Positions 1 through 64,000 of a DNA stretch of 64,000 bases are shown one piece after another (position 1 is the stretch's first letter; each line of letters starts with the position of its first letter). A program made the translations under genes and the position numbers. The DNA comes from Bombella favorum (GTDB taxonomy: Bacteria > Pseudomonadota > Alphaproteobacteria > Acetobacterales > Acetobacteraceae), in NCBI RefSeq assembly GCF_014048475.1, contig NZ_NWUS01000001.1, positions 248,001 through 312,000 on the forward strand, in the 5' to 3' direction. The notes beneath the pieces are model-generated. The model did no database searches and was not told the origin of the DNA. It saw only the letters and a program-made list of their open reading frames with translations.

Positions 1-3000
1 TTGACAGTCATGGTAAAGGGTAGTCTGGATTGTGTGCATCTGAAAGACGACCTAACACTCGCTGTTCATGCGCCTCCCATGGCCTTTCGGCCTGATGTGG
101 GATGGGAAAAGCTGGATATGACGGCAGCTCTTCACGGGGCAATGCTGGACCCTCAGGGTAGCATACAGTTTGACGGCATGAATCTAATGGCGTCAGGAAC
201 CGGAGCGGAGCATGTGCATGTTCAATTTGATGGACAGGCAGGCGGAGTGCAGGCCCTTCTTGCCCGTGATGTAGCAGCCTTCCAGAAGGCTCGTACGGGC
301 AAGGACGAGGCAGGTAAGTTGTCCCTGTCTGCCCGTCTTGATGGTGTCAGAGTACCGGGGAAGGTCCCAACCATTTTGGCGGATGCCCCGCTGATTTTTG
401 ATGGCACAATACAGCCTTATCAGCCTGATAGGCCTTATCAGATACGCTTAGAGCATGATGCGATAAAACTGGTTGCCGCAGGGAACGTGGCTTCCACCCT
501 GGCAGGGCATATGCAGCTTGATGTAGAGAAATTGCCGGACCTTGCCGGTTTGATCGGTCAGCAGATGGCTGGATCAGCGCATCTTGGTGGGGATTTCAGT
601 GTGCCTTTGCAGGCACCAGGCGATATGGTGGCCACTTTGGAGGGGCGTTTCGGCCTGACGGAAGGTCCAGCTCAGGCCGTTGCGCTGATTGGGGATCAAG
701 GAACGCTGCACCTTCAGGCAAAGCGGGATGGAACTGGTCAGCTGCATCTGGACCAAGCCGTTTTGGGAGGGCGTTCTTTCCGGCTAGAGGGGAAAGGTCA
801 GTTGGACCCGAAGCAGGTTTTAGCTGCCTCTTTCACATTAGCTCTGTCTGATCTGAAAGCTTTGCACACAGCCTTACGTGGTCAGGCTACGTTGGAGGCC
901 AGTGTAGGGGGGGCGATGACGGACCTGGCTATGCAGGCGCATCTGGGGGGTATGCTGGGGGTCATACACCCTAGTGTTTCATTGCCTGTTGCACCGTTGG
1001 ATCTAAAGCTGGATGTAGCCCATCTTCCGTCTCAGCCTCAAGGGGCAGTGCAGGTGAGTGGTATGCTCGACCGGTCCCCTCTGAAGCTGCATATGAATTT
1101 CGCCCGCAACGTTGATGGTGGAATGGCAGCATCTATCGATGCTCTGGAATGGAAAGAACTGCAGGGCAGGGCAGATGTGGCTCTACCCGCAGGGCGGCGT
1201 ATTCCCCGTGGGGATGTTGAGTTGAAGATCGCCCGGTTGGATAGCTTTAGTCGTCTTTTAGGGAGGCCCATGGCGGGTCATCTCCAGCTGGCGATGCATA
1301 CGCTACCGGGAACACAGATAGCAGACAAACCACCCATCCAGCCTGATCGTTTGACGCTGGCACTTGATGGTCAGTTCCATATGGGTGGCTACGCCGTGAA
1401 TATGTTGAAATTGAAAGGTGAGATTCAACATCTTCAGCAGGACCCTACGGCGGATCTTGCACTTCAACTTTCCGGCTTGCGGGCTAACGCAATTACGGGC
1501 GATCTGAAACTGCGAGTAAAAGGCCCTCAGACAGCGTTGTCTGTGCAGACTGAAGGTACTTTTGATCATGTTATGGAAGCACCGGCCCGTTTCGCTCTCC
1601 TTGCGCAGGCCAATTTACCAATGCAGAGTGTTAAGTTGGAAAAACTATCTGCCAGCGTGAAAGGGGATGCGCTCCGTCTTCTGTCGCCTGTTAGCGTAGC
1701 CTATGGGTCGAAGCTTGCCGTTGAAAAGCTCTCATTGGAGCTACGCCCTCCTCATGGGGCGGTAGGACGGGTGGCTTTGAATGGGACACTTAAGCCCGAT
1801 TTGGCTCTCGATGCCCGGCTTGAGCATATCACACCAGCCTTAGCAGAACCGTTTGTTCCGTCACTTCATGCCAGAGGTGAGTTTAATGCTGCAGCGAAAT
1901 TGAAAGGCAGCATAACGGCCCCTGTGGGGCGTATCACTCTTGATGGGACAAACCTGGGCCTTCTGAGTGAGTCAACGGTATTGCTACCGGCAGGACAGTT
2001 GCATGTACAGGCGGAGATGAATGGCAAGACGGCCCAGTTGCGGACGGAGTTGCGTGCCGGTGATCCTATGGCCCTGTTAGTAACAGGCCAGGTGCCACTT
2101 TCTCCAACAGGGGTGTTGGACCTTTCAGCAAAGGGCCGTCTGATGCTTTCGGTTGCCAATGCTTTTCTTGGAACAGCTGCTATGGGGACGGGAGGGCAGT
2201 TAAGTCTTGATCTCGGGATTAAGGGGCCTATCCAGCAGCCTAAGATTAACGGAACGGTACAGCTGCATAATGGATCATTCGACCATTATGCGCAGGGCGT
2301 GCACCTTCAGGCTATTGATGCGGTGCTGATGGCTCGTGGTGATAATCTGCTGCTTGATCATTTTACTGCTCGGGCTGGGCGAGGGACGCTAGGCATGACA
2401 GGGCAGGTAGGTATTCTGCGTCCGGGAGTGCCGGTTGACCTTCAGTTCCTCATGGCTAAGGCCCAGCCGATACAGAGTGATATGCTGACGGAAGAGATTG
2501 ATAGTCATCTGCATATTCATGGGCAGGCCACAACCCGGATTGATGTTGAAGGCGACATTACAGTGCCGGAGGCCTCCATCACTTTGCCGGATTCTATGCC
2601 TGCGTCGGTGCCCCAGCTAGAGGTCATTACGTTGGAGGAGGCAAAGAAAGTCGCTCGACCGGCGCCCAAATTGGTTGTGGGGTTAAATATCGACTTCACA
2701 TCTCCGGGGCGACTTTTTGTGAGAGGGCACGGCCTGTTTGCCGAGATGCAGGGGAAGATGCACATAGGAGGTGTCAGTACGGCACCACTTTTGACGGGTG
2801 GTATCAACCTGAAGAGAGGTAATTTTAATCTGGCTGGGATCAACCTTAACTTTACGCATGGGCAGGTTGGTTTCAACGGTGGTGGTGTGGCCCACCGGCT
2901 TGATCCGACCATTGATTTCAGGGCGGACCGTAATGCTAATGGTACTCTGGCGAGTTTGTTGGTCCGGGGCTATGCCAGCGATCCGAAGATTGATTTTGTC

Positions 3001-3432
3001 TCCAATCCAAGCCGTCCTCGTGATGAGGTGTTGTCCATTCTGTTGTTTGGGACAGATAGAAACTCCCTCTCTTCAACGCAGCTGGCGTCTCTTGGGCTGG
3101 CTATTGTGCAAATTGGCGGCGGTTCGACTTTTGACCCGATGGGGAAGGTCCGTAGTACGTTGGGGCTGGATCATTTGGCCATTGGCGGAGGCAACAGCGT
3201 AGGACGGGGGGCTGCCAGCGTTGAAGCTGGGAAATATGTGATGAAGGGTGTTTATGTTGGCGCTAAAGAGGGATTGTCCGGTAAAGGTGCGCAGGCGCAG
3301 GTAAAAGTTGATCTGACAAAACGGCTACAGCTTAACACTACTGTAGGTACAGGTGGACAGGTAACGGGGTTTACAACCCCTGAGAATGACCCGGGTTCCA
3401 GTGTTGGGCTGTCCTATGGGATAGATTATTAA
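1..3432 (+). CDS. tamB: TamB, translocation and assembly module (5' truncated)
   Basis: The C-terminal 1,143 or so residues of a TamB/DUF490 protein are visible. The body is a long run of amphipathic beta-strand repeats with almost no cysteine, and it ends in the conserved TamB domain (about residues 800-1143). That domain has an RGNFNLAGINLNF-type segment and a C-terminal beta signal ending GLSYGIDY. TamB is an inner-membrane-anchored periplasmic AsmA-like protein that bridges to the outer-membrane partner TamA and moves phospholipids or helps insert outer-membrane proteins. The TTG at base 1 is only the window edge: the N-terminal membrane anchor is missing, so the true start lies upstream, where tamA would be expected. 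The identification is firm; the start is unknown. Confidence 0.88.
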   Translation: MTVMVKGSLDCVHLKDDLTLAVHAPPMAFRPDVGWEKLDMTAALHGAMLDPQGSIQFDGMNLMASGTGAEHVHVQFDGQAGGVQALLARDVAAFQKARTGKDEAGKLSLSARLDGVRVPGKVPTILADAPLIFDGTIQPYQPDRPYQIRLEHDAIKLVAAGNVASTLAGHMQLDVEKLPDLAGLIGQQMAGSAHLGGDFSVPLQAPGDMVATLEGRFGLTEGPAQAVALIGDQGTLHLQAKRDGTGQLHLDQAVLGGRSFRLEGKGQLDPKQVLAASFTLALSDLKALHTALRGQATLEASVGGAMTDLAMQAHLGGMLGVIHPSVSLPVAPLDLKLDVAHLPSQPQGAVQVSGMLDRSPLKLHMNFARNVDGGMAASIDALEWKELQGRADVALPAGRRIPRGDVELKIARLDSFSRLLGRPMAGHLQLAMHTLPGTQIADKPPIQPDRLTLALDGQFHMGGYAVNMLKLKGEIQHLQQDPTADLALQLSGLRANAITGDLKLRVKGPQTALSVQTEGTFDHVMEAPARFALLAQANLPMQSVKLEKLSASVKGDALRLLSPVSVAYGSKLAVEKLSLELRPPHGAVGRVALNGTLKPDLALDARLEHITPALAEPFVPSLHARGEFNAAAKLKGSITAPVGRITLDGTNLGLLSESTVLLPAGQLHVQAEMNGKTAQLRTELRAGDPMALLVTGQVPLSPTGVLDLSAKGRLMLSVANAFLGTAAMGTGGQLSLDLGIKGPIQQPKINGTVQLHNGSFDHYAQGVHLQAIDAVLMARGDNLLLDHFTARAGRGTLGMTGQVGILRPGVPVDLQFLMAKAQPIQSDMLTEEIDSHLHIHGQATTRIDVEGDITVPEASITLPDSMPASVPQLEVITLEEAKKVARPAPKLVVGLNIDFTSPGRLFVRGHGLFAEMQGKMHIGGVSTAPLLTGGINLKRGNFNLAGINLNFTHGQVGFNGGGVAHRLDPTIDFRADRNANGTLASLLVRGYASDPKIDFVSNPSRPRDEVLSILLFGTDRNSLSSTQLASLGLAIVQIGGGSTFDPMGKVRSTLGLDHLAIGGGNSVGRGAASVEAGKYVMKGVYVGAKEGLSGKGAQAQVKVDLTKRLQLNTTVGTGGQVTGFTTPENDPGSSVGLSYGIDY

Positions 3433-3505
3433 TGTTTTCTACTGTAGGTAGAAAGTACAGATACATCATGCTGTCATGATGCCTGTTATGGGGGAAGGAT
3501 TTGTC

Positions 3506-4150
3506 ATGCATTTTTCACTACGGGCTGCCTTAGCAGCTATTACTCTTTCTTGTGCGGCCCCGATGGTGGCCTCCGCACAGGTTGTGACGGATGCTTCCCA
3601 GATTCAGCCTGGGTATTACAAGGTGGAACCGCTGCACACGCAGGTCAGTTTTTCGGTGCTGCATTTTGGTTTTTCTGTGTTTGAGGGGCTTTTTTCTGGG
3701 GCCTCTGGTGTGCTTCGCCTGGACCCTAATCAGCTTGAATCTTCTAGCCTGTCTGTCTCCATCCCGGTTGCTTCTGTGCTGACGACAAATAATAAGCTGA
3801 TGGAGGAGCTGAAAGGTGGCCAGTGGTTGGCAGCTGATCAGTTCCCAAAGGCTGAGTTTGTTTCTGTCAGTGTTAAGCAGACAGGGCCGAATGATGCGCT
3901 TGTATCGGGTAATCTAACACTGCATGGTATCACCTACCCAGAGACGCTGCACGTTCATTTTATCGGTGCAGGGGTCAATATGCTCGACAAGAAATATACA
4001 GTCGGGTTTGATGCGACAACAACCATCAAGCGCAGTGACTTTGGTGTTAAAATGTTCGTGCCATATGTCAGTGATGATGTGGAACTGCGGATTGCGGGTG
4101 TTTTTGAGAAGCAGGATACTCCTGCTCCAGCAGCTTCGAACAATAAGTAA
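3506..4150 (+). CDS. YceI family periplasmic lipid-binding protein
   Basis: I chose the ATG at 3506 because a strong GGGGAAGGA ribosome site lies six bases upstream; an in-frame ATG at 3476 has none. From 3506 the protein is 214 residues. It opens with a clear signal peptide, MHFSLRAALAA followed by a hydrophobic core and cleavage near ASAQ. The rest is a YceI lipocalin-like barrel with the family patterns GYYKVEPLHTQVSFSVLHFG, a DPNQLESSSLSVSIP-like strand, and a KRSDFGVKMFVPYVSDDVEL C-terminal block. YceI proteins bind polyisoprenoids or other amphiphiles in the periplasm, and the ligand here is unknown. The gene follows tamB by about 70 bases and may be co-transcribed. Confidence 0.88.
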   Translation: MHFSLRAALAAITLSCAAPMVASAQVVTDASQIQPGYYKVEPLHTQVSFSVLHFGFSVFEGLFSGASGVLRLDPNQLESSSLSVSIPVASVLTTNNKLMEELKGGQWLAADQFPKAEFVSVSVKQTGPNDALVSGNLTLHGITYPETLHVHFIGAGVNMLDKKYTVGFDATTTIKRSDFGVKMFVPYVSDDVELRIAGVFEKQDTPAPAASNNK

Positions 4151-4270
4151 CAGATAGCTCTAGAGGAGCATGACCGGTTAATCTGTTTTGTAGGTTCATT
4201 TCCTTTCCGGTCATCAAGGAAGAGGGAGGGCCAGCCTTCTTCTGGAACAATCATCACGGGAAAGAACAAA

Positions 4271-4301
4271 GGGCGGCAGGAATGATGTCTCCTTGCCGCC
4301 C
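4271..4301 (-). terminator. Rho-independent terminator for the SDR gene
   Basis: Arms GGGCGGCAGGA and TCCTTGCCGCCC form an 11-12 bp stem with one bulge. Read on the minus strand, the hairpin is followed by TTTGTTCTTT, so it most likely ends the SDR transcript coming from the right. On the plus strand no T tract follows. Confidence 0.7.
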
Positions 4302-4350
4302 TCCGCATTCAGTCGCTGACCTCTTTTAATGAGGAAAAAGCCCTAGCGTC

Positions 4351-5151
4351 TTATGAAGACCAGTTCTTCTCGAAGTCACCATACAGCGTTAGGCCGCCAT
4401 CGACATAAAGCGTCTGCCCCGTGACATAACTGCTCTCTTCAGAGGCTAAAAAGCCCATGGCATCAGCAATCTCGTTGCTTTTCCCAGGGCGTTTCATGGG
4501 GATATGACTGGCGACAGCTTCATACTGCTTGGGGTCTTTGACCCAAGAATCATTGATCGGTGTGACAATGGCGCCGGGTGCTACTGTATTGAACCGGATT
4601 CCACGGGAGGCATATTCCAACGCCAGCGTGCGGACAATGTTGTCTACTGCCCCCTTGGAGGCAGAATAACCTAGATAATGTGGCTTAGGAATCAGCTGAT
4701 GGACAGAGGAATTGACAACCACCCGACCTTTCACACCAGCTTTTAGCCAGTAGCGCAGAGCCGCACGGCAACAAAGCATGACACCAGTGACATTGACAGC
4801 CATAACGCCCTCAAAGTCAGCCAGGGTGATATCTTCGGATGGGGACGGAATCTGATAACCTGCATTGCAGATTAATATGTCCAGCCCGCCCATGGTTTCG
4901 ATACTTTTCTGGAAGATCTTGTCGATAGACTCTTCCTGTGAGATGTCACCGGCAACGATGACATGGTCTCCACCAGAAACTTTGGGCAGAGTTTCCAGAA
5001 CCGTCCGCAGTTTCTCTTCCTTACGCCCGTTGATGGCAACCTGGGCTCCATGTCGAGCAAAATACTGCGCAGCAGCCTCACCAATCCCCTGGGAAGCCCC
5101 AGTAATCAGTACCTTCTGGCCTTCAAAACGCTTTGATGACGTTGTGGACAT
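4351..5151 (-). CDS. Short-chain dehydrogenase, glucose 1-dehydrogenase-like
   Basis: This is a classical SDR of 266 residues from the ATG at 5151. An in-frame ATG at 5169 lacks a ribosome site, whereas AGAGG lies close before 5151. The cofactor motif TGASQGIG is at residues 17-24, and the active-site Tyr162 and Lys166 sit in YSASKG, with the catalytic Ser in NSSVH. The segments SSVH-x-x-IPKPHY, PGAIVTPIN and SSYVTGQTLYVDGG resemble Bacillus glucose 1-dehydrogenases (EC 1.1.1.47), so oxidation of glucose or a related sugar with NAD(P) is plausible. SDR substrate specificity cannot be read reliably from sequence. It lies downstream of carD on the same strand, separated by a strong hairpin. Confidence 0.82.
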   Translation of the reverse strand: MSTTSSKRFEGQKVLITGASQGIGEAAAQYFARHGAQVAINGRKEEKLRTVLETLPKVSGGDHVIVAGDISQEESIDKIFQKSIETMGGLDILICNAGYQIPSPSEDITLADFEGVMAVNVTGVMLCCRAALRYWLKAGVKGRVVVNSSVHQLIPKPHYLGYSASKGAVDNIVRTLALEYASRGIRFNTVAPGAIVTPINDSWVKDPKQYEAVASHIPMKRPGKSNEIADAMGFLASEESSYVTGQTLYVDGGLTLYGDFEKNWSS

Positions 5152-5187
5152 AACCTCTACCTTTCCCATCAGGGTTTTGGAGGAAGC

Positions 5188-5225
5188 ATCCCCTCCCGGA
5201 TAGACAGGTCTATAAGGGAGGGGAT
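5188..5225. terminator. Long perfect hairpin between carD and the SDR gene
   Basis: The arms ATCCCCTCCC and GGGAGGGGAT pair perfectly, and an inner stem ATAGAC/GTCTAT stacks inside with a two-base loop region. It sits just after the carD stop on the carD strand. No T run follows on either strand, so it may be an imperfect terminator, an attenuator or an mRNA-stabilising element rather than a classical intrinsic terminator. Confidence 0.5.
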
Positions 5226-5231
5226 GGTAGA

Positions 5232-5822
5232 TCAGGCGTTCTTCATGGTCTGGGTCAGGTCTTCCAGAACCGTGGCCGGATCTTTGTTCTCAAGCACGGC
5301 CAACTCGGCAACAAAACGCTCCTGAGCGGCCTCGAAAAGTTTACGTTCGGAAAAGCTGCCGTCAAGACTGTCGACATTGCGGCGCAAATCACGCAGAACT
5401 TCAGCAATCTGGACAAGATCACCGGAGTTGATCTTTTCCTGATATGCCACCGCACGGCGGGCCCACATGCCACGGCTGACATGCGGCTTACCTTTAATGA
5501 CCGACATGGCCTTGTCCACAATTTCGCGCGTGGCGATCTTGCGCAGGCCGGATTTACGGGCCTTGGCCAGCGGGATACGGAGTGTCATCTGGTTGCCGGG
5601 GAAGGAGATCTGGATCATTTCGATCTTTGTATCGGCGATCTCTTCTTCACCAATCCGGTCAACACGGCCAACCCCATGGGCGGCATAAACGATGGCGTCA
5701 CCCTCACGGAAAGGATTCTTTTCCTGTTCTGGGTCTTTCTGACGGGCGGTGTGCTCGGCGGCGGCGCGGGCCATCTCGTCAGTAACACCACCCTTATGGG
5801 ACATTCTGAAGCTGTTGTTCAT
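5232..5822 (-). CDS. carD: CarD family transcriptional regulator
   Basis: This 196-residue protein has an N-terminal RNA polymerase interaction domain (about residues 35-95, starting FREGDAIVYAAHGVGRVDRI). A helical DNA-binding C-terminal domain follows, with the conserved tryptophan in GMWARRAVAYQEKINSGD and the IAEVLRDLRRN helix. CarD/CdnL proteins bind the RNAP beta subunit and stabilise open promoter complexes, typically at rRNA and other vegetative promoters. The first 35 residues are charged and low in complexity, as in other alphaproteobacterial members. Length and motifs are typical, and nothing looks damaged. Confidence 0.93.
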   Translation of the reverse strand: MNNSFRMSHKGGVTDEMARAAAEHTARQKDPEQEKNPFREGDAIVYAAHGVGRVDRIGEEEIADTKIEMIQISFPGNQMTLRIPLAKARKSGLRKIATREIVDKAMSVIKGKPHVSRGMWARRAVAYQEKINSGDLVQIAEVLRDLRRNVDSLDGSFSERKLFEAAQERFVAELAVLENKDPATVLEDLTQTMKNA

Positions 5823-5893
5823 GGTCGGGAGGATAGCAGAAAAACAAGAATATGTCTTGTATTACCTAAGGGCTATCCTCCCATAACTACATA

Positions 5894-6769
5894 TTAAGGT
5901 AGCTGTCCAAAGCGAGGCTTTGGCAAGGGGAGGGATTCCTGCCCCAGGGGTTGTAGGAGATCCCGCTCAATTGTGCGGCTCATTGTCAGCATCGGCAGGG
6001 AATGAGGGCTGACCTTGAAAGGTTCCTGAAGATTTTGTCCGCTGCGGTCCAGCATTTGGAAGAGAACGCCAATGATGCTGGAGCCCAAAGGTGTGATCCA
6101 GCCTAGCGTTTGCACGGCGGACAAAGGCAGCAGAATGCAGAAGAGGTGGGTGATGACCTTCGGCAGGAGTGAATATTGTACAGGAAGAGGCGTATTGCGG
6201 ATGCGCTCCAGCCCACCCTGCGCATTGGCTAGGTCGGAGAGGATACGGTCCACAGTCCCGTGGACAGCCCCATCAATATGACGTTCTTCGACGAGCCTGC
6301 GGACCTCTTGCCCGATTCTGTAGAGCAGGGCATTGGCTGGGTTGCCGCAGGAAAAGACGAATCTATAAGTTTCCTCATCCAGCAGCACCTGAATGGCAGC
6401 ATCGGGCTCATTGCCGCTCAGTGAGGATTTTAGAATATACGGATAGGCTGCCATGGAGCGAACAAGGCTTGGCTGCCCACCAAGGAGCGATTCTACTTCC
6501 CGTGCGAAGGAGCGGCAGTTGTTGGTGATGGCCCCCCATAATGTGCGTCCCTCCCACCAGCGGGCATAGGCAGCATTATTACGGATTCCTAGAAAGATGG
6601 CGAGTGCCGACCCCATAAGGGAAAAGGGCAGGGCGGGCTGTTCCATCCATTCCTGATGGAAGATTTGGAACAGTATGACCACCACACAGTCCCACCCTGT
6701 CAGGACGATCAGAGGGGGAAGGATTTCCCGGAACAGTATGGAAAGGCCATAACGACGTTTGATGATCAA
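5894..6769 (-). CDS. Bestrophin family ion channel
   Basis: This is a 291-residue membrane protein of the bestrophin/UPF0187 (YneE) family. The family hallmarks are IFLGIRNNAAYARWWEGRTLWG in the first half (residues about 58-80) and RIRNTPLPVQYSLL after the cytosolic helices. Hydrophobic segments lie near residues 15-40, 48-62, 205-225 and 230-245, giving the expected four-helix layout. Bacterial bestrophins form pentameric, usually cation-permeable channels in the inner membrane, and the physiological role is generally unknown. It is divergent from frmA, with about 110 bases between, and stands alone after carD on the minus strand. Confidence 0.88.
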   Translation of the reverse strand: MIIKRRYGLSILFREILPPLIVLTGWDCVVVILFQIFHQEWMEQPALPFSLMGSALAIFLGIRNNAAYARWWEGRTLWGAITNNCRSFAREVESLLGGQPSLVRSMAAYPYILKSSLSGNEPDAAIQVLLDEETYRFVFSCGNPANALLYRIGQEVRRLVEERHIDGAVHGTVDRILSDLANAQGGLERIRNTPLPVQYSLLPKVITHLFCILLPLSAVQTLGWITPLGSSIIGVLFQMLDRSGQNLQEPFKVSPHSLPMLTMSRTIERDLLQPLGQESLPLPKPRFGQLP

Positions 6770-6880
6770 GGTGGCAAATTCCTCACATGGAGAGTGGTGA
6801 ATATGTCAGGGCTTGAAGCCCGCTCATTCTGTGGCACAATCCATACCTAAAGAAACAGCGATAAGTAGGATTATTAAGAG

Positions 6881-8002
6881 ATGGATGTTCGCGCTGCAAT
6901 CGCTCTTGAAGCCGGGAAACCGTTGGTCGTTGATACTGTCCAGCTAGAAGGCCCTCGTGAGGGCGAGGTTCTGGTGGAAATCATGGCTACGGGACTCTGC
7001 CACACGGACAAATATACACTTTCTGGTAATGATCCAGAAGGTCTTTTCCCCTCCATTCTGGGCCACGAAGGTGCTGGAATCGTTCGTGAAGTTGGTGCTG
7101 GGGTAAGGCACCTTAAGCCGGGCGATCACGTCATTCCCCTTTACACGCCGGAATGTCGTGAATGTCCGTCCTGTCTTTCCCGTAAGACAAATCTGTGCAC
7201 GTCCATTCGTGGTACACAGGGTAAGGGTCTGATGCCGGATGGGACGACGCGCTTTTCCTACAAGGGGAAACCAGTTCATCATTATATGGGCTGTTCCACA
7301 TTTGCTAATTTCACGGTCATGCCAGAAATTGCGCTGGCCAAAATCCGTCCCGATGCACCGTTTGACAAGGTCTGCTACATCGGGTGCGGTGTGACGACCG
7401 GTATCGGTGCTGTGCTGTTCACCGCCAAGGTAGAGGCTGGGTCCACTGTGGCTGTGTTCGGTCTCGGTGGTATCGGGCTGAATGTCATTCAGGGTGCGAA
7501 GATGGTCGGGGCCAACCGGATTATTGGTATCGACCTCAACCCAGAGCGTGAGGCTATTGCCCGTAAGTTTGGTATGACGGATTTCGTTAATCCTAAAGAT
7601 TTAGGTGAAAAAGGCGATCTAGTCGGCCATCTTATCGAGATGACGGGTGGTGGTGCTGATTATACCTTCGAGTGCGTTGGCAATGTCGGTCTGATGCGTC
7701 AGGCTCTGGAAAGTGCACATCGTGGCTGGGGTGTTTCTTGTGTGATCGGCGTTGCCGGTGCAGGGCAGGAAATCAGCACACGTCCCTTCCAGCTTGTGAC
7801 AGGCCGCCGCTGGATCGGTTCGGCCTTTGGCGGTGCCCGTGGGCGTACGGATGTTCCGAAGATCGTAGATTGGTACATGGAAGGGCGCATCAATATTGAT
7901 GACCTGATCACCCATGAGATGAAGCTGGATGACATCAACAAGGGCTTCGAGATGATGGAGCGTGGTGAGGGCATCCGTAACGTCGTGAATTACACGCTAT
8001 GA
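6881..8002 (+). CDS. frmA: S-(hydroxymethyl)glutathione dehydrogenase / class III alcohol dehydrogenase
   Basis: This zinc-dependent medium-chain dehydrogenase has 373 residues, the usual class III ADH length. The catalytic zinc ligands are Cys40 in ATGLCHTDKYTLSG, the His of ILGHEGAGIV and the Cys of YIGCGVTTG. The structural-zinc lobe is CRECPSCLSRKTNLC, and the NAD fold is VAVFGLGGIGLNVIQGA. It oxidises S-hydroxymethylglutathione, formed spontaneously from formaldehyde and glutathione, to S-formylglutathione. Its stop overlaps the start of the S-formylglutathione hydrolase gene by ATGA, so the two form a translationally coupled formaldehyde detoxification operon. Confidence 0.95.
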   Translation: MDVRAAIALEAGKPLVVDTVQLEGPREGEVLVEIMATGLCHTDKYTLSGNDPEGLFPSILGHEGAGIVREVGAGVRHLKPGDHVIPLYTPECRECPSCLSRKTNLCTSIRGTQGKGLMPDGTTRFSYKGKPVHHYMGCSTFANFTVMPEIALAKIRPDAPFDKVCYIGCGVTTGIGAVLFTAKVEAGSTVAVFGLGGIGLNVIQGAKMVGANRIIGIDLNPEREAIARKFGMTDFVNPKDLGEKGDLVGHLIEMTGGGADYTFECVGNVGLMRQALESAHRGWGVSCVIGVAGAGQEISTRPFQLVTGRRWIGSAFGGARGRTDVPKIVDWYMEGRINIDDLITHEMKLDDINKGFEMMERGEGIRNVVNYTL

Positions 8003-8850
8003 CGGATAACCCCTTTACACTGATCGAACGCCATGCCTGCTGTGGAGGGGAAATTCATTTCCTCTCCCATCAGTCGCAAGAACTTGGGCTGCCCACACGA
8101 GTCAATTTATTCCTGCCGCCGCAGGCTCTTGCTGGTGCTCGGGTGCCGGTTGTTCATGTGCTAGCAGGGCTGACTTGTACGCAGGATACGTTTCTCATTA
8201 AAAGCAATGCTGTTCGTTATGCGGCGGAATATGGTCTTGCTTTGGTAGCGCCAGATACTTCCCCACGGGGAGCTGACGTAGCTGGTGAGGATGAGGCGTA
8301 TGATCTGGGTACTGGCGCAGGCTATTATGTGGACGCTACGTCTGACCCATGGGCGGCGCATTACCGTATGGGTTCTTACGTGCGCAACGAACTGCCAACC
8401 TTGATAGAAGAACATTTTCCCATCCAGGTCGGACATCGTGGGGTCATGGGGCACTCGATGGGAGGAATGGGGGCTCTGTCCATTGCGCTGGGCGATGCTG
8501 AAGCATGGCGGACCGTTTCAGCTTTCGCACCGATTTCATCACCATCTCAGGTGGACTGGGGCCGCAAGGTGACAGCCAGCTATTTCGGGGGGTATGAGGC
8601 GGAATGGACTCAGTATGACCCTTGCCTGCTTCTGGATTCTGGCAGAATTCATCCGGGAACCCTGCTGGTAGATCAGGGGAGCGATGATGAGTTTCTGGAT
8701 CGCCTGCGGCCGGACCTTTTGGAGCAGGCTGCTAAGGCTGCTGGCCAGTCCCTGAAGCTACGCAGACATGAAGGGTATGACCATTCTTATTGGTTTGTTC
8801 AGAGCTTCATACAGGATCATCTGAAACATCATGCTGAAGGCCTTCTCTGA
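7999..8850 (+). CDS. fghA: S-formylglutathione hydrolase
   Basis: This is an alpha/beta-hydrolase esterase of 283 residues. The nucleophile is Ser153 in GHSMGGMGAL, the catalytic Asp is in LVDQGSDDEFL, and the His is in EGYDHSYWF. The N-terminal LAGLTCTQDTF segment is characteristic of esterase D/FGH enzymes. It hydrolyses S-formylglutathione to formate and glutathione, completing the step begun by the dehydrogenase it overlaps by four bases. A symmetrical terminator follows at about 8879-8904. Confidence 0.94.
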   Translation: MTDNPFTLIERHACCGGEIHFLSHQSQELGLPTRVNLFLPPQALAGARVPVVHVLAGLTCTQDTFLIKSNAVRYAAEYGLALVAPDTSPRGADVAGEDEAYDLGTGAGYYVDATSDPWAAHYRMGSYVRNELPTLIEEHFPIQVGHRGVMGHSMGGMGALSIALGDAEAWRTVSAFAPISSPSQVDWGRKVTASYFGGYEAEWTQYDPCLLLDSGRIHPGTLLVDQGSDDEFLDRLRPDLLEQAAKAAGQSLKLRRHEGYDHSYWFVQSFIQDHLKHHAEGLL

Positions 8851-8878
8851 CCATATTTTGAAGAATGATGGTGGAGCC

Positions 8879-8904
8879 CTTCCCACCCTTTATGCGGTGG
8901 GAAG
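8879..8904. terminator. Bidirectional terminator between fghA and hisI
   Basis: A perfect nine-base-pair stem, CTTCCCACC/GGTGGGAAG, with an eight-base loop lies between two converging genes. AGCTTTATT follows on the plus strand. Confidence 0.65.
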
Positions 8905-8933
8905 AGCTTTATTCTGTCAGGGAGTGTCAGTCT

Positions 8934-9356
8934 TCAGGAGGAAGGGGGTGTTCCGTACAGATTTGTGGGGTCAACGTCCGGATTAGTCAGATTTGTAAGG
9001 CCGGTGGGTGTTAGTGCCTGATAGAAGCAGCTGCGACGCCCTGTATGGCAGGCAACGCCTTTTTGCTGGACAGTCAGAAGCAGGCAGTCAGTGTCACAGT
9101 CTAGAGAGGCAGAAAGAAGATGCTGCTCCTGCCCGGAACTTTCTCCCTTACGCCAGAGCTTGCCCCGGCTGCGGGAGTAATAACAGACCCGTCCTGTAGA
9201 GAGCGTCTCGGATAAGGCTTCCCGGTTCATCCATGCAAGCATGAGTACTTCTCTTGCTTCATCTTGCGCAATGGCACTGATGAGCCCTTGTTCATTGAAT
9301 GAGATCTGATCTAACAGATTTGTCAATGTTGGTTCGGTAATAGGTTTCCACGACAT
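8934..9356 (-). CDS. hisI: Phosphoribosyl-AMP cyclohydrolase
   Basis: This monofunctional HisI of 140 residues catalyses the third step of histidine biosynthesis, ring opening of phosphoribosyl-AMP. Visible motifs are AWMNREAL, YYSRSRGKLWRKGESSG, the Mg/Zn site SLDCDTDCLLL and the zinc cysteines in CHTGRRSCFY. There is no HisE domain fused to it, as is usual in Alphaproteobacteria. Its ATG starts one base after the ygfZ stop (TGA-C-ATG), so translation is coupled to ygfZ. Other his genes are not in this window. Confidence 0.95.
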   Translation of the reverse strand: MSWKPITEPTLTNLLDQISFNEQGLISAIAQDEAREVLMLAWMNREALSETLSTGRVCYYSRSRGKLWRKGESSGQEQHLLSASLDCDTDCLLLTVQQKGVACHTGRRSCFYQALTPTGLTNLTNPDVDPTNLYGTPPSS

Positions 9357-9357
9357 G

Positions 9358-10218
9358 TCAGCTGTCCTGTTTCTCCGATGGTTCTGCGGCTTTGGGCAGC
9401 CAGTCAGGCCAGTTCAGTGTGATGGTCTGGCCGTTTAGCTGTAGTTCGGTAGCGTTCCATGCTCGACGGTGGAGCAGGGCTAGCCCACGTCGCCCTGCAT
9501 GTGACCTGATTTCACCGACATCCTGTCCATCCAGGGTTATGGTCCCACTATCGGGCAGAGCGTCTCCATTGGCAGTACTAATGGGCAGGATACGCCTTTT
9601 AATGAGCCCTCGGTAGTGGGTTCGGGCCGTGACTTCCTGACCTAAATAGCATCCTTTGGTCCATGAAATACCATGCAGGTGATCCATGTTGGCTTCTAGA
9701 GCCAGTGTCTGGCCTGGAGTGATGTCTTCGTCTGCCGGAATCCCGAGGTGCAGTCGTCGGTTAAGTAGGGATTCGGCTTCGGTGCAGCAGGTAGCTTCGT
9801 CATGTGGTAATGAGGCCGGGATGATGGCCCGCCATCCTAGCGCAGAATGCCGGGGGTCTGACGCATGGACCAAAGAATTTTCTGGTCGTGGGCTATCTAG
9901 TGGGCCTGTTAGAACGGTGGCTTCCGTTCGCTCCATCTGGACATCGGCTCTTAGTCTGAAACGACGTAGGTTTTTTAGGAAAGAGTCGGCCTGATCCTCT
10001 GGGAGGTCCAGGAGGAGGGCATTTTCAGTTTTCCAGAGAAAAAATAATGCCTGTATGCGCCCTTGCGCATTGAGCATAGCCGCCCAGATGGTATCCTGCT
10101 CGGAAAGGGTCTGTAAATCATTGGTTATGAGGCCGTTTAGAAAGCTGGTTTTGTCATTTCCTGTGAACGAAATGACAGCACGGCGTGAAAGATGGTTGCG
10201 CTTCATCAGTGTCCGCAT
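9358..10218 (-). CDS. ygfZ: YgfZ/GcvT-like folate-binding protein
   Basis: This protein of 286 residues carries the YgfZ signature KGCYLGQEVTAR (residues 188-199) within a GcvT-like folate-binding fold. YgfZ/Iba57 proteins use folate and assist assembly or repair of certain iron-sulfur enzymes, including the tRNA methylthiolase MiaB. An alternative start four codons downstream (MKRNHL) is possible, since neither has a good ribosome site. The gene runs into hisI with a one-base gap, and the opposite-strand sensor gene begins close by, so a shared divergent promoter region is likely around 10220-10290. Confidence 0.9.
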   Translation of the reverse strand: MRTLMKRNHLSRRAVISFTGNDKTSFLNGLITNDLQTLSEQDTIWAAMLNAQGRIQALFFLWKTENALLLDLPEDQADSFLKNLRRFRLRADVQMERTEATVLTGPLDSPRPENSLVHASDPRHSALGWRAIIPASLPHDEATCCTEAESLLNRRLHLGIPADEDITPGQTLALEANMDHLHGISWTKGCYLGQEVTARTHYRGLIKRRILPISTANGDALPDSGTITLDGQDVGEIRSHAGRRGLALLHRRAWNATELQLNGQTITLNWPDWLPKAAEPSEKQDS

Positions 10219-10293
10219 AATAGTGGTGGCTACAGAAGAGGGACCTTCACCCTATTCCAGCATGGTATACAAGGGATCATTTCGGGATACCGG

Positions 10294-12687
10294 ATGACTA
10301 AGGGGGATTCTAGAGCCTTGCCGACAGATGAGATCATTGATCCTGCCATTGATACCACAGGACGGCGCTGGCAGCTTTTTCAGTTCATAGGGCCAATTTT
10401 GGGCGTGATTTTGGTCATTATGACCATTGGTGTTGTCACGCTGTACACATATCGGACCATGCGGGAAGGGGCGATCACCCTCTCACGGAATCTTCTTAAA
10501 AGCCAGCAGCGTTATATTACCGAGGAAGTCAGCCATTATCTGTCTCCGGCAACGGGGATTTCTTTCATGGCCAGTGGGATGCTCACCAGCACGGACATGC
10601 AGGCAAATGCTAATGCCTTTATGACGTTGGGGCGTTCTGTCCTGCGGGGTATCCCTCATGTGGATAGTTTCTATCTGGCGGATGATCAGGGGCACTTTTG
10701 GATGTCTGCCCGGCGGGATGGGCAGTACGAGGAGACAACGCTTCAGATTGAGGATGGAGCCCCGTATTATCGGCACAGACTGACCGATAAGGATGGTCGT
10801 TTTATTTCCACAGACAGGCTATCGGCGGAAGGATACGACCCCCGGCTGCGCCCTTGGTATAAAGGGGCACTCCATTTTGAGAGTCGTGCGCCGGATCGTC
10901 GTCTGTTCTGGACAGACCCTTATCCTTATCTTTCGACTCATCAGTTTATTGTCACGGCCTCTCTGGCGTTCAGGACATTGGATGGGCGGCATGTTGTGTT
11001 CGCTATCAGCATTTCGTTGAATCGGCTGACACAGTTCGTCAACAGCCTCAAGGTGGGCAAAAGTGGACAGGCTGTGATCGTGGATCTCAGCGGCCATGTG
11101 ATTGCCGGTCATAACATGATGGATGTTGGTAAACCTGGTTTTGATGCAGAAAATGTACACTTGGACCCTAAAACGCAGCCCGTTTTTGTCAGGGCACTTA
11201 ACGTGTTTCGTGTCATGGGAGATGGGACGGGGATGGTGCAGGCCAGGGGGCAGAATTATGTCACTATTGCCTCAGCCATGCCTTTGGCTAAGCGGTCGTG
11301 GGTGTTGCTGCTCAATGCGCCTGAAAGTGACTTCGCTAGCTTTACACATGCTGTGCAGAAACAGGCGGTCTACTTCTCCATCGTTATTGTCGGGTTGGCG
11401 TTGGTTCTTGCTTTGGGGTTGATCTACCAGGGGAGGCGGGTTGAAAGGCTCCAGAAGGATTTGACGGTCCTTGATGACAAGAAGAAGGAGGATAATGCCG
11501 TTCTTCTGAAGATCACCAATGCCGAGGGACTACTGAATCCAGAGCAAGAGCAGCCCTATTTCTGTGAGGCTCTGGCCGAACGTGCAGTGGCCCGTCGTGC
11601 TAGTGTTTGGCGTTTGTTGGCGGATGGGGACAGGCTGCTATGTGAGGACATGTTCGATCGAGGCAGGGATGCTCATGGGTCCGGCATGGAGCTCACTAGG
11701 AATGGCCATCCCGGTGTGTTTGAGTGTCTTGAAAGCGGGCATGACGTTGACCTGCCGGATGCAGGGGAGGATCAGCGTTTCCAGAGCCTACAGCGTGTGG
11801 TCATGCGGATGATCGGGGCCAAGCACCTGTTCTTTATGCCGGTTGTGGAGGAGCATCGTCCAGTAGGGGCTATCATGCTGGAGGATCCCTACCAGCTGGG
11901 TGAGGCAGATCGGGTTATAGCGCTGCTTGCGTCTGTTTTGGCTGTCCGTTTCGGGCATGTGCAGGAGGAAGAAAAGAAGACAGAGCAGCTTCAAGGAGGC
12001 ACCGCTGCTACGGCGGCAGGCACCACGGGGCGATCAGCTAGATCCCCAATGCGAATTGTCGAGGGCTTTCTCATCCATCCGGAGGAGGAAGGTAACAGGG
12101 TTCCCCCTATGCCGGGTCTTTACCCGACAGTGCCGATTATGGTGCTGGAATTTTCTGAGGCTTATTCTTCCAACCGTGATACGGCACAGGCCATGTTGGA
12201 GTTGGTTGCAGAGCTTGGCGGGAAAATTGAGGGTATTGCTAGAGAACGTGGTCTGTTCTCGGCACAGGTAGCGGGAAACCGTTTTATTTTCTTAGGCAGT
12301 TGCTCTCAGAGTATTGATGCAGAGGGTGCTGTGCATCTAGCAGAGGCGGCTATTGGTATTCGTGAAGCTTGTCTGATGGTCATTGCCCAGATGAATACGC
12401 AGCTCATGTTCCGCATTGGTATTGATGTCGGGCCCGTCCTGGTTGCTTATTTTGGGGAGAGGCGTGATATCTTCAATTTGTGGGGCGAAGGGCTCACAAT
12501 GGCCGAGGCTCTGGCTCACAATGCTCCTGATGGTGGGCAGATTCAGGTTTCGGAACGAGCCTATCAGACGTTGCAGGGTGTTTTCCTGTTCCGTTTGAGA
12601 GGGGAGTTCTTCCTGCCCAATAATGGTATCTCCAATAGCTACATCTTGGCAGGCCGGAGTGAAAGCACGGCGGCAGAGAGATCATGA
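10294..12687 (+). CDS. Membrane sensor: dCache - GAF - degenerate class III cyclase domain
   Basis: From the ATG at 10294 the protein has 797 residues; an in-frame ATG at 10192 would overlap ygfZ. A transmembrane helix (about 31-52) is followed by a large periplasmic double-Cache domain with the typical DPRLRPWY motif (182-189). A second helix lies at about 358-379, then a coiled linker, a GAF-like domain (about 405-580) and a C-terminal class III nucleotidyl cyclase fold (about 610-780). In the cyclase fold the two metal-binding Asp positions look replaced: FSEAY where F-x-D is expected, and AGNRF where GD is expected. It is therefore probably not an active cyclase. It overlaps the MlaE gene by four bases, so it heads the lipid-transport operon. 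Confidence 0.78.
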   Translation: MTKGDSRALPTDEIIDPAIDTTGRRWQLFQFIGPILGVILVIMTIGVVTLYTYRTMREGAITLSRNLLKSQQRYITEEVSHYLSPATGISFMASGMLTSTDMQANANAFMTLGRSVLRGIPHVDSFYLADDQGHFWMSARRDGQYEETTLQIEDGAPYYRHRLTDKDGRFISTDRLSAEGYDPRLRPWYKGALHFESRAPDRRLFWTDPYPYLSTHQFIVTASLAFRTLDGRHVVFAISISLNRLTQFVNSLKVGKSGQAVIVDLSGHVIAGHNMMDVGKPGFDAENVHLDPKTQPVFVRALNVFRVMGDGTGMVQARGQNYVTIASAMPLAKRSWVLLLNAPESDFASFTHAVQKQAVYFSIVIVGLALVLALGLIYQGRRVERLQKDLTVLDDKKKEDNAVLLKITNAEGLLNPEQEQPYFCEALAERAVARRASVWRLLADGDRLLCEDMFDRGRDAHGSGMELTRNGHPGVFECLESGHDVDLPDAGEDQRFQSLQRVVMRMIGAKHLFFMPVVEEHRPVGAIMLEDPYQLGEADRVIALLASVLAVRFGHVQEEEKKTEQLQGGTAATAAGTTGRSARSPMRIVEGFLIHPEEEGNRVPPMPGLYPTVPIMVLEFSEAYSSNRDTAQAMLELVAELGGKIEGIARERGLFSAQVAGNRFIFLGSCSQSIDAEGAVHLAEAAIGIREACLMVIAQMNTQLMFRIGIDVGPVLVAYFGERRDIFNLWGEGLTMAEALAHNAPDGGQIQVSERAYQTLQGVFLFRLRGEFFLPNNGISNSYILAGRSESTAAERS

Positions 12688-13502
12688 ATTTCTCAGAACG
12701 CTTTGCTGTCATCAATAGTGGTCTGGCTATGCTGGGCCGCTTTGCTCGTTCTCAGCCACGCTTCTTTCTCGTTATGATTGGGGCGGCGTGGGGTGTTGTA
12801 TATGAAACGCTTCGTCCTAGCTCATGGCGAAGGACGGTCATCATCGAGTTCCGGCGTAATTTGCGGCAGTTGGTGGGTAGTGGGTTTTTCAGCGTGGTGG
12901 TGGTAGCTGTCATCACGGGGTTGGGGCTGGTCTCACAGGCTGTGTACTGGCTGGGTTTTGCAGGTATGGCTCAGATGACAGGGAGCCTTCTTTCCAGTGT
13001 TCTGCTGCGGGAAATCGCCCCCATTCTGGTAGGTGTTATTCTGCTGGGACGTTCTGGCATGTTGATGCTGACGGAAATGGGTACCCTGACAACTAGTGGG
13101 AGGCTCAATACCCTGAATGGTATGGGGATTGATCCCTTTCTGGTTTTTGTTGTGCCGCGAACCATCGCTACAACTGTTAGCGGGATTACATTGGGAACCA
13201 TTTTCAGCGTCATTGCCTTGGGTATGGGATATGTGGCCTGCTGGATGAAAGGGATTGTCACATCCTCAATCTGGTCGTTCATCTTTGATGTGATCAACAG
13301 TATGGAGCCGGGTGATTATGTCGGTATTCCTCTGAAATTCCTCCTTAGTGGGGCAAGTGTTGGTTTGTGCTGCTGTTTGTCTGGCATGGATGTGACGGCA
13401 GAGGATAATTTGACCACGTTCATGCCACGTGGCTTCTCTCGTGGCATTATGTCCATTCTGGTCATCAATGTGCTGATCGATATCATTCTGGGGAGCCTCT
13501 GA
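12684..13502 (+). CDS. MlaE-family ABC permease
   Basis: This is a 272-residue MlaE/YrbE permease with five to six hydrophobic segments and the conserved loop TEMGTLTTSGRLNTLNGMGI followed by DPFLVFVVPRTIA, plus the preceding LREIAPILVGVILLGRSG segment. MlaE pairs with an MCE protein and an ATPase to move phospholipids between the inner membrane and the periplasm. The start overlaps the sensor stop by ATGA, and the stop overlaps the next gene by TGATG. The residues usually seen as the AAE stretch of the loop are changed (MLMLTEMG), so it is a divergent member. Confidence 0.88.
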   Translation: MNFSERFAVINSGLAMLGRFARSQPRFFLVMIGAAWGVVYETLRPSSWRRTVIIEFRRNLRQLVGSGFFSVVVVAVITGLGLVSQAVYWLGFAGMAQMTGSLLSSVLLREIAPILVGVILLGRSGMLMLTEMGTLTTSGRLNTLNGMGIDPFLVFVVPRTIATTVSGITLGTIFSVIALGMGYVACWMKGIVTSSIWSFIFDVINSMEPGDYVGIPLKFLLSGASVGLCCCLSGMDVTAEDNLTTFMPRGFSRGIMSILVINVLIDIILGSL

Positions 13503-14236
13503 TGGTAGAGAATGCGACTCTTTCAGAGGGAGATTACGGCTTTGTCCTGAAGCTGGATGATGCCGTACCGTTTTCCGATTCCACAGGGCTGCCTTCGGTA
13601 AAGTACAATTTATCTCTTGAGCCCGGTGAATGTGTGTTTGTGGAGTGCCGTGATAGTTTCCGGGCTGCCCAGTTTACGGATTTCTGTGTCGGTCTTTTAC
13701 CAGTCAAGCCGGACCCTAGTACGGGTAAAGGACAGGGTACGGTCAGCTGCATGGGCTTGAATTGGGCAGAGTTGGATGAAAAACGGGCGCAGGCCTTACG
13801 GGGACGGATTGGCCGCATAACGGATGATAGTGGCTGGATCGACCTCTATGAGATGCATATGAACATCCTGTGGCCTAGCTTGCATCATAGTCGCACGTCC
13901 TACGATAAACTTGTGTTGGAAGCCGTTCATCTGGCCGAATCATTCGGTCTGCCTGGTCTGCCCACTCAGCTACCGGAAAAACTGTCCCTGTTGGACAGAA
14001 AGCGTTCAGAGTATGTGAGGACGTTCATGAACAGGCCTTCTTTGCTTCTATTGGAAAATCCTATCAATCTTGGTGGGCCGATAGAGCTGTATAATGCCTT
14101 TTTGACAGAACTGACAGCGGCACGGGAGCGGGGCTGTGCCGTCGTATGGATCGGTTCGGAACGTTCCGCTTGGGCTGGTTATGCCAGACCAGGGATGCAA
14201 CGTTTTCGCCTCGGTAGTAATGGTCTCGTAAAGTGA
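13502..14236 (+). CDS. Degenerate MlaF-like ABC ATPase (pseudo-ATPase)
   Basis: This 244-residue protein sits exactly where the MlaF ATPase belongs, between MlaE and MlaD. Its outline follows an ABC domain, with LSLEPGECVFVE at residues 37-48, then GRIGRITDDSGWIDLYEMHM. The motifs themselves are gone. The Walker A slot (48-57) reads ECRDSFRAAQ instead of GxxGxGKST, the signature slot (161-166) reads LSLLDR instead of LSGGQ, and the Walker B slot (181-187) reads LLLLENP instead of LLLLDEP. The frame is intact and the gene is translationally coupled at both sides, so it is probably a functional protein that cannot hydrolyse ATP in the normal way. Homology to MlaF rests on position and outline, so treat it as likely rather than certain. 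Confidence 0.62.
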   Translation: MVENATLSEGDYGFVLKLDDAVPFSDSTGLPSVKYNLSLEPGECVFVECRDSFRAAQFTDFCVGLLPVKPDPSTGKGQGTVSCMGLNWAELDEKRAQALRGRIGRITDDSGWIDLYEMHMNILWPSLHHSRTSYDKLVLEAVHLAESFGLPGLPTQLPEKLSLLDRKRSEYVRTFMNRPSLLLLENPINLGGPIELYNAFLTELTAARERGCAVVWIGSERSAWAGYARPGMQRFRLGSNGLVK

Positions 14237-14243
14237 GAGATAT

Positions 14244-15215
14244 ATGATGCGTCCTTTACGTTTACGTCGGCGTTCCGGTCTTGCGGCTCCTTTATTCAGG
14301 AGCTCTTTCGTAGATGAGTGGGTGGGGCTGCTTGTTTTGCTGGCTCTTGTCATTCTCACGGCCGTGTTGGTGGAGGCTGGGTTTCTCAAGCAATGGCTGA
14401 CACCGGCAGGACGTCTTCATTTTGTTTTACCGGAAAGCGGTGTGGCTGGTCTGGCCGTCAATAATGATATTGAGGTCATGGGGGTTCGTGTCGGGGAGAT
14501 CCGTCGGCTGGACCTTAATGAATCAGGCCGTATGTATGCGGAAGGGACTATAGAACCTCATTTTGAACGCTATATTCGTAGTGACAGCATAGCGACTATC
14601 AAGCGTCGTCTTGTCGTTGCAGGTGCGGGGTATATTGAAATTACCCGAGGGCAGGGTGAGCCGCTCAACTGGGATTATGCCGTGTTGAATACCAGAGTAG
14701 AGCCTAACCCGGCGGATATGATTGTTCAGACATTGCTAGACCTGCGCGCTAGACTTCTCCCAGCCATGGACAATGTGGAAGAAATTACAAAGCAGGCCAA
14801 AGACATCATGGTGGACCTGCATGCGGGTAAGGGGACAGCCGGCGCCTTGTTGACGAAGGAAGAGACAGCTCAGCGTATTAATACGATTCTGGCATCGCTG
14901 AACAAGGCGATTGAGAGCGTGCAGCCACTGGAGCGTCAGTTGCAGGTTACCTTGAATGAGGCCAATGGCGTGATGCAAAATGTGCATCATCTGACCAATG
15001 GACTGAAAGATTCTGGGCCGGAGGTAAAACGTAGCATCCGTAATGTGGCCGATGCTACCGAGCAGCTACCTGCTGTCCTAGCGGAAGCTGAAGCTACTGC
15101 GGACAGTTTACGTAAACTGAGTGATCAGTTACGAGGTCTGTGGTTGCTGGGCGGTAGTGGAGGAAAGAAACACCGGCCTAATCGTAGGCTCTCGGCCCAT
15201 GAGGTGCGACCATGA
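14244..15215 (+). CDS. MlaD/MCE family lipid-transport protein
   Basis: This 323-residue MCE-domain protein has one N-terminal membrane anchor (about residues 25-45, WVGLLVLLALVILTAVLV). An MCE domain follows (about 55-130) with LPESGVAGLAVNNDIEVMGV and a GAGYIEITRG strand. A long helical, coiled-coil-prone tail (about 145-300) contains a KGTAGALLTKEE turn. MlaD-like proteins form hexameric rings in the periplasm that pass phospholipids between membranes. The long helical tail resembles needle or tunnel-forming MCE proteins rather than short E. coli MlaD. The stop overlaps the following lipoprotein gene. Confidence 0.88.
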   Translation: MMRPLRLRRRSGLAAPLFRSSFVDEWVGLLVLLALVILTAVLVEAGFLKQWLTPAGRLHFVLPESGVAGLAVNNDIEVMGVRVGEIRRLDLNESGRMYAEGTIEPHFERYIRSDSIATIKRRLVVAGAGYIEITRGQGEPLNWDYAVLNTRVEPNPADMIVQTLLDLRARLLPAMDNVEEITKQAKDIMVDLHAGKGTAGALLTKEETAQRINTILASLNKAIESVQPLERQLQVTLNEANGVMQNVHHLTNGLKDSGPEVKRSIRNVADATEQLPAVLAEAEATADSLRKLSDQLRGLWLLGGSGGKKHRPNRRLSAHEVRP

Positions 15216-15997
15216 GGTTCCATCATATCATCGTGTCTCTATCGCTGTTTGTAGGGTCTCTTGGGGGATGTTCCAGTGGTCCTGGTGAGTGGGAGGATCA
15301 GCGCTACGCCGTCAGGATGGAAGCTGCGGATAGTGTGTTCAACCTTGGTTATGTCCAGCAGGCTCAGCAGCATTATGCTGAAGCCTTGGATAGGGCGTTT
15401 CTAGTTGATGATTCCCAGGGAATTCATGATGCTGGCTTCAACCTGGCTACCAGTGACCTCCGCCTGAAGGAGTATAAGGCCAGTTTGGAAACGCTTCGAA
15501 GGGTATCGGACGCCTTGACGGTAAGAGGGTGGATCGAAGCGCAGCAGGCTGATTTACACCTTGTGCGTGCTTCCGTTTTCTATGATCGGGGCCAGTGGCA
15601 GGACGCTGCAGCTGAGGCACGCCTGGCTAGAAATAGTTTGGATGAGAGGACACGTTTTAGAGCCTATGCGCTGGGCGGTCTTGTCGCTGCTGCAATGTCT
15701 GATCGGGTTGGTCTGGAAGAGACTATTACTTATCTTACCTCCAGTAGAGATGAGAAAGATCAGACTGATCTCAAAGAGCTTCTTACCTGGCGTATGATTA
15801 TGAACCAAAACTGGCAGTCGGCTGCTGATAGTGCCGAATCACTAGCTAAGGCTCGCAGGGAAGAAACGGATTACGAGGCTATGCGTCGAGCATTGCGTCT
15901 AGAAGTTAGAGCTTTGCGTGGTATGGGACGGGAGCAGGCCGCTGAGAGTGTTATGATGCGGCTTAGGGATAGTAATCGGGAGCAGGCTAAGCAGTAA
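15212..15997 (+). CDS. TPR-like lipoprotein of the MCE operon
   Basis: This 261-residue protein has a lipoprotein signal peptide ending in the lipobox SLGGC, so Cys20 is the likely lipidated residue. The remainder is helical with tetratricopeptide-like pairs, for example FNLGYVQQAQQHYAEALDRA and ASVFYDRGQWQDAAAEARLA. No enzyme motif is seen. It overlaps the MCE gene by ATGA and is last in the operon, followed by a strong hairpin. By analogy with other MCE operons, where a lipoprotein contacts the outer membrane, it may be the envelope partner of the transporter; that is inference. Confidence 0.75.
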   Translation: MRFHHIIVSLSLFVGSLGGCSSGPGEWEDQRYAVRMEAADSVFNLGYVQQAQQHYAEALDRAFLVDDSQGIHDAGFNLATSDLRLKEYKASLETLRRVSDALTVRGWIEAQQADLHLVRASVFYDRGQWQDAAAEARLARNSLDERTRFRAYALGGLVAAAMSDRVGLEETITYLTSSRDEKDQTDLKELLTWRMIMNQNWQSAADSAESLAKARREETDYEAMRRALRLEVRALRGMGREQAAESVMMRLRDSNREQAKQ

Positions 15998-16023
15998 GGC
16001 TAGTTTCTTTGATTTAGGGAAAC

Positions 16024-16048
16024 GCCCCAGAACTTATTGTTCTGGGGC
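16024..16048. terminator. Bidirectional terminator between the MCE operon and bioB
   Basis: A ten-base-pair perfect stem, GCCCCAGAAC/GTTCTGGGGC, with a five-base loop separates two converging genes. Confidence 0.7.
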
Positions 16049-16074
16049 GGCTTCGTTACAGCACGGTAAAAAGA

Positions 16075-17070
16075 TCAGGCCGTTGCCGTGTTCTGCATCA
16101 TAGGGCTCATGCCCAGCAGGGATAGGAGCTCCGTATCTCTGTTCTGTGCTGGGTTGGGCGTTGTGAGCAGTTTCTCACCCCAGAAAATAGAGTTCGCACC
16201 TGCAAGGAAGCAAAGGGCATGTGTAGATTCAGACATATTCTCACGCCCTGCGGCAAGGCGGACATGGCTGGCAGGCATCATGATGCGGGCTGTAGCAATG
16301 ACACGGGCAAATGTGATCGGGTCCACGGTTTCTTCATCAGCTAGCGGTGTGCCTTCCACACGGACGAGAAGATTGATGGGCACACTTTCCGGATGGGTTG
16401 GTAGATTGGCCAGAGTCGTTAGCAGTCCCGCACGGTCCTGTGCGTCTTCACCCATGCCAATGATCCCGCCACAACAAACCTTGATGCCAGCATCCCGTAC
16501 GTTGGCCAGAGTGTCTAGGCGTTCCTGATAGGTGCGTGTTGTGATGATTTTGCCGTAGAAATCTTCTGATGTATCAAGATTATGGTTGTAATAATCCAGT
16601 CCGGCCTCTCTTAGGCGAGCGGACTGACTAGGCGTCAGCATCCCGATGGTCAGGCAGGTTTCTAGTCCGAGAGCTTTGACCTCTTCAACCATGCGGCAGA
16701 CAGCGTCCAGATCCCGATCTTTCGGAGCACGCCATGCTGCTCCCATGCAGAACCGCCCAGCACCAGCTTCTTTGGAGCGTTTCGCATCAGCGATGACACG
16801 CTCCAGTGGCATGAGCTTTTCGGCGGCCATGCGCTTGTCATGATGAGCGCTCTGCGGACAGTAGGAGCAATCTTCTGGGCAGCCACCGCTCTTGATGGAA
16901 AGCAGGGTCGAAATCTGGACCTTTGTAGGGTCAAAGAATTGCCGGTGTGCCAGCTGTGCTTGGAAGATCAGCTCCGGAAAGGGCAGCGCAAGTAGGGCTT
17001 CTGCTTCTTCGCGTGTCCAGTCGTGCCGGAGCGTGGCCGTCTGAGGCAAGGGGCAGGTCTGTTCAGTCAT
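16075..17070 (-). CDS. bioB: Biotin synthase
   Basis: This radical SAM enzyme of 331 residues inserts sulfur into dethiobiotin in the last step of biotin synthesis. The 4Fe-4S cysteines are Cys64, Cys68 and Cys71 in [13 protein letters not shown]. The YYNHNLDTS block and the C-terminal [17 protein letters not shown] block are typical of BioB. No other bio genes are nearby. The gene is divergent from the ferritin-like gene across a gap of about 120 bases. I saw no recognisable BioR- or BirA-type operator there. Confidence 0.96.
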
Positions 17071-17190
17071 CTAGCTTTTGTCTCCAGAGTTGGCCGCCTA
17101 CACCTACCCAAAAGATGGACGCTATGCCATCTGAAAAGTATGGTAAATGCATGAAGTGTTAATGCCATCGCAGGAAATGAGGGTGTCTTT

Positions 17191-18015
17191 ATGAAACATT
17201 GGCAGATTGATCAAATGGATTGGGCCGCTTTTGATGCGACAAAAGTGAACCCTGATATCCTAGCCCTTGTAAAAGCAGCCTCCGTGGTGGAAAGAAATGC
17301 GCGGGATTATACCTGCTACCTTCAGAATGTCTTTCATGACGATTCCGGTTTTCGGGATGCCGCACAGAACTGGGCAGAAGAGGAGGTTCAGCATGGTGAT
17401 GCGCTTGGTAAATGGGCCATGTTGGCAGATCCGGGCTGGGATTACGCTGCAGCTTTCGAGCGTTATCGGGAGGCCTATAAGATAGATACAGATGTTTCTT
17501 CATCCATCCGGGGCTCTCGGACGGGGGAGCTGATTGCCCGCTGTATGGTGGAGACCGGCACATCCTCTTTTTATACAGCACTGGCAGACGCTACGGAGGA
17601 ACCCGTTCTGAAAGCCGTTTGTAAGCAGATCGCAGCGGATGAGTACCGGCATTTCAAACTATTTTATGACAATATGCATCGCTATTTGGGACGAGAGAAG
17701 TTAGGCCGTTGGTTCCGTCTACGCATTGCGCTGAGTCGTGTGATGGAAAGTGAAGATGACGAGCTCGCCACGGCTTTTTATATTACTAACTCCGAGCAGT
17801 TTCAGTCTTACGATCATAAAAGCTGCATCGCCGCATATATGGCTCGTGCTCTGTCCTTTTATCAGCAGAGGCACCTTGACCGTGTTACCGCCATGATCTT
17901 GAAGACATCAGGTCTGACGCCCCATTCTCGTATGCAGCAGTGGCTAGCTAAAGGAATGCATGGTCTGATCGCTTGGAAACAGAAATCATTCGCCCGTCAG
18001 CTTCAGCAGGCCTGA
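17191..18015 (+). CDS. Ferritin-like di-iron domain protein
   Basis: This all-helical protein has 274 residues. Candidate di-iron ligands are Glu34 in VVERNARDY, the glutamates and His68 in WAEEEVQHGD, a glutamate in ARCMVETGTSSFYTAL, and the second pair in AADEYRHFKLFYD. This E...EExxH...E...ExxH pattern is the ferritin-like/acyl-ACP desaturase-like fold. There is no signal peptide or transmembrane helix. It could be a small oxygenase, desaturase or oxidative stress protein; the substrate is not evident. It stands between bioB (divergent) and an M13 peptidase in the same direction. Confidence 0.65.
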   Translation: MKHWQIDQMDWAAFDATKVNPDILALVKAASVVERNARDYTCYLQNVFHDDSGFRDAAQNWAEEEVQHGDALGKWAMLADPGWDYAAAFERYREAYKIDTDVSSSIRGSRTGELIARCMVETGTSSFYTALADATEEPVLKAVCKQIAADEYRHFKLFYDNMHRYLGREKLGRWFRLRIALSRVMESEDDELATAFYITNSEQFQSYDHKSCIAAYMARALSFYQQRHLDRVTAMILKTSGLTPHSRMQQWLAKGMHGLIAWKQKSFARQLQQA

Positions 18016-18058
18016 ACTGACCTGCATTGTCCTGTCCTTTTTTAGTCTGGATGTTTTC

Positions 18059-20158
18059 ATGAAAGTTCCATCATTCCGTGCCGCATTGAAGCAATGTAGC
18101 GTCCTCATGGCCCTAGGGGCAGGACTTGTCATGGGGGGAGAAAGTATCGGGCATTCTCAGGCCCAGACGGTACGTGCCTATGAAAATGGTTGGGGGTTTG
18201 ACCAGCCCGGTATGGACCCAGCAGTGTCACCGGGGCGAGATTTCTTCACTTATGCGAATGGCCGGTATATCAGGCAATTGAAGATTCCTGATGACATGAG
18301 CAGTTATGGCCCGTTCCATATTCTTTCCGAGCTGACACAGGCGAGGCAGAAAGCCCTTCTGGAAGATCTGCTGCCTTATGCTGAAGTAGGGAATGAAAAG
18401 GGCCAGTTGGCGACCTACTATAGCAGTTTTCTAGATCAGGCCGCTGTTGATGCCAAAGGGGGAACTCCTCTAGAGGAAGAACTGGAGCAGATACGGAATC
18501 TGGATGACAGGTCATCTCTGGCACATCTGTTCGGGCGTGCTGCTAGTTCTTTAATGTACAGCCCCTTCGCTTTGGATATTGAGCAGAATCAGCAGGATCC
18601 GACGCATTATATGCTGATGCTGGATCAGGGCATGAGTATCGGGATTAGTGGTGGCCTTGGTCTGCCGGATATCAGCTATTACAGTAATCCGGCCCTGGCC
18701 CCGCAGAAGAACGCCTATCGTGGCTATGTTGCTAAGATGTTGGCTCTGTTGGATTGCCCCGATCCCGTGAATGAGGCATCGGCTGTTGTGGCTCTGGAGA
18801 CGGCTCTGGCTAAAGTGGAAACCCCCCGTGATCAGACACGAGATCCGCTAAAGATGTTCAATCCAATGAAGGTGAAGGAGCTCGTTGCTTTAGCACCTGA
18901 TGTGGACTGGGTGACGTATCTGCGGACCATGGGCTTGCCAGAGGCAGGCTTGATGGAGCGTGTTGTGGATGTTCGGGAGCCGAAGTCCATCGCTGCCATG
19001 GCACGGATCATCGCTGGAGCCGATAAGGAAACGGTCAAGGCATGGCTGGCTTTTCATTTGGCTGATAATGCAGCTCCCTATTTGTCGCATGAGTTCTCAG
19101 ATGCCTCGTTTGACTTTAATGGCCGGGTGCTGACAGGCATGGCTGCTCAGCCTGTGCGTTGGAAACGGGCTATTCGTGCTACGAATGCGGCCATGGGGTG
19201 GGCGCTGGGGCGTTTTTATGTACAGCGTTATTTCCCGCCAGAGGCTAAGGAACGGATTACCGGTCTGGTTCAGGAGTTGAAAAAAGCCTTCCGCTGGCGG
19301 TTGGAGCATAACGATTGGATGGATGCTCCCACCCGTCAGGCTGCGCTTGTTAAGCTGGACCATTTTGCCATGCAGGTTGGCTATCCTTGTAAGTGGTGGG
19401 ATTATTCAGCGTTGGATATCCGTCCAGGTGATGTTTACGGCAATGCAGTTCGCAGCACTGCTTTTAATTGGCACCATCGTTTGGACCAGCTGGATCGCAC
19501 CGTGGATCGGGATGAATGGGATATGACGCCTCAAACCGTTAATGCCTATAACGACCCAGTAAAGAATGAAATCGTCTTCCCAGCAGCCATTCTCCAACCG
19601 CCTTTTTTCGATCCGAATGGGGATATGGCCGTCAATTATGGTGGGATAGGTGGCGTCATCGGACATGAGATGAGTCATGGCTTTGATGATCAGGGGCGCC
19701 ATTATGATGAGCATGGCCGCTTGCATGACTGGTGGAGCAACGCATCTTCTCAGGCCTTTGAAGCAAGAGCAAAAAAGCTCGGTGCCCAGTATGACGCAGA
19801 GGAAGTGTTCCCCGGTCTACATGTGAATGGCAGGATGACTATGGGGGAGAATATTGCCGATCTTGGTGGTTTGAATCTGGCTCTGCAGGCTTACCACGAT
19901 AGTCTGCATGGCAAGGCAGACACGTCCCTGCATGGTTGGACAGGAGACCAGCGGGTCTTTTTGGGATGGGCACAGGTCTGGCGTGAGAAAGACAGACCGG
20001 ATGCTCTGAAACGTCAGGTGCTTTCTAATGAACATGCCCCGGCAGCCAGTCGGGTTAATATGCCGGTTCATAATATTGACCTCTGGTATCAGGTCTTTGG
20101 CGTGAAGGTAGGAGACAAGCTGTATCTGCCGCCAGAGCAGCGGGTCAAAATCTGGTAA
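18059..20158 (+). CDS. M13 family zinc metallopeptidase (neprilysin/PepO type)
   Basis: This is a 699-residue endopeptidase with an N-terminal signal sequence (cleavage probably after about residue 35, near HSQAQT). The zinc site is H536-E-M-S-H540, and the third ligand is Glu597 in GENIADLGGLNLALQAY. The C-terminal substrate-binding segment NEHAPAASRVNMPVHN and an NAYNDPVKNEIVFPAAILQ block match M13 peptidases. The length is normal. Such enzymes usually cut oligopeptides in the periplasm. Confidence 0.93.
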   Translation: MKVPSFRAALKQCSVLMALGAGLVMGGESIGHSQAQTVRAYENGWGFDQPGMDPAVSPGRDFFTYANGRYIRQLKIPDDMSSYGPFHILSELTQARQKALLEDLLPYAEVGNEKGQLATYYSSFLDQAAVDAKGGTPLEEELEQIRNLDDRSSLAHLFGRAASSLMYSPFALDIEQNQQDPTHYMLMLDQGMSIGISGGLGLPDISYYSNPALAPQKNAYRGYVAKMLALLDCPDPVNEASAVVALETALAKVETPRDQTRDPLKMFNPMKVKELVALAPDVDWVTYLRTMGLPEAGLMERVVDVREPKSIAAMARIIAGADKETVKAWLAFHLADNAAPYLSHEFSDASFDFNGRVLTGMAAQPVRWKRAIRATNAAMGWALGRFYVQRYFPPEAKERITGLVQELKKAFRWRLEHNDWMDAPTRQAALVKLDHFAMQVGYPCKWWDYSALDIRPGDVYGNAVRSTAFNWHHRLDQLDRTVDRDEWDMTPQTVNAYNDPVKNEIVFPAAILQPPFFDPNGDMAVNYGGIGGVIGHEMSHGFDDQGRHYDEHGRLHDWWSNASSQAFEARAKKLGAQYDAEEVFPGLHVNGRMTMGENIADLGGLNLALQAYHDSLHGKADTSLHGWTGDQRVFLGWAQVWREKDRPDALKRQVLSNEHAPAASRVNMPVHNIDLWYQVFGVKVGDKLYLPPEQRVKIW

Positions 20159-20280
20159 CGGGGAAGGAAATACCCTTAGATCAAGCCCGCTTTCACTGAT
20201 GGAAAAGTGGGAGCAGGGCTTCACAAACCGCCGGGCTGTGGCTATCCCGGGTCTGTTTTCTCATCATGCGAGGCTGTCTC

Positions 20281-21006
20281 ATGTCATATCTCACGATTGG
20301 TCATCTTTACACGGCGTTGCATGCCGCTTGTGCTAGCGGCGTGGCCCGTGTCATCGAGGCGAATGGTGAAGAGGTTGCCTATGCTGATTTGAGCCGTGAC
20401 GAACGCCTGCCATCCCTAGATGATGGTGAAGTTGATATTCTGGTCTCTGCATGGTTCCCGCAGGATGAGGTGATCCGCTCTCACGGGCATGAGGTCATCG
20501 GCAGTCTTTATCACCCCGAATTGCAATTTTCTGCCCTGCGAACCACCGGTAAGGGCGCTGGCTGGAGTGCGGGGGATTTCACATCCCTTCTGACAACAGC
20601 CAATGCTCTTCCTTTTGTGGAGAAGATGTTTGACCAGCGTCCAGACCTTAAAGAACTTCCGCTGGATGTTGTGGCGACAGAAGAGGTTTTTTCACGCCTG
20701 AAGCAAGCGGAAGATGCTGGGAATTGCCCTCTTATTGCGGTGTGGCAGCCTCATGCGATCTTTCATAGTGATATGCTGGAGACGCTGCCAGATGGGGATC
20801 TGCTCGCTGGAGAGGTACAGACGGCCAGACTGGTGCTTCGGAAGGGGCTCCGTGATGAGGTGGACGAAGACCTGCTTGATGAGCTTTCCATCATGATGCT
20901 GAGCAACAAGGTCATGAGTGCCCTTGATTATGCGGTTAGCATTGATGGAATGAGTCCGGGAGAGGCTGCGGAATCATGGCAGCGCGGGCGTCTGATTCCT
21001 CGCTGA
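20281..21006 (+). CDS. OpuAC-like solute-binding domain protein without signal peptide
   Basis: From the ATG at 20281 (GAGG seven bases upstream; the in-frame ATG at 20266 has no such site) the protein has 241 residues. It begins directly with an OpuAC-like fold: YLTIGHLYTALHAACASGVA, then GEVDILVSAWFP, GKGAGWSAGDFTSL and PLIAVWQPHAIFHSDMLETL. These match the layout of glycine-betaine/proline-type ABC binding proteins, in which such proteins are normally exported. No signal peptide, lipobox or ABC partner gene is present, so this copy is probably cytosolic. Function unknown; the family call is moderate. Confidence 0.5.
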   Translation: MSYLTIGHLYTALHAACASGVARVIEANGEEVAYADLSRDERLPSLDDGEVDILVSAWFPQDEVIRSHGHEVIGSLYHPELQFSALRTTGKGAGWSAGDFTSLLTTANALPFVEKMFDQRPDLKELPLDVVATEEVFSRLKQAEDAGNCPLIAVWQPHAIFHSDMLETLPDGDLLAGEVQTARLVLRKGLRDEVDEDLLDELSIMMLSNKVMSALDYAVSIDGMSPGEAAESWQRGRLIPR

Positions 21007-21054
21007 AACTGTTTCAGTATCAACGTTGATAAATTGTAAGTTGGAGGTGTCCGC

Positions 21055-21999
21055 ATGGCTCGTCATGCATTTGTATTTCCCGGTCAGGGTAGCCAGTCTG
21101 TCGGGATGGGGCTGGAGCTGTACAAGGCTTTCCCTGTCGCCCGTGCTGTGTTCGAAGAAGTAGACGAAGCGCTTAAAGTAAAACTTTCTCATCTGATTTT
21201 TGAGGGCGATCCCGCCGAGTTGAGAGCAACAGAAAATACTCAGCCTGCTCTGTTTGCTGTATCTATGGCAGCCGTGCGGGCATTGGAGCACGAGGGTGGT
21301 TTTGCCCTGAAGGATAAGGCTGCACTACTGGCTGGACATTCTCTTGGTGAATATGCTGCTCTGACAGCTGCTGGTGTTATGAGTATTGCCGAAGGAGCTC
21401 GGCTTTTACGGTTACGTGGTCAGGCGATGCAGCGGGCTGTTCCGGTTGGTCAAGGGGGTATGGCTGCGCTTCTTGGCGTGGAGCCTGAGGTGGCGCAAGA
21501 GATTTGTACTGAATGTTCACAGGGTGAGGTTCTGGAAGTCGCCAATGATAATGGTGGCGGGCAGATCGTCATTTCCGGGCACATGGATGCTATAGAGCGT
21601 GCTATGACTGCCGCGAAGGATAGAGGGATCCGTCGTGTGGTGAAATTGCCGGTATCAGCACCTTTTCATTCTTCTTTGATGGAGCCTGCTGCGGAGGAGA
21701 TGCAAGAGGCTCTGGCCAGTGCGGAACTTCATCCGGCCAGTATTCCCGTTATTGCCAATGTGCTGGCAGAGAGCGTATCCCAGCCGGACGAAATTCGGAA
21801 CTTGTTGGTTAAACAGATCACCGGGCGTGTGCGTTGGCGTGAAACGGTGCTTTCCATGCCGGGTAAGGGCGTTACGTGCCAGCATGAGCTGGGAGCTGGG
21901 AAGGTGCTGACTGGGTTGGCTCGCCGCATCGTGCCAGATCTGGGAGCAGACTGTGCCGGAACCCCGGCGGAAATCGAAACAATGCTGAAGAGCCTCTAA
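21055..21999 (+). CDS. fabD: Malonyl-CoA:ACP transacylase
   Basis: This 314-residue enzyme loads malonate onto acyl carrier protein for fatty acid synthesis. The oxyanion motif FPGQGSQSVGMG (residues 8-19), the nucleophile Ser96 in GHSLGEYAAL and the catalytic His in PVSAPFHSSLM are present. A good GGAGG site precedes the ATG. It begins the operon fabD-fabG-acpP-fabF-mltG, with 13 bases to fabG. Confidence 0.97.
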   Translation: MARHAFVFPGQGSQSVGMGLELYKAFPVARAVFEEVDEALKVKLSHLIFEGDPAELRATENTQPALFAVSMAAVRALEHEGGFALKDKAALLAGHSLGEYAALTAAGVMSIAEGARLLRLRGQAMQRAVPVGQGGMAALLGVEPEVAQEICTECSQGEVLEVANDNGGGQIVISGHMDAIERAMTAAKDRGIRRVVKLPVSAPFHSSLMEPAAEEMQEALASAELHPASIPVIANVLAESVSQPDEIRNLLVKQITGRVRWRETVLSMPGKGVTCQHELGAGKVLTGLARRIVPDLGADCAGTPAEIETMLKSL

Positions 22000-22012
22000 G
22001 GGAGTAGTCTTA

Positions 22013-22756
22013 ATGTTTTCTCTTTCTGGTAAACTGGCCCTGATAACTGGGGCTTCCGGTGGTATTGGTGCGGCTATTGCCCGCCAGCTTCATGAGCGTG
22101 GTGCGATTGTTGTGCTGAGCGGGACACGGGAAGGTGCCCTACAGGATGTGGCGGCGGCTCTGGGGAGTGAGCGTGTGCATATCGTCCCTGCCAATCTGTC
22201 AGATGATGCACAGGCAGATGCGCTTGTCAGCCGTGCGGAAGAGGTGGCTGGTCAGCCGCTGGATATTCTCGTCAATAACGCTGGTCTGACACGGGATACG
22301 CTTGCTGTGCGGATGAAGGATGATGATTGGGCGCAGGTCCTCAAGGTCGATCTAGAAAGTCCGTTTCGTCTGGCTCGTGCGGCCCTGAAGGGTATGCAGC
22401 GCCGGCGGAGTGGGCGTATTATTTCCATTTCGTCCATTGTGGGAACGACCGGCAATCCGGGGCAGGCTAATTACGCTGCGGCCAAAGCTGGTATCGTGGG
22501 AATGAGCAAATCTCTTGCTCAGGAAGTAGGTCGTCGTGGTGTGACAGTAAATGTCGTGGCGCCGGGCTTTGTAGAAACTGCCATGACAGACGTTCTACCA
22601 GAGGCCGTGCGGGAGAAGCTGTTGGGGAATATTCCGCTTGGCCGCATGGGGCGCCCGGAGGATGTGGCTGCTGCAGTGGTTTATCTTGCTTCGGACGAGG
22701 CTGGATGGGTGACGGGCACGACGCTTCATGTTAACGGTGGGATGGCCATGGTCTGA
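22013..22756 (+). CDS. fabG: 3-oxoacyl-ACP reductase
   Basis: This is a 247-residue SDR that reduces 3-oxoacyl-ACP with NADPH. It has TGASGGIG near residue 15, NNAGLTRD with the FabG-typical TRD, the catalytic Ser in SISSIVG and YAAAKAG for Tyr/Lys, and ends VTGTTLHVNGGMAM. The position between fabD and acpP confirms the role. Confidence 0.97.
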   Translation: MFSLSGKLALITGASGGIGAAIARQLHERGAIVVLSGTREGALQDVAAALGSERVHIVPANLSDDAQADALVSRAEEVAGQPLDILVNNAGLTRDTLAVRMKDDDWAQVLKVDLESPFRLARAALKGMQRRRSGRIISISSIVGTTGNPGQANYAAAKAGIVGMSKSLAQEVGRRGVTVNVVAPGFVETAMTDVLPEAVREKLLGNIPLGRMGRPEDVAAAVVYLASDEAGWVTGTTLHVNGGMAMV

Positions 22757-22920
22757 AAAAGTTGGCGTTTGCAGAAAAACATGCTAAGCGCGGCCTGCTT
22801 GGCCTGACCAAGGATCAGAGTATGGCTTCATTGCCGGACATTTTTTGATGTCCAGAAGCTGAAAAGCAGGCAGGTTTTTTCTTAGAAACACCCGGGAAGG
22901 GTAGCAAGGATTTAAGGCAG

Positions 22921-23163
22921 ATGAGCAACGAAATCGCTGATAAGGTGAAGAAGATCGTCGTAGAGCATTTGGGCGTCGATGCGGATCAGGTGAAGCCAGA
23001 TGCTTCCTTCATTGACGATCTGGGTGCTGACAGCTTGGATACGGTTGAGCTGGTCATGGCTTTTGAGGAAGCATTCTCTGTTGAGATTCCGGAAGATGCT
23101 GCCGAGAAGATCGCTACTGTGAATGATGCTATTGAGTACATCACTAAGCAGAAAGCTGCCTAA
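22921..23163 (+). CDS. acpP: Acyl carrier protein (housekeeping)
   Basis: This 80-residue acidic carrier protein has the phosphopantetheine attachment Ser38 in [16 protein letters not shown]. It is the general fatty acid ACP, as shown by its place between fabG and fabF. A 164-base leader after fabG contains a small GGACA/TGTCC hairpin near 22838-22854 and may hold a separate promoter, which is common for acpP, but I cannot define it. Confidence 0.97.
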
Positions 23164-23291
23164 TTCCTTATAGAGGGATTGGATGATGGAACGAGCTGAT
23201 CGGGTATCGGCTCGCTTCCATCCTGAAAGAGCGAAGCGGAACATACCCGTTTCGCTTTATGCGTATTTATGAATTGTGAGGTAAGGCGGCG

Positions 23292-24575
23292 ATGAGCGGC
23301 TCTGGAACGGACAGAAAACGTGTGGTCGTTACGGGAATAGGCGTAGTAAGCCCGTTGGCTGTTGGTGCAGAACTGACATGGAAGCGCCTTATCAATTCGC
23401 AGTCTGGCATTGGTCCGATTACGCAGTTTGATGCGTCTGGCCTTCCAGCTCGGATTGCGGGGGAAGTTCCTGCCGGTTCGACTGAAGAAGGTGGGTTGAC
23501 CCTTTCTGACTGGGTTCCTGTCAAGGAACAAAAAAAGATGGATCGTTTCATCCATCTTGGTTTGGCAGCGGGTATTCAGGCTGTAGAAGATTCAGGCTGG
23601 AAGCCAGAATCAGAGGAAGATCGTTGTGCTACTGGCGTCATGATCGGCTCTGGTATTGGCGGTCTGAAGACGATTTACGATAATTCTCTGGCAGTGGCTG
23701 CCGGCAAGGCACGTCGTCTCTCTCCATTTTTTATCCCATCCTCGCTGATTAATCTTACGGCAGGTCATCTGTCCATTCGTTATGGCTTCAAAGGGCCGAA
23801 TCATGCGGTGGTGACAGCATGTGCCTCTGGTACGCATGCAATCGGTGATGCGTCTCGTTTGATCCAGCATGGCGATGCTAAAGTTATGATTGCTGGCGGT
23901 GCGGAATCTGCCATCTGTGAGCTTGGGATTGCCGGTTTCTGTTCAGCCCGTGCCCTTTCAACAGGCTTCAATGAAGACCCGACAAAAGCTTCTCGTCCTT
24001 GGGACAAGGAACGTGATGGGTTCGTCATGGGTGAGGGGGCTGGTGTGGTCGTACTGGAAGAGTACGAACATGCAAAGCGTCGTGGTGCCAAGATTTACGG
24101 TGAAATTGGTGGCTACGGCCTTTCCGGCGATGCTTATCATATTACAGCTCCGGCTGAGAACCATGAGGGGGCCTACCGTGCTATGCAGGCCGCATTGAAG
24201 GATGCTCAGGTCGATCCTGCTGATATTGGCTATGTCAATGCTCATGGTACATCCACTATGGCTGATGATTTAGAACTTGGCGCCGTAGAACGTTTGTTCG
24301 GCGATGCCGCTTTTGGAACAAGCATGTCTTCCACAAAATCAGCAATTGGTCATTTGCTTGGAGCTGCTGGTGCCGTGGAGGCTATTTTCTGCCTTCAGGC
24401 GATGCGTGATGGTATTCTGCCGCCGACGCTTAATCTGGATGAGCCATCCAGCGAGAGTGTTATGGATCGTATTCCCCATAAGGCGAAAGAGAAGCAGGTG
24501 GATATTGCCCTTTCCAATAGCTTCGGCTTTGGTGGGACTAATGCCAGCCTTATCTTGAAACGGTTTAAAGACTGA
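23292..24575 (+). CDS. fabF: 3-oxoacyl-ACP synthase II
   Basis: This 427-residue condensing enzyme elongates acyl-ACP chains with malonyl-ACP. The catalytic Cys177 is in TACASGTHAIG, and the two active-site histidines are in VNAHGTSTMADD and SAIGHLLGAAGA. SNSFGFGGTNASLI is at the C-terminus. It belongs to the fab operon. Confidence 0.97.
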   Translation: MSGSGTDRKRVVVTGIGVVSPLAVGAELTWKRLINSQSGIGPITQFDASGLPARIAGEVPAGSTEEGGLTLSDWVPVKEQKKMDRFIHLGLAAGIQAVEDSGWKPESEEDRCATGVMIGSGIGGLKTIYDNSLAVAAGKARRLSPFFIPSSLINLTAGHLSIRYGFKGPNHAVVTACASGTHAIGDASRLIQHGDAKVMIAGGAESAICELGIAGFCSARALSTGFNEDPTKASRPWDKERDGFVMGEGAGVVVLEEYEHAKRRGAKIYGEIGGYGLSGDAYHITAPAENHEGAYRAMQAALKDAQVDPADIGYVNAHGTSTMADDLELGAVERLFGDAAFGTSMSSTKSAIGHLLGAAGAVEAIFCLQAMRDGILPPTLNLDEPSSESVMDRIPHKAKEKQVDIALSNSFGFGGTNASLILKRFKD

Positions 24576-24618
24576 TGTGATCGTCTGATGCAGATTTTTG
24601 TTAGCTTGAGGTAAGACT

Positions 24619-25707
24619 ATGGCACAGAAACCTGCATCAGAATGCGAAGGAACTAATTCTCCATCGGAGCATCCTGTTCCTGGTGAAGGGAAGGAAGGCG
24701 GGAGAAAGAAACGTTTTCGTCTTCTGACCAAGGGGCGTTTTTTTGCCCTGCTTCTAGTTGCCATTGGTGGGACTGCTTTTGCAGGATATGGTCACTATAC
24801 GGATCCGGGGCCTCTACAATCTGAGCGTGTAATCGTCATCCCTAAGGGTGGGGTAGATCGGGTTGTCGCAGCGCTTCAGGACAATGGCGTCATAGCACGT
24901 GGGGCAGTGTCGTCCCTGTTTTTTAAGGTAGCTATGTATGTCACCCGCTCGCAGGGAAGTATTCATGCAGCGGAATTGCGATTTCCAGAGCAAGTCTCAA
25001 TGGCTCATAGCCTAGATATTCTCCGGCGTGGCCGCCCGGTTACTCATAGCCTGACGATCCCAGAGGGGCTGACGGCCAAACATATAACAACGGTACTGAT
25101 GCAAGCTCCGGCCTTGCAGGGGAAGCTGCCCATCATTGCAGAAGGGCAGGTAGCGCCGCAGACATTTTTTTATGTTTGGGGAATGGAGCGTCAGGTTCTT
25201 CTACAGCATATGACGAACCTGATGACGAAGACGCTTCAGGATGTTTGGGCAGGCCGTGACCAGGTCGCCTTGCAGGGTGTTATTACCTCACCAGAAGAGT
25301 TGTTAATTCTTGCCTCCCTCATAGAAAGGGAAACCTCCGTTGCTGAGGAACGTCCGCAGGTGGCACGGGTTTTTCTGAACCGGCTTAAGCAGGGTATGAA
25401 GCTTCAGACAGATCCAACGGTCATTTATGCCTTGAGTGGTGGAGAGGGCACTTTGCCTCGTCCCCTAACTCATGAAGACTTACAGTTTGATAGCCCCTAC
25501 AATAGCTATCTTCATTCAGGTCTGCCGCCTGGGCCTATTTGTTCCCCTGGGCGTGCTTCTCTCGAAGCAGCGGCTCATCCGGCTATGGGAGATGCTCTGT
25601 ATTTTGTAGCGACAGGACACGGAGGCCACAGTTTTGCCCGGACGCTTACCGAACAGACTAATCATATACGTGCCTATCGGCGGGTAAAAAAAGCCATTTC
25701 CCCGTAA
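24619..25707 (+). CDS. mltG: Endolytic murein transglycosylase MltG
   Basis: This 362-residue YceG-family protein has one N-terminal membrane helix (about residues 36-57, after a basic KKRFRLLTKGRF stretch) and a periplasmic YceG domain. Key patterns are LASLIERETSVAEERPQVA with the catalytic Glu, VFLNRLKQGMKLQTDPTVIY, and SPYNSYLHSGLPPGPICSPG. It cleaves nascent peptidoglycan strands in the periplasm. Linkage to fabF and acpP is common in Proteobacteria. Confidence 0.95.
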   Translation: MAQKPASECEGTNSPSEHPVPGEGKEGGRKKRFRLLTKGRFFALLLVAIGGTAFAGYGHYTDPGPLQSERVIVIPKGGVDRVVAALQDNGVIARGAVSSLFFKVAMYVTRSQGSIHAAELRFPEQVSMAHSLDILRRGRPVTHSLTIPEGLTAKHITTVLMQAPALQGKLPIIAEGQVAPQTFFYVWGMERQVLLQHMTNLMTKTLQDVWAGRDQVALQGVITSPEELLILASLIERETSVAEERPQVARVFLNRLKQGMKLQTDPTVIYALSGGEGTLPRPLTHEDLQFDSPYNSYLHSGLPPGPICSPGRASLEAAAHPAMGDALYFVATGHGGHSFARTLTEQTNHIRAYRRVKKAISP

Positions 25708-25742
25708 TTCTGGTTTGATTGGGTGTAATAGCTCTGAAGGGA

Positions 25743-25772
25743 AGAGCACCATTTTATTTTGAATGATGCTCT
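25743..25772. terminator. Terminator between mltG and the Ysc84 gene
   Basis: The stem AGAGCACCATT/AATGATGCTCT has a single mismatch and a short T-rich loop, between converging genes. Confidence 0.55.
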
Positions 25773-25784
25773 CCTCAACAACTG

Positions 25785-26486
25785 TTATTGGTTGAAAGCT
25801 TTCATTACGACCCGACGCAACGGATCGGCAGCTTTGTTGTTAACTTGCATACGGACGACAATGTCCTCCGGCCCAACAACCTGGTGATAGTAAGTGCGGT
25901 TTGCTTCGCTATCTGGCTTTAGTTTGCTGCTGCCAAGAGATACCCCAGCGGAAACCCCTTTTGTCTTCTGCATAGCATAGACCTCTTTAGGGGTATTCTG
26001 CGTACTGCTGCTATTGTTTCCGAAAGCAGCATCGGCACTGGCATCAAAGCTAAACTCATGATCCATCAGGTTCAGCAGAGCCTTTTGAGACGTAACGAAG
26101 AAGAACAACTGGCTATGCTGATAGCCGGCCTGAATACCAAAGGAGCCAGCACTCAGGTGATAGAAAGCTGGGTCGGACCAAGAGTTATTAGCGCCACGGG
26201 CCAGTAGAACGCACCGACCGCCGCTTCCACCAAAGACGAGGGACATTTTCGTGACATCAGGGCAGATTACAACAGCCTTTGTTTCACGAAGAATATGAGC
26301 CGTATTTTCCTTAACTTTGGAATCAAGGAGGGCGGACTGTACGGCAAAAGTGGCCTTGTTTACCAGAGCTTGCTGTTTGGAAGCTTTGGCTGCTGCTGCA
26401 TCACTTGCATAGGCACTCAGAGCGAGCAGGCTTGCTCCTGCAGTGATAGAAGCTGTTCGTAATACAAGGGAAAATGATTTGGACAT
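25785..26486 (-). CDS. SYLF/Ysc84-domain lipid-binding protein
   Basis: This 233-residue protein has a signal peptide (MSKSFSLVLRTASITAGASL, then LALSAYA) and a Ysc84/SYLF domain: ETKAVVICPDVTKMSLVFGG, SDPAFYHLSAGSFGIQAGYQ, and LMDHEFSFDASADAAFG. SYLF domains bind phosphoinositides or other anionic lipids in eukaryotes; bacterial copies are periplasmic and poorly characterised. It lies next to an inositol phosphatase gene, which may be chance. A GGAG site precedes the start. Confidence 0.82.
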   Translation of the reverse strand: MSKSFSLVLRTASITAGASLLALSAYASDAAAAKASKQQALVNKATFAVQSALLDSKVKENTAHILRETKAVVICPDVTKMSLVFGGSGGRCVLLARGANNSWSDPAFYHLSAGSFGIQAGYQHSQLFFFVTSQKALLNLMDHEFSFDASADAAFGNNSSSTQNTPKEVYAMQKTKGVSAGVSLGSSKLKPDSEANRTYYHQVVGPEDIVVRMQVNNKAADPLRRVVMKAFNQ

Positions 26487-26535
26487 TGGAGGCTCTCCTG
26501 TGGGCTGAAAACATGCGCACGCAAAGACTATAAAC

Positions 26536-27342
26536 TTAATCGAGCGTAACGCCTAGTATGTCGGAAAGAGTAGAGGCGATCATGGGGGCTCCAGCTAGAA
26601 TGGTCGTGCGCTGTGTTAGGCCTCCCATTTTCAGGAAGGGTGATACACGGGCTCCGGCTTCCTCAAGAAGGACCAGAGCCGCAGCAACGTCCCATAGGAA
26701 AATGACATATTCGTGATAGCCATCAGAGCGGCCACAGGCAACGTCGGCTAGAGCTAGAGCCCCAGAACCCAGTGAACGAGGCATGACGCCTTGATGGAGA
26801 AGTGCCTGCATTTTTTCAGGATACCATCCTTCGGGGACGTAAGGCGACCAGCCGATTTCCACCATGGCTTCTCTCATGTTTGCGGTAGCAGAAGCCTTGA
26901 TGGGACGTCCATTAAGGAAAGCTCCTTTCCCTTTTCTGGCTGTAAAGGTTTCTCCAATGGCAGGCGCTTCTATGATGCCAGCGACGGGGGTATCCTGATG
27001 CATAAGACCAAGGGAGATGCACCAGCGATTACGCCCTCTGGCGTAGTTGGATGTGCCATCAATGGGGTCGATTACCCATCGGAAAAGTCCTGTCGAAGTA
27101 CCGCCATGCTCTTCCCCCAGAAAAGCATCTTCAGGGAAAAGGGCGCTCAGGCGAGCGGTGACAAATTGTTCTACCGTTTTGTCCGCTTCAGTAACGTAAT
27201 CTTGATGGCCTTTAAGATTAGCTACAGGTTTTCCGGACGCAGGCTGCATTTTCAGGGCAAGGGCTGCGGCTTCCTTGATCAGGCTAAGGGCTGCATGAAA
27301 GCGAATATCGATGGCGGTATCAACGTTGTATGAGATGGACAT
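26536..27342 (-). CDS. Inositol monophosphatase family protein
   Basis: This 268-residue Mg-dependent phosphatase has the motifs GEEHGG, WVIDPIDGTSNYARG and LWDVAAALVLLEEAGA, which are the metal and substrate sites of the IMPase family. Possible substrates are inositol phosphate, other sugar phosphates or histidinol phosphate; the sequence alone does not decide. Its neighbour across about 170 bases is a gene like the N-terminal part of plant glucosamine inositolphosphorylceramide transferase, which makes an inositol-lipid role worth considering. Confidence 0.88.
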   Translation of the reverse strand: MSISYNVDTAIDIRFHAALSLIKEAAALALKMQPASGKPVANLKGHQDYVTEADKTVEQFVTARLSALFPEDAFLGEEHGGTSTGLFRWVIDPIDGTSNYARGRNRWCISLGLMHQDTPVAGIIEAPAIGETFTARKGKGAFLNGRPIKASATANMREAMVEIGWSPYVPEGWYPEKMQALLHQGVMPRSLGSGALALADVACGRSDGYHEYVIFLWDVAAALVLLEEAGARVSPFLKMGGLTQRTTILAGAPMIASTLSDILGVTLD

Positions 27343-27511
27343 TCATGAAATCCTTAAGCCGTGGCGAGATGAGGTATCAAAGCAGGAAATTATAGAAAGA
27401 CGGTCTAACTGTCAGCTGTAGGTAGAGAAAAAGCGAGCTCTTCCACTGGAGAAGATGGCCTTGTATGCTACGTAATGATTTTATGAACATGTATCCGTAG
27501 GATGATAAGAG

Positions 27512-28399
27512 ATGAAACTGTTTAAAATGGATTATTGGCGTTCAGCCATTCTGCATGCGCCTTTTGAGCAGATTGTCCGACAGAATAGTCTGGATGACAT
27601 CGACATGACCTTCCTGCCATCCTGCGGAAAAGAAGGATTTTTGGCAGATCCTTTTGGCCTGTGGCAGGCAGGGCATTTGCATGTTTTTGCGGAATATTAT
27701 GATTATGCTCAGGGGAAGGGTATCATTGAGGTACTCATTTATGATGAGCATTTTGCTTTACAGGAACGGCGCTGCGTATTGAGCGAGGAGTGGCATCTGT
27801 CTTACCCCTACGTGTTTCAGCATGAGGGATGCGTTTACATGCTGCCCGAGGCCTACAAGTCGGGACGCCTGACCCTCTACAAAGCCACGTCCTTTCCTTA
27901 TGAGTGGGAACGTGTCCCTACGTTTGATTTTCCCATCGGGGCGATTGATGCAACGCCGCTTCATCATGCGGGGCGTTGGTGGCTATTTTGGACTCCTCCC
28001 ACCCCGAAACTGGCCCGTCAAAGTACGTTACACATTGCGTTGGCAGAGGAACTGACAGGCCCGTGGTGTGATATGGGCCATTTTTTGATTGATCGTAGCG
28101 GTGCTCGTCCGGGGGGGACGCCTTTCATAGAAGATGGTGAGGTTGTTCTACCTGTACAGGATTGTTCAGAGACCTATGGCGGTGGTATCCGCCTGCTCCG
28201 GATTAGCGGCTTTAAAAAGGGACGCCCTTCGATATGCGGAGGTGATTCCATTCCTGTGCATGTCCCGGAAATTAAGGATTATCCGGATGGTATGCACACG
28301 CTCTCTGCTGCGGGTGATATTACTTTGGTTGATTTCAAAAAAATACGGCGTGGCTTGGGACCAGTTCTTTTCAATCTCAAACAGCAGGTTTTTAAATAG
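27512..28399 (+). CDS. GINT1-like beta-propeller protein (inositolphosphorylceramide transferase N-terminal family)
   Basis: This 295-residue protein has a five-bladed-propeller pattern like glycosidase clans F/J. GFLADPFGLWQAGHLHVFAEYYDY is followed by repeated blades such as YPYVFQHEGCVYMLPEAYKS, IDATPLHHAGRWWLFWTP and GARPGGTPFIEDGEVVLPVQ. This matches the domain annotated at the N-terminus of plant glucosamine inositolphosphorylceramide transferases, where the glycosyltransferase part follows; here only the propeller is present. No signal peptide or membrane helix is seen. It sits beside sphingolipid-related genes, suggesting a role in lipid or polysaccharide glycosylation. The biochemical activity is unknown. 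Confidence 0.6.
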   Translation: MKLFKMDYWRSAILHAPFEQIVRQNSLDDIDMTFLPSCGKEGFLADPFGLWQAGHLHVFAEYYDYAQGKGIIEVLIYDEHFALQERRCVLSEEWHLSYPYVFQHEGCVYMLPEAYKSGRLTLYKATSFPYEWERVPTFDFPIGAIDATPLHHAGRWWLFWTPPTPKLARQSTLHIALAEELTGPWCDMGHFLIDRSGARPGGTPFIEDGEVVLPVQDCSETYGGGIRLLRISGFKKGRPSICGGDSIPVHVPEIKDYPDGMHTLSAAGDITLVDFKKIRRGLGPVLFNLKQQVFK

Positions 28400-28412
28400 G
28401 AGAGGTGATCTT

Positions 28413-28446
28413 TTCCCATGCTGCCCGTTCACAGGTAGCATGGGAA
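28413..28446. terminator. Bidirectional terminator
   Basis: A perfect ten-base-pair stem, TTCCCATGCT/AGCATGGGAA, lies between the converging propeller gene and the nucleotidyltransferase gene, with CTTTAATCTT following on the plus strand. Confidence 0.65.
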
Positions 28447-28448
28447 CT

Positions 28449-29204
28449 TTAATCTTGTTGTAGTAGTTGCTCTACGAGGGTAGCATCTTCAGGTTTGTCG
28501 ACGTCAACGGCAGCTCGACCATCGGAAAGGGGGATGAGCCGTATTCTGGCCCCCGTGAGCGTGTGGATGCGCTGCTCGAGTCGTTTGGAACTGAGTGTGC
28601 GGGTAAGAGTACGGAGAATAATGGATAGGCCCAATATCATGGCCATACGGAAGGGTTTCTTCCGGTAATGCTGAAGGCGCTGCCAAAGCGTAACAACTGC
28701 CTTGGATTGGGGGGATGCCATCCAGAAAAGGTTACATCCCGAGAAATGCATGTCTGAAAGGCGAATATAGGTTCGCTTTGTTTGGGGTATATCTCGGAGA
28801 ATGGTACTTCTCAGGGCGATAGCTGCGGTCAGATCGACATCAGCTTGCTGACTTTTAGTGAGAAACTCCATAACCCACTCAGGGCGAAGTAGGGCATGGT
28901 CTGCTGTGGTGACGAGGCAGGGGGTACCGATCAGGTCGAGTGCCTGAGCGACGCTTTCACTCGGAGAGTGGGCGGCATGTAGCAGCGTGATGCGATCTTT
29001 CAAATGCGCTAGTAAGTCAGGCTGTTCGATACTCACCCATATTTGCCCAATTTCGGGAACTTGTTCCAACGTATGTAGGACACGTTCGATCATGGGGATG
29101 TTTTGAATGGGCAAAAGTGCCTTGTGAGATACATTGCCCATACGCGCTAGTGGGTCACGTTCACCATCCCGTGACCCAGCGAGGATCAGTACCGAAATAC
29201 TCAT
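28449..29204 (-). CDS. MobA-like NTP transferase domain protein
   Basis: I take the ATG at 29204 as start, because it overlaps the hydroxylase stop by ATGA and opens directly with the nucleotide-binding segment MSISVLILAGSRDG; upstream in-frame sequence is shadow. The 251-residue protein has the nucleotidyltransferase fold: SHKALLPIQNIPMIERVLHTL, TTADHALLRPEW with the metal Asp, and the C-terminal AAVDVDKPEDATLVEQLL. Such enzymes transfer NMP to sugar, alcohol or phosphate groups. As last gene of an operon with a hydroxylase and LptF/LptG it may activate a polar head group for a lipid; that is inference. Confidence 0.72.
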   Translation of the reverse strand: MSISVLILAGSRDGERDPLARMGNVSHKALLPIQNIPMIERVLHTLEQVPEIGQIWVSIEQPDLLAHLKDRITLLHAAHSPSESVAQALDLIGTPCLVTTADHALLRPEWVMEFLTKSQQADVDLTAAIALRSTILRDIPQTKRTYIRLSDMHFSGCNLFWMASPQSKAVVTLWQRLQHYRKKPFRMAMILGLSIILRTLTRTLSSKRLEQRIHTLTGARIRLIPLSDGRAAVDVDKPEDATLVEQLLQQD

Positions 29205-30007
29205 GCGCTCTTGGAAAGTTCTTCGTTTTTGGGAGCACGAGCAGGGTCGGGCCGATCGCGAGGTGGAGCACCAGTCCGGCGCATAACCCACGGATAACGT
29301 TCTGCTTCTTCTACCGTATAGCCCAAATTGAAGACATACGGGCTACGGGGACGTTCCTTGGCGGAGCGGTAGAAGGTACCCATCAGTCGGTCCGGCAGAT
29401 AGTTTGTAATACCATAATTGCCATCTTCGTCGTGGAAATGATGCAGGACATGGAGCTGCTTGATGTACACAACCCACTGCCAGCGAGGCTTGTATGCCAG
29501 ATGCTGAATACAATGGAAGAACTCATAGATGCAGGTCATAACCAGAGCCGTGGAGAGAGCAGAAAAGGCACCACCCCAGCCACCGATTAGCCAGCCGATG
29601 GGCATGGTGATGACCATCATGGTTGGGACAGTGTTCAAGGGCGACCCGAACAGCACTTCCAGAAGATGGGGATCCTGGTGATGATCGAAATGGATGCGTT
29701 TCCACATGGAGGCTGTGATCGGGTTCCGATAGAACCAACGCCCATGCAAGATATAACGGTGAATGATGTACCAAGCTGTTGGATATACAGCGATGATAAC
29801 AGGGATGGGGATGATGACCTCCCACCAGCTATGATGCAAGTACAGGCTGAGCACGGCTGTACCAATGATCAGAGCAAAATAAAGCAGGATCGTCGGGTAA
29901 GTGAGATAAGCCGCCCATAACTGCGAAAGATTCATTTTTCCCAAGTCATAACTCCTGCCTTTTTGCATAAGAGTCGTGCCTTGGAAAAATTGTTTGAACG
30001 TACTCAT
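29201..30007 (-). CDS. Sterol desaturase / fatty acid hydroxylase superfamily protein
   Basis: The ATG at 30007 has a GGAGGAAAA site and overlaps the LptG stop by ATGA, giving 268 residues. It is an integral membrane di-iron enzyme with the histidine clusters HRYILHGRWF, HFDHHQDPH, EFFHCIQHLAYKP and HVLHHFHDEDGNYG, and hydrophobic segments between them. Relatives hydroxylate or desaturate fatty acids, sphingoid bases, sterols or carotenoids. Acetic acid bacteria are known to contain 2-hydroxy-acyl ceramides, so a ceramide hydroxylase is a reasonable candidate function given the nearby serine palmitoyltransferase. Confidence 0.82.
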   Translation of the reverse strand: MSTFKQFFQGTTLMQKGRSYDLGKMNLSQLWAAYLTYPTILLYFALIIGTAVLSLYLHHSWWEVIIPIPVIIAVYPTAWYIIHRYILHGRWFYRNPITASMWKRIHFDHHQDPHLLEVLFGSPLNTVPTMMVITMPIGWLIGGWGGAFSALSTALVMTCIYEFFHCIQHLAYKPRWQWVVYIKQLHVLHHFHDEDGNYGITNYLPDRLMGTFYRSAKERPRSPYVFNLGYTVEEAERYPWVMRRTGAPPRDRPDPARAPKNEELSKSA

Positions 30008-31104
30008 TTTTCCTCCATTCGCAGTATCCATGCCAGACCAAACAGGGCTGCCACGATCTGGCCTGAACTTATAGCGATTAATATGGGAAGGGAACCTGAA
30101 TTTCCCAGAGCTGAAATCATACCCTGGAGAATGACCACTCCCAGACCAGCCGCCATGACATACACCGGCAGTGGGTTCCGCAATCCCGCACGGGGCGGAA
30201 TATAGGTGATGGGCAGAGTGATGAGAAGCATCACAGCCATCTGCACCGGCAGCATGAGTATGGCACATAGTGCCATCAGATAATTTGACCTAGGTAAATT
30301 GGAAGGGGCTTTTCCCGAGAAAATTTGCCAGAACTGATGTGGCGTATAATAGACGCCCTGCATCGTCATATTGATGATTTCCTGTGGGGTGGCCTTTAGA
30401 ACGGGGGGGGCTGCCTCACTGTTGAGTTGCGCCTGTGTCTGCTCTTTGAAAATGACAAGCTGTCTGGTCTCTCCATGATTGACCCATTGCCCATTTTCAT
30501 AGGTTAGGTGTTTAAAGTACTGGCTGCCGATCAGGTTCCCGGTCTCTAACTGTCGGTGATAGAAAATGACTTCTGCAAGAGAGTGTCCACCATGGCTGAT
30601 AGTGTCGACATGAATGATGTCCTGCCCGAGACGGAACCATAGGCTGTGCAGGTCATCTGTTGCATTAGCTTGCGTTGCCCCTTCATTCCACCAGCGGTTT
30701 AGCTCCTGTTCACAGGGGGGGACGGCCCATAACTGCACTACCATGCACACAAGACCAAGTAGCAGAGGAATGGGTAGAAGGTATCGGAACATGTTGAGGG
30801 TGGAAAGGCCAGCAGCCCTTAATACGGCGATCTCACTAGAAAGAGCCATCTGTAGAAGGGTAAACAGGCCGCCGATCATGACAGATAGGGGCATGATTTC
30901 TACGATAAGGGTTGGTAGATGCAGGCCAATATATTTGAATAGCCCGTTGATTCCTAAATGTCGGTCTAGAATGGTAGAGGCATCATCCAGCAGGGCCAGA
31001 ATTTCAAGAAGAGCCGTTAGAACACCGCAGCAGAGCAAAATTTTGCTAAGAAGCGGTTTAAGGAAGATCTTCAGGAGGGTCGGTGTTGCCAGGGGAGATC
31101 TCAT
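30004..31104 (-). CDS. lptG: LptG-like permease
   Basis: This 366-residue LptF/LptG-family permease has N-terminal helices (about residues 10-30, 55-80, 95-120), a periplasmic jellyroll middle and three C-terminal helices. The sequence LPTLIVEIMPLSVMIGGLFT and SSEIAVLRAAGLS are the family's coupling region. LptF and LptG form the membrane part of the exporter that extracts LPS from the inner membrane using LptB. It overlaps the lptF gene by four bases and the hydroxylase gene by four bases. The lptD-surA-pdxA genes that often follow are absent, so this may be a second, specialised pair. Confidence 0.85.
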   Translation of the reverse strand: MRSPLATPTLLKIFLKPLLSKILLCCGVLTALLEILALLDDASTILDRHLGINGLFKYIGLHLPTLIVEIMPLSVMIGGLFTLLQMALSSEIAVLRAAGLSTLNMFRYLLPIPLLLGLVCMVVQLWAVPPCEQELNRWWNEGATQANATDDLHSLWFRLGQDIIHVDTISHGGHSLAEVIFYHRQLETGNLIGSQYFKHLTYENGQWVNHGETRQLVIFKEQTQAQLNSEAAPPVLKATPQEIINMTMQGVYYTPHQFWQIFSGKAPSNLPRSNYLMALCAILMLPVQMAVMLLITLPITYIPPRAGLRNPLPVYVMAAGLGVVILQGMISALGNSGSLPILIAISSGQIVAALFGLAWILRMEEK

Positions 31105-32270
31105 GAAGATGCCTTCTTCAGCAAGGTCAGCTTTCTATTGCGCCAAGAAACTTGGGAGCGTGCGAGTAGAGCGGCTGTGCAGCCAAGGCAGAAAAGGGCT
31201 TCGGGTACCCAGATTGCCAGCCAGACAGACATTTTCCCGCTAGATGCCATACTGTGCCCGAACAGAAGTACCTCATTGAAACCAACCAGAATGAGGGCGA
31301 GCGTAATCTGCCCGATTACAGATTTTCGTCTTTTGCGACCAATGGCAAAAGCGATGGCCAGTAGGGGAATGAACATGATGCCGATGGCTCGGGCCAGACG
31401 GAAATCCATCTCTGAACGAAGAACGATATAGGGAAGGCGTGGAGATCCGTGGCGAAGAGCTTGAAACAGTTCAGGCGTGGTCATTTCTCGTTCATCATCC
31501 CCTCTGGAACGGAAAGTCCGCCGATTTTTGCTGCGTTCGATCACACGGGCGATATGTTCGAAATGGGTAATGGTGGCGTGGTTATCAGGTATGGCCGGTT
31601 TGTTCAGATGGACGACTTGCCCATCCCAGAGATCAAGTTGTGTTGCTTGATCTCGTTCGGAAAGGGTCAGCAACCCTCTAGGAGCCGTGATCAGTTCGAT
31701 TTTGCCATTATCTTTTAAGTTACGGATGAAAATGTTCTTCAGGTGGGAGCCGCCATGATCAACACGATCCGCTGTCAGCATCGTGTTGGACGATGTTGAA
31801 GCAAACATGCCGGACTGCAGATGGGGGGCCCAGCCTGTATGCTTGGCGAAGTAGAACCCTTCTCGGTAGTCATAGCGAGCGATTGGCTGAATATAGCCAT
31901 AAAGAAGCAAGCTGAGAACGGCTAGAATCGCGCCAACCTTGATGTAGGGTTGACTGATACGCAGCAGGGAAATGTGAGCGGCGCATAGCACATCAATCTC
32001 ATTATGCTCGCTCATCCGGTTGACGGTCATGAAGATCGCAATGCAGAGTGCTGCTGGGAGGGCCAGCCCCATATAATGCGGCAGGAGATCGCTAAGGAGT
32101 GTAATCAGAGTTGCAATTGAACTGCCACTGCTAGCCAAATGGTTGAACAGTGTTAGTAGCCGCTCCAGCAAGAGAGTAACCAGCATGGTCCCTAGTGCAA
32201 CTGCGAAAGGCGGGATCATCTGCCGGAGCAAATAACGGTCCAATGTTGGCAGGTTACTTCGTATTAACAT
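31101..32270 (-). CDS. lptF: LptF-like permease
   Basis: From the ATG at 32270, which overlaps the phosphoesterase stop, this protein has 389 residues. It starts with LDRYLLRQMIPPFAVAL, typical of LptF, followed by LPHYMGLALPAALCIAIFMT and SEHNEIDVLCAAHISLLRI. A periplasmic domain and three C-terminal helices follow. With LptG it would form the transmembrane core of an LPS-type exporter. The order metallophosphoesterase-lptF-lptG-hydroxylase-nucleotidyltransferase, with overlapping starts, indicates one transcript. Confidence 0.86.
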   Translation of the reverse strand: MLIRSNLPTLDRYLLRQMIPPFAVALGTMLVTLLLERLLTLFNHLASSGSSIATLITLLSDLLPHYMGLALPAALCIAIFMTVNRMSEHNEIDVLCAAHISLLRISQPYIKVGAILAVLSLLLYGYIQPIARYDYREGFYFAKHTGWAPHLQSGMFASTSSNTMLTADRVDHGGSHLKNIFIRNLKDNGKIELITAPRGLLTLSERDQATQLDLWDGQVVHLNKPAIPDNHATITHFEHIARVIERSKNRRTFRSRGDDEREMTTPELFQALRHGSPRLPYIVLRSEMDFRLARAIGIMFIPLLAIAFAIGRKRRKSVIGQITLALILVGFNEVLLFGHSMASSGKMSVWLAIWVPEALFCLGCTAALLARSQVSWRNRKLTLLKKASS

Positions 32271-33184
32271 ACCGTCTGCCTCACAGGAGTGGTGGAAAGC
32301 CATTCCATGCGAGAAAAAAGATGGCCCTTATGGTCCCTGCGTATCAGCTTAATCTGCCAGCCTTCATGATGCGGGATGAAAGTTAGATGATTCCAGGATG
32401 CTTTACGCTGAGGGTTTTGACTGTCCATGCCTGCGGCGCTGACCCCTAAAAGAGGAATGTCTGTTCCATCAACAGTGGTCAGAGTAGCATCGTGGGAGTG
32501 CCCATGAAGAACAAGCTCTGCTCCATACGTCCGTAAGATATCGGCTACGGCAGATGTATTGATGAGGGATTTCCTATAAGGCAACAGTTTTTTGCGGGGG
32601 GGGTGATGAATCATGACAACCCGGCAGTATCCTTCTTCACCCAATTCCGCAAGGAGCCTTGCCAATTTCTGGCGTTGTTTTCGATCAATACGGCCATAGG
32701 CGGTGAAAGGTGGCGTTGGCAAGGCGGAGTTGAGCCCAATAACGGCGACTTTCCCGAAAAAACGAACAAATGGGAAAGAACTGTCTGCCCATTTTTCCCA
32801 CTGAGCCAGACTGTTTTCGTAAGAAATTGGAGCCATGAAATCGTGATTTCCCGGCACGACCACAGGCGTTAGAGGTAGAGTTGATAGCCAAGCGGCGGCC
32901 TGCCTGTATTCCTCCTGCGTACCGAAATTTGTGATGTCTCCACTGATTAGCAGCCCGGAAAGCTCCTTATGTGATGCGATGCTTTCAAGCAGTTCAGCTG
33001 TAATGGAGGGGCGTAGGACATGACGCCGCTTGCTGAGCCAGAGAATACGGCTAAGCAGGCGTTTGTTGAGAAAAGCAGACCATGCGATGCTGGGGGGGGG
33101 GGGCAGATGCGGGTCTGACATATGGGCTAGACAGACAGAAGGGTCACGCCGATGAGACGAAGTGGCGGACGGGTCGGAAAGCAT
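32264..33184 (-). CDS. Calcineurin-like metallophosphoesterase with a homopolymeric tract
   Basis: This 306-residue protein carries the five blocks of a di-metal phosphoesterase: HMSDPH, SGDITNFG, PGNHD, MIHHPP and LHGHSHD. Relatives include UDP-diacylglucosamine hydrolase and cyclic nucleotide phosphodiesterases; the substrate here is not clear. Just after the DPH motif the reading frame crosses 12 consecutive cytosines (coding strand), coding for four prolines at residues 27-30. A change of one or two bases there would shift the frame and stop translation early. It is first in the operon that continues into lptF-lptG. Confidence 0.85.
   Translation of the reverse strand: MLSDPSATSSHRRDPSVCLAHMSDPHLPPPPSIAWSAFLNKRLLSRILWLSKRRHVLRPSITAELLESIASHKELSGLLISGDITNFGTQEEYRQAAAWLSTLPLTPVVVPGNHDFMAPISYENSLAQWEKWADSSFPFVRFFGKVAVIGLNSALPTPPFTAYGRIDRKQRQKLARLLAELGEEGYCRVVMIHHPPRKKLLPYRKSLINTSAVADILRTYGAELVLHGHSHDATLTTVDGTDIPLLGVSAAGMDSQNPQRKASWNHLTFIPHHEGWQIKLIRRDHKGHLFSRMEWLSTTPVRQTVC
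33092..33103. repeat. 12-base poly-G/C tract
   Basis: Twelve uninterrupted Gs on the plus strand lie inside the 5' part of the phosphoesterase gene, which reads them as Cs. They are by far the longest homopolymer noticed in the window; other runs are eight or fewer. Such tracts are prone to slippage. Confidence 0.85.
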
Positions 33185-33329
33185 TATGGCACCATATCCA
33201 TGACGGGGGCGATCTATCAGGAGGATAACTCCTTGCTGGCTCCCTTAGCATAGCCATGTTAAAGGAGTTCGGCCAGCTTGGGAAACAGTCTGGCATTTTT
33301 ATGTTTCTGGGCGGATATGTGGTGGATAG

Positions 33330-34316
33330 ATGCAGACATTGAAGAACGTTGTACAGCCAGCCCTGATACATAACCCCAATAGCCGTAAAAATGCTCAGGA
33401 TAAAGGGCGTTTCCTACGTATGGCACGGCAGAAGCTGGGGGATTACTGTGTTTCCTCTCTGAATGACAGCCACCTGCCAGCTCATCTGACTGAGCTGAAG
33501 AGCAAGGGCGTAGATCTGATTGTCATCAGCGGCGGCGATGGTACGGTTAGTGCTTGTTTGACGGCAATTGCAGCTATTTATCATGACTGCCCGCTGCCGG
33601 CTGTGGCCATTCTTCCTTCAGGTAATACCAACCTCATAGCGGGGGATGTTGGATTTGGCTTGCATGGTGATGCAGCACTTGACCGCTTTTTGCGTCCCGA
33701 AGGGTTGAAAAGCTGCATCCGTGCACCAATCCGGTTGTCGTGGCCCGATGAAGAAAGGCCAGCAGTATTGGGCATGTTCGGGGGGTGTACGGGTTATGCT
33801 AGAGCGGTACGTATTGCCCATTCGCCGAATGTTTTGAAATTTGCCCCTCATGATCTCGCTGTTTTTTTCACGCTTTTTAGTAGCATGGCGAGTCTTCTTT
33901 TTCGCCGAAGTCGTCACTCATGGATGAAGGGGGACAGACTATCCTGGTCGGTACAGGGGGAGGATCTTTCTCGAGAGAGCAGAGACGGACGTAGCTTTCT
34001 GTTTATGGTAACAGCGCTTGAAAAACTTTCCCACGGCATTTGGCCATTCTGGAATGCCGGTAATGGCGAAAGCGGGTTTCACTTTCTTGATGCTCATGCT
34101 TTTCCAAAGGCCCTGCCAAAAGCGTGCTTTAACCTTTTGAGGGGGCGGGCACCGGAATGGCTACGGTCGCATGAGGATTATGTAAGCGCAACCGTGCAGG
34201 AGATGCGGCTTGAGACGGATAGCGATTTTGTCTTAGATGGTGAGGTTTTTCCGGCATCTGCTAGTGGACGGTTGATGTTGGAAGAGGGGCCGGCTTTCCG
34301 GTTTGTGCATGTCTGA
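33330..34316 (+). CDS. Diacylglycerol/ceramide kinase family lipid kinase
   Basis: This 328-residue protein of the DAGK catalytic family has PALIHNPNSRKNAQ at the N-terminus and the nucleotide motif VISGGDGTVSACL (GGDGT at 68-72). AILPSGNTNLIAGD follows, and the C-terminal half has the ENxxxDGEVFPA-type segment (FVLDGEVF). It phosphorylates a lipid hydroxyl. Diacylglycerol is the usual substrate, but related enzymes in sphingolipid-making Alphaproteobacteria phosphorylate ceramide. Its setting next to the serine palmitoyltransferase operon supports ceramide as a candidate. It overlaps the following gene by several bases. Confidence 0.83.
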   Translation: MQTLKNVVQPALIHNPNSRKNAQDKGRFLRMARQKLGDYCVSSLNDSHLPAHLTELKSKGVDLIVISGGDGTVSACLTAIAAIYHDCPLPAVAILPSGNTNLIAGDVGFGLHGDAALDRFLRPEGLKSCIRAPIRLSWPDEERPAVLGMFGGCTGYARAVRIAHSPNVLKFAPHDLAVFFTLFSSMASLLFRRSRHSWMKGDRLSWSVQGEDLSRESRDGRSFLFMVTALEKLSHGIWPFWNAGNGESGFHFLDAHAFPKALPKACFNLLRGRAPEWLRSHEDYVSATVQEMRLETDSDFVLDGEVFPASASGRLMLEEGPAFRFVHV

Positions 34317-35247
34317 CGTCATTAAAGAGATACTGATCGGTGAGCTGACAACGGCCGTTCCTGAGGAAGTCGCACAGTTCGCAGAGTCTATTGCTGGTAG
34401 GTTGGATAGGCAGCCGCTGGGTATTCTGTTCTACGGCTCAGTTCTTCGTGATGTAGATCCTGAGGGTATAATTGATTTCTATGTCATTACCGATCGACCA
34501 GAGAGTCTGGGAAGCCATGCTCTAGCTCGCATGGCTAATCGCCTGCTTCCTCCCAATGTCTATTATATGGAGCATAAAACAGAGGGAGAGACGATCCTAC
34601 GGGCTAAGGTAGCTTTTTTATCTCTTCGGCAATTCCTGAGGCGAAGCACACTTTTTACATTGGATACGACCATATGGGCCCGCTTCTGTCAGCCCGTTCG
34701 TATGGTTTGGGTACGAGATGGAGTAAGTGCCGATTGTCTTTTGCAGGCGATTAGTCAATGTGTGATTACAGCTTCCTGTTGGGCTGCGCTTTTAGGGCCT
34801 GAACAAGGGGAGGCAGCACAGTATTGGCATAATCTGTTTGCTCATACTTATGCTGCAGAGTTGCGTGTGGAAAAGAAGGGGCGTAGCCATAACCTTCTGG
34901 CTGGAAAGGAAGAGCGTTACAGGAATCTTCTAAAAGCAGCCTGGCGCAGGGCCGCTCTGAGTTATCGTAGTGAAGGAGGGATGTTATATCCCCAGCTCAC
35001 TGCATCTGCTCGGAGCAAGGCCTTAAGGAACTGGAGAAAAGTGCATGCTTTTGGAAAACCTCTGAACATAGCACGTCTTATCAAGGCGGCGTTTACGTTT
35101 AGAGATGGTGTGGCATATCTTTTATGGAAGATACAGCGCCATACTGGCAAAGCTATCCGTGTATCGACTTTTGAGAAGAAACACCCACTTCTCACCCTTC
35201 CGCTCTTCTTATGGCGAACCCGGCATGTGCGATCTAGGAAAATGTAA
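34303..35247 (+). CDS. Tam41-like nucleotidyltransferase-fold protein
   Basis: This 314-residue protein has near its start the pattern ILFYGSVLRDVDPEGIIDFY followed by VITDRPESL. That is the GS...D.D layout of a nucleotidyltransferase fold and resembles the YGSG...DF.F segment of mitochondrial Tam41 CDP-diacylglycerol synthases. Conserved NRLLPPNVYYMEH and a lysine/arginine-rich helical second half follow. The start could be 34303 or six bases later (MSDVIKE). It overlaps the lipid kinase gene, so the two probably act in sequence: a kinase makes a lipid phosphate and this protein may transfer a nucleotide or head group to it. The family assignment is tentative. Confidence 0.55.
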   Translation: MCMSDVIKEILIGELTTAVPEEVAQFAESIAGRLDRQPLGILFYGSVLRDVDPEGIIDFYVITDRPESLGSHALARMANRLLPPNVYYMEHKTEGETILRAKVAFLSLRQFLRRSTLFTLDTTIWARFCQPVRMVWVRDGVSADCLLQAISQCVITASCWAALLGPEQGEAAQYWHNLFAHTYAAELRVEKKGRSHNLLAGKEERYRNLLKAAWRRAALSYRSEGGMLYPQLTASARSKALRNWRKVHAFGKPLNIARLIKAAFTFRDGVAYLLWKIQRHTGKAIRVSTFEKKHPLLTLPLFLWRTRHVRSRKM

Positions 35248-35276
35248 CACTAATTTTCTGGATAATTGAGACATAG

Positions 35277-35321
35277 AATAGCCTCTGGAGAACTATCTTT
35301 CATAGCTTTCCAGAGGCTATT
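35277..35321. terminator. Bidirectional terminator between converging lipid operons
   Basis: A perfect 13-base-pair stem, AATAGCCTCTGGA/TCCAGAGGCTATT, with a 19-base loop lies between the Tam41-like gene and spt. It ends in a T-rich stretch on both strands. Confidence 0.75.
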
Positions 35322-35338
35322 ATTTCTGTCCAAAATTG

Positions 35339-36538
35339 TTAGACGAGTTTCAGTTCCTTGGCAATTGTGCCGAAGGTTTCTACTGCCTGATCAATCTCGG
35401 TAGCGGAATGTGCCGCCATGACAGAACAGCGCAGCAGCGGTCTGTTGTCAGGAGTCGCCGGAGGCAGGGAAAGATTGACATAAACCCCGGCATCTAGAAG
35501 GGCATTCCAGAAGGTAATGGCCTGCGGAATGTCTTCCAGAGTAACGGCGATAACAGGAGAAATGAAGTTACTCGTATTCAGTCCGACTGATTTAAAGCCT
35601 TGATGCAGACGGGCTGCGTTCTCTTGAAGCTTTTGGCGCAGATCGGGACGATTTTCGACCTCTTTCAGCGCCGCTAAAGTCGCTGCAATGATTTCAGGCG
35701 GTAGGGAAGCCGTGAACATATAAGGCCGAGAGCAAAGCCGCATGAGATCAATCTCATCATGATCTGTTACGCAATAGCCCCCAACAGTCCCAAGTGATTT
35801 GGAGAATGTACCGACAATGAAGTCAATGTCATCCTCACAGCCCTGCATCTCTGCAACGCCACGGCCATGATCGCCCAGAACACCAAAGGAATGAGCCTCA
35901 TCAACCATGAGAGGGATGTTGTGACGTTTCTTGACTTCCACAAAATCCTTGAGGGGAGCAATGTTCCCCGTCATGGAGTAGATACCTTCAGCGATGATCA
36001 GGCGAGCTCCAGTCGTTTTGTCCGTTCTAGCGACACGTTTTTCCAGGTCAGCTGGATCATTATGGCGGAAACGGATAACCTGTGCACCGGAGAGGCGGGC
36101 CCCATCATAAATGGAGGCATGACTGTCAGCATCAAGGAAGAGAATATCATCCTTGTTTACAAGGGCTGAAATCGTCCCCAGATTGGCTTGATAGCCCGTC
36201 GAAAAAATCATGGCATGTTTTTTTCTGAAGACGGAGGCTAGAGCTTTTTCTAGTTTCTGATGCAGGCCGAACGTGCCGTTGGCAATACGGGATCCTGTTG
36301 TACCGACACCCATGGTTTTTGCTGTGTGGATGGCCGCATCCTGCGCCGCTGCGGACTGACTGAGGCCCAGATAGTTATTGGTCCCGAAGAGAAGCGTCTC
36401 CCGCCCTTCAATAATGCCTATTGTAGCTGAAAGGGGGCGCTCTATTACAACACCGAAGGGGTTTCTCGGGCTTGTAGTCATCAGGGAGTCATAGTTTCCC
36501 TTCAGAGCAGCATATTTGTCAAAAATTCCGACACTCAT
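35339..36538 (-). CDS. spt: Serine palmitoyltransferase
   Basis: This PLP-dependent alpha-oxoamine synthase of 399 residues condenses serine with a palmitoyl thioester to make 3-ketosphinganine, the first step of sphingolipid synthesis. The PLP lysine is Lys247 in GTFSKSLGTVGGY, with Asp213/His216 in VDEAHSFG and His140 in DADSHASIYDG. The STGYQANLG and SRPYMFTASLPP blocks match bacterial serine palmitoyltransferases, such as the Sphingomonas enzyme, better than the housekeeping KBL or BioF relatives. It is soluble. The start overlaps the ACP gene by ATGA, so carrier and synthase are made together. Confidence 0.93.
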   Translation of the reverse strand: MSVGIFDKYAALKGNYDSLMTTSPRNPFGVVIERPLSATIGIIEGRETLLFGTNNYLGLSQSAAAQDAAIHTAKTMGVGTTGSRIANGTFGLHQKLEKALASVFRKKHAMIFSTGYQANLGTISALVNKDDILFLDADSHASIYDGARLSGAQVIRFRHNDPADLEKRVARTDKTTGARLIIAEGIYSMTGNIAPLKDFVEVKKRHNIPLMVDEAHSFGVLGDHGRGVAEMQGCEDDIDFIVGTFSKSLGTVGGYCVTDHDEIDLMRLCSRPYMFTASLPPEIIAATLAALKEVENRPDLRQKLQENAARLHQGFKSVGLNTSNFISPVIAVTLEDIPQAITFWNALLDAGVYVNLSLPPATPDNRPLLRCSVMAAHSATEIDQAVETFGTIAKELKLV

Positions 36539-36789
36539 GCTTGTTCTGCCTTGATGGCATGCAAGCAGACTGCCAGATCCTTAATGGTGCGGATGTCTGC
36601 AAGTTTGTCGAGAGGCACGGAGACATCAAGCGTATCTTCAATCTCCATCACAAAATTCATGACAGCAAGGCTGTCGAAGGCCAGGTCTTCAACAATCCGG
36701 CTATCGTCGGAAATGTCGCGTGGTACTTTCGGGTTCTCCAGAAGTTTTTGGAGAATCATGTGAGAGATATCAGCAACACTGTCTGTCAT
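36535..36789 (-). CDS. Dedicated acyl carrier protein for sphingolipid synthesis
   Basis: From the ATG at 36789 (AGGGA seven bases upstream) this is an 84-residue carrier protein with attachment Ser40 in EDLAFDSLAVMNFVMEIED. It differs clearly from the housekeeping AcpP, for example FDSLAV instead of ADSLDT. Its place between the acyl-AMP ligase and serine palmitoyltransferase genes shows that it probably carries the acyl chain used for the sphingoid base, as known for the acpR-type ACP of Alphaproteobacteria. Confidence 0.92.
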   Translation of the reverse strand: MTDSVADISHMILQKLLENPKVPRDISDDSRIVEDLAFDSLAVMNFVMEIEDTLDVSVPLDKLADIRTIKDLAVCLHAIKAEQA

Positions 36790-36869
36790 GTTTTGTCCCT
36801 TTGCGACCAAGCGAAGAGGGAAGGATCTCCATGATCCTCTCCCTTGATGGGGAATAGCCCCTTCAGCCT

Positions 36870-38678
36870 TCAGGTGAATTCCCTGTTAAGATACATGGCC
36901 CTAGCACGAGCCCGGGTCAGTTTCCCGGAAGAAGTTTGAGGTAGAGACCGTGGCGGCACCAGAACTACATCTACATCAATACCATGCAGACGGCGGAAGA
37001 GGGCAACCAATTCTTCTTTTAGCTTGTTACGGGTCTCTGCATCTGTATAGCGGCACTGCACTAGAGCCACGACACGCTCTCCCTGACTGTCATCAACAGA
37101 AAATACTGCTACATCGCGAGAGCGGAGCGAAGCTACTTCATGCTCGGCAGCCCATTCCAGATCCTGCGGCCAGATGTTCCGAGCGTTAATGATGATGAGG
37201 TCCTTGGCTCGTCCGGTGATGACAATCTGACCATCTAACATGTAGCCAATGTCGCCGGTGTTCAGCCAGCCATTTCCGGAGAATGCATTGGCCGTTTCTT
37301 CTGGCCGTCTGAAATAACCTTTCATCAGGCTAGGGCCGCGAACATAAACGGTGCCAACCTGACGTTCTTTCAGTACGGCCCCAGTGCCATCCCGAACCTC
37401 AATCTGGTGGTCGGGGAGGCAGACACCACAGAGAACGAAATCACGGGCCGTTTCTGTACTTTCTTCAGCCGGCTGGGCATAATCCTCCCGCTCCATGACC
37501 GAAAGATCGACCGTATCGGTGCGTAGTCCAGTATTGAGAGGGGCAAAGCTGATGGCTAGTGTGGTTTCAGCCATACCGTAGCTGGCAACGAAGGCTTTCT
37601 TGTCGAAGCCTCGTTTGGCGAATGTTTCGGCAAAATTATGGATGATGTGCGGACGGATCATGTCGCCACCGATACCGGCAACACGCCACGAGGATAGGTC
37701 GATATCCTCTCGTGCGCCACGTCGAGCGCAGAGCTCGTAGCCGAAAGATGGGCTGTACGACATGGTAGCTTTGTTTCGGGCGATTAACTCTAGCCAGATA
37801 TGCGGACGCCGTGCGAATTCCCTTGTGGGAAGGAGGTCGACAGACAGCTGGCAGGTCATTGGCGTCAGGAAGAAACCAACCAATCCCATATCGTGATAAA
37901 GGGGTAGCCACGAAACACAGCGGTCGTCACGTTTATCAGAGCTAGGATAAACCTGAAGGCCGTACTGAGCGATGGCATGAGCATTAGCCATACCAGCTTT
38001 CTGCGTTACACTGATACCCATGGGGAAGCGTGTGCTGCCAGAAGAGAACTGGAGGTAGGAGAGGGCATCTTCCCTGATTTCTGGAAGGGGGATGTCCTTT
38101 TCCTCGCAGGTCATTAGTTCGGCAGGTGATCCACCGAAAAGAAGAGGAAAATCAGCAATGATATCGGCTGTCCACCCACCAATGACCTCCGGAACGACAA
38201 CAGCCCGAGCATCGGCGCTTGTAATCATTCCACGCAGTGTCTTGATGTAACCCTCTTTACCGCCGAAAGCGACTGGCAAAGGCAGTGGCGCAGGGACGAG
38301 GCCTGCGTACTGACAACCAAAGAAGATCCGGGCGAAATCCCCATCACTTTCTGCAACAATAGCGACCCGATCACCTGGTTGCAGCCCTATCCCGAGAAGG
38401 CGGCGGGCCGTGGCGTGGGCTTGTTGCCGCAGCTTGCTGTAGGGCAGGACCTCAAGCAGGTCTCCCCGTCCAGAATAGATATTAAATCCACTGGCTCCCT
38501 GTGCTGCGTAATCAAGGGCAGCGGGAAAGCTCGGGAAATCTCCATAACGGCGCTCTATACCAGAGCGGCTGGGCGTGATGGAGAGAGTGGGATTGGGTTT
38601 CTGATTGGCCTCGGTCAAACCTGGACTAGCTCCGTTTGGACCATCGGATTGAACATCCTGAGGCCCCTGCGAAATCAA
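36870..38678 (-). CDS. Fatty acyl-AMP ligase / acyl-ACP synthetase
   Basis: This adenylate-forming enzyme has 602 residues. The motifs YLQFSSGSTRFPMGIS (P-loop), WLPLYHDMGLVGFF (typical of FAAL), YGMAETTLA, GWLNTGDIGYM and the C-terminal lysine segment LPQTSSGKLTRARAR are present. FAALs activate a free fatty acid to acyl-AMP and hand it to an ACP, here most likely the ACP encoded just downstream. It begins the FAAL-acp-spt operon. The first 35 residues are low-complexity and may not be structured. Confidence 0.92.
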   Translation of the reverse strand: MISQGPQDVQSDGPNGASPGLTEANQKPNPTLSITPSRSGIERRYGDFPSFPAALDYAAQGASGFNIYSGRGDLLEVLPYSKLRQQAHATARRLLGIGLQPGDRVAIVAESDGDFARIFFGCQYAGLVPAPLPLPVAFGGKEGYIKTLRGMITSADARAVVVPEVIGGWTADIIADFPLLFGGSPAELMTCEEKDIPLPEIREDALSYLQFSSGSTRFPMGISVTQKAGMANAHAIAQYGLQVYPSSDKRDDRCVSWLPLYHDMGLVGFFLTPMTCQLSVDLLPTREFARRPHIWLELIARNKATMSYSPSFGYELCARRGAREDIDLSSWRVAGIGGDMIRPHIIHNFAETFAKRGFDKKAFVASYGMAETTLAISFAPLNTGLRTDTVDLSVMEREDYAQPAEESTETARDFVLCGVCLPDHQIEVRDGTGAVLKERQVGTVYVRGPSLMKGYFRRPEETANAFSGNGWLNTGDIGYMLDGQIVITGRAKDLIIINARNIWPQDLEWAAEHEVASLRSRDVAVFSVDDSQGERVVALVQCRYTDAETRNKLKEELVALFRRLHGIDVDVVLVPPRSLPQTSSGKLTRARARAMYLNREFT

Positions 38679-38982
38679 AAAAACTTAACCCCTGTTCATA
38701 GGGTAAAGGCCGCTCTGCACGGGCAAAGCAGCATTGCTGTGCCCTGTCTCTAATACAGAATACCCCTCTGCCTCAAGCATATGTCATGATTTTCGCTGAC
38801 AAAATTGTAGATATTAAGAAAGCAACTCCATAAACCGCCCTAAAACTTAGGCGAAAATGCCGGAAAACCGGGGGAAAAAGGCGGGAGATTTTATCATTAA
38901 ATAATAATTTCCAAGGAAGGTATTTCCTGTAAGATCAGCCCTCCTAATCTCGGGGCAGCATAAGGATGAGAGGCCAGAGAAG
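38679..38982. other. Intergenic region between the FAAL operon and alr
   Basis: About 300 bases between two divergent genes, more AT-rich than its surroundings. It holds a small hairpin GGGC...GCCC at 38721-38744 and an AT-rich stretch around 38890-38915. It presumably carries both promoters, but I could not assign -35/-10 boxes with confidence. No gene is seen here. Confidence 0.5.
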
Positions 38983-40059
38983 ATGCATTTCTGCAAGCAG
39001 ACAAGTGCTCGCCTGACGGTAGACCTTGCCGCCATCAGGAAGAATCATGCTTGGTTGGCCAAGCATGTAGAGGGGGCGGAATGTGCTGCTGTCGTGAAGG
39101 CAGATGCCTATGGTCTGGGTATGCGGGAGGTTGCGTCCTGCCTAGCTGACAATGTTCAGACATTCTTCGTGGCGCAGCCGGAAGAAGGGCGTCAGCTCCG
39201 CCGGCTGTTGCCTGAGAAAAAGATTTTTGTGCTGCATGGTTTCGCACCGGGGCGGCCGGAAACGATGGCGGAATATGAATTGGTTCCGGTGCTGAATAGT
39301 TTGGATCAGGTGCGGCAGTGGCGAGCCTTTTGCCAGCGGGAGGGTACGGATCATCCTGCGGCCCTGCAGCTGGATACGGGTATGTCCCGGTTTGGTATTT
39401 CGGAAGATGATTTGGGCGATGAGGTGGTGAGGGGGCTGAAACCTGTTCTTGTCATGAGTCATCTGGCCTGTGCAGATCAGCCTGATGATCCTGCCAATGA
39501 AGAGCAACGCCAGCGTTTTTTGGCCATGAGTGTCGCCTTTCCCGATGTGCCACGCTCATTGGCGGCTTCAGCAGGTATTTTCCTGGGCCCCGACTACCAT
39601 TTCGAAATGGTTCGCCCTGGTATTGCGCTTTATGGTCCTCCGCTTCACGAGGAGACCAATCTGCTTGTTCCAGCTGTAAGGCTTGAGGCCCAAATACTAC
39701 AGGTTCGTACCATCGAAGCAGGAGGTCGTATTGGATATGGCCTGACCTATCGTGCCGTACAGCCTATGCGTGTGGCGACTGTAGGCATTGGATATGCTGA
39801 TGGTATCTTTCGTTCTTTCGCTCGGAACGGAGCTCTCTGGAAGGGAGATATACGATTGCCTGTGCTAGGGCGGATTTCCATGGACAGTCTTTCAGTCGAT
39901 GTCACGCATTTACCTGATGACGCCACGCAGGAAGGGGAGTGGCTGACAGTTATCGGGCCACAGCAGGATATTGCCGATATGGCTGATCATGTTGGTACGA
40001 TTGGTTATGAGGTGCTGACGTCTCTTGGTTATCGGTTTGACCGTTTTTATCAAGGTTAG
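38983..40059 (+). CDS. alr: Alanine racemase
   Basis: This 358-residue fold-type III PLP enzyme converts L- to D-alanine for peptidoglycan. The PLP lysine is Lys39 in VVKADAYGLG, the second catalytic base is Tyr in RIGYGLTYRAV, and LQLDTGMSRFG plus RISMDSLSVDV are conserved. The length is normal. The gene ends about 90 bases before the TPP riboswitch. Confidence 0.95.
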   Translation: MHFCKQTSARLTVDLAAIRKNHAWLAKHVEGAECAAVVKADAYGLGMREVASCLADNVQTFFVAQPEEGRQLRRLLPEKKIFVLHGFAPGRPETMAEYELVPVLNSLDQVRQWRAFCQREGTDHPAALQLDTGMSRFGISEDDLGDEVVRGLKPVLVMSHLACADQPDDPANEEQRQRFLAMSVAFPDVPRSLAASAGIFLGPDYHFEMVRPGIALYGPPLHEETNLLVPAVRLEAQILQVRTIEAGGRIGYGLTYRAVQPMRVATVGIGYADGIFRSFARNGALWKGDIRLPVLGRISMDSLSVDVTHLPDDATQEGEWLTVIGPQQDIADMADHVGTIGYEVLTSLGYRFDRFYQG

Positions 40060-40146
40060 ACAAGGCGGCACCTGTTGCAGGCGTTTATGCAAGGTGGTTT
40101 TTCATCTTGACGGAGCGGCGTAGGCTCGATACGCAAGAAAGATGGC

Positions 40147-40236
40147 CCGGGGGTGTCCTGTCTTTAGTCAGGGCTGAGACGGTAAATACCGAACCCTTTG
40201 AACCTGATCCGGGTCATGCCGGCGAAGGAACGGGAA
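40147..40236 (+). promoter_or_regulatory. TPP riboswitch (THI element)
   Basis: The core of the thiamine pyrophosphate aptamer is well kept. GGGCTGAGA and CCGAACCC form one arm. GAACCTGATC, then the GGGTCATGCCGGCGAAGGAA stretch, forms the pyrophosphate-sensing arm and closing helix, with GGGGGTG at the 5' side. It directly precedes the thiC remnant, so it once controlled the thiamine operon that is now broken. I cannot tell whether the expression platform still works. Confidence 0.93.
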
Positions 40237-40243
40237 AATGTAG

Positions 40244-41654
<1,411 letters not shown>

Positions 41655-41762
41655 CCCTCCTTCAGTTGGCATAATTTTATAAAATAGCTGAACTCATACC
41701 TGCTCTTACTCCAAAGGGAAAAAGTTATTCCATTCATCTTTATAAAAAGACGAAACATTTAG

Positions 41763-42123
41763 GTGAGAACATATGAGGGTACCGTAAAAGCCGGTAGCCT
41801 TGTTCTTTCAGCAGCACGTGACCGAAGTGAGATCATCCGTTTTGGTCGCTGTACACAAGAACATCAAATTGTAGATGAGAGCAGACTGGACAGGTTAGAG
41901 TCTGATCTGGGTGGCCGTTTCCAAGAAGGATTGGTTCTATCCTCGAGAAGCACATATCGACCCTCGTCGAGCTCTTCCAGCTTTAGAGGCGTACTTAAAA
42001 AGCGCAGGAGGTGTGGTAAGCCGTGGTGTCGAGGTTCAAGCAGAAGAGTTAAAGGAAGATATCATCGTGGATTGTTGCGGTCTTGCGGAACGAGCAGACC
42101 TACCTGCATTGAGAGGTGTGCGT
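41763..42123 (+). pseudogene. thiO: thiO fragment (glycine oxidase)
   Basis: Two out-of-frame pieces read as the middle of a ThiO flavoprotein: AGSLVLSAARDRSEIIRFGR through DLGGRFQEGL, then after a frameshift near 41920 FYPREAHIDPRRALPALEAY and DIIVDCCGLAERADLPALRG. The N-terminal FAD-binding GxGxxG part and the C-terminal half are absent. The remnant runs straight into thiE sequence. Confidence 0.8.
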
Positions 42124-42581
42124 CTTTTGGTGCGCTATTAGTAGTTAATGACCATTGGAAAATTGCCTTGGAGGAGGGAGCTCCTTACATCCATCTTGGT
42201 CAGGATGACCTGAAAACGGCAGATGCAACTCGTATTCATCAAGCTGGTGTGAAGTTAGGGATTAGTACTCATGATCATATGGAGTTAGGGAAAGCTCGCG
42301 CCATTCGACCAGCTTATATTGCACTAGGGCCCATCTGGGGAACCACGCTGAAAGTAATGCCTTGGCGTCCACAAGGGATAAATCATGTGAAGCTGTGGTC
42401 TATGTTTGCTGAACCCCATTCCTCTCGTGGCAATTGGTGGCATTACAGCATAACGAGCTCCGGCTTGTCGTATGGCGGGAGTTGCAGCGGTGTCCGCTGT
42501 TAGTGATATTTTCCGTAATGGCGATCCAATAGCGCAGATCCATCATTGGCGGAAATGTCTGCAGGAAGGGAACGCCTGATG
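42124..42581 (+). pseudogene. thiE: thiE fragment (thiamine-phosphate synthase)
   Basis: Recognisable pieces are LVVNDHWKIALEEGAPYIHL, GQDDL, LGISTHDHMELGKARAIRPA and YIALGPIWGTTLKVMPWRPQG. After a frame change come MAGVAAVSAVSDIFRNGDP and QIHHW, the usual ThiE end. The N-terminal third is gone; it appears to have been lost together with thiS, thiG and the end of thiO by one deletion. The end touches the thiF start codon (TGATG). Confidence 0.85.
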
Positions 42582-43509
42582 TCCCGTTATGATAGTCAAA
42601 TGATTTTGCCAGAAATCGGCGAGATAGGGCAAGCTAGATTAAAGCGGGCAAGGCTTTTGGTTGTTGGGGCAGGGGGGCTTGGCTCGACTCTTTTGCCTAT
42701 ATTGGTTGGAGCTGGTGTTGGTCACATTCATATCATGGATGACGATGTTATCGAAGAAGACAATCTTTATTGGCAAACACTTTATAGCATGGAGGATATA
42801 GGTCGCAATAAAGCTATCGTGGCCGTATCTTGTTTGAAGGGCCTTGAACCCTGATGTTTCCCTTATAACCCATCCGGTTGGCGCACAAGCTGACACGGTG
42901 GCGTCAGTCATGGAAGAGCTGTGCGAGATAAGTGGAGAAGAGGACTATCTGGCCGTATTGGATACGGCTGATAATTTTGCCACTACTCATATGTTGAGCG
43001 ACTTTTGCCAATGTATGACGTATTCTCTCATTAGTGCATCAGTCATTCATTGGATGGGATATGCGGCGATCTTCTGTGCTGAAGTACCTAGTTATCGGGC
43101 AGTTTTCCCCGATATAGGTCAGAATATGCAGGACTGTCGGACAGCGGGTGTCTTAGGGCCTGTCGTAGGGTTAATTGGGTTGTTGCAGGCCCAGCTGTGC
43201 TTATCGCATATTCTCAGAGTGATACCATCTCCGGGTCGGACAGCTGTATCATTGGAATGCAAAAACAATGCGGATGAGTTCGTTATTGTTATAGATGTCC
43301 GTTCTTTCGGGGAAAAACCGACCATATCGTACAAGAATTTACACTTCGTACCATTAGATCATTTGATCAGATTAAAGAAAGTGGATGTGAAGAAGGATAA
43401 GAGAGTGGTTCTTTGTTGCCAGAGTGGCCTTCGATCTGCACGGGCAGCGATTCTGCTATATCGACAAGGGTATAAATTCTTGGCTCTTTTAGCTGTTAAG
43501 CACCAGTAG
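42579..43509 (+). pseudogene. thiF: thiF/moeB-like gene with frameshift (E1-like adenylyltransferase plus rhodanese)
   Basis: The first part, MSRYDSQMILPEIGEIGQAR with the nucleotide motif VVGAGGLGSTLLP, stops at a TGA near 42854. The reading continues in another frame from LNPDVSLITHPVGA through DTADNF, PSYRAVFPD and GPVVGLIG to a C-terminal rhodanese-like domain with CCQSGLRSARAAILLYRQGY. One frameshift near 42840-42850 separates the two. The usual zinc-site cysteines are not obvious (FCAEVPSYRAVFP). It activated the sulfur carrier ThiS, whose gene is no longer present here. Confidence 0.82.
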
Positions 43510-44057
43510 TAGAAGAGGGGCGCATATATGGCGGGTCGTACCTCAGTGGATATGCGCTGACCGTTGTTACAGCTGTCATTGCTCAAAGTAGTTATCGGGT
43601 ATTTAAAAGGTTGTCGGTATTAGCAGAGATGATTGTTGCGCATTGATGCGATTAAAATAGGACTATTACCTTAAGTAGAGAGCGTGCAGGCTGTATCGGT
43701 TTTTTTGCAAATAAAATAGCCATTTGCTGTTATGTTAGGCTAGTACGCAGCACTGTCTCGTAGATGAGATTGTTTCTTGTATGATGAGAGAACATATTTT
43801 TCCGTATATTAGCTTGGTAACTCCCAGTTTGTCTGAAGCCGCTCGGTTGTTAGAGGGAGGGGGTAGCCCAGGCACGGGGTGAAATGTTTTTACAGGCGGG
43901 GGCATTACGGAAGTTGGGGATAGCCAACTGAAAACGTAAGCTTTGATTTGTTGATAACTGAAGATGGCACCATACGCTGGTATGAGGCAGAACGAATTGT
44001 TACATCTCATGGCCGAGGAACAGGCTGTACGTTAGTGTCAGCTTTGGCATTTCTTTA
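43510..44057 (+). pseudogene. thiD: thiD remnant (HMP kinase)
   Basis: Scattered pieces in different frames look like ThiD. These are GGSYLSGYALTVVTAVIAQS near 43530, a DAIKIGLLP piece near 43650, ISLVTPSLSEAARLLEGGG near 43815, and LITEDGTIRWYEAERIVTSH followed by GRGTGCTLVSALAFL near 43950-44055. The last is the anion-hole motif GTGCT. Several stops and frame changes intervene. This is the most decayed part of the old thiamine operon, and the rest of this stretch up to 44188 holds no gene I recognise. Confidence 0.72.
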
Positions 44058-44113
44058 ATAAATCATACAAAGAGTTATGTTGCCTAGGCATTGTGGACTG
44101 CTAATAAGTTGGC

Positions 44114-44127
44114 ATAATATATATTAT
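44114..44127. repeat. Perfect AT palindrome upstream of the POT gene
   Basis: ATAATATATATTAT is its own reverse complement and lies about 60 bases before the transporter start. It could be part of the transporter promoter (-10-like TATTAT) or an operator; this is a guess from composition. Confidence 0.35.
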
Positions 44128-44188
44128 ACGACTTTTATATGAGCGAACAGTACTCCCATATGGATGCTTGTGATGCTATAAAACCTCT

Positions 44189-45574
44189 ATGACTGACGAT
44201 CCAGCCAACATATTGTCCAATAACAAAAGTGAGCCTACCTCTAACATATTAGGCCATCCAAAAGGCTTGTGGGTCTTATTCTGGACGGAAGGTTGGCTTT
44301 CTTTCGCACAATACGGAATGCTTTCCATATTAGTGCTATATTTAAAGGACATTTTTCAACACCCTGAACGAGCTCAAAAAATCATTGGGCTCCCTTCCCT
44401 CTTGGCTATTAATCATAGTTTCTATGCGCCAAAAGGATTAGATGCCACGGCTGGCAGTCTTTCGGGGCTTATAATGGCTGTTATTTTTGCTGCTCCATTT
44501 ATTGGAAGCTTTATAACTGATCGTGGCCTTGGCAGAACCCGTTCTACCATCATAGGTATCAGCTTACTAACAATCAGCTTCGGTCTTATGGAAGAAGAAA
44601 CCTGTTTTGTTCTAGCGCTATGGTTGTTCCTTGCCGGGGTCGGTTTTTCAGGTAGTTTGAAGGCACAGGTTGGAGCTTTATACGATCTCGAAGATCGTCG
44701 CCGTTCTGATGCTTACCAACTTTATAGCCAGAGCATACAGATCATGGCTATTATCTCTCCCCTACTCTGCGCTTTTCTGGGAACAATAGCTTGGCGTTGG
44801 GCTTTTATGGCAACAACCTGCGGTATGATTATGGGGTTAGCCGGCTATCTTATGGGACGAACTTATCTTCCAATAGAAATAAGCTTCCCGGATCCGACAA
44901 AGACCATCCAAGCTAGAAGCTGTTCCAAATTAGAAAAACAGCGTATTTTCTTTTTGCTCTGGATAGTAGGGTTATTTGCGCTTGGTATTCTTCCTAACCA
45001 AGAAATTATGGACGGCTATCTTCTTTGGGGGGAAGAACATTACCAGCTAACAGTACTCGGAATTACATGTCCTGTGAGTACACTCGTATCACTGGATAGT
45101 GTAATAAGCATGATTACAGGGTTTCTAGTATTATGGTTCTGGCGTTGGTATGATTACCGATATGGTGTAGTCCGTGATATGACGAAAATCATCATCGGCA
45201 GTGCTATTGCTACAATAGGACCACTTTTCCTTATTGCAGGAGAATATGTCCAACCGGCTCCCCATCAAATAAGCCTATGGTGGGGTGTAGCTTTTCATAC
45301 AATCAACGATATTGGTTGTGGGATGACCTTCCCTATTGGGATGGCGCTTTTCTCTCGGTATGCACCCGAGCGACATAATACGACATTGATATCCTGCTTT
45401 ACGCTTCATATTTTTCTAGGAAATCTAATGGTCGGTAAGCTGGCCGGAATGTTGCATCAGATTCCGGATATTATATTCTGGTCCCTTCACTCAGGGGCGG
45501 CTTTGCTTTCTACTGTTGGGTTAATAGCGTCCAGCCGGATCAGTAGCCGCCTATTTGCTGTGGTACCTTCCTAA
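44189..45574 (+). CDS. POT/PTR2-family peptide transporter, divergent
   Basis: This 461-residue membrane protein has about 12-14 hydrophobic segments and a POT-like start: HPKGLWVLFWTEGWLSFAQYG followed by MLSILVLYL. The conserved FIGSFITDRGLGRTRSTIIGISLL loop and a C-terminal GMTFPIGMALFSRYAPERH segment are present. In POT proteins the first helix normally reads TExWERFxYYG, which couples proton entry. Here it is TEGWLSFAQYG, so the second Glu and the Arg are lost. The gene is more AT-rich than its neighbours and has no clear ribosome site. Substrates could be peptides or another solute; proton coupling may differ. Confidence 0.75.
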   Translation: MTDDPANILSNNKSEPTSNILGHPKGLWVLFWTEGWLSFAQYGMLSILVLYLKDIFQHPERAQKIIGLPSLLAINHSFYAPKGLDATAGSLSGLIMAVIFAAPFIGSFITDRGLGRTRSTIIGISLLTISFGLMEEETCFVLALWLFLAGVGFSGSLKAQVGALYDLEDRRRSDAYQLYSQSIQIMAIISPLLCAFLGTIAWRWAFMATTCGMIMGLAGYLMGRTYLPIEISFPDPTKTIQARSCSKLEKQRIFFLLWIVGLFALGILPNQEIMDGYLLWGEEHYQLTVLGITCPVSTLVSLDSVISMITGFLVLWFWRWYDYRYGVVRDMTKIIIGSAIATIGPLFLIAGEYVQPAPHQISLWWGVAFHTINDIGCGMTFPIGMALFSRYAPERHNTTLISCFTLHIFLGNLMVGKLAGMLHQIPDIIFWSLHSGAALLSTVGLIASSRISSRLFAVVPS

Positions 45575-45593
45575 CCCCTCTCGCTTTTGAAAG

Positions 45594-48179
45594 TCAGCGT
45601 TTCTCCACGATGGGTGAAATGATGAATCCGGCTTCGTGGACAGGAGAAATAGTATTACCATCTCTAGTAATTACTACATTGGCTTCAAGAGAACCATTCA
45701 GCCGCATATCATGCCTTTTCATGATCTGGCGCTTTACTATAGGGAAACGTTGAAGAAGCTTGTCAAAATCAGCTCTAGGAATGGCAAGCATGTGGGAGAA
45801 TTGTAGGGAGCGAACGGTATTATGGGCTCTTTGCCCCTGAATATGACTATTAGCTCCGATTAGGTCCCCTGCTCCCAGCATGACTTCTTGCGTTTCTGAA
45901 CTAGTAGATGATTCAACAAGGCCAGCAACCTGTGCATAAATAGTACGAATACGTTCACCTTTACGGATCAGGATTTCCCCTGGTGAAAGGAAGCAGATAA
46001 ACACTCGCCCAGCCAGATCATGGAGAGCTGCATCTGGTACACCATTAAAGGCCGGGAATGATCTTAACCGCTGCTCGATACCACTGCGAAGATTGAAACG
46101 CAGCGGGGTATCGAGCCGGTTTCTTTGCCGCTCGATGGATTGATGAAGCTCACGATGCAGCTCCTGCGAGATGAGATTATCTTTTGCGAGCGTAGCGTAT
46201 TCTTCATCCTCCAAACGTAGCGCAATTTGGCGTAGAAGACGCCCTTCTAACGCTTCGGAATAACCAGAATAATGCAGGCGTAGCGTTGCCAAGGCATCGT
46301 CCAAAAGTTTGCGTTGCCTGCCTAGTACCTCAGACACGATCTCTGTAATACGGAGCCCTAAGGTGGGTTCCATACGTTCCCGAACAAAACGGATTAGGGA
46401 TGTTGAAACCAGATGAGAAATAATTAACGTTTCAAAACGCTCCATCATACAGATTGTCAGGGGGCGATCTATATGGAAGCGTCTATGTAGCATTTGGGCC
46501 AGACGAAGACGCCATGAAGGTTGAAGGCTCTTACGGCGTGTTTTGACATACCCATACCGTCCTTCCAGCTGGGTCGCATCCACAATGGCCTCGGTCGCAC
46601 GTAATAATGTCTCAATTACCCGACGACTAGACATTCCCTGAACGCGGAAAAGGTCCAGCAACAGAGAGCGTTCTTGATTGGCAATAGTTAGCAACGCCAT
46701 ATTGACGCGGTCTTTGTCAGTCAGAGCGGTTTCAAAGTTATTGCTGGCTTTTTCTTTTTCAGCACGTTGCTCAAGGCGGCTGATTACTCCCCCCCGTGTA
46801 CGGGCACCAAAGCTTAGCTCATCAGATACATGGGCCACACGTTGGGCGACATGACTCAACCCGATACCAATGATCTGATTTCGTAACGCCTCATCAACGG
46901 GAGACAGCCTATCCAGTTTCAGGAAGAGAACGAGAGAGCGTAAGGTCGTGCCATTAACAAGAAGTGTCGTTAACACGAATCCCGTGGCCACAATCCCAAC
47001 AAAATGGGTGATGGAATCATTAATATGGGGGTTTTCATTTACAGCTAACGCTAGAGCCAGCGTAATAGCTCCTCGTAGCCCCCCCCATGCCATGGTTGTT
47101 TTAAAGCGCAAAGGTACAGGCGGCGAAAGTCTGGTGATGATAAGAAGTGGTAAAAGGCCAAAAATGACTGCCGCTCTGGCAATTAGTCCGGCGAGACTGG
47201 CAATGAGGATTAGGAGTAAATCCCATTTCGTCATGCCGATCATCATACGAGGGACAAGCATAGCAGCCAGCATGAAAACAAGCGTACTGGCCCAGAACTC
47301 AATCTGTTCCCAGAGCTCCCGAAGGAAGCGCCATGTCTGCGGGCGGAACGTTGATGGACCGAAGGCAGAGATGGTTAGACCAGCAGAAGCTGTTGCTACA
47401 ACGCCAGAAAATCCCAGAATGTCATCACAAAGAATATACACCCCATAGGGTAATACGAGGGAAAGTGTAATTTCGGCGGCAGGAAATCCGCTGATGGCAG
47501 TAATCATGACCAGGGTTAGCCGTGCTACGGCGACACCGATGATGACGGCACCGGCAAAATTGGTCAGGAAGTCGATGCAGGCTTCACTGAAGCTGATCTG
47601 ATGATGAGCCGTAATGGCTGCAACAAGAATAGTAAAGATAGCAATGGCGGCTGCATCGTTTAGCAAAGCCTCCCCTTCCACCAAACGACTTAGCCGGGCG
47701 GCGGCACCAATTTCCCGGAAAATACTGGCCACAGCGGAAGGGTCTGTCGTGGCAACAATAGCACCAAGTAGTAAGCAGGCGATGAGACTCTGTTGTGCAA
47801 AGGGATATAAAGCGAAACCGATCGTTGCTGTGGAGACTATGACCGCCACGATGGCTAGTAGTAGTACCGTAGCAATTTCGTGCGTCAGACTACGGACATT
47901 GATTCCCATGGCCCCCTGAAAAACCAGAAGCGGCAGGAAGATAAGTAGGAAGCCCTCACTGCTTATAGGAAAAGACAGCAAGGCCCCTGCAGGCCCTTCC
48001 AGTAGGTCTAACCCCATGGAATTATTAACAAGAGACGATGCGGCCCCCAGTCCTATTCCTAGAACAGCAATGATAACCGTTTCCGGCAGATTGATCTTCT
48101 TGGCCAAGGGCGGAATGAAGCTGATGAGAAAAAGGAGGAAAACAAGGGTCAGAAGAACAGCTGCTAGCCCTATTTCCAT
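45594..48179 (-). CDS. Na+/H+ exchanger (CPA1) with C-terminal cyclic-nucleotide-binding-like domain
   Basis: This 861-residue protein has an N-terminal CPA1 exchanger domain of about 12 helices (residues 1-410), with ATTDPSAVASIFREIGAAAR and EGEALLNDAAAI as the ion-binding region (Asn174-Asp175). A long cytosolic helical region follows (about 430-700). The tail has a cNMP-binding fold (about 715-830) with FLSPGEILIRKGERIRTIYA and GAGDLIGANSHIQG. Exchangers of this architecture adjust pH or sodium and may respond to a cyclic nucleotide; here the typical phosphate-binding RxA motif is not obvious (GQRAHNTVRS), so ligand binding is uncertain. Confidence 0.87.
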   Translation of the reverse strand: MEIGLAAVLLTLVFLLFLISFIPPLAKKINLPETVIIAVLGIGLGAASSLVNNSMGLDLLEGPAGALLSFPISSEGFLLIFLPLLVFQGAMGINVRSLTHEIATVLLLAIVAVIVSTATIGFALYPFAQQSLIACLLLGAIVATTDPSAVASIFREIGAAARLSRLVEGEALLNDAAAIAIFTILVAAITAHHQISFSEACIDFLTNFAGAVIIGVAVARLTLVMITAISGFPAAEITLSLVLPYGVYILCDDILGFSGVVATASAGLTISAFGPSTFRPQTWRFLRELWEQIEFWASTLVFMLAAMLVPRMMIGMTKWDLLLILIASLAGLIARAAVIFGLLPLLIITRLSPPVPLRFKTTMAWGGLRGAITLALALAVNENPHINDSITHFVGIVATGFVLTTLLVNGTTLRSLVLFLKLDRLSPVDEALRNQIIGIGLSHVAQRVAHVSDELSFGARTRGGVISRLEQRAEKEKASNNFETALTDKDRVNMALLTIANQERSLLLDLFRVQGMSSRRVIETLLRATEAIVDATQLEGRYGYVKTRRKSLQPSWRLRLAQMLHRRFHIDRPLTICMMERFETLIISHLVSTSLIRFVRERMEPTLGLRITEIVSEVLGRQRKLLDDALATLRLHYSGYSEALEGRLLRQIALRLEDEEYATLAKDNLISQELHRELHQSIERQRNRLDTPLRFNLRSGIEQRLRSFPAFNGVPDAALHDLAGRVFICFLSPGEILIRKGERIRTIYAQVAGLVESSTSSETQEVMLGAGDLIGANSHIQGQRAHNTVRSLQFSHMLAIPRADFDKLLQRFPIVKRQIMKRHDMRLNGSLEANVVITRDGNTISPVHEAGFIISPIVEKR

Positions 48180-48228
48180 CTGATGTCCCCTTTCTCACCC
48201 TCTGATATTCTGGTCGGAGAGTAAGCGT

Positions 48229-48260
48229 AAAACCCCCGTCAGGCAAGCCTTACAGGGGTT
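48229..48260 (-). terminator. Rho-independent terminator of glmS
   Basis: A GC-rich hairpin (AACCCC...GGGGTT outer stem, AGGC/GCCT inner stem) lies just downstream of glmS on the minus strand and is followed there by TTTTA. Confidence 0.8.
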
Positions 48261-48307
48261 CATTACCTGTTTTCCATCTTCAGCGGGATGTAAACAGAAG
48301 GTGCCCT

Positions 48308-50131
48308 TTACTCCACAGTGACAGACTTGGCCAGATTGCGAGGCTGGTCCACATCCGTACCCTTCAGCAGAGCCACTTCATAGGCTAGAATCTGTACCGG
48401 GATGGTGTAAAGAATGGGAGCAGCAAAAGCACTGACATCTGGAAGGATGACAATATGCTCAGCAATATCCTTCAGTCGCTCGGCCCCTTTTGCATCTGTG
48501 AAGACAAGAATGCACCCACCACGAGCACGGGCTTCTTGAAGGTTGGAGAGTGTTTTGTCGAATAAAATGGTAGACGGAGCAATAGCTACTACCGGCACGC
48601 TCGGATCAATTAGGCTGATAGGACCGTGCTTCAGTTCTCCAGCGGCATAGGCTTCGGCGTGGATGTAGCTGATTTCTTTAAGCTTTAATGCTCCCTCCTG
48701 TGCTACAGGCATGCAGATACCACGCCCCAGATACAGGACATCACGAGCCTGAGCGATGACCCGGGCCATAGTACGTATCTGGTCGAAAAGGCCAAGCACC
48801 TCCATGGCGTGAGAAGGAAGATCAAGCAGATTGTCCGTCAGTTCCCGCTCTTTTTGCTCATCAAGCAGTCCACGTTGACGGGCAAAATCAATGGTCAGAG
48901 CCGCAAGAACGGATAGTTGAGCTGTAAAGGCCTTGGTAGAGGCAACGGATATCTCCGGGCCGGCTACCATACCTAGAACAAGATCGCTTTCTCGGCCCAT
49001 GGTGGAATGTTCTACATTTAGGATCGAGACAATATTCTGCCCTGCTCCCTTGAGTTCCCTCAACACACCGAGTGTATCGGCCGTCTCACCGGACTGCGAT
49101 ATCAGCAGGGCAAGCCCTTTATCCGGCTGTGGCGGGTTGCGGTAACGCAACTCCGAAGCGACATCAATATCCACCGGTAGCCGAGCAAGCTCCTCGAGCC
49201 AATAACGCCCAACCATACCAGCATAAAAAGCCGAACCGCAGGCTGTAATAGTGGCGCGGGAGAGTGTGGCAACATCAAATGGCATGTCAGGCAGCGCAAT
49301 GCGGCGTGTTACCGGATCGACGATACGCTGAAGAGTTTGACCAATGGCAACAGGATGTTCATGCAGTTCCTTCTCCATGAAGTGCCGGTATCCATCTTTG
49401 CCGATCTGTCCTGTCGTCAAAGAAGCGGTTTGAACAGGACGTTCAACGACTTTGCCCTGCCCGTCCAGAATCTCAACATGATCCTGCGTTAGGACGCACC
49501 AGTCCCCATCCTCTAGGTAGGTTATCCGGTTGGACAGTGGTGCCAGTGCCAGGCTGTCGGAGCCGAGAAACATTTCGCCTTCGCCATACCCGATGGCCAA
49601 AGGAGCCCCATGACGAGCGCCAATGAGAAGATTGTCATGTCCCTCAAAGATCATGCCAATGGCGTAGGCCCCCTGGAGTTGACGGATTGTTGCAAAGGCA
49701 GCTTCTTTTGGAGACATGCCCTGTTGCATATACTCATCTAGAAGATGGGCGACGGCCTCTGAATCAGTTTCAGTTTTAAAGGTGCGGCCCTTAGCTTCCA
49801 AAGCGTTTTTTAAATCTGCGAAATTCTCGATAATGCCATTATGGACAATGGCTACCTGACCAACCCTATGGGGATGAGCATTGTTAGTGGTTGGAGCCCC
49901 GTGAGTAGCCCAACGGGTATGGCCAATGCCTGTTGTACCTGCAAGGGGGGTATTTTCTAGAGCATTTTTCAGATTATCTAGCTTTCCCGCAGCACGGCAA
50001 CATGCAAGGCGGCCATGTTCTACAGTTGCAATCCCGGAGGAATCGTACCCGCGATATTCTAAGCGGCGGAGTCCTTCAAAGATGATCGGAGTAGCAGGAC
50101 GGTGTCCAACGACGCCACAAATACCACACAT
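48308..50131 (-). CDS. glmS: Glutamine-fructose-6-phosphate aminotransferase
   Basis: This 607-residue enzyme makes glucosamine-6-phosphate for peptidoglycan and LPS. It starts MCGICGVVGH, with Cys2 the glutaminase nucleophile. Two SIS domains follow, with SQSGETADTLGVLREL and ESDLVLGMVAGPEISVASTK, and the sequence ends LAKSVTVE as in the family. The start overlaps the glmU stop by ATGA, so glmU-glmS is one operon. No glmS ribozyme is seen, as expected outside Firmicutes. Confidence 0.97.
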   Translation of the reverse strand: MCGICGVVGHRPATPIIFEGLRRLEYRGYDSSGIATVEHGRLACCRAAGKLDNLKNALENTPLAGTTGIGHTRWATHGAPTTNNAHPHRVGQVAIVHNGIIENFADLKNALEAKGRTFKTETDSEAVAHLLDEYMQQGMSPKEAAFATIRQLQGAYAIGMIFEGHDNLLIGARHGAPLAIGYGEGEMFLGSDSLALAPLSNRITYLEDGDWCVLTQDHVEILDGQGKVVERPVQTASLTTGQIGKDGYRHFMEKELHEHPVAIGQTLQRIVDPVTRRIALPDMPFDVATLSRATITACGSAFYAGMVGRYWLEELARLPVDIDVASELRYRNPPQPDKGLALLISQSGETADTLGVLRELKGAGQNIVSILNVEHSTMGRESDLVLGMVAGPEISVASTKAFTAQLSVLAALTIDFARQRGLLDEQKERELTDNLLDLPSHAMEVLGLFDQIRTMARVIAQARDVLYLGRGICMPVAQEGALKLKEISYIHAEAYAAGELKHGPISLIDPSVPVVAIAPSTILFDKTLSNLQEARARGGCILVFTDAKGAERLKDIAEHIVILPDVSAFAAPILYTIPVQILAYEVALLKGTDVDQPRNLAKSVTVE

Positions 50132-51459
50132 CAGCCCTGTTCCTTCTTTTTCCGTAGTGCCTGCTGAAGGGCTCTCCCCTTGCCTGCCTTATTTTCCTGC
50201 CGTGCCCGCCCGAAAGCAAGAGCCCCAGATGGCACAGCCTGTGTAATGACGCTGCCAGCAGCTGTCATGGCGTCATCTTCGATTTGAACCGGTGCCACCA
50301 TGATACTGTTAGAGCCGATGAAGCAATGGTCGCCAATAGTGGTTCTATGCTTGAAAACACCATCATAATTGCAGGTAATGCTACCAGCTCCGATATTGCT
50401 CATCTTTCCTATTTTAGCATCACCCAGATAAGTTAGATGATTTACTTTACTGCCAACGCCTAGATCGGTGTTTTTGAGTTCCACGAAATTACCGATATGA
50501 CTATTTTCATGGCAAACCGTGCCAGGACGTAACCGGGCATAGGGGCCAATCGTAGCACCATTCTTCACAAGACAGCCTTCTAGATGAGAGAAGGCACGGA
50601 TTAAGCAACCTTCTTCCAACGTAACGCCCGGCCCGATAAACACGTTGGGTTCAATTACGACATCACGGGCAATGACTGTGTCAGGATCAAGGAAGATGCT
50701 TGAGGGGTTAATAAGGGTTGCCCCCTGTTCTAGGGCGTTCTGCCTTAATCTTTGCTGTAGCCGGTTTTCTGCTTGTGCCAGTTCGGCACGAGAGTTGATG
50801 CCCGCTAGTTCTTCTTCAGTGCCTTCCACGCAACTGACCCGCCCTTCTTTGGCTGCCAGAGCAACAATATCTGTTAGGTAATATTCATTTTGGGCATTTT
50901 CGGGAGTAATGCGGCTCAACCAGTTTTTTAGATGGGCAACATCCGCACACATCATGCCAGCATTGCAAAGTGTAATACTGCGCTCTGCAGCAGACGCATC
51001 CTTGAACTCAACAATACGCTCTACGTGCCCCTCTACTCCCGTTACGATCCTACCATAATGCCCGGCTACTACAGGGCGCATACCCAAGAGAGATAGGATA
51101 TGTCTTCCTTCATGAGCATTCAGCAAGCGTTGCATTGTATTTGCTGTCAGTAAGGGATTATCCGCATATAGAATAATAGCTTTACCATCATTCAGCATGT
51201 CCACGCCTATTTTGGCAGCATGGCCCGTCCCTAAACGGTCATACTGGATGACTGTCTCGTGAGGAGAAACTTGTTGGGCTAGTTCATCCATGCCCGGCCC
51301 GATAACAACTACGATACGGTCTACAATCTGTCGGGCTGTTTCGATGAGATGCCAGATCATGGGACGATTTCCCAGACGCTGCATGGCCTTGGGGAGCCGA
51401 GACTTCATGCGCGTTCCCATACCGGCAGCCAAAATGACAGCAGTGGTGGTAGAACTCAT
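50131..51459 (-). CDS. glmU: Bifunctional N-acetylglucosamine-1-phosphate uridyltransferase / acetyltransferase
   Basis: This 442-residue enzyme makes UDP-N-acetylglucosamine in two steps. The N-terminal uridyltransferase has LAAGMGTRMKSRLPKAMQRL. The C-terminal left-handed beta-helix has hexapeptide repeats and the acetyltransferase motif NYDGVFKHRTTIGDHCFIGS. It is slightly shorter than the E. coli enzyme, as is common. It is translationally coupled to glmS. Confidence 0.96.
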   Translation of the reverse strand: MSSTTTAVILAAGMGTRMKSRLPKAMQRLGNRPMIWHLIETARQIVDRIVVVIGPGMDELAQQVSPHETVIQYDRLGTGHAAKIGVDMLNDGKAIILYADNPLLTANTMQRLLNAHEGRHILSLLGMRPVVAGHYGRIVTGVEGHVERIVEFKDASAAERSITLCNAGMMCADVAHLKNWLSRITPENAQNEYYLTDIVALAAKEGRVSCVEGTEEELAGINSRAELAQAENRLQQRLRQNALEQGATLINPSSIFLDPDTVIARDVVIEPNVFIGPGVTLEEGCLIRAFSHLEGCLVKNGATIGPYARLRPGTVCHENSHIGNFVELKNTDLGVGSKVNHLTYLGDAKIGKMSNIGAGSITCNYDGVFKHRTTIGDHCFIGSNSIMVAPVQIEDDAMTAAGSVITQAVPSGALAFGRARQENKAGKGRALQQALRKKKEQG

Positions 51460-51508
51460 AGGTCAGGTCTCCTTGGGGTATTTGAACAGGCTTATCGTGT
51501 AAAAAGGC

Positions 51509-54839
<3,331 letters not shown>

Positions 54840-54957
54840 TTACTCCGGTTAGCTGAGAGCTCTGATAAGCGAATATACTGTCAGAACCCTTCCCTGACCA
54901 GTGCTGTCGCCCGTGTTATCCCGAAAACCGTAAGAAAAGTGCCGTATCCCCGTTTAG

Positions 54958-56058
54958 TTATGCTGGATGGAGAGTGCCATCATGAACGTGAAAGAAAGAG
55001 GCAACTTTTTTGATGGGAGCAAAAGGTTCTGCTTCCGTCCCGGTCAAGATGGTTGTTGTTTTCAGAGCGGAGAGACTTTCCATCAAAATGATACGGCGAC
55101 GCTCATCAAGGTGGGTTAAAGGTTCATCTAGCAATATAACCGGAGCATGTCCCCAAATTCTACTGATGGCATAAGCGTGCGACAAGATAACGCTAAGGAG
55201 CATAATTTTCTTTTGTCCACTACTAGACTGAGATGCTTCACGGCCAGTCATGGAATCTTGCAGAGTCATGTCTGCCTTATGCGCCCCGATAGATGTGCTT
55301 TTACGGGCTCGGTCCTGCTCCCGTGATTGTTGCAAGGCATGGCACAGCCTGTCTTCAACCTCCAGTGCTGGACTGGTCTTCAGAGCGGCGGCAATGGGGC
55401 AATGTAGGTTCAGAATTGTTTGGGGGAAGACTTCATTACCGAAGGGGGTTTCAGCCAACGTTTCGACAAGGTGCAGACGAGCCGCAGTAGCTGCAACGGC
55501 ATGACGGCTTATTGATCCCTCCAGTGAGGTCAGCCAAGCGGTTTCGTGGGGCTGTTCCAGAAGGACACGGTTCCGACTCATGACGGAACGTTCATGGGCC
55601 ATAAGCTGTTGGGTGTGGTCGGGGAGAAGCGCTACGGTTAACCGGTCCAGAAAACGTCTTCGGCTGGAGGCCCCTTCCAAAAAGAGGCGCTCCATTTGCG
55701 GTGTTAGCCAGACGCAAGAATATAGGTGGGCAATTTCTGAGAGGGTCTTCGTCCGTTCACCATCAAGGAGAAAGACACGCCTTCCCCGCCCTTCTGCTAG
55801 ACCGGTAGATAATTGGAACTGTTGTCCATTTCTATCCAGATGAGCGGCGATACCCCACTGGGTTGCCCCGTGACGGGGCAGTACATGAGCGGGTGATCCC
55901 AAAAGCCCCCGCCCTGGAGCAAGCAGGGAGAGAGCTTCTAGAAAATTGGTCTTGCCGCTGCCATTTTCTCCTGTCAGGACAGAGAGAGCTTTTGATGGCT
56001 CCCAGACGCAATGTCTGTAATTACGAAAATCCGTTAATGTCAGACGTTGCAGGTTCAA
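54958..56058 (-). CDS. recF: DNA replication and repair protein RecF
   Basis: This 366-residue SMC-like ATPase has Walker A TGENGSGKTN (residues 29-38), the signature SSSGQKKIMLLSVILSHA and Walker B VILLDEPLTHLDERRR. It helps load RecA at gapped DNA. The gene follows dnaN with nine bases between. Confidence 0.95.
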   Translation of the reverse strand: MNLQRLTLTDFRNYRHCVWEPSKALSVLTGENGSGKTNFLEALSLLAPGRGLLGSPAHVLPRHGATQWGIAAHLDRNGQQFQLSTGLAEGRGRRVFLLDGERTKTLSEIAHLYSCVWLTPQMERLFLEGASSRRRFLDRLTVALLPDHTQQLMAHERSVMSRNRVLLEQPHETAWLTSLEGSISRHAVAATAARLHLVETLAETPFGNEVFPQTILNLHCPIAAALKTSPALEVEDRLCHALQQSREQDRARKSTSIGAHKADMTLQDSMTGREASQSSSGQKKIMLLSVILSHAYAISRIWGHAPVILLDEPLTHLDERRRIILMESLSALKTTTILTGTEAEPFAPIKKVASFFHVHDGTLHPA

Positions 56059-56067
56059 GGAGACCGT

Positions 56068-57192
56068 TCAAACTCTGATGGGCATAAGGACATACAAAGC
56101 TGCTGGCTGACTAGTATCGCGGATCAGTGTTGGAGATGAACTGTCTGCGAAGGCAAATTCGGCCTCAACATCAATCTGATCCGTGATATCCGTCAGGTAC
56201 CGAGCTTGGAAGCCAATTTCCATGTCATCACTACCATAAGTGACGCTACTCTCATCCAGTTCTTCCTGAGCAATACCCTGATCGGGGTTGGTAGCTGAAA
56301 GAGTTAGATGATTCTTGGTGATGGTCAGTTTCACAGGGCGATGACGTTCCTGACTGATGGCCGCCACACGTCCTACGGCTGCTGCAAGGTCCTGCTTAGT
56401 AACACGCAGGAGGCGTGAATTGGACTGGGGAATGACCCGGGTATATTCCGGGAAGGTGCCATCCACCAGTTTGGACGTCAGAAGAATAGAGCCGATGCGG
56501 AACTGTATGCGTGTCTCGGACAGGGCTACTTCTACAGAAGCTTCGTCATTGTCTAGTAATTTCCGAACTTCTGTAACTGTTTTGCGTGGAACGATGATCC
56601 CTGGCATTTCTTTGACGCCAAACGGTGCAGGAACATCAACCTTGGCCAGCCGGTGTCCATCGGTGGCAACAGCTCTTAGATAGTTTTTCTTTCCTTCCAG
56701 TACAATATGGAGATAAATGCCGTTTAGGTAGTAACGAGTTTCCTCGTTAGACATGGCAAAGCGGGTGCGGTCAATCAGCCCTCTTAGATCACCTCCCTGA
56801 ATGGTGAAGTGGTGAGGAAGATCACCAGCAACCATGGCCGGGAAATCGTCCACAGGCAGGACATTCAGACTTGTTTCATACCGCCCAGCCCTCAACTGCA
56901 GGGGGCTTTCCGAATCTATCTGCGTAAACTCGATCAACGAACCATCGGTGAGCTTACGGACAATCTCAAAAAGGACAGCAGCAGGAACGGTGACAGCACC
57001 CGCTTGCGTGGCCTCAGAAGAGATTTCTTCAACAACGGCAATTTCCATATCCGTTGCTGTTAGGCGCAAAAATTCACCGTCATGCTCCATCAGCACATTG
57101 GCGAGAATGGGGATGGTGTTCCGTTTTTCAGCTACACCCTGAATGTGAGACAATGCACGCAGGAGCGGCGCGCGATCAACCGTGAACTTCAT
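56068..57192 (-). CDS. dnaN: DNA polymerase III beta subunit (sliding clamp)
   Basis: This 374-residue processivity clamp has three repeated clamp domains. Recognisable segments are MKFTVDRAPLLRALSHIQGV at the start, RYYLNGIYLHI and VATDGHRLAKVDVP in the middle, and the C-terminal ALYVLMPIRV, which ends in the usual MPIR. The start and length are standard. Confidence 0.97.
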   Translation of the reverse strand: MKFTVDRAPLLRALSHIQGVAEKRNTIPILANVLMEHDGEFLRLTATDMEIAVVEEISSEATQAGAVTVPAAVLFEIVRKLTDGSLIEFTQIDSESPLQLRAGRYETSLNVLPVDDFPAMVAGDLPHHFTIQGGDLRGLIDRTRFAMSNEETRYYLNGIYLHIVLEGKKNYLRAVATDGHRLAKVDVPAPFGVKEMPGIIVPRKTVTEVRKLLDNDEASVEVALSETRIQFRIGSILLTSKLVDGTFPEYTRVIPQSNSRLLRVTKQDLAAAVGRVAAISQERHRPVKLTITKNHLTLSATNPDQGIAQEELDESSVTYGSDDMEIGFQARYLTDITDQIDVEAEFAFADSSSPTLIRDTSQPAALYVLMPIRV

Positions 57193-57266
57193 GACAACCC
57201 CAAAGCCTTATCGGGAAGAGTAATATGTCTCTCTAGCAAAATAAGAACATGCTTGAAAAGCCATCT

Positions 57267-58715
57267 TCAGCTTTCTAGCATATGGCGGAGCAGTTCGACG
57301 CTTTCGGCTAGACCGGGGTCCTGCTCCATCAATTCTGAAATGCGGTTTACAGCGTGCATGACGGTTGTATGGTCCCGATTACCAAATTTGCGACCAATTT
57401 CTGGCAAGCTACGGCTTGTAAGTTGCTTGGCCAGATACATGGCAATCTGCCGAGGACGGGCAACGGCTCGTGCTCGACGTGCAGAGGACATGTCTGTTAG
57501 GCGGATATTGAAATGTTCTGCCACCTTACGTTGAATCTCATCAATCGTAACACGACGCTCATGGGCCTTGAGCATGTCCTTCAGGACATCCTGTGTCGAT
57601 TCCAGTGTCACAGGGCGACCAACGAGATCGGCATGTGCAATAAGGCGATTTAGGGCCCCTTCCAGCTCCCGGACATTGGTGGTAATTTTATGGGCCAAAT
57701 ACTCCAGAACCTTAGGGGGAACTGGCGTTCCAGAAGCTTTGGCTTTTGCTTCCAGAATGGAAATTCGCAACTCGAATGTTGTGGCATGAATATCCGCCAC
57801 CATACCGCAGCCCAGTCGTGTGCGGAGCCTGTCTTCCAGACCAGAAAGATCTGAGGGACTCTTATCAGCACTAACGATGATCTGCCGCCCAGCATCTACC
57901 AGCGCATTAAATGTATGGAAGAACTCTTCCTGCGTGCTGTTTTTTCCAATCAGGAACTGGAGGTCATCAATCATCAGCACATCGACTGACCGGAGCTGCT
58001 CCTTGAATTCCATCTGTGATTTGGATTGCATGGAAGCGATAAAACGGTACATAAATTTCTCGGCGGACATGTAGGCGACCGAAATATTTCCCCGTTCAAT
58101 CAACTTAAGGCCAATAGCATGCATGAGATGCGTCTTGCCAAGACCTACCCCACCATAAAGGAAAAGGGGATTAAAGCCGGGACTAGCTGGATGGTCTGCT
58201 ACGCGCCCCGCACAGGCATAGGCAAATTCATTGGGTTTGCCGACAACGAAATTATCGAACGTAAACCGCCGGTCCAGCGGGACAGCCAGGTCGTTCCGAA
58301 CCTCATTTGTTGAAGTGGGTACCGCTATAGTCGCCTCTTCACGTTCTAAAGCAGCAGCGTCTTCACTGGCCATAGCACTGACAGAAGAACTGTGAGCAGC
58401 ACTGCCACTACTAGCCTGAGGTAGATCATCCATAGCTGCTGCACGCTGTGCTTTTTTGTCGATACGAAGTTCAACATGCTGGACGACCGGGTTTTCTTCG
58501 CGCCACAAAGACTGAAGACGCTGGCCATATTGTGCACGGACCCAATCTCTTAGGAAGCGTTCCGGCAGGTAGAGTGTGATTTCGTCATCATCCAGTGGCC
58601 CCAAAGTGATGCGCTGGATCCACATCCGATATTCCACATCACCGACCTCACTTTTCAGACGGTCGCAGATGCGTAACCAGGATATTTTAAGGGCAGAACC
58701 ATCAGAAGAGGCCAT
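57267..58715 (-). CDS. dnaA: Chromosomal replication initiator DnaA
   Basis: I prefer the ATG at 58715 (AGGA seven bases before), giving 482 residues; an in-frame TTG at 58775 would add 20. Domain I begins at ISWLRICDRLKSEVGDVEYR. The AAA+ core has Walker A GGVGLGKTHLMHAIG and Walker B VLMIDDLQFL. The DNA-binding domain IV ends with GNRDHTTVMHAVNRISEL, which reads DnaA boxes. It binds oriC and opens the duplex. About 290 bases separate it from rpsT; I did not find a cluster of TTATCCACA boxes there. Confidence 0.97.
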   Translation of the reverse strand: MASSDGSALKISWLRICDRLKSEVGDVEYRMWIQRITLGPLDDDEITLYLPERFLRDWVRAQYGQRLQSLWREENPVVQHVELRIDKKAQRAAAMDDLPQASSGSAAHSSSVSAMASEDAAALEREEATIAVPTSTNEVRNDLAVPLDRRFTFDNFVVGKPNEFAYACAGRVADHPASPGFNPLFLYGGVGLGKTHLMHAIGLKLIERGNISVAYMSAEKFMYRFIASMQSKSQMEFKEQLRSVDVLMIDDLQFLIGKNSTQEEFFHTFNALVDAGRQIIVSADKSPSDLSGLEDRLRTRLGCGMVADIHATTFELRISILEAKAKASGTPVPPKVLEYLAHKITTNVRELEGALNRLIAHADLVGRPVTLESTQDVLKDMLKAHERRVTIDEIQRKVAEHFNIRLTDMSSARRARAVARPRQIAMYLAKQLTSRSLPEIGRKFGNRDHTTVMHAVNRISELMEQDPGLAESVELLRHMLES

Positions 58716-58916
58716 AGCAGCGTCCTGGGACTGAGCTTTTTCCACTTCTGATCTCCGTACTTTGTAGTCTGGCAAACCTCCAGTCAGGGTAGAACCCGCT
58801 GGAAGGGGTAATCAAGTGTTTTTGCCGGCGTGGTGGATATCCCGTCACACTACCTTAACCTTCATGGAAGGAAAAGCCTGTTCAGGGTTATATCCCTATC
58901 ACTCCTTACGGACGGC

Positions 58917-58945
58917 AAAAAAAGAACGCGCCCACAGCGGGCGCG
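58917..58945 (-). terminator. Rho-independent terminator of rpsT
   Basis: The stem CGCGCCC/GGGCGCG with a five-base loop is followed on the minus strand by TTCTTTTTTT. It ends the rpsT transcript before dnaA, so dnaA must have its own promoter between about 58720 and 58915. Confidence 0.85.
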
Positions 58946-58952
58946 CCCAGAA

Positions 58953-58978
58953 CCGCTTCATCAGGAATGATGAAGCGG
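58953..58978. repeat. Second perfect hairpin downstream of rpsT
   Basis: An 11-base-pair perfect stem, CCGCTTCATCA/TGATGAAGCGG, with a GGAA loop lies between rpsT and its terminator. It may protect the mRNA 3' end or assist termination. Confidence 0.6.
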
Positions 58979-59001
58979 GCCATTCTGCTTTGATCAGTTG
59001 A

Positions 59002-59274
59002 TCAGGCAGCGGCAGCAAGGGATTTGATACGGGCAGACAAACGAGAGATCTTGCGGCTGACCGTGTTGCGGGAAATCACCCCCTTACCGGCTGCACGCTG
59101 CATCTCAGGCTGAGCGGCGCGTAGTGCTTCAGCTGCTGCGGTCTTATCGCCGGACAGGATAGCCTTCTCAACATTCTTGATGAAGGTACGCATACGGGAC
59201 AGACGAGAAGCGTTGCGCAGACGGCGGCGCTCGTTCTGACGGATGCGTTTACGGGCAGATGCGTTGTTTGCCAT
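59002..59274 (-). CDS. rpsT: 30S ribosomal protein S20
   Basis: From the ATG at 59274 this 90-residue basic protein reads [20 protein letters not shown] and ends in IKSLAAAA, typical of S20, which binds 16S rRNA early in 30S assembly. An upstream in-frame ATG at 59334 would add 20 residues not found in the family and is rejected. rpsT next to dnaA is a common alphaproteobacterial arrangement. Confidence 0.97.
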
Positions 59275-59382
59275 GGGCTTCAGGTTTCCTGCGGATAGTT
59301 CGCTAAAAAATAATGTCTGCTCCTCTACCCCCATGCCAGCATTACGTCAAGCATTGTCTTTATGCTCTATAGCGATGACAGA

Positions 59383-60237
59383 TCACTTATGCGGATTTTT
59401 CTGACAGTGTGGACAGAAAAACGTGGATCGGCTGCTTTGTGTTATGCGTTGTACGGAGACAGAGCGTCCTTTCGTCAGGCAAATGAGACAGCATTCCCCT
59501 TCTCTACCATATACAAGATGTAAGTTTTGAAAAGCGCCGGGCTGGCCATCGGTGTGGACATAATCCCTTAAAGTGGACCCACCCGCTGCAATAGCCTCCT
59601 GAAGTATCTCCACAATGAAACCGTGAAGGCGCTTCATATCTTTTTTGTCCAGACTGTTTGCTGCTTTTTGGGGATGAATGCGTGCCTTAAACAAGGCTTC
59701 ACAGACGTAAATGTTTCCTAGCCCAACAATACGGCGCTGATCTAATAAGGCATTCTTGATCGGCATGCGGGTTGTGGCAAGAGCTTCAGCGAGGGTTTGC
59801 GCTGTAAAATGGTCGGAGAGTGGTTCTATACCCAGATGAGCCAGTTGTGGTTGTTGCTCTTCCTGTTTTGTTTGAAAGAGACAGACCATGCCGAACCGTC
59901 TGGGATCAACAAGAGCGATACGGTGTTTGTTTTCTGTCCAGAGAACAAGGTGCTCATGTTTGCGAGGGGGAAGATTCTCTCCTGCATGGTTAATGAACAG
60001 TCTACCAGACATGCCCAGATGTATAAGGATGGTCCAGTCATGTTGGAAATCGATAAGGATGTATTTAGCACGACGTCGCAGCCTTATGATCGGCTGGTGT
60101 AGCGGGATGGTGGACAGCCCCTGCGGAAAAGGCAGGCGTAAGTCCGGCCTATTGACATCTATGGATGATAGCGTTTGCCCTTCCAGGACTGATTTCATGC
60201 TCTGGAGGATGGTCTCAACTTCTGGGAGTTCTGGCAT
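59383..60237 (-). CDS. mutM: Formamidopyrimidine-DNA glycosylase
   Basis: From the ATG at 60237 the protein has 284 residues and begins MPELPEVETI, where the Pro after removal of Met is the catalytic nucleophile and Glu3 is essential. The beta-clamp loop has HLGMSGRLFI, and the C-terminal zinc finger has CLICLTKG...CPHC. It removes 8-oxoguanine and ring-opened purines. A longer in-frame start at 60357 would break the required N-terminus and is rejected. It is divergent from ubiE with 29 bases between. Confidence 0.96.
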   Translation of the reverse strand: MPELPEVETILQSMKSVLEGQTLSSIDVNRPDLRLPFPQGLSTIPLHQPIIRLRRRAKYILIDFQHDWTILIHLGMSGRLFINHAGENLPPRKHEHLVLWTENKHRIALVDPRRFGMVCLFQTKQEEQQPQLAHLGIEPLSDHFTAQTLAEALATTRMPIKNALLDQRRIVGLGNIYVCEALFKARIHPQKAANSLDKKDMKRLHGFIVEILQEAIAAGGSTLRDYVHTDGQPGAFQNLHLVYGREGECCLICLTKGRSVSVQRITQSSRSTFFCPHCQKNPHK

Positions 60238-60266
60238 AAATATCCGCAATGAGATAACGATGATGT

Positions 60267-61055
60267 ATGACTGAGAACCATTCTTCCCATACCTCTTCTT
60301 CTTCGTCAGCTGATTTTGAGGCTGATACGATTGATTTCGGCTATCGTGATGTGCCACGGGGTGAAAAAAAACCGCTGGTCCGGCAGGTGTTTGAAAGTGT
60401 TGCCGGTAAATATGACATCATGAACGACGCTATGTCTCTTGGGATTCATAGGGTTTGGAAGCGTATTTTCGTGACCATGCTCTCTCCACAGCCAGGGCAT
60501 AAATTACTCGACCTGGCCGGTGGAACGGGCGATATCACATTTGGTTGGCTGCGACGTGGTGGTGGTCATGCCGTGCTTTCGGACATTAACGAGGCGATGC
60601 TAGAGGTTGGCAGGAAGCGTGCCATCAAGGCAGGTCTAATCGGCAAGATGGATGTTTGCGTTGTCGATGCCGAGACCCTTCCCTTTCCGGATGCCTCTAT
60701 GGATCGTGTTTCTATGGCGTTCGGATTGCGGAACTGTACGGATAAGGAGGCTGTTCTGCGAGAAGTGCGGCGTGTCTTGAAACCGGGTGGGCGTTTCCTT
60801 TGTCTTGAGTTTTCGAAAGTGGATGTTGCTGCTCTATCCGCCATTTATGATCTGTGGTCATTTCAGGTTTTACCTCGCATGGGCCAGATGATTGCCGGTG
60901 ATGCAGAAAGCTACCAGTATCTTGCCGAGAGTATCCGTATGTTCCCTGATCAGGAGACGCTGGCCGGTATGATGCGAGCCGCTGGGATGGAGCGTGTGTC
61001 CTATCAGAATCTCTCCGGGGGAATTGTGGCCATTCATTCCGGTTGGCGGCTTTAA
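60267..61055 (+). CDS. ubiE: Ubiquinone biosynthesis C-methyltransferase
   Basis: This 262-residue SAM-dependent methyltransferase for the C-methylation of ubiquinone precursors has VFESVAGKYDIMNDAMSLG, the SAM motif LDLAGGTGDITFGW, and FGLRNCTDKEAVLREVRRVL. A serine-rich 14-residue N-terminus precedes the domain. The next gene, coaBC, begins three bases after its stop, so they form an operon. Confidence 0.95.
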   Translation: MTENHSSHTSSSSSADFEADTIDFGYRDVPRGEKKPLVRQVFESVAGKYDIMNDAMSLGIHRVWKRIFVTMLSPQPGHKLLDLAGGTGDITFGWLRRGGGHAVLSDINEAMLEVGRKRAIKAGLIGKMDVCVVDAETLPFPDASMDRVSMAFGLRNCTDKEAVLREVRRVLKPGGRFLCLEFSKVDVAALSAIYDLWSFQVLPRMGQMIAGDAESYQYLAESIRMFPDQETLAGMMRAAGMERVSYQNLSGGIVAIHSGWRL

Positions 61056-61058
61056 TTC

Positions 61059-62246
61059 ATGTCCCGTATCATTCTCATTCTGGGAGGGGGGATTGCTGCC
61101 TACAAGGCGTTAGATCTTGTCAGGGAGTTGCAGCGTGAAGGAATGGAGATCATTCCCGTGATGACGGAAGCGGCAAGGCAATTCGTGACGCCGCTTTCGC
61201 TGGAAGTATTATGCGGCAATCCTGTTCATGATGAACTATTCCGGCCCGGGCAGGAAAGTGAAATCGGGCATATAGCACTCGCCCGCTCGGCTGATCTGGT
61301 GCTGGTCTGCCCGGCCACGGCCAATCTCATGGCCCGTATGGCGCATGGGATAGCTGATGATCTGGCAACAACCCTTCTTCTAGCTACAAAAGCTTCTATT
61401 CTTCTAGCTCCTGCCATGAACCCGCATATGTGGGGGCATCCAGCCACTCAGGCAAATCTTTCCTTGCTGCAACAACGTGGTGTCCGTTGTGTTGGGCCAT
61501 CACATGGCAATGTAGCCTGTGGCGAAACTGGCACGGGGCGACTGGCAGGGCTTGATGAAATTCTAGTAGCGGTCAGATCATCCTTGAGAAAAGCGACTGA
61601 TCTGGCTGGTCGCCGCATTATAGTGACGGCTGGTCCGACTGTTGAGTCGATTGACCCGGTACGTTTTATTTCCAACCATTCGTCAGGTCTTCAGGGATAT
61701 GCCATTGCGAGCGCTCTGGCGGCAAGAGGTGCGGATGTTCGGCTTGTAAGTGGTCCCGTCTCCTTGTCCACCCCACCGTCTGTACAGCGGATTAATGTGC
61801 GAACAGCAGAGGAAATGAAAGCAGCATGTCTTGAGCAGCTTCCAGCTGATGCAGCGATCTGTGTAGCAGCGGTCAGTGATTGGCGGCCAGAGAGCGTCAG
61901 CAATCGGAAGATGAAGAAGACTGCTGATGGTCCTCCGACCCTAATGCTTCGTGAAAATCCGGATATTTTGGCGACATTGTCTCAGATGGCGGAGCGCCCT
62001 ACCCTTGTTGTTGGTTTTGCAGCAGAGACGGATGATCTCCGGAAGCATGCAGAGCAGAAACGACGTCGCAAGGGCTGTGACTGGCTTCTCGCTAACGATG
62101 TAAGTAAGCATCGTTTTGGAGGACATCGAAATCAGGTTCTATTCCTAACGGAAACGGGTACGGAAGATTGGCCTGAAATGAACAAATCCGCTCTGGCAGA
62201 ACGTCTTTCTGAACAGATAGTAGCCTTTTTCCAGAAACAGGGTTAA
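61059..62246 (+). CDS. coaBC: Bifunctional phosphopantothenoylcysteine decarboxylase / phosphopantothenate-cysteine ligase
   Basis: This 395-residue enzyme catalyses two steps of coenzyme A synthesis. The flavin-binding CoaC part has GGGIAAYKALDLVREL, PAMNPHMW and CGETGTGRLAG. The CoaB part has VTAGPTVESIDPVRFISNHS, AAVSDWRPE and the LLANDVSKHRFGG end. It lies between ubiE and dut, and coaBC-dut linkage is widespread in bacteria. Confidence 0.96.
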   Translation: MSRIILILGGGIAAYKALDLVRELQREGMEIIPVMTEAARQFVTPLSLEVLCGNPVHDELFRPGQESEIGHIALARSADLVLVCPATANLMARMAHGIADDLATTLLLATKASILLAPAMNPHMWGHPATQANLSLLQQRGVRCVGPSHGNVACGETGTGRLAGLDEILVAVRSSLRKATDLAGRRIIVTAGPTVESIDPVRFISNHSSGLQGYAIASALAARGADVRLVSGPVSLSTPPSVQRINVRTAEEMKAACLEQLPADAAICVAAVSDWRPESVSNRKMKKTADGPPTLMLRENPDILATLSQMAERPTLVVGFAAETDDLRKHAEQKRRRKGCDWLLANDVSKHRFGGHRNQVLFLTETGTEDWPEMNKSALAERLSEQIVAFFQKQG

Positions 62247-62281
62247 CAGTCACCCATTCTTATTTGAGGGGTTGCCAAGCC

Positions 62282-62734
62282 ATGTCGAACGTTATGAATG
62301 TCCGTATTCTCCGCCTTCCTCATTCCGAAGGTTTGGACCTACCCGCTTATGGTACAGCCGGTGCGGCAGGAGTGGATTTTCAGGCTGCCGTAGAGGCACC
62401 TTTGTCCCTTAAGCCGGGGCAACGTGCTTTAGTGCCGACAGGGCTTTGTATTGCCCTTCCTGAGGGCTATGAACTGCAGATACGTCCTCGTTCGGGATTG
62501 GCGTTGAAGCATGGCATTATGGTTCCCAATAGCCCCGGTACCATTGATGAAGACTATCGTGGAGAAATTCGCATTATTCTCATCAATGCGGGAACGGAGG
62601 AGTTTGTTATTGAGCGTGGCATGAGGGTTGCTCAAGGGGTTCTGGCCCCCGTAGTGAGAATGCAGTGGCAGGAATGCAGCAGCCTTGATACAACTGACCG
62701 TGGGCATGGTGGCTTCGGCAGTACCGGTCACTGA
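62282..62734 (+). CDS. dut: dUTP diphosphatase
   Basis: From the ATG at 62282 this trimeric dUTPase has 150 residues. All five motifs are seen: AAGVDFQAAV, RPRSGLALKHGI, NSPGTIDEDYRGEI, ERGMRVAQGVLAP and the C-terminal DRGHGGFGSTG arm. A TTG at 62264 in the same frame lies within the GAGGGG ribosome site region and is unlikely to be the start. It keeps uracil out of DNA and supplies dUMP. Confidence 0.96.
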   Translation: MSNVMNVRILRLPHSEGLDLPAYGTAGAAGVDFQAAVEAPLSLKPGQRALVPTGLCIALPEGYELQIRPRSGLALKHGIMVPNSPGTIDEDYRGEIRIILINAGTEEFVIERGMRVAQGVLAPVVRMQWQECSSLDTTDRGHGGFGSTGH

Positions 62735-62805
62735 CTGCTTCCCCATACCCGAAGGGTGACATTTAAAGGGCCGGTCATGAATATTCATTTACCCATGGGC
62801 CAGTC

Positions 62806-64000
62806 ATGAGGAGAGATACTTGGCCATTTGCTCATCTTTCCAGCTTGGGGGAAAGATGCAGGTGTTGGCTGCTAGCGTATCGAGGCAGTGGAGTATCTTG
62901 CTGTATTATGATTGCTGGGGCCCTGTACGGCCTTCTTCGAGATTGTGACTTTATATCTACTCCAATCTTCCCAGCCCCGTGGGAAGACATGTTCTGGACA
63001 TTGGGTAAAAGTGTAGTTGCACTGTTACTGGCAATAATGGGGCATGGTGTTCTTCTATCCCTAGCAGCCTCCTCGGCCGTGTTGAGGCGGATCATGGCTG
63101 GGGTAACGGCTATCCTGGGGGAAATACCGTCTCTCTGCCTTCTGGGATTGTTCTGCGCCGTCCTGACGCCCTTCTGGAGTGTTCTGGTGGTGGCATTCTT
63201 CAGTTTACTGATGAGAAGTGTTCATGCCACCCTGAAGGCGGAAGCCGGTATCCCGTCTAGTTTTTTGAAAACTGCCAGAGCTCTAAGGCTGGGGCGCTGG
63301 CAGACATTCTGGCGGCTTCATCTTCCTTTTGCTTTTCCCGAGTTGGTAAGGGCTGTCTTGCGGGAACTCCCTGATTTTTGGCTGTGTATCCTGGGGGGAG
63401 AGCTGATGATAGCCCTATTCCTTCCCCCGGTTCCCGGGTTGGGAGGCGCCCTTCTCTCCTCCCTAATGGCAGGTGGTAATGGGGAATTATCTGCCTGTAT
63501 TGTACTGATCCTCATGCTAGTTCCTATTTTTCTGGTTCAACACGGTCTCATTGGCCCTCTGCGGGGGTATGGGCGCCATTATGCGGTCTGTGATCAGATG
63601 CAGAAAAGCAGGTCAGAAGATCGTTCTTTATCTTGGAAAAGACGCTGGTTACTTGGCGCTATCGGTACTATTCTGACCTTATTCTTGGCATGTGGCTTTT
63701 GGGGAGCACCAGGCCCCTTAGGGATGCTGGTTGTTGCCATTTGTCTGATTGGTGGGGTTTGGGGCTGGGTCGGCGGGCTATTGCTGGGACTTCCCACAAT
63801 AGCGCAAAAGCGTATTCGAAAATGCTGTCTAATCGTGGCCCTCCTCCCTGTTTTTATGGCTTGGCTGGGCCTGTCTCTTCCTATTCCCTTGGTGGCCATA
63901 CCTACTTTGGCTGTCATGGGGCTTGTCGGCTGGGCTTTTCTGCGGGAATCTGATGCAGCTGGACGCCAGTTCATTGTTATGGGGTATCATCTTCGTCTGC
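62806..64000 (+). CDS. ABC transporter permease (two-domain, 3' truncated by the window)
   Basis: An uninterrupted frame runs from an ATG at 62806 (another at 62908) to the window end, giving about 398 visible residues. The first permease domain has several hydrophobic helices and the EAA-type loop KTARALRLGRWQTFWRLHLP followed by FAFPELVRAVL, which couples to an ATPase. After PLRGYGRHY a basic linker leads into new helices starting near WKRRWLLGAIGTILTLFL, so a second domain is beginning. This suggests a fused permease of the NitT/TauT or related type. The substrate cannot be told, and the start is uncertain because neither ATG has a clear ribosome site. Confidence 0.75.
   Translation, partial: MRRDTWPFAHLSSLGERCRCWLLAYRGSGVSCCIMIAGALYGLLRDCDFISTPIFPAPWEDMFWTLGKSVVALLLAIMGHGVLLSLAASSAVLRRIMAGVTAILGEIPSLCLLGLFCAVLTPFWSVLVVAFFSLLMRSVHATLKAEAGIPSSFLKTARALRLGRWQTFWRLHLPFAFPELVRAVLRELPDFWLCILGGELMIALFLPPVPGLGGALLSSLMAGGNGELSACIVLILMLVPIFLVQHGLIGPLRGYGRHYAVCDQMQKSRSEDRSLSWKRRWLLGAIGTILTLFLACGFWGAPGPLGMLVVAICLIGGVWGWVGGLLLGLPTIAQKRIRKCCLIVALLPVFMAWLGLSLPIPLVAIPTLAVMGLVGWAFLRESDAAGRQFIVMGYHLRL

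Follow-up and report, generated by a model that had tools for sequence, protein, structure and literature searches.

In the Mpc system of Brucella abortus (MpcEFDA), as given in the excerpts of PMC12436622, a permease and an ABC-type protein are accompanied by a long MCE protein of 331 aa and, in last place, a lipoprotein; the permease MpcE carries a STAS domain, the ABC transporter is described as well conserved, and MpcF is homologous to MlaF. The same excerpts describe PqiABC and LetAB as MCE systems in which the inner-membrane protein has no ATPase domain. In the mycobacterial systems Mce1 and Mce4, MlaE-like (YrbE) permeases share one active ATPase, MceG, probably by way of the EExDA motif (excerpts of PMC9947336).

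The locus analyzed here lies in the window (the whole stretch of 64,000 nucleotides that was analyzed), which belongs to a 1.97 Mb genome (G000) of Bombella favorum. It shares with Mpc the permease, the protein in the ABC position, the long MCE protein (323 aa) and the final lipoprotein, and with MlaFEDB of E. coli the combination of an MlaE-family permease, an MCE protein and an ABC-fold partner. It departs from Mpc in three respects: the ATPase lacks its motifs, the permease has no STAS match, and a predicted pseudo-cyclase receptor heads the operon. As compared to MlaFEDB, there is no gene in place of MlaB or MlaC, and E. coli MlaF has all seven key ATPase residues whereas the window protein and its orthologues have none to two. 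Unlike PqiABC and LetAB (PqiA and LetA are presumably not MlaE permeases), the module keeps an ABC-fold partner, one without catalytic residues; and in contrast to the permeases served by MceG, its permease has lost the acidic start of EExDA. The module is real and conserved, and our best reading is that it is a variant of the Mla/Mpc kind of MCE/MlaE transporter. A literature search (most subscription papers lay outside it) did not turn up any account of a pseudo-ATPase in an MCE system, nor of such a pseudo-cyclase partner, which agrees, for the literature covered, with the statement of an earlier sequence-only reading that no MCE system with such a pseudo-ATPase had been described.

Layout and distribution of the five-gene module

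The five genes follow one another on the + strand at 10192-15997: a dCache-GAF-class III cyclase-like membrane receptor (831 aa, 10192-12687), an MlaE-family permease (272 aa, 12684-13502), a pseudo-ABC ATPase (244 aa, 13502-14236), an MlaD-type MCE protein with one MCE domain (323 aa, 14244-15215), and a TPR-like lipoprotein with the lipobox LGGC (261 aa, 15212-15997). Three of the four junctions are overlaps, of 4, 1 and 4 bases (the ATG of the pseudo-ATPase gene overlaps the TGA stop of the permease gene by one base), and the pseudo-ATPase and MCE genes are separated by a gap of 7 bases; this spacing fits a single operon.

The module is fixed and conserved in acetic acid bacteria. Out of 127 loci examined (not all independent, as some species occur twice and 14 of 47 proteins are identical to another in the set), 126 hold the cyclase, permease, pseudo-ATPase and MCE genes, with order and strand identical in all 126, two of them outside Acetobacteraceae. 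The lipoprotein gene is also present in 123 of these 126; the three loci without it (L097, L109 and L201) are at contig ends. The lone exception is a 4,554-base contig of Komagataeibacter europaeus (L179), which has the pseudo-ATPase, MCE and lipoprotein genes and neither the cyclase nor the permease gene. The sequence upstream of its pseudo-ATPase gene (1-1280) bears no relation to that of L177 and L185, two further Komagataeibacter loci used for comparison; it could be an insertion, a rearrangement or a misassembly.

Orthologues of the pseudo-ATPase were found in 46 of the 150 genomes of a family sample (own genome included; E-value 2e-21 or better) and in 153 of the 299 genomes of an order sample (at 1e-25), all 153 labelled as the same family. 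In a class sample of 385 genomes, with the best 6-7 candidates scored in each, six stand out at E-values of 4.2e-69 or better, the next ABC protein being at 7e-24; four of them belong to the family, and G185 and G500 lie outside it. The permease was found in these same six genomes. A search for an intermediate, i.e. a module with an intact ATPase, covered the best 6-8 candidates per genome and gave none: in the 385 class genomes, once the six module members are passed, permeases score 1e-28 or worse and lie in open frames of 379-699 aa, and in a phylum sample of 349 genomes the five matches at 1e-25 were all among those already found. Among the best 80 of 129 relatives, the hosts include Bombella, Gluconobacter, Asaia, Swaminathania, Tanticharoenia, Acidomonas, Acetobacter, Komagataeibacter, Novacetimonas, Gluconacetobacter, Lichenicoccus and an uncultured Commensalibacter, and a contig of B. 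intestini encodes a protein 100% identical to the window pseudo-ATPase. In some large-genome genera (e.g. g44, g95 and g102) the gene is present in some species and not in others, so loss or transfer has happened.

Fold, catalytic residues and selection of the pseudo-ATPase

Taken alone, the 244-aa protein scores low against ABC models: it reaches 15.3 bits against the Pfam ABC_tran model, below the cut-off of 25, has weak matches to FtsE-type models, and reaches 12.4 bits against the MlaF equivalog PRK11831 of NCBIfam, for which the threshold is 441. The single sequence falling under the Pfam cut-off would be expected if it were no ABC protein at all and merely resembled one by chance in the MlaF position. 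A profile of 45 orthologues (the shortened L110 left out) searched against PDB, however, matched MacB best (5lj9, E-value 1.7e-18, positions 7-213 of 232), with further matches to LolD, FtsE and MlaF (6xbd, 1.2e-13), and the gene is flanked by those for an MlaE permease and an MCE protein. We give next to no credence to the chance explanation, which the profile match rules out. The product of 13502-14236 is thus predicted to have the fold of an ABC nucleotide-binding domain (NBD), and it probably descends from an MlaF-type ATPase. Besides the 45-orthologue alignment, a second one left out L070, L090 and L110, and a third took 21 of the 45 proteins.

Where MlaF has GPSGIGKT, LSGGM, IMFDEP and His203, the window protein reads CRDSFRAA, LSLLD, LLLENP and Ser. 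We counted seven key residues in 113 distinct pseudo-ATPases (from 128, the window protein and the shortened L110 included), using E. coli MlaF and the two intact paralogues of the same genome as controls. All seven residues are present in each control, whereas 29 of the 113 sequences keep none, 77 keep one and 7 keep two, the bulk of what survives being a Ser/Thr at the last Walker A position (65 sequences). Walker A Lys is found in none of the 113, with Ala in its place in 89. The S-G-G of the signature is likewise found in none (the first Gly alone is kept in 12 and the second Gly in 3), and the Gln/Met position of the signature has become Asp in 112, the remaining one having a gap. No sequence has the Walker B Asp-Glu pair: Asp is replaced by Glu in 109 (Asp itself in 1), and the position of the catalytic Glu holds Asp in 64, Asn in 25 and Glu in 9. 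The H-loop His is kept in a single sequence (L109). These columns and the profile bear out the sequence-only reading, which had described an ABC outline without Walker A, LSGGQ or Walker B DE.

Being common to 113 distinct orthologues, the motif loss is neither chance nor strain-specific. A recent loss confined to Bombella is rejected, since the same loss is seen in distant Acetobacteraceae and in two genomes outside the family. Several of the replacing residues show high conservation, as re-purposing would explain more readily than drift, and two further blocks, ALRGRIGR and FGLPGLP, are near-invariant. Such conservation would also be expected of a non-standard nucleotide enzyme or sensor, in which new residues (e.g. 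those of the CRD..RA loop and the signature Asp) would let the pseudo-ATPase, the pseudo-cyclase or both still bind ATP, GTP or a different ligand. We regard this as improbable: Walker A has lost its Lys, Walker B its Asp-Glu pair and the signature its pair of Gly, and the Asp now found next to that pair should repel phosphate.

The pseudo-ATPase is under purifying selection. Against the two least diverged Bombella-type sequences (L148 and L149), the window gene has dN/dS of 0.034 (dS 0.57) and 0.047 (dS 1.06), and values of 0.034-0.078 were obtained in the seven of eight Bombella-type pairs for which dS could be computed, more diverged pairs being near or at saturation. For the same two pairs, dN/dS is 0.043 and 0.040 for the cyclase, 0.008 and 0.034 for the permease, 0.011 and 0.033 for the MCE gene, and 0.073 and 0.112 for the lipoprotein. 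The median length of the pseudo-ATPase is 233 aa, with one clearly truncated protein among 127.

In one genome of the family (G126, locus L110, about 6600-10000) the module looks decayed, all five of its genes being shortened, while another species of that genus (G046, L104) retains long frames for three of them (cyclase, pseudo-ATPase and MCE protein); joint shortening is expected of genes that work together, unless it reflects an assembly fault. Single shortened frames are seen in other loci, e.g. the permease in L090 and L195. It could accordingly be supposed that the window gene is also being lost and is still open since its inactivation is recent. We consider this very improbable, and decay is rejected for the window gene given the conserved motif loss, the low dN/dS with one clear truncation among 127, and the wide occurrence across many genera (153 of the 299 order-sample genomes). 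The earlier argument that the gene is not decaying thus holds up, and neither of the two refuting outcomes named with it was obtained: the fold was found by profile (MacB, 1.7e-18) and the motifs are missing in 113 distinct sequences rather than in one recently decayed strain.

The receptor, the transport proteins and other MCE systems in the same genome

The 831-aa receptor at 10192-12687 matches dCache_1 (1.2e-16), GAF (3.6e-07) and Guanylate_cyc (9.1e-16) in Pfam, the class III cyclase domain (PF00211) at 58.4 bits, above the cut-off of 21.9. Its alignment with an adenylate cyclase (4p2m, 9.8e-13) shows GD replaced by GN and NvaSR by TmaEA, and the metal-Asp positions in the window protein are E653 and N696. 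Across 113 distinct cyclases (four gaps per column), the first metal Asp is found in none, the second in one and both in none, and the transition-state Asn and Arg are kept in 7 and 4, respectively; we take the scored columns to be those that serve catalysis in class III enzymes (the columns of the second metal Asp, the Asn and the Arg were checked on the 4p2m alignment, which does not reach the first metal Asp). By these columns the receptor is predicted to be a conserved pseudo-cyclase, degenerate in parallel with the pseudo-ATPase. Neither the cyclase degeneracy nor the conservation of the module had been part of the sequence-only reading.

The permease (12684-13502) matches the MlaE family (PF02405) at 115.2 bits (4.1e-33; cut-off 22.5), which is its sole Pfam match above cut-off; no STAS domain was found in its 272 aa. 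The EExDA motif is a strong candidate for the ATPase-binding site (excerpts of PMC9947336), and MlaE makes its contact with MlaF through a coupling helix on the cytoplasmic side, located between TM2 and TM3 (excerpts of PMC7790496). E. coli MlaE reads EQLSS here, and the motif starts with Glu in E. coli MlaE and one paralogue and with Asp in the other. Among 112 distinct module permeases, the first acidic residue is replaced by Gly in 107 and no sequence has an acidic residue there; at the second position 45 have Glu and 46 have Gln, the residue of E. coli, and at the fourth position 100 have Arg or Lys, as against Ser in E. coli MlaE. As the second position is often kept as Glu or Gln, the docking loop is altered rather than erased. 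With a pseudo-ATPase, a degenerate cyclase and an altered docking motif in the permease, all three would-be partners at the cytoplasmic face are changed.

The MCE protein (14244-15215) matches PF02470 at residues 67-136 (42.2 bits, 9.9e-11; cut-off 25.1), and its long C-terminal part is probably helical, as weak coiled-coil matches suggest. The lipoprotein (15212-15997) has sub-threshold matches of the TPR type and none to the PqiC family (single-sequence Pfam and NCBIfam searches), and 102 of 111 distinct lipoproteins show a lipobox-like pattern within their first 45 aa. Its gene evolves faster than the other four of the module (dN/dS 0.07-0.21 in the seven of eight pairs for which it could be computed), perhaps because the protein touches a variable partner at the outer membrane.

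The same genome contains three MlaE permeases, two of which adjoin intact MlaF-type ATPases. The permease at C3:121 kb forms a Mla-type pair with its ATPase. At C3:255 kb lies a 396-aa permease whose long N-terminal part is presumably a STAS domain, by analogy with MpcE. Its neighbours are an intact ATPase, an MCE protein of 318 aa and a protein of 196 aa that begins with a lipobox-like pattern; this operon (L113, G000:C3:247000-264000) matches the Brucella Mpc layout. In addition, there is a 561-aa frame with three MCE matches, which looks like PqiB. A further single-domain MCE protein, in a 186-aa frame (L229, G000:C1:184996-185220), is on a contig other than that of the two intact pairs. 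With two permease/intact-ATPase pairs and a three-MCE protein kept, the window module is an extra system. Its gene order is that of the C3:255 kb operon, plus the receptor in front and without a STAS match. When this genome is searched with the module's profiles, the C3:121 kb pair comes out ahead of the C3:255 kb pair for both the permease and the pseudo-ATPase, the best ABC match is a third ABC protein (L114), and for the MCE profile the Mpc-like MCE protein is slightly best. The nearest permeases outside the module lie in long open frames (379-699 aa). The source of the module may have been an Mla-like or an Mpc-like operon.

The sequence-only reading had left two options, a transporter that borrows an ATPase from elsewhere or one that works without ATP hydrolysis, and had pointed to a second intact mlaF as a thing to look for. 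Two intact MlaF-type ATPases are indeed available, each found beside its own MlaE permease, and the module permease might pair with one of them, either on its own, as a homodimer in place of the pseudo-ATPase, or joined in a heterodimer to the pseudo-ATPase, which would serve as adaptor or regulator. Such sharing is known from MceG, which serves Mce1 and Mce4 (excerpts of PMC9947336), and 91 of the 112 permeases still have Glu or Gln at the second EExDA position. We nevertheless judge borrowing unlikely, as each intact ATPase adjoins a permease of its own, the acidic residue (Glu or Asp) that starts the docking motif in E. coli MlaE and both paralogues is missing from the module permease, and a pseudo-ATPase without Walker A and signature would leave both composite sites of a mixed dimer broken. 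It is the ATP-free option that is left the better placed of the two.

Proposed mode of action

An ABC dimer has two composite sites, each combining Walker A and Walker B of one subunit with the signature of its partner. With Walker A, Walker B and signature all missing, the pseudo-ATPase can form no normal site in a homodimer or in a mixed dimer. We lean towards the view that it is a conserved non-hydrolysing member of a receptor-gated five-gene MCE lipid-transport module, in which it would act as a plate gated by a signal from the pseudo-cyclase. The NBD pair would then be a structural or gating plate under the MlaE-type permease and not a motor; the simplest account is that a non-hydrolysing pair keeps the permease assembled and gated. 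The pseudo-cyclase would be a periplasmic sensor that passes a conformational signal to the plate instead of producing cAMP or cGMP, and as a sensor it may occupy a regulatory place. The plate would in turn open or close the bridge made of permease, MCE protein and lipoprotein, and lipid would move down its gradient or be driven by another force, such as a proton gradient. Pqi and Let, as MCE systems without an ATPase, offer a precedent for ATP-free transport (excerpts of PMC12436622). We infer that the five proteins form one complex that moves lipid without ATP. More tentatively, and with somewhat less than an even chance in our estimate, an ABC-type lipid machine may here have been turned into a ligand-gated, ATP-independent bridge, with the pseudo-cyclase and the pseudo-ABC dimer serving as a mechanical relay onto the MlaE-MCE channel.

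ABC transporters are defined by ATP hydrolysis. If the proposed function is true, the widely conserved module, whose sole cognate NBD is not equipped for hydrolysis, would be a natural uncoupled ABC system, showing a role of the NBD pair beyond burning ATP. As one small genome has two permease/ATPase pairs, a three-MCE protein and the module, it would also bear on which force drives lipid through MCE bridges, and in which direction. The hosts belong to a bacterial group of which many members are named and in culture, e.g. Gluconobacter and Komagataeibacter. The parallel loss in the cyclase would add a testable case of two pseudo-enzymes evolving together.
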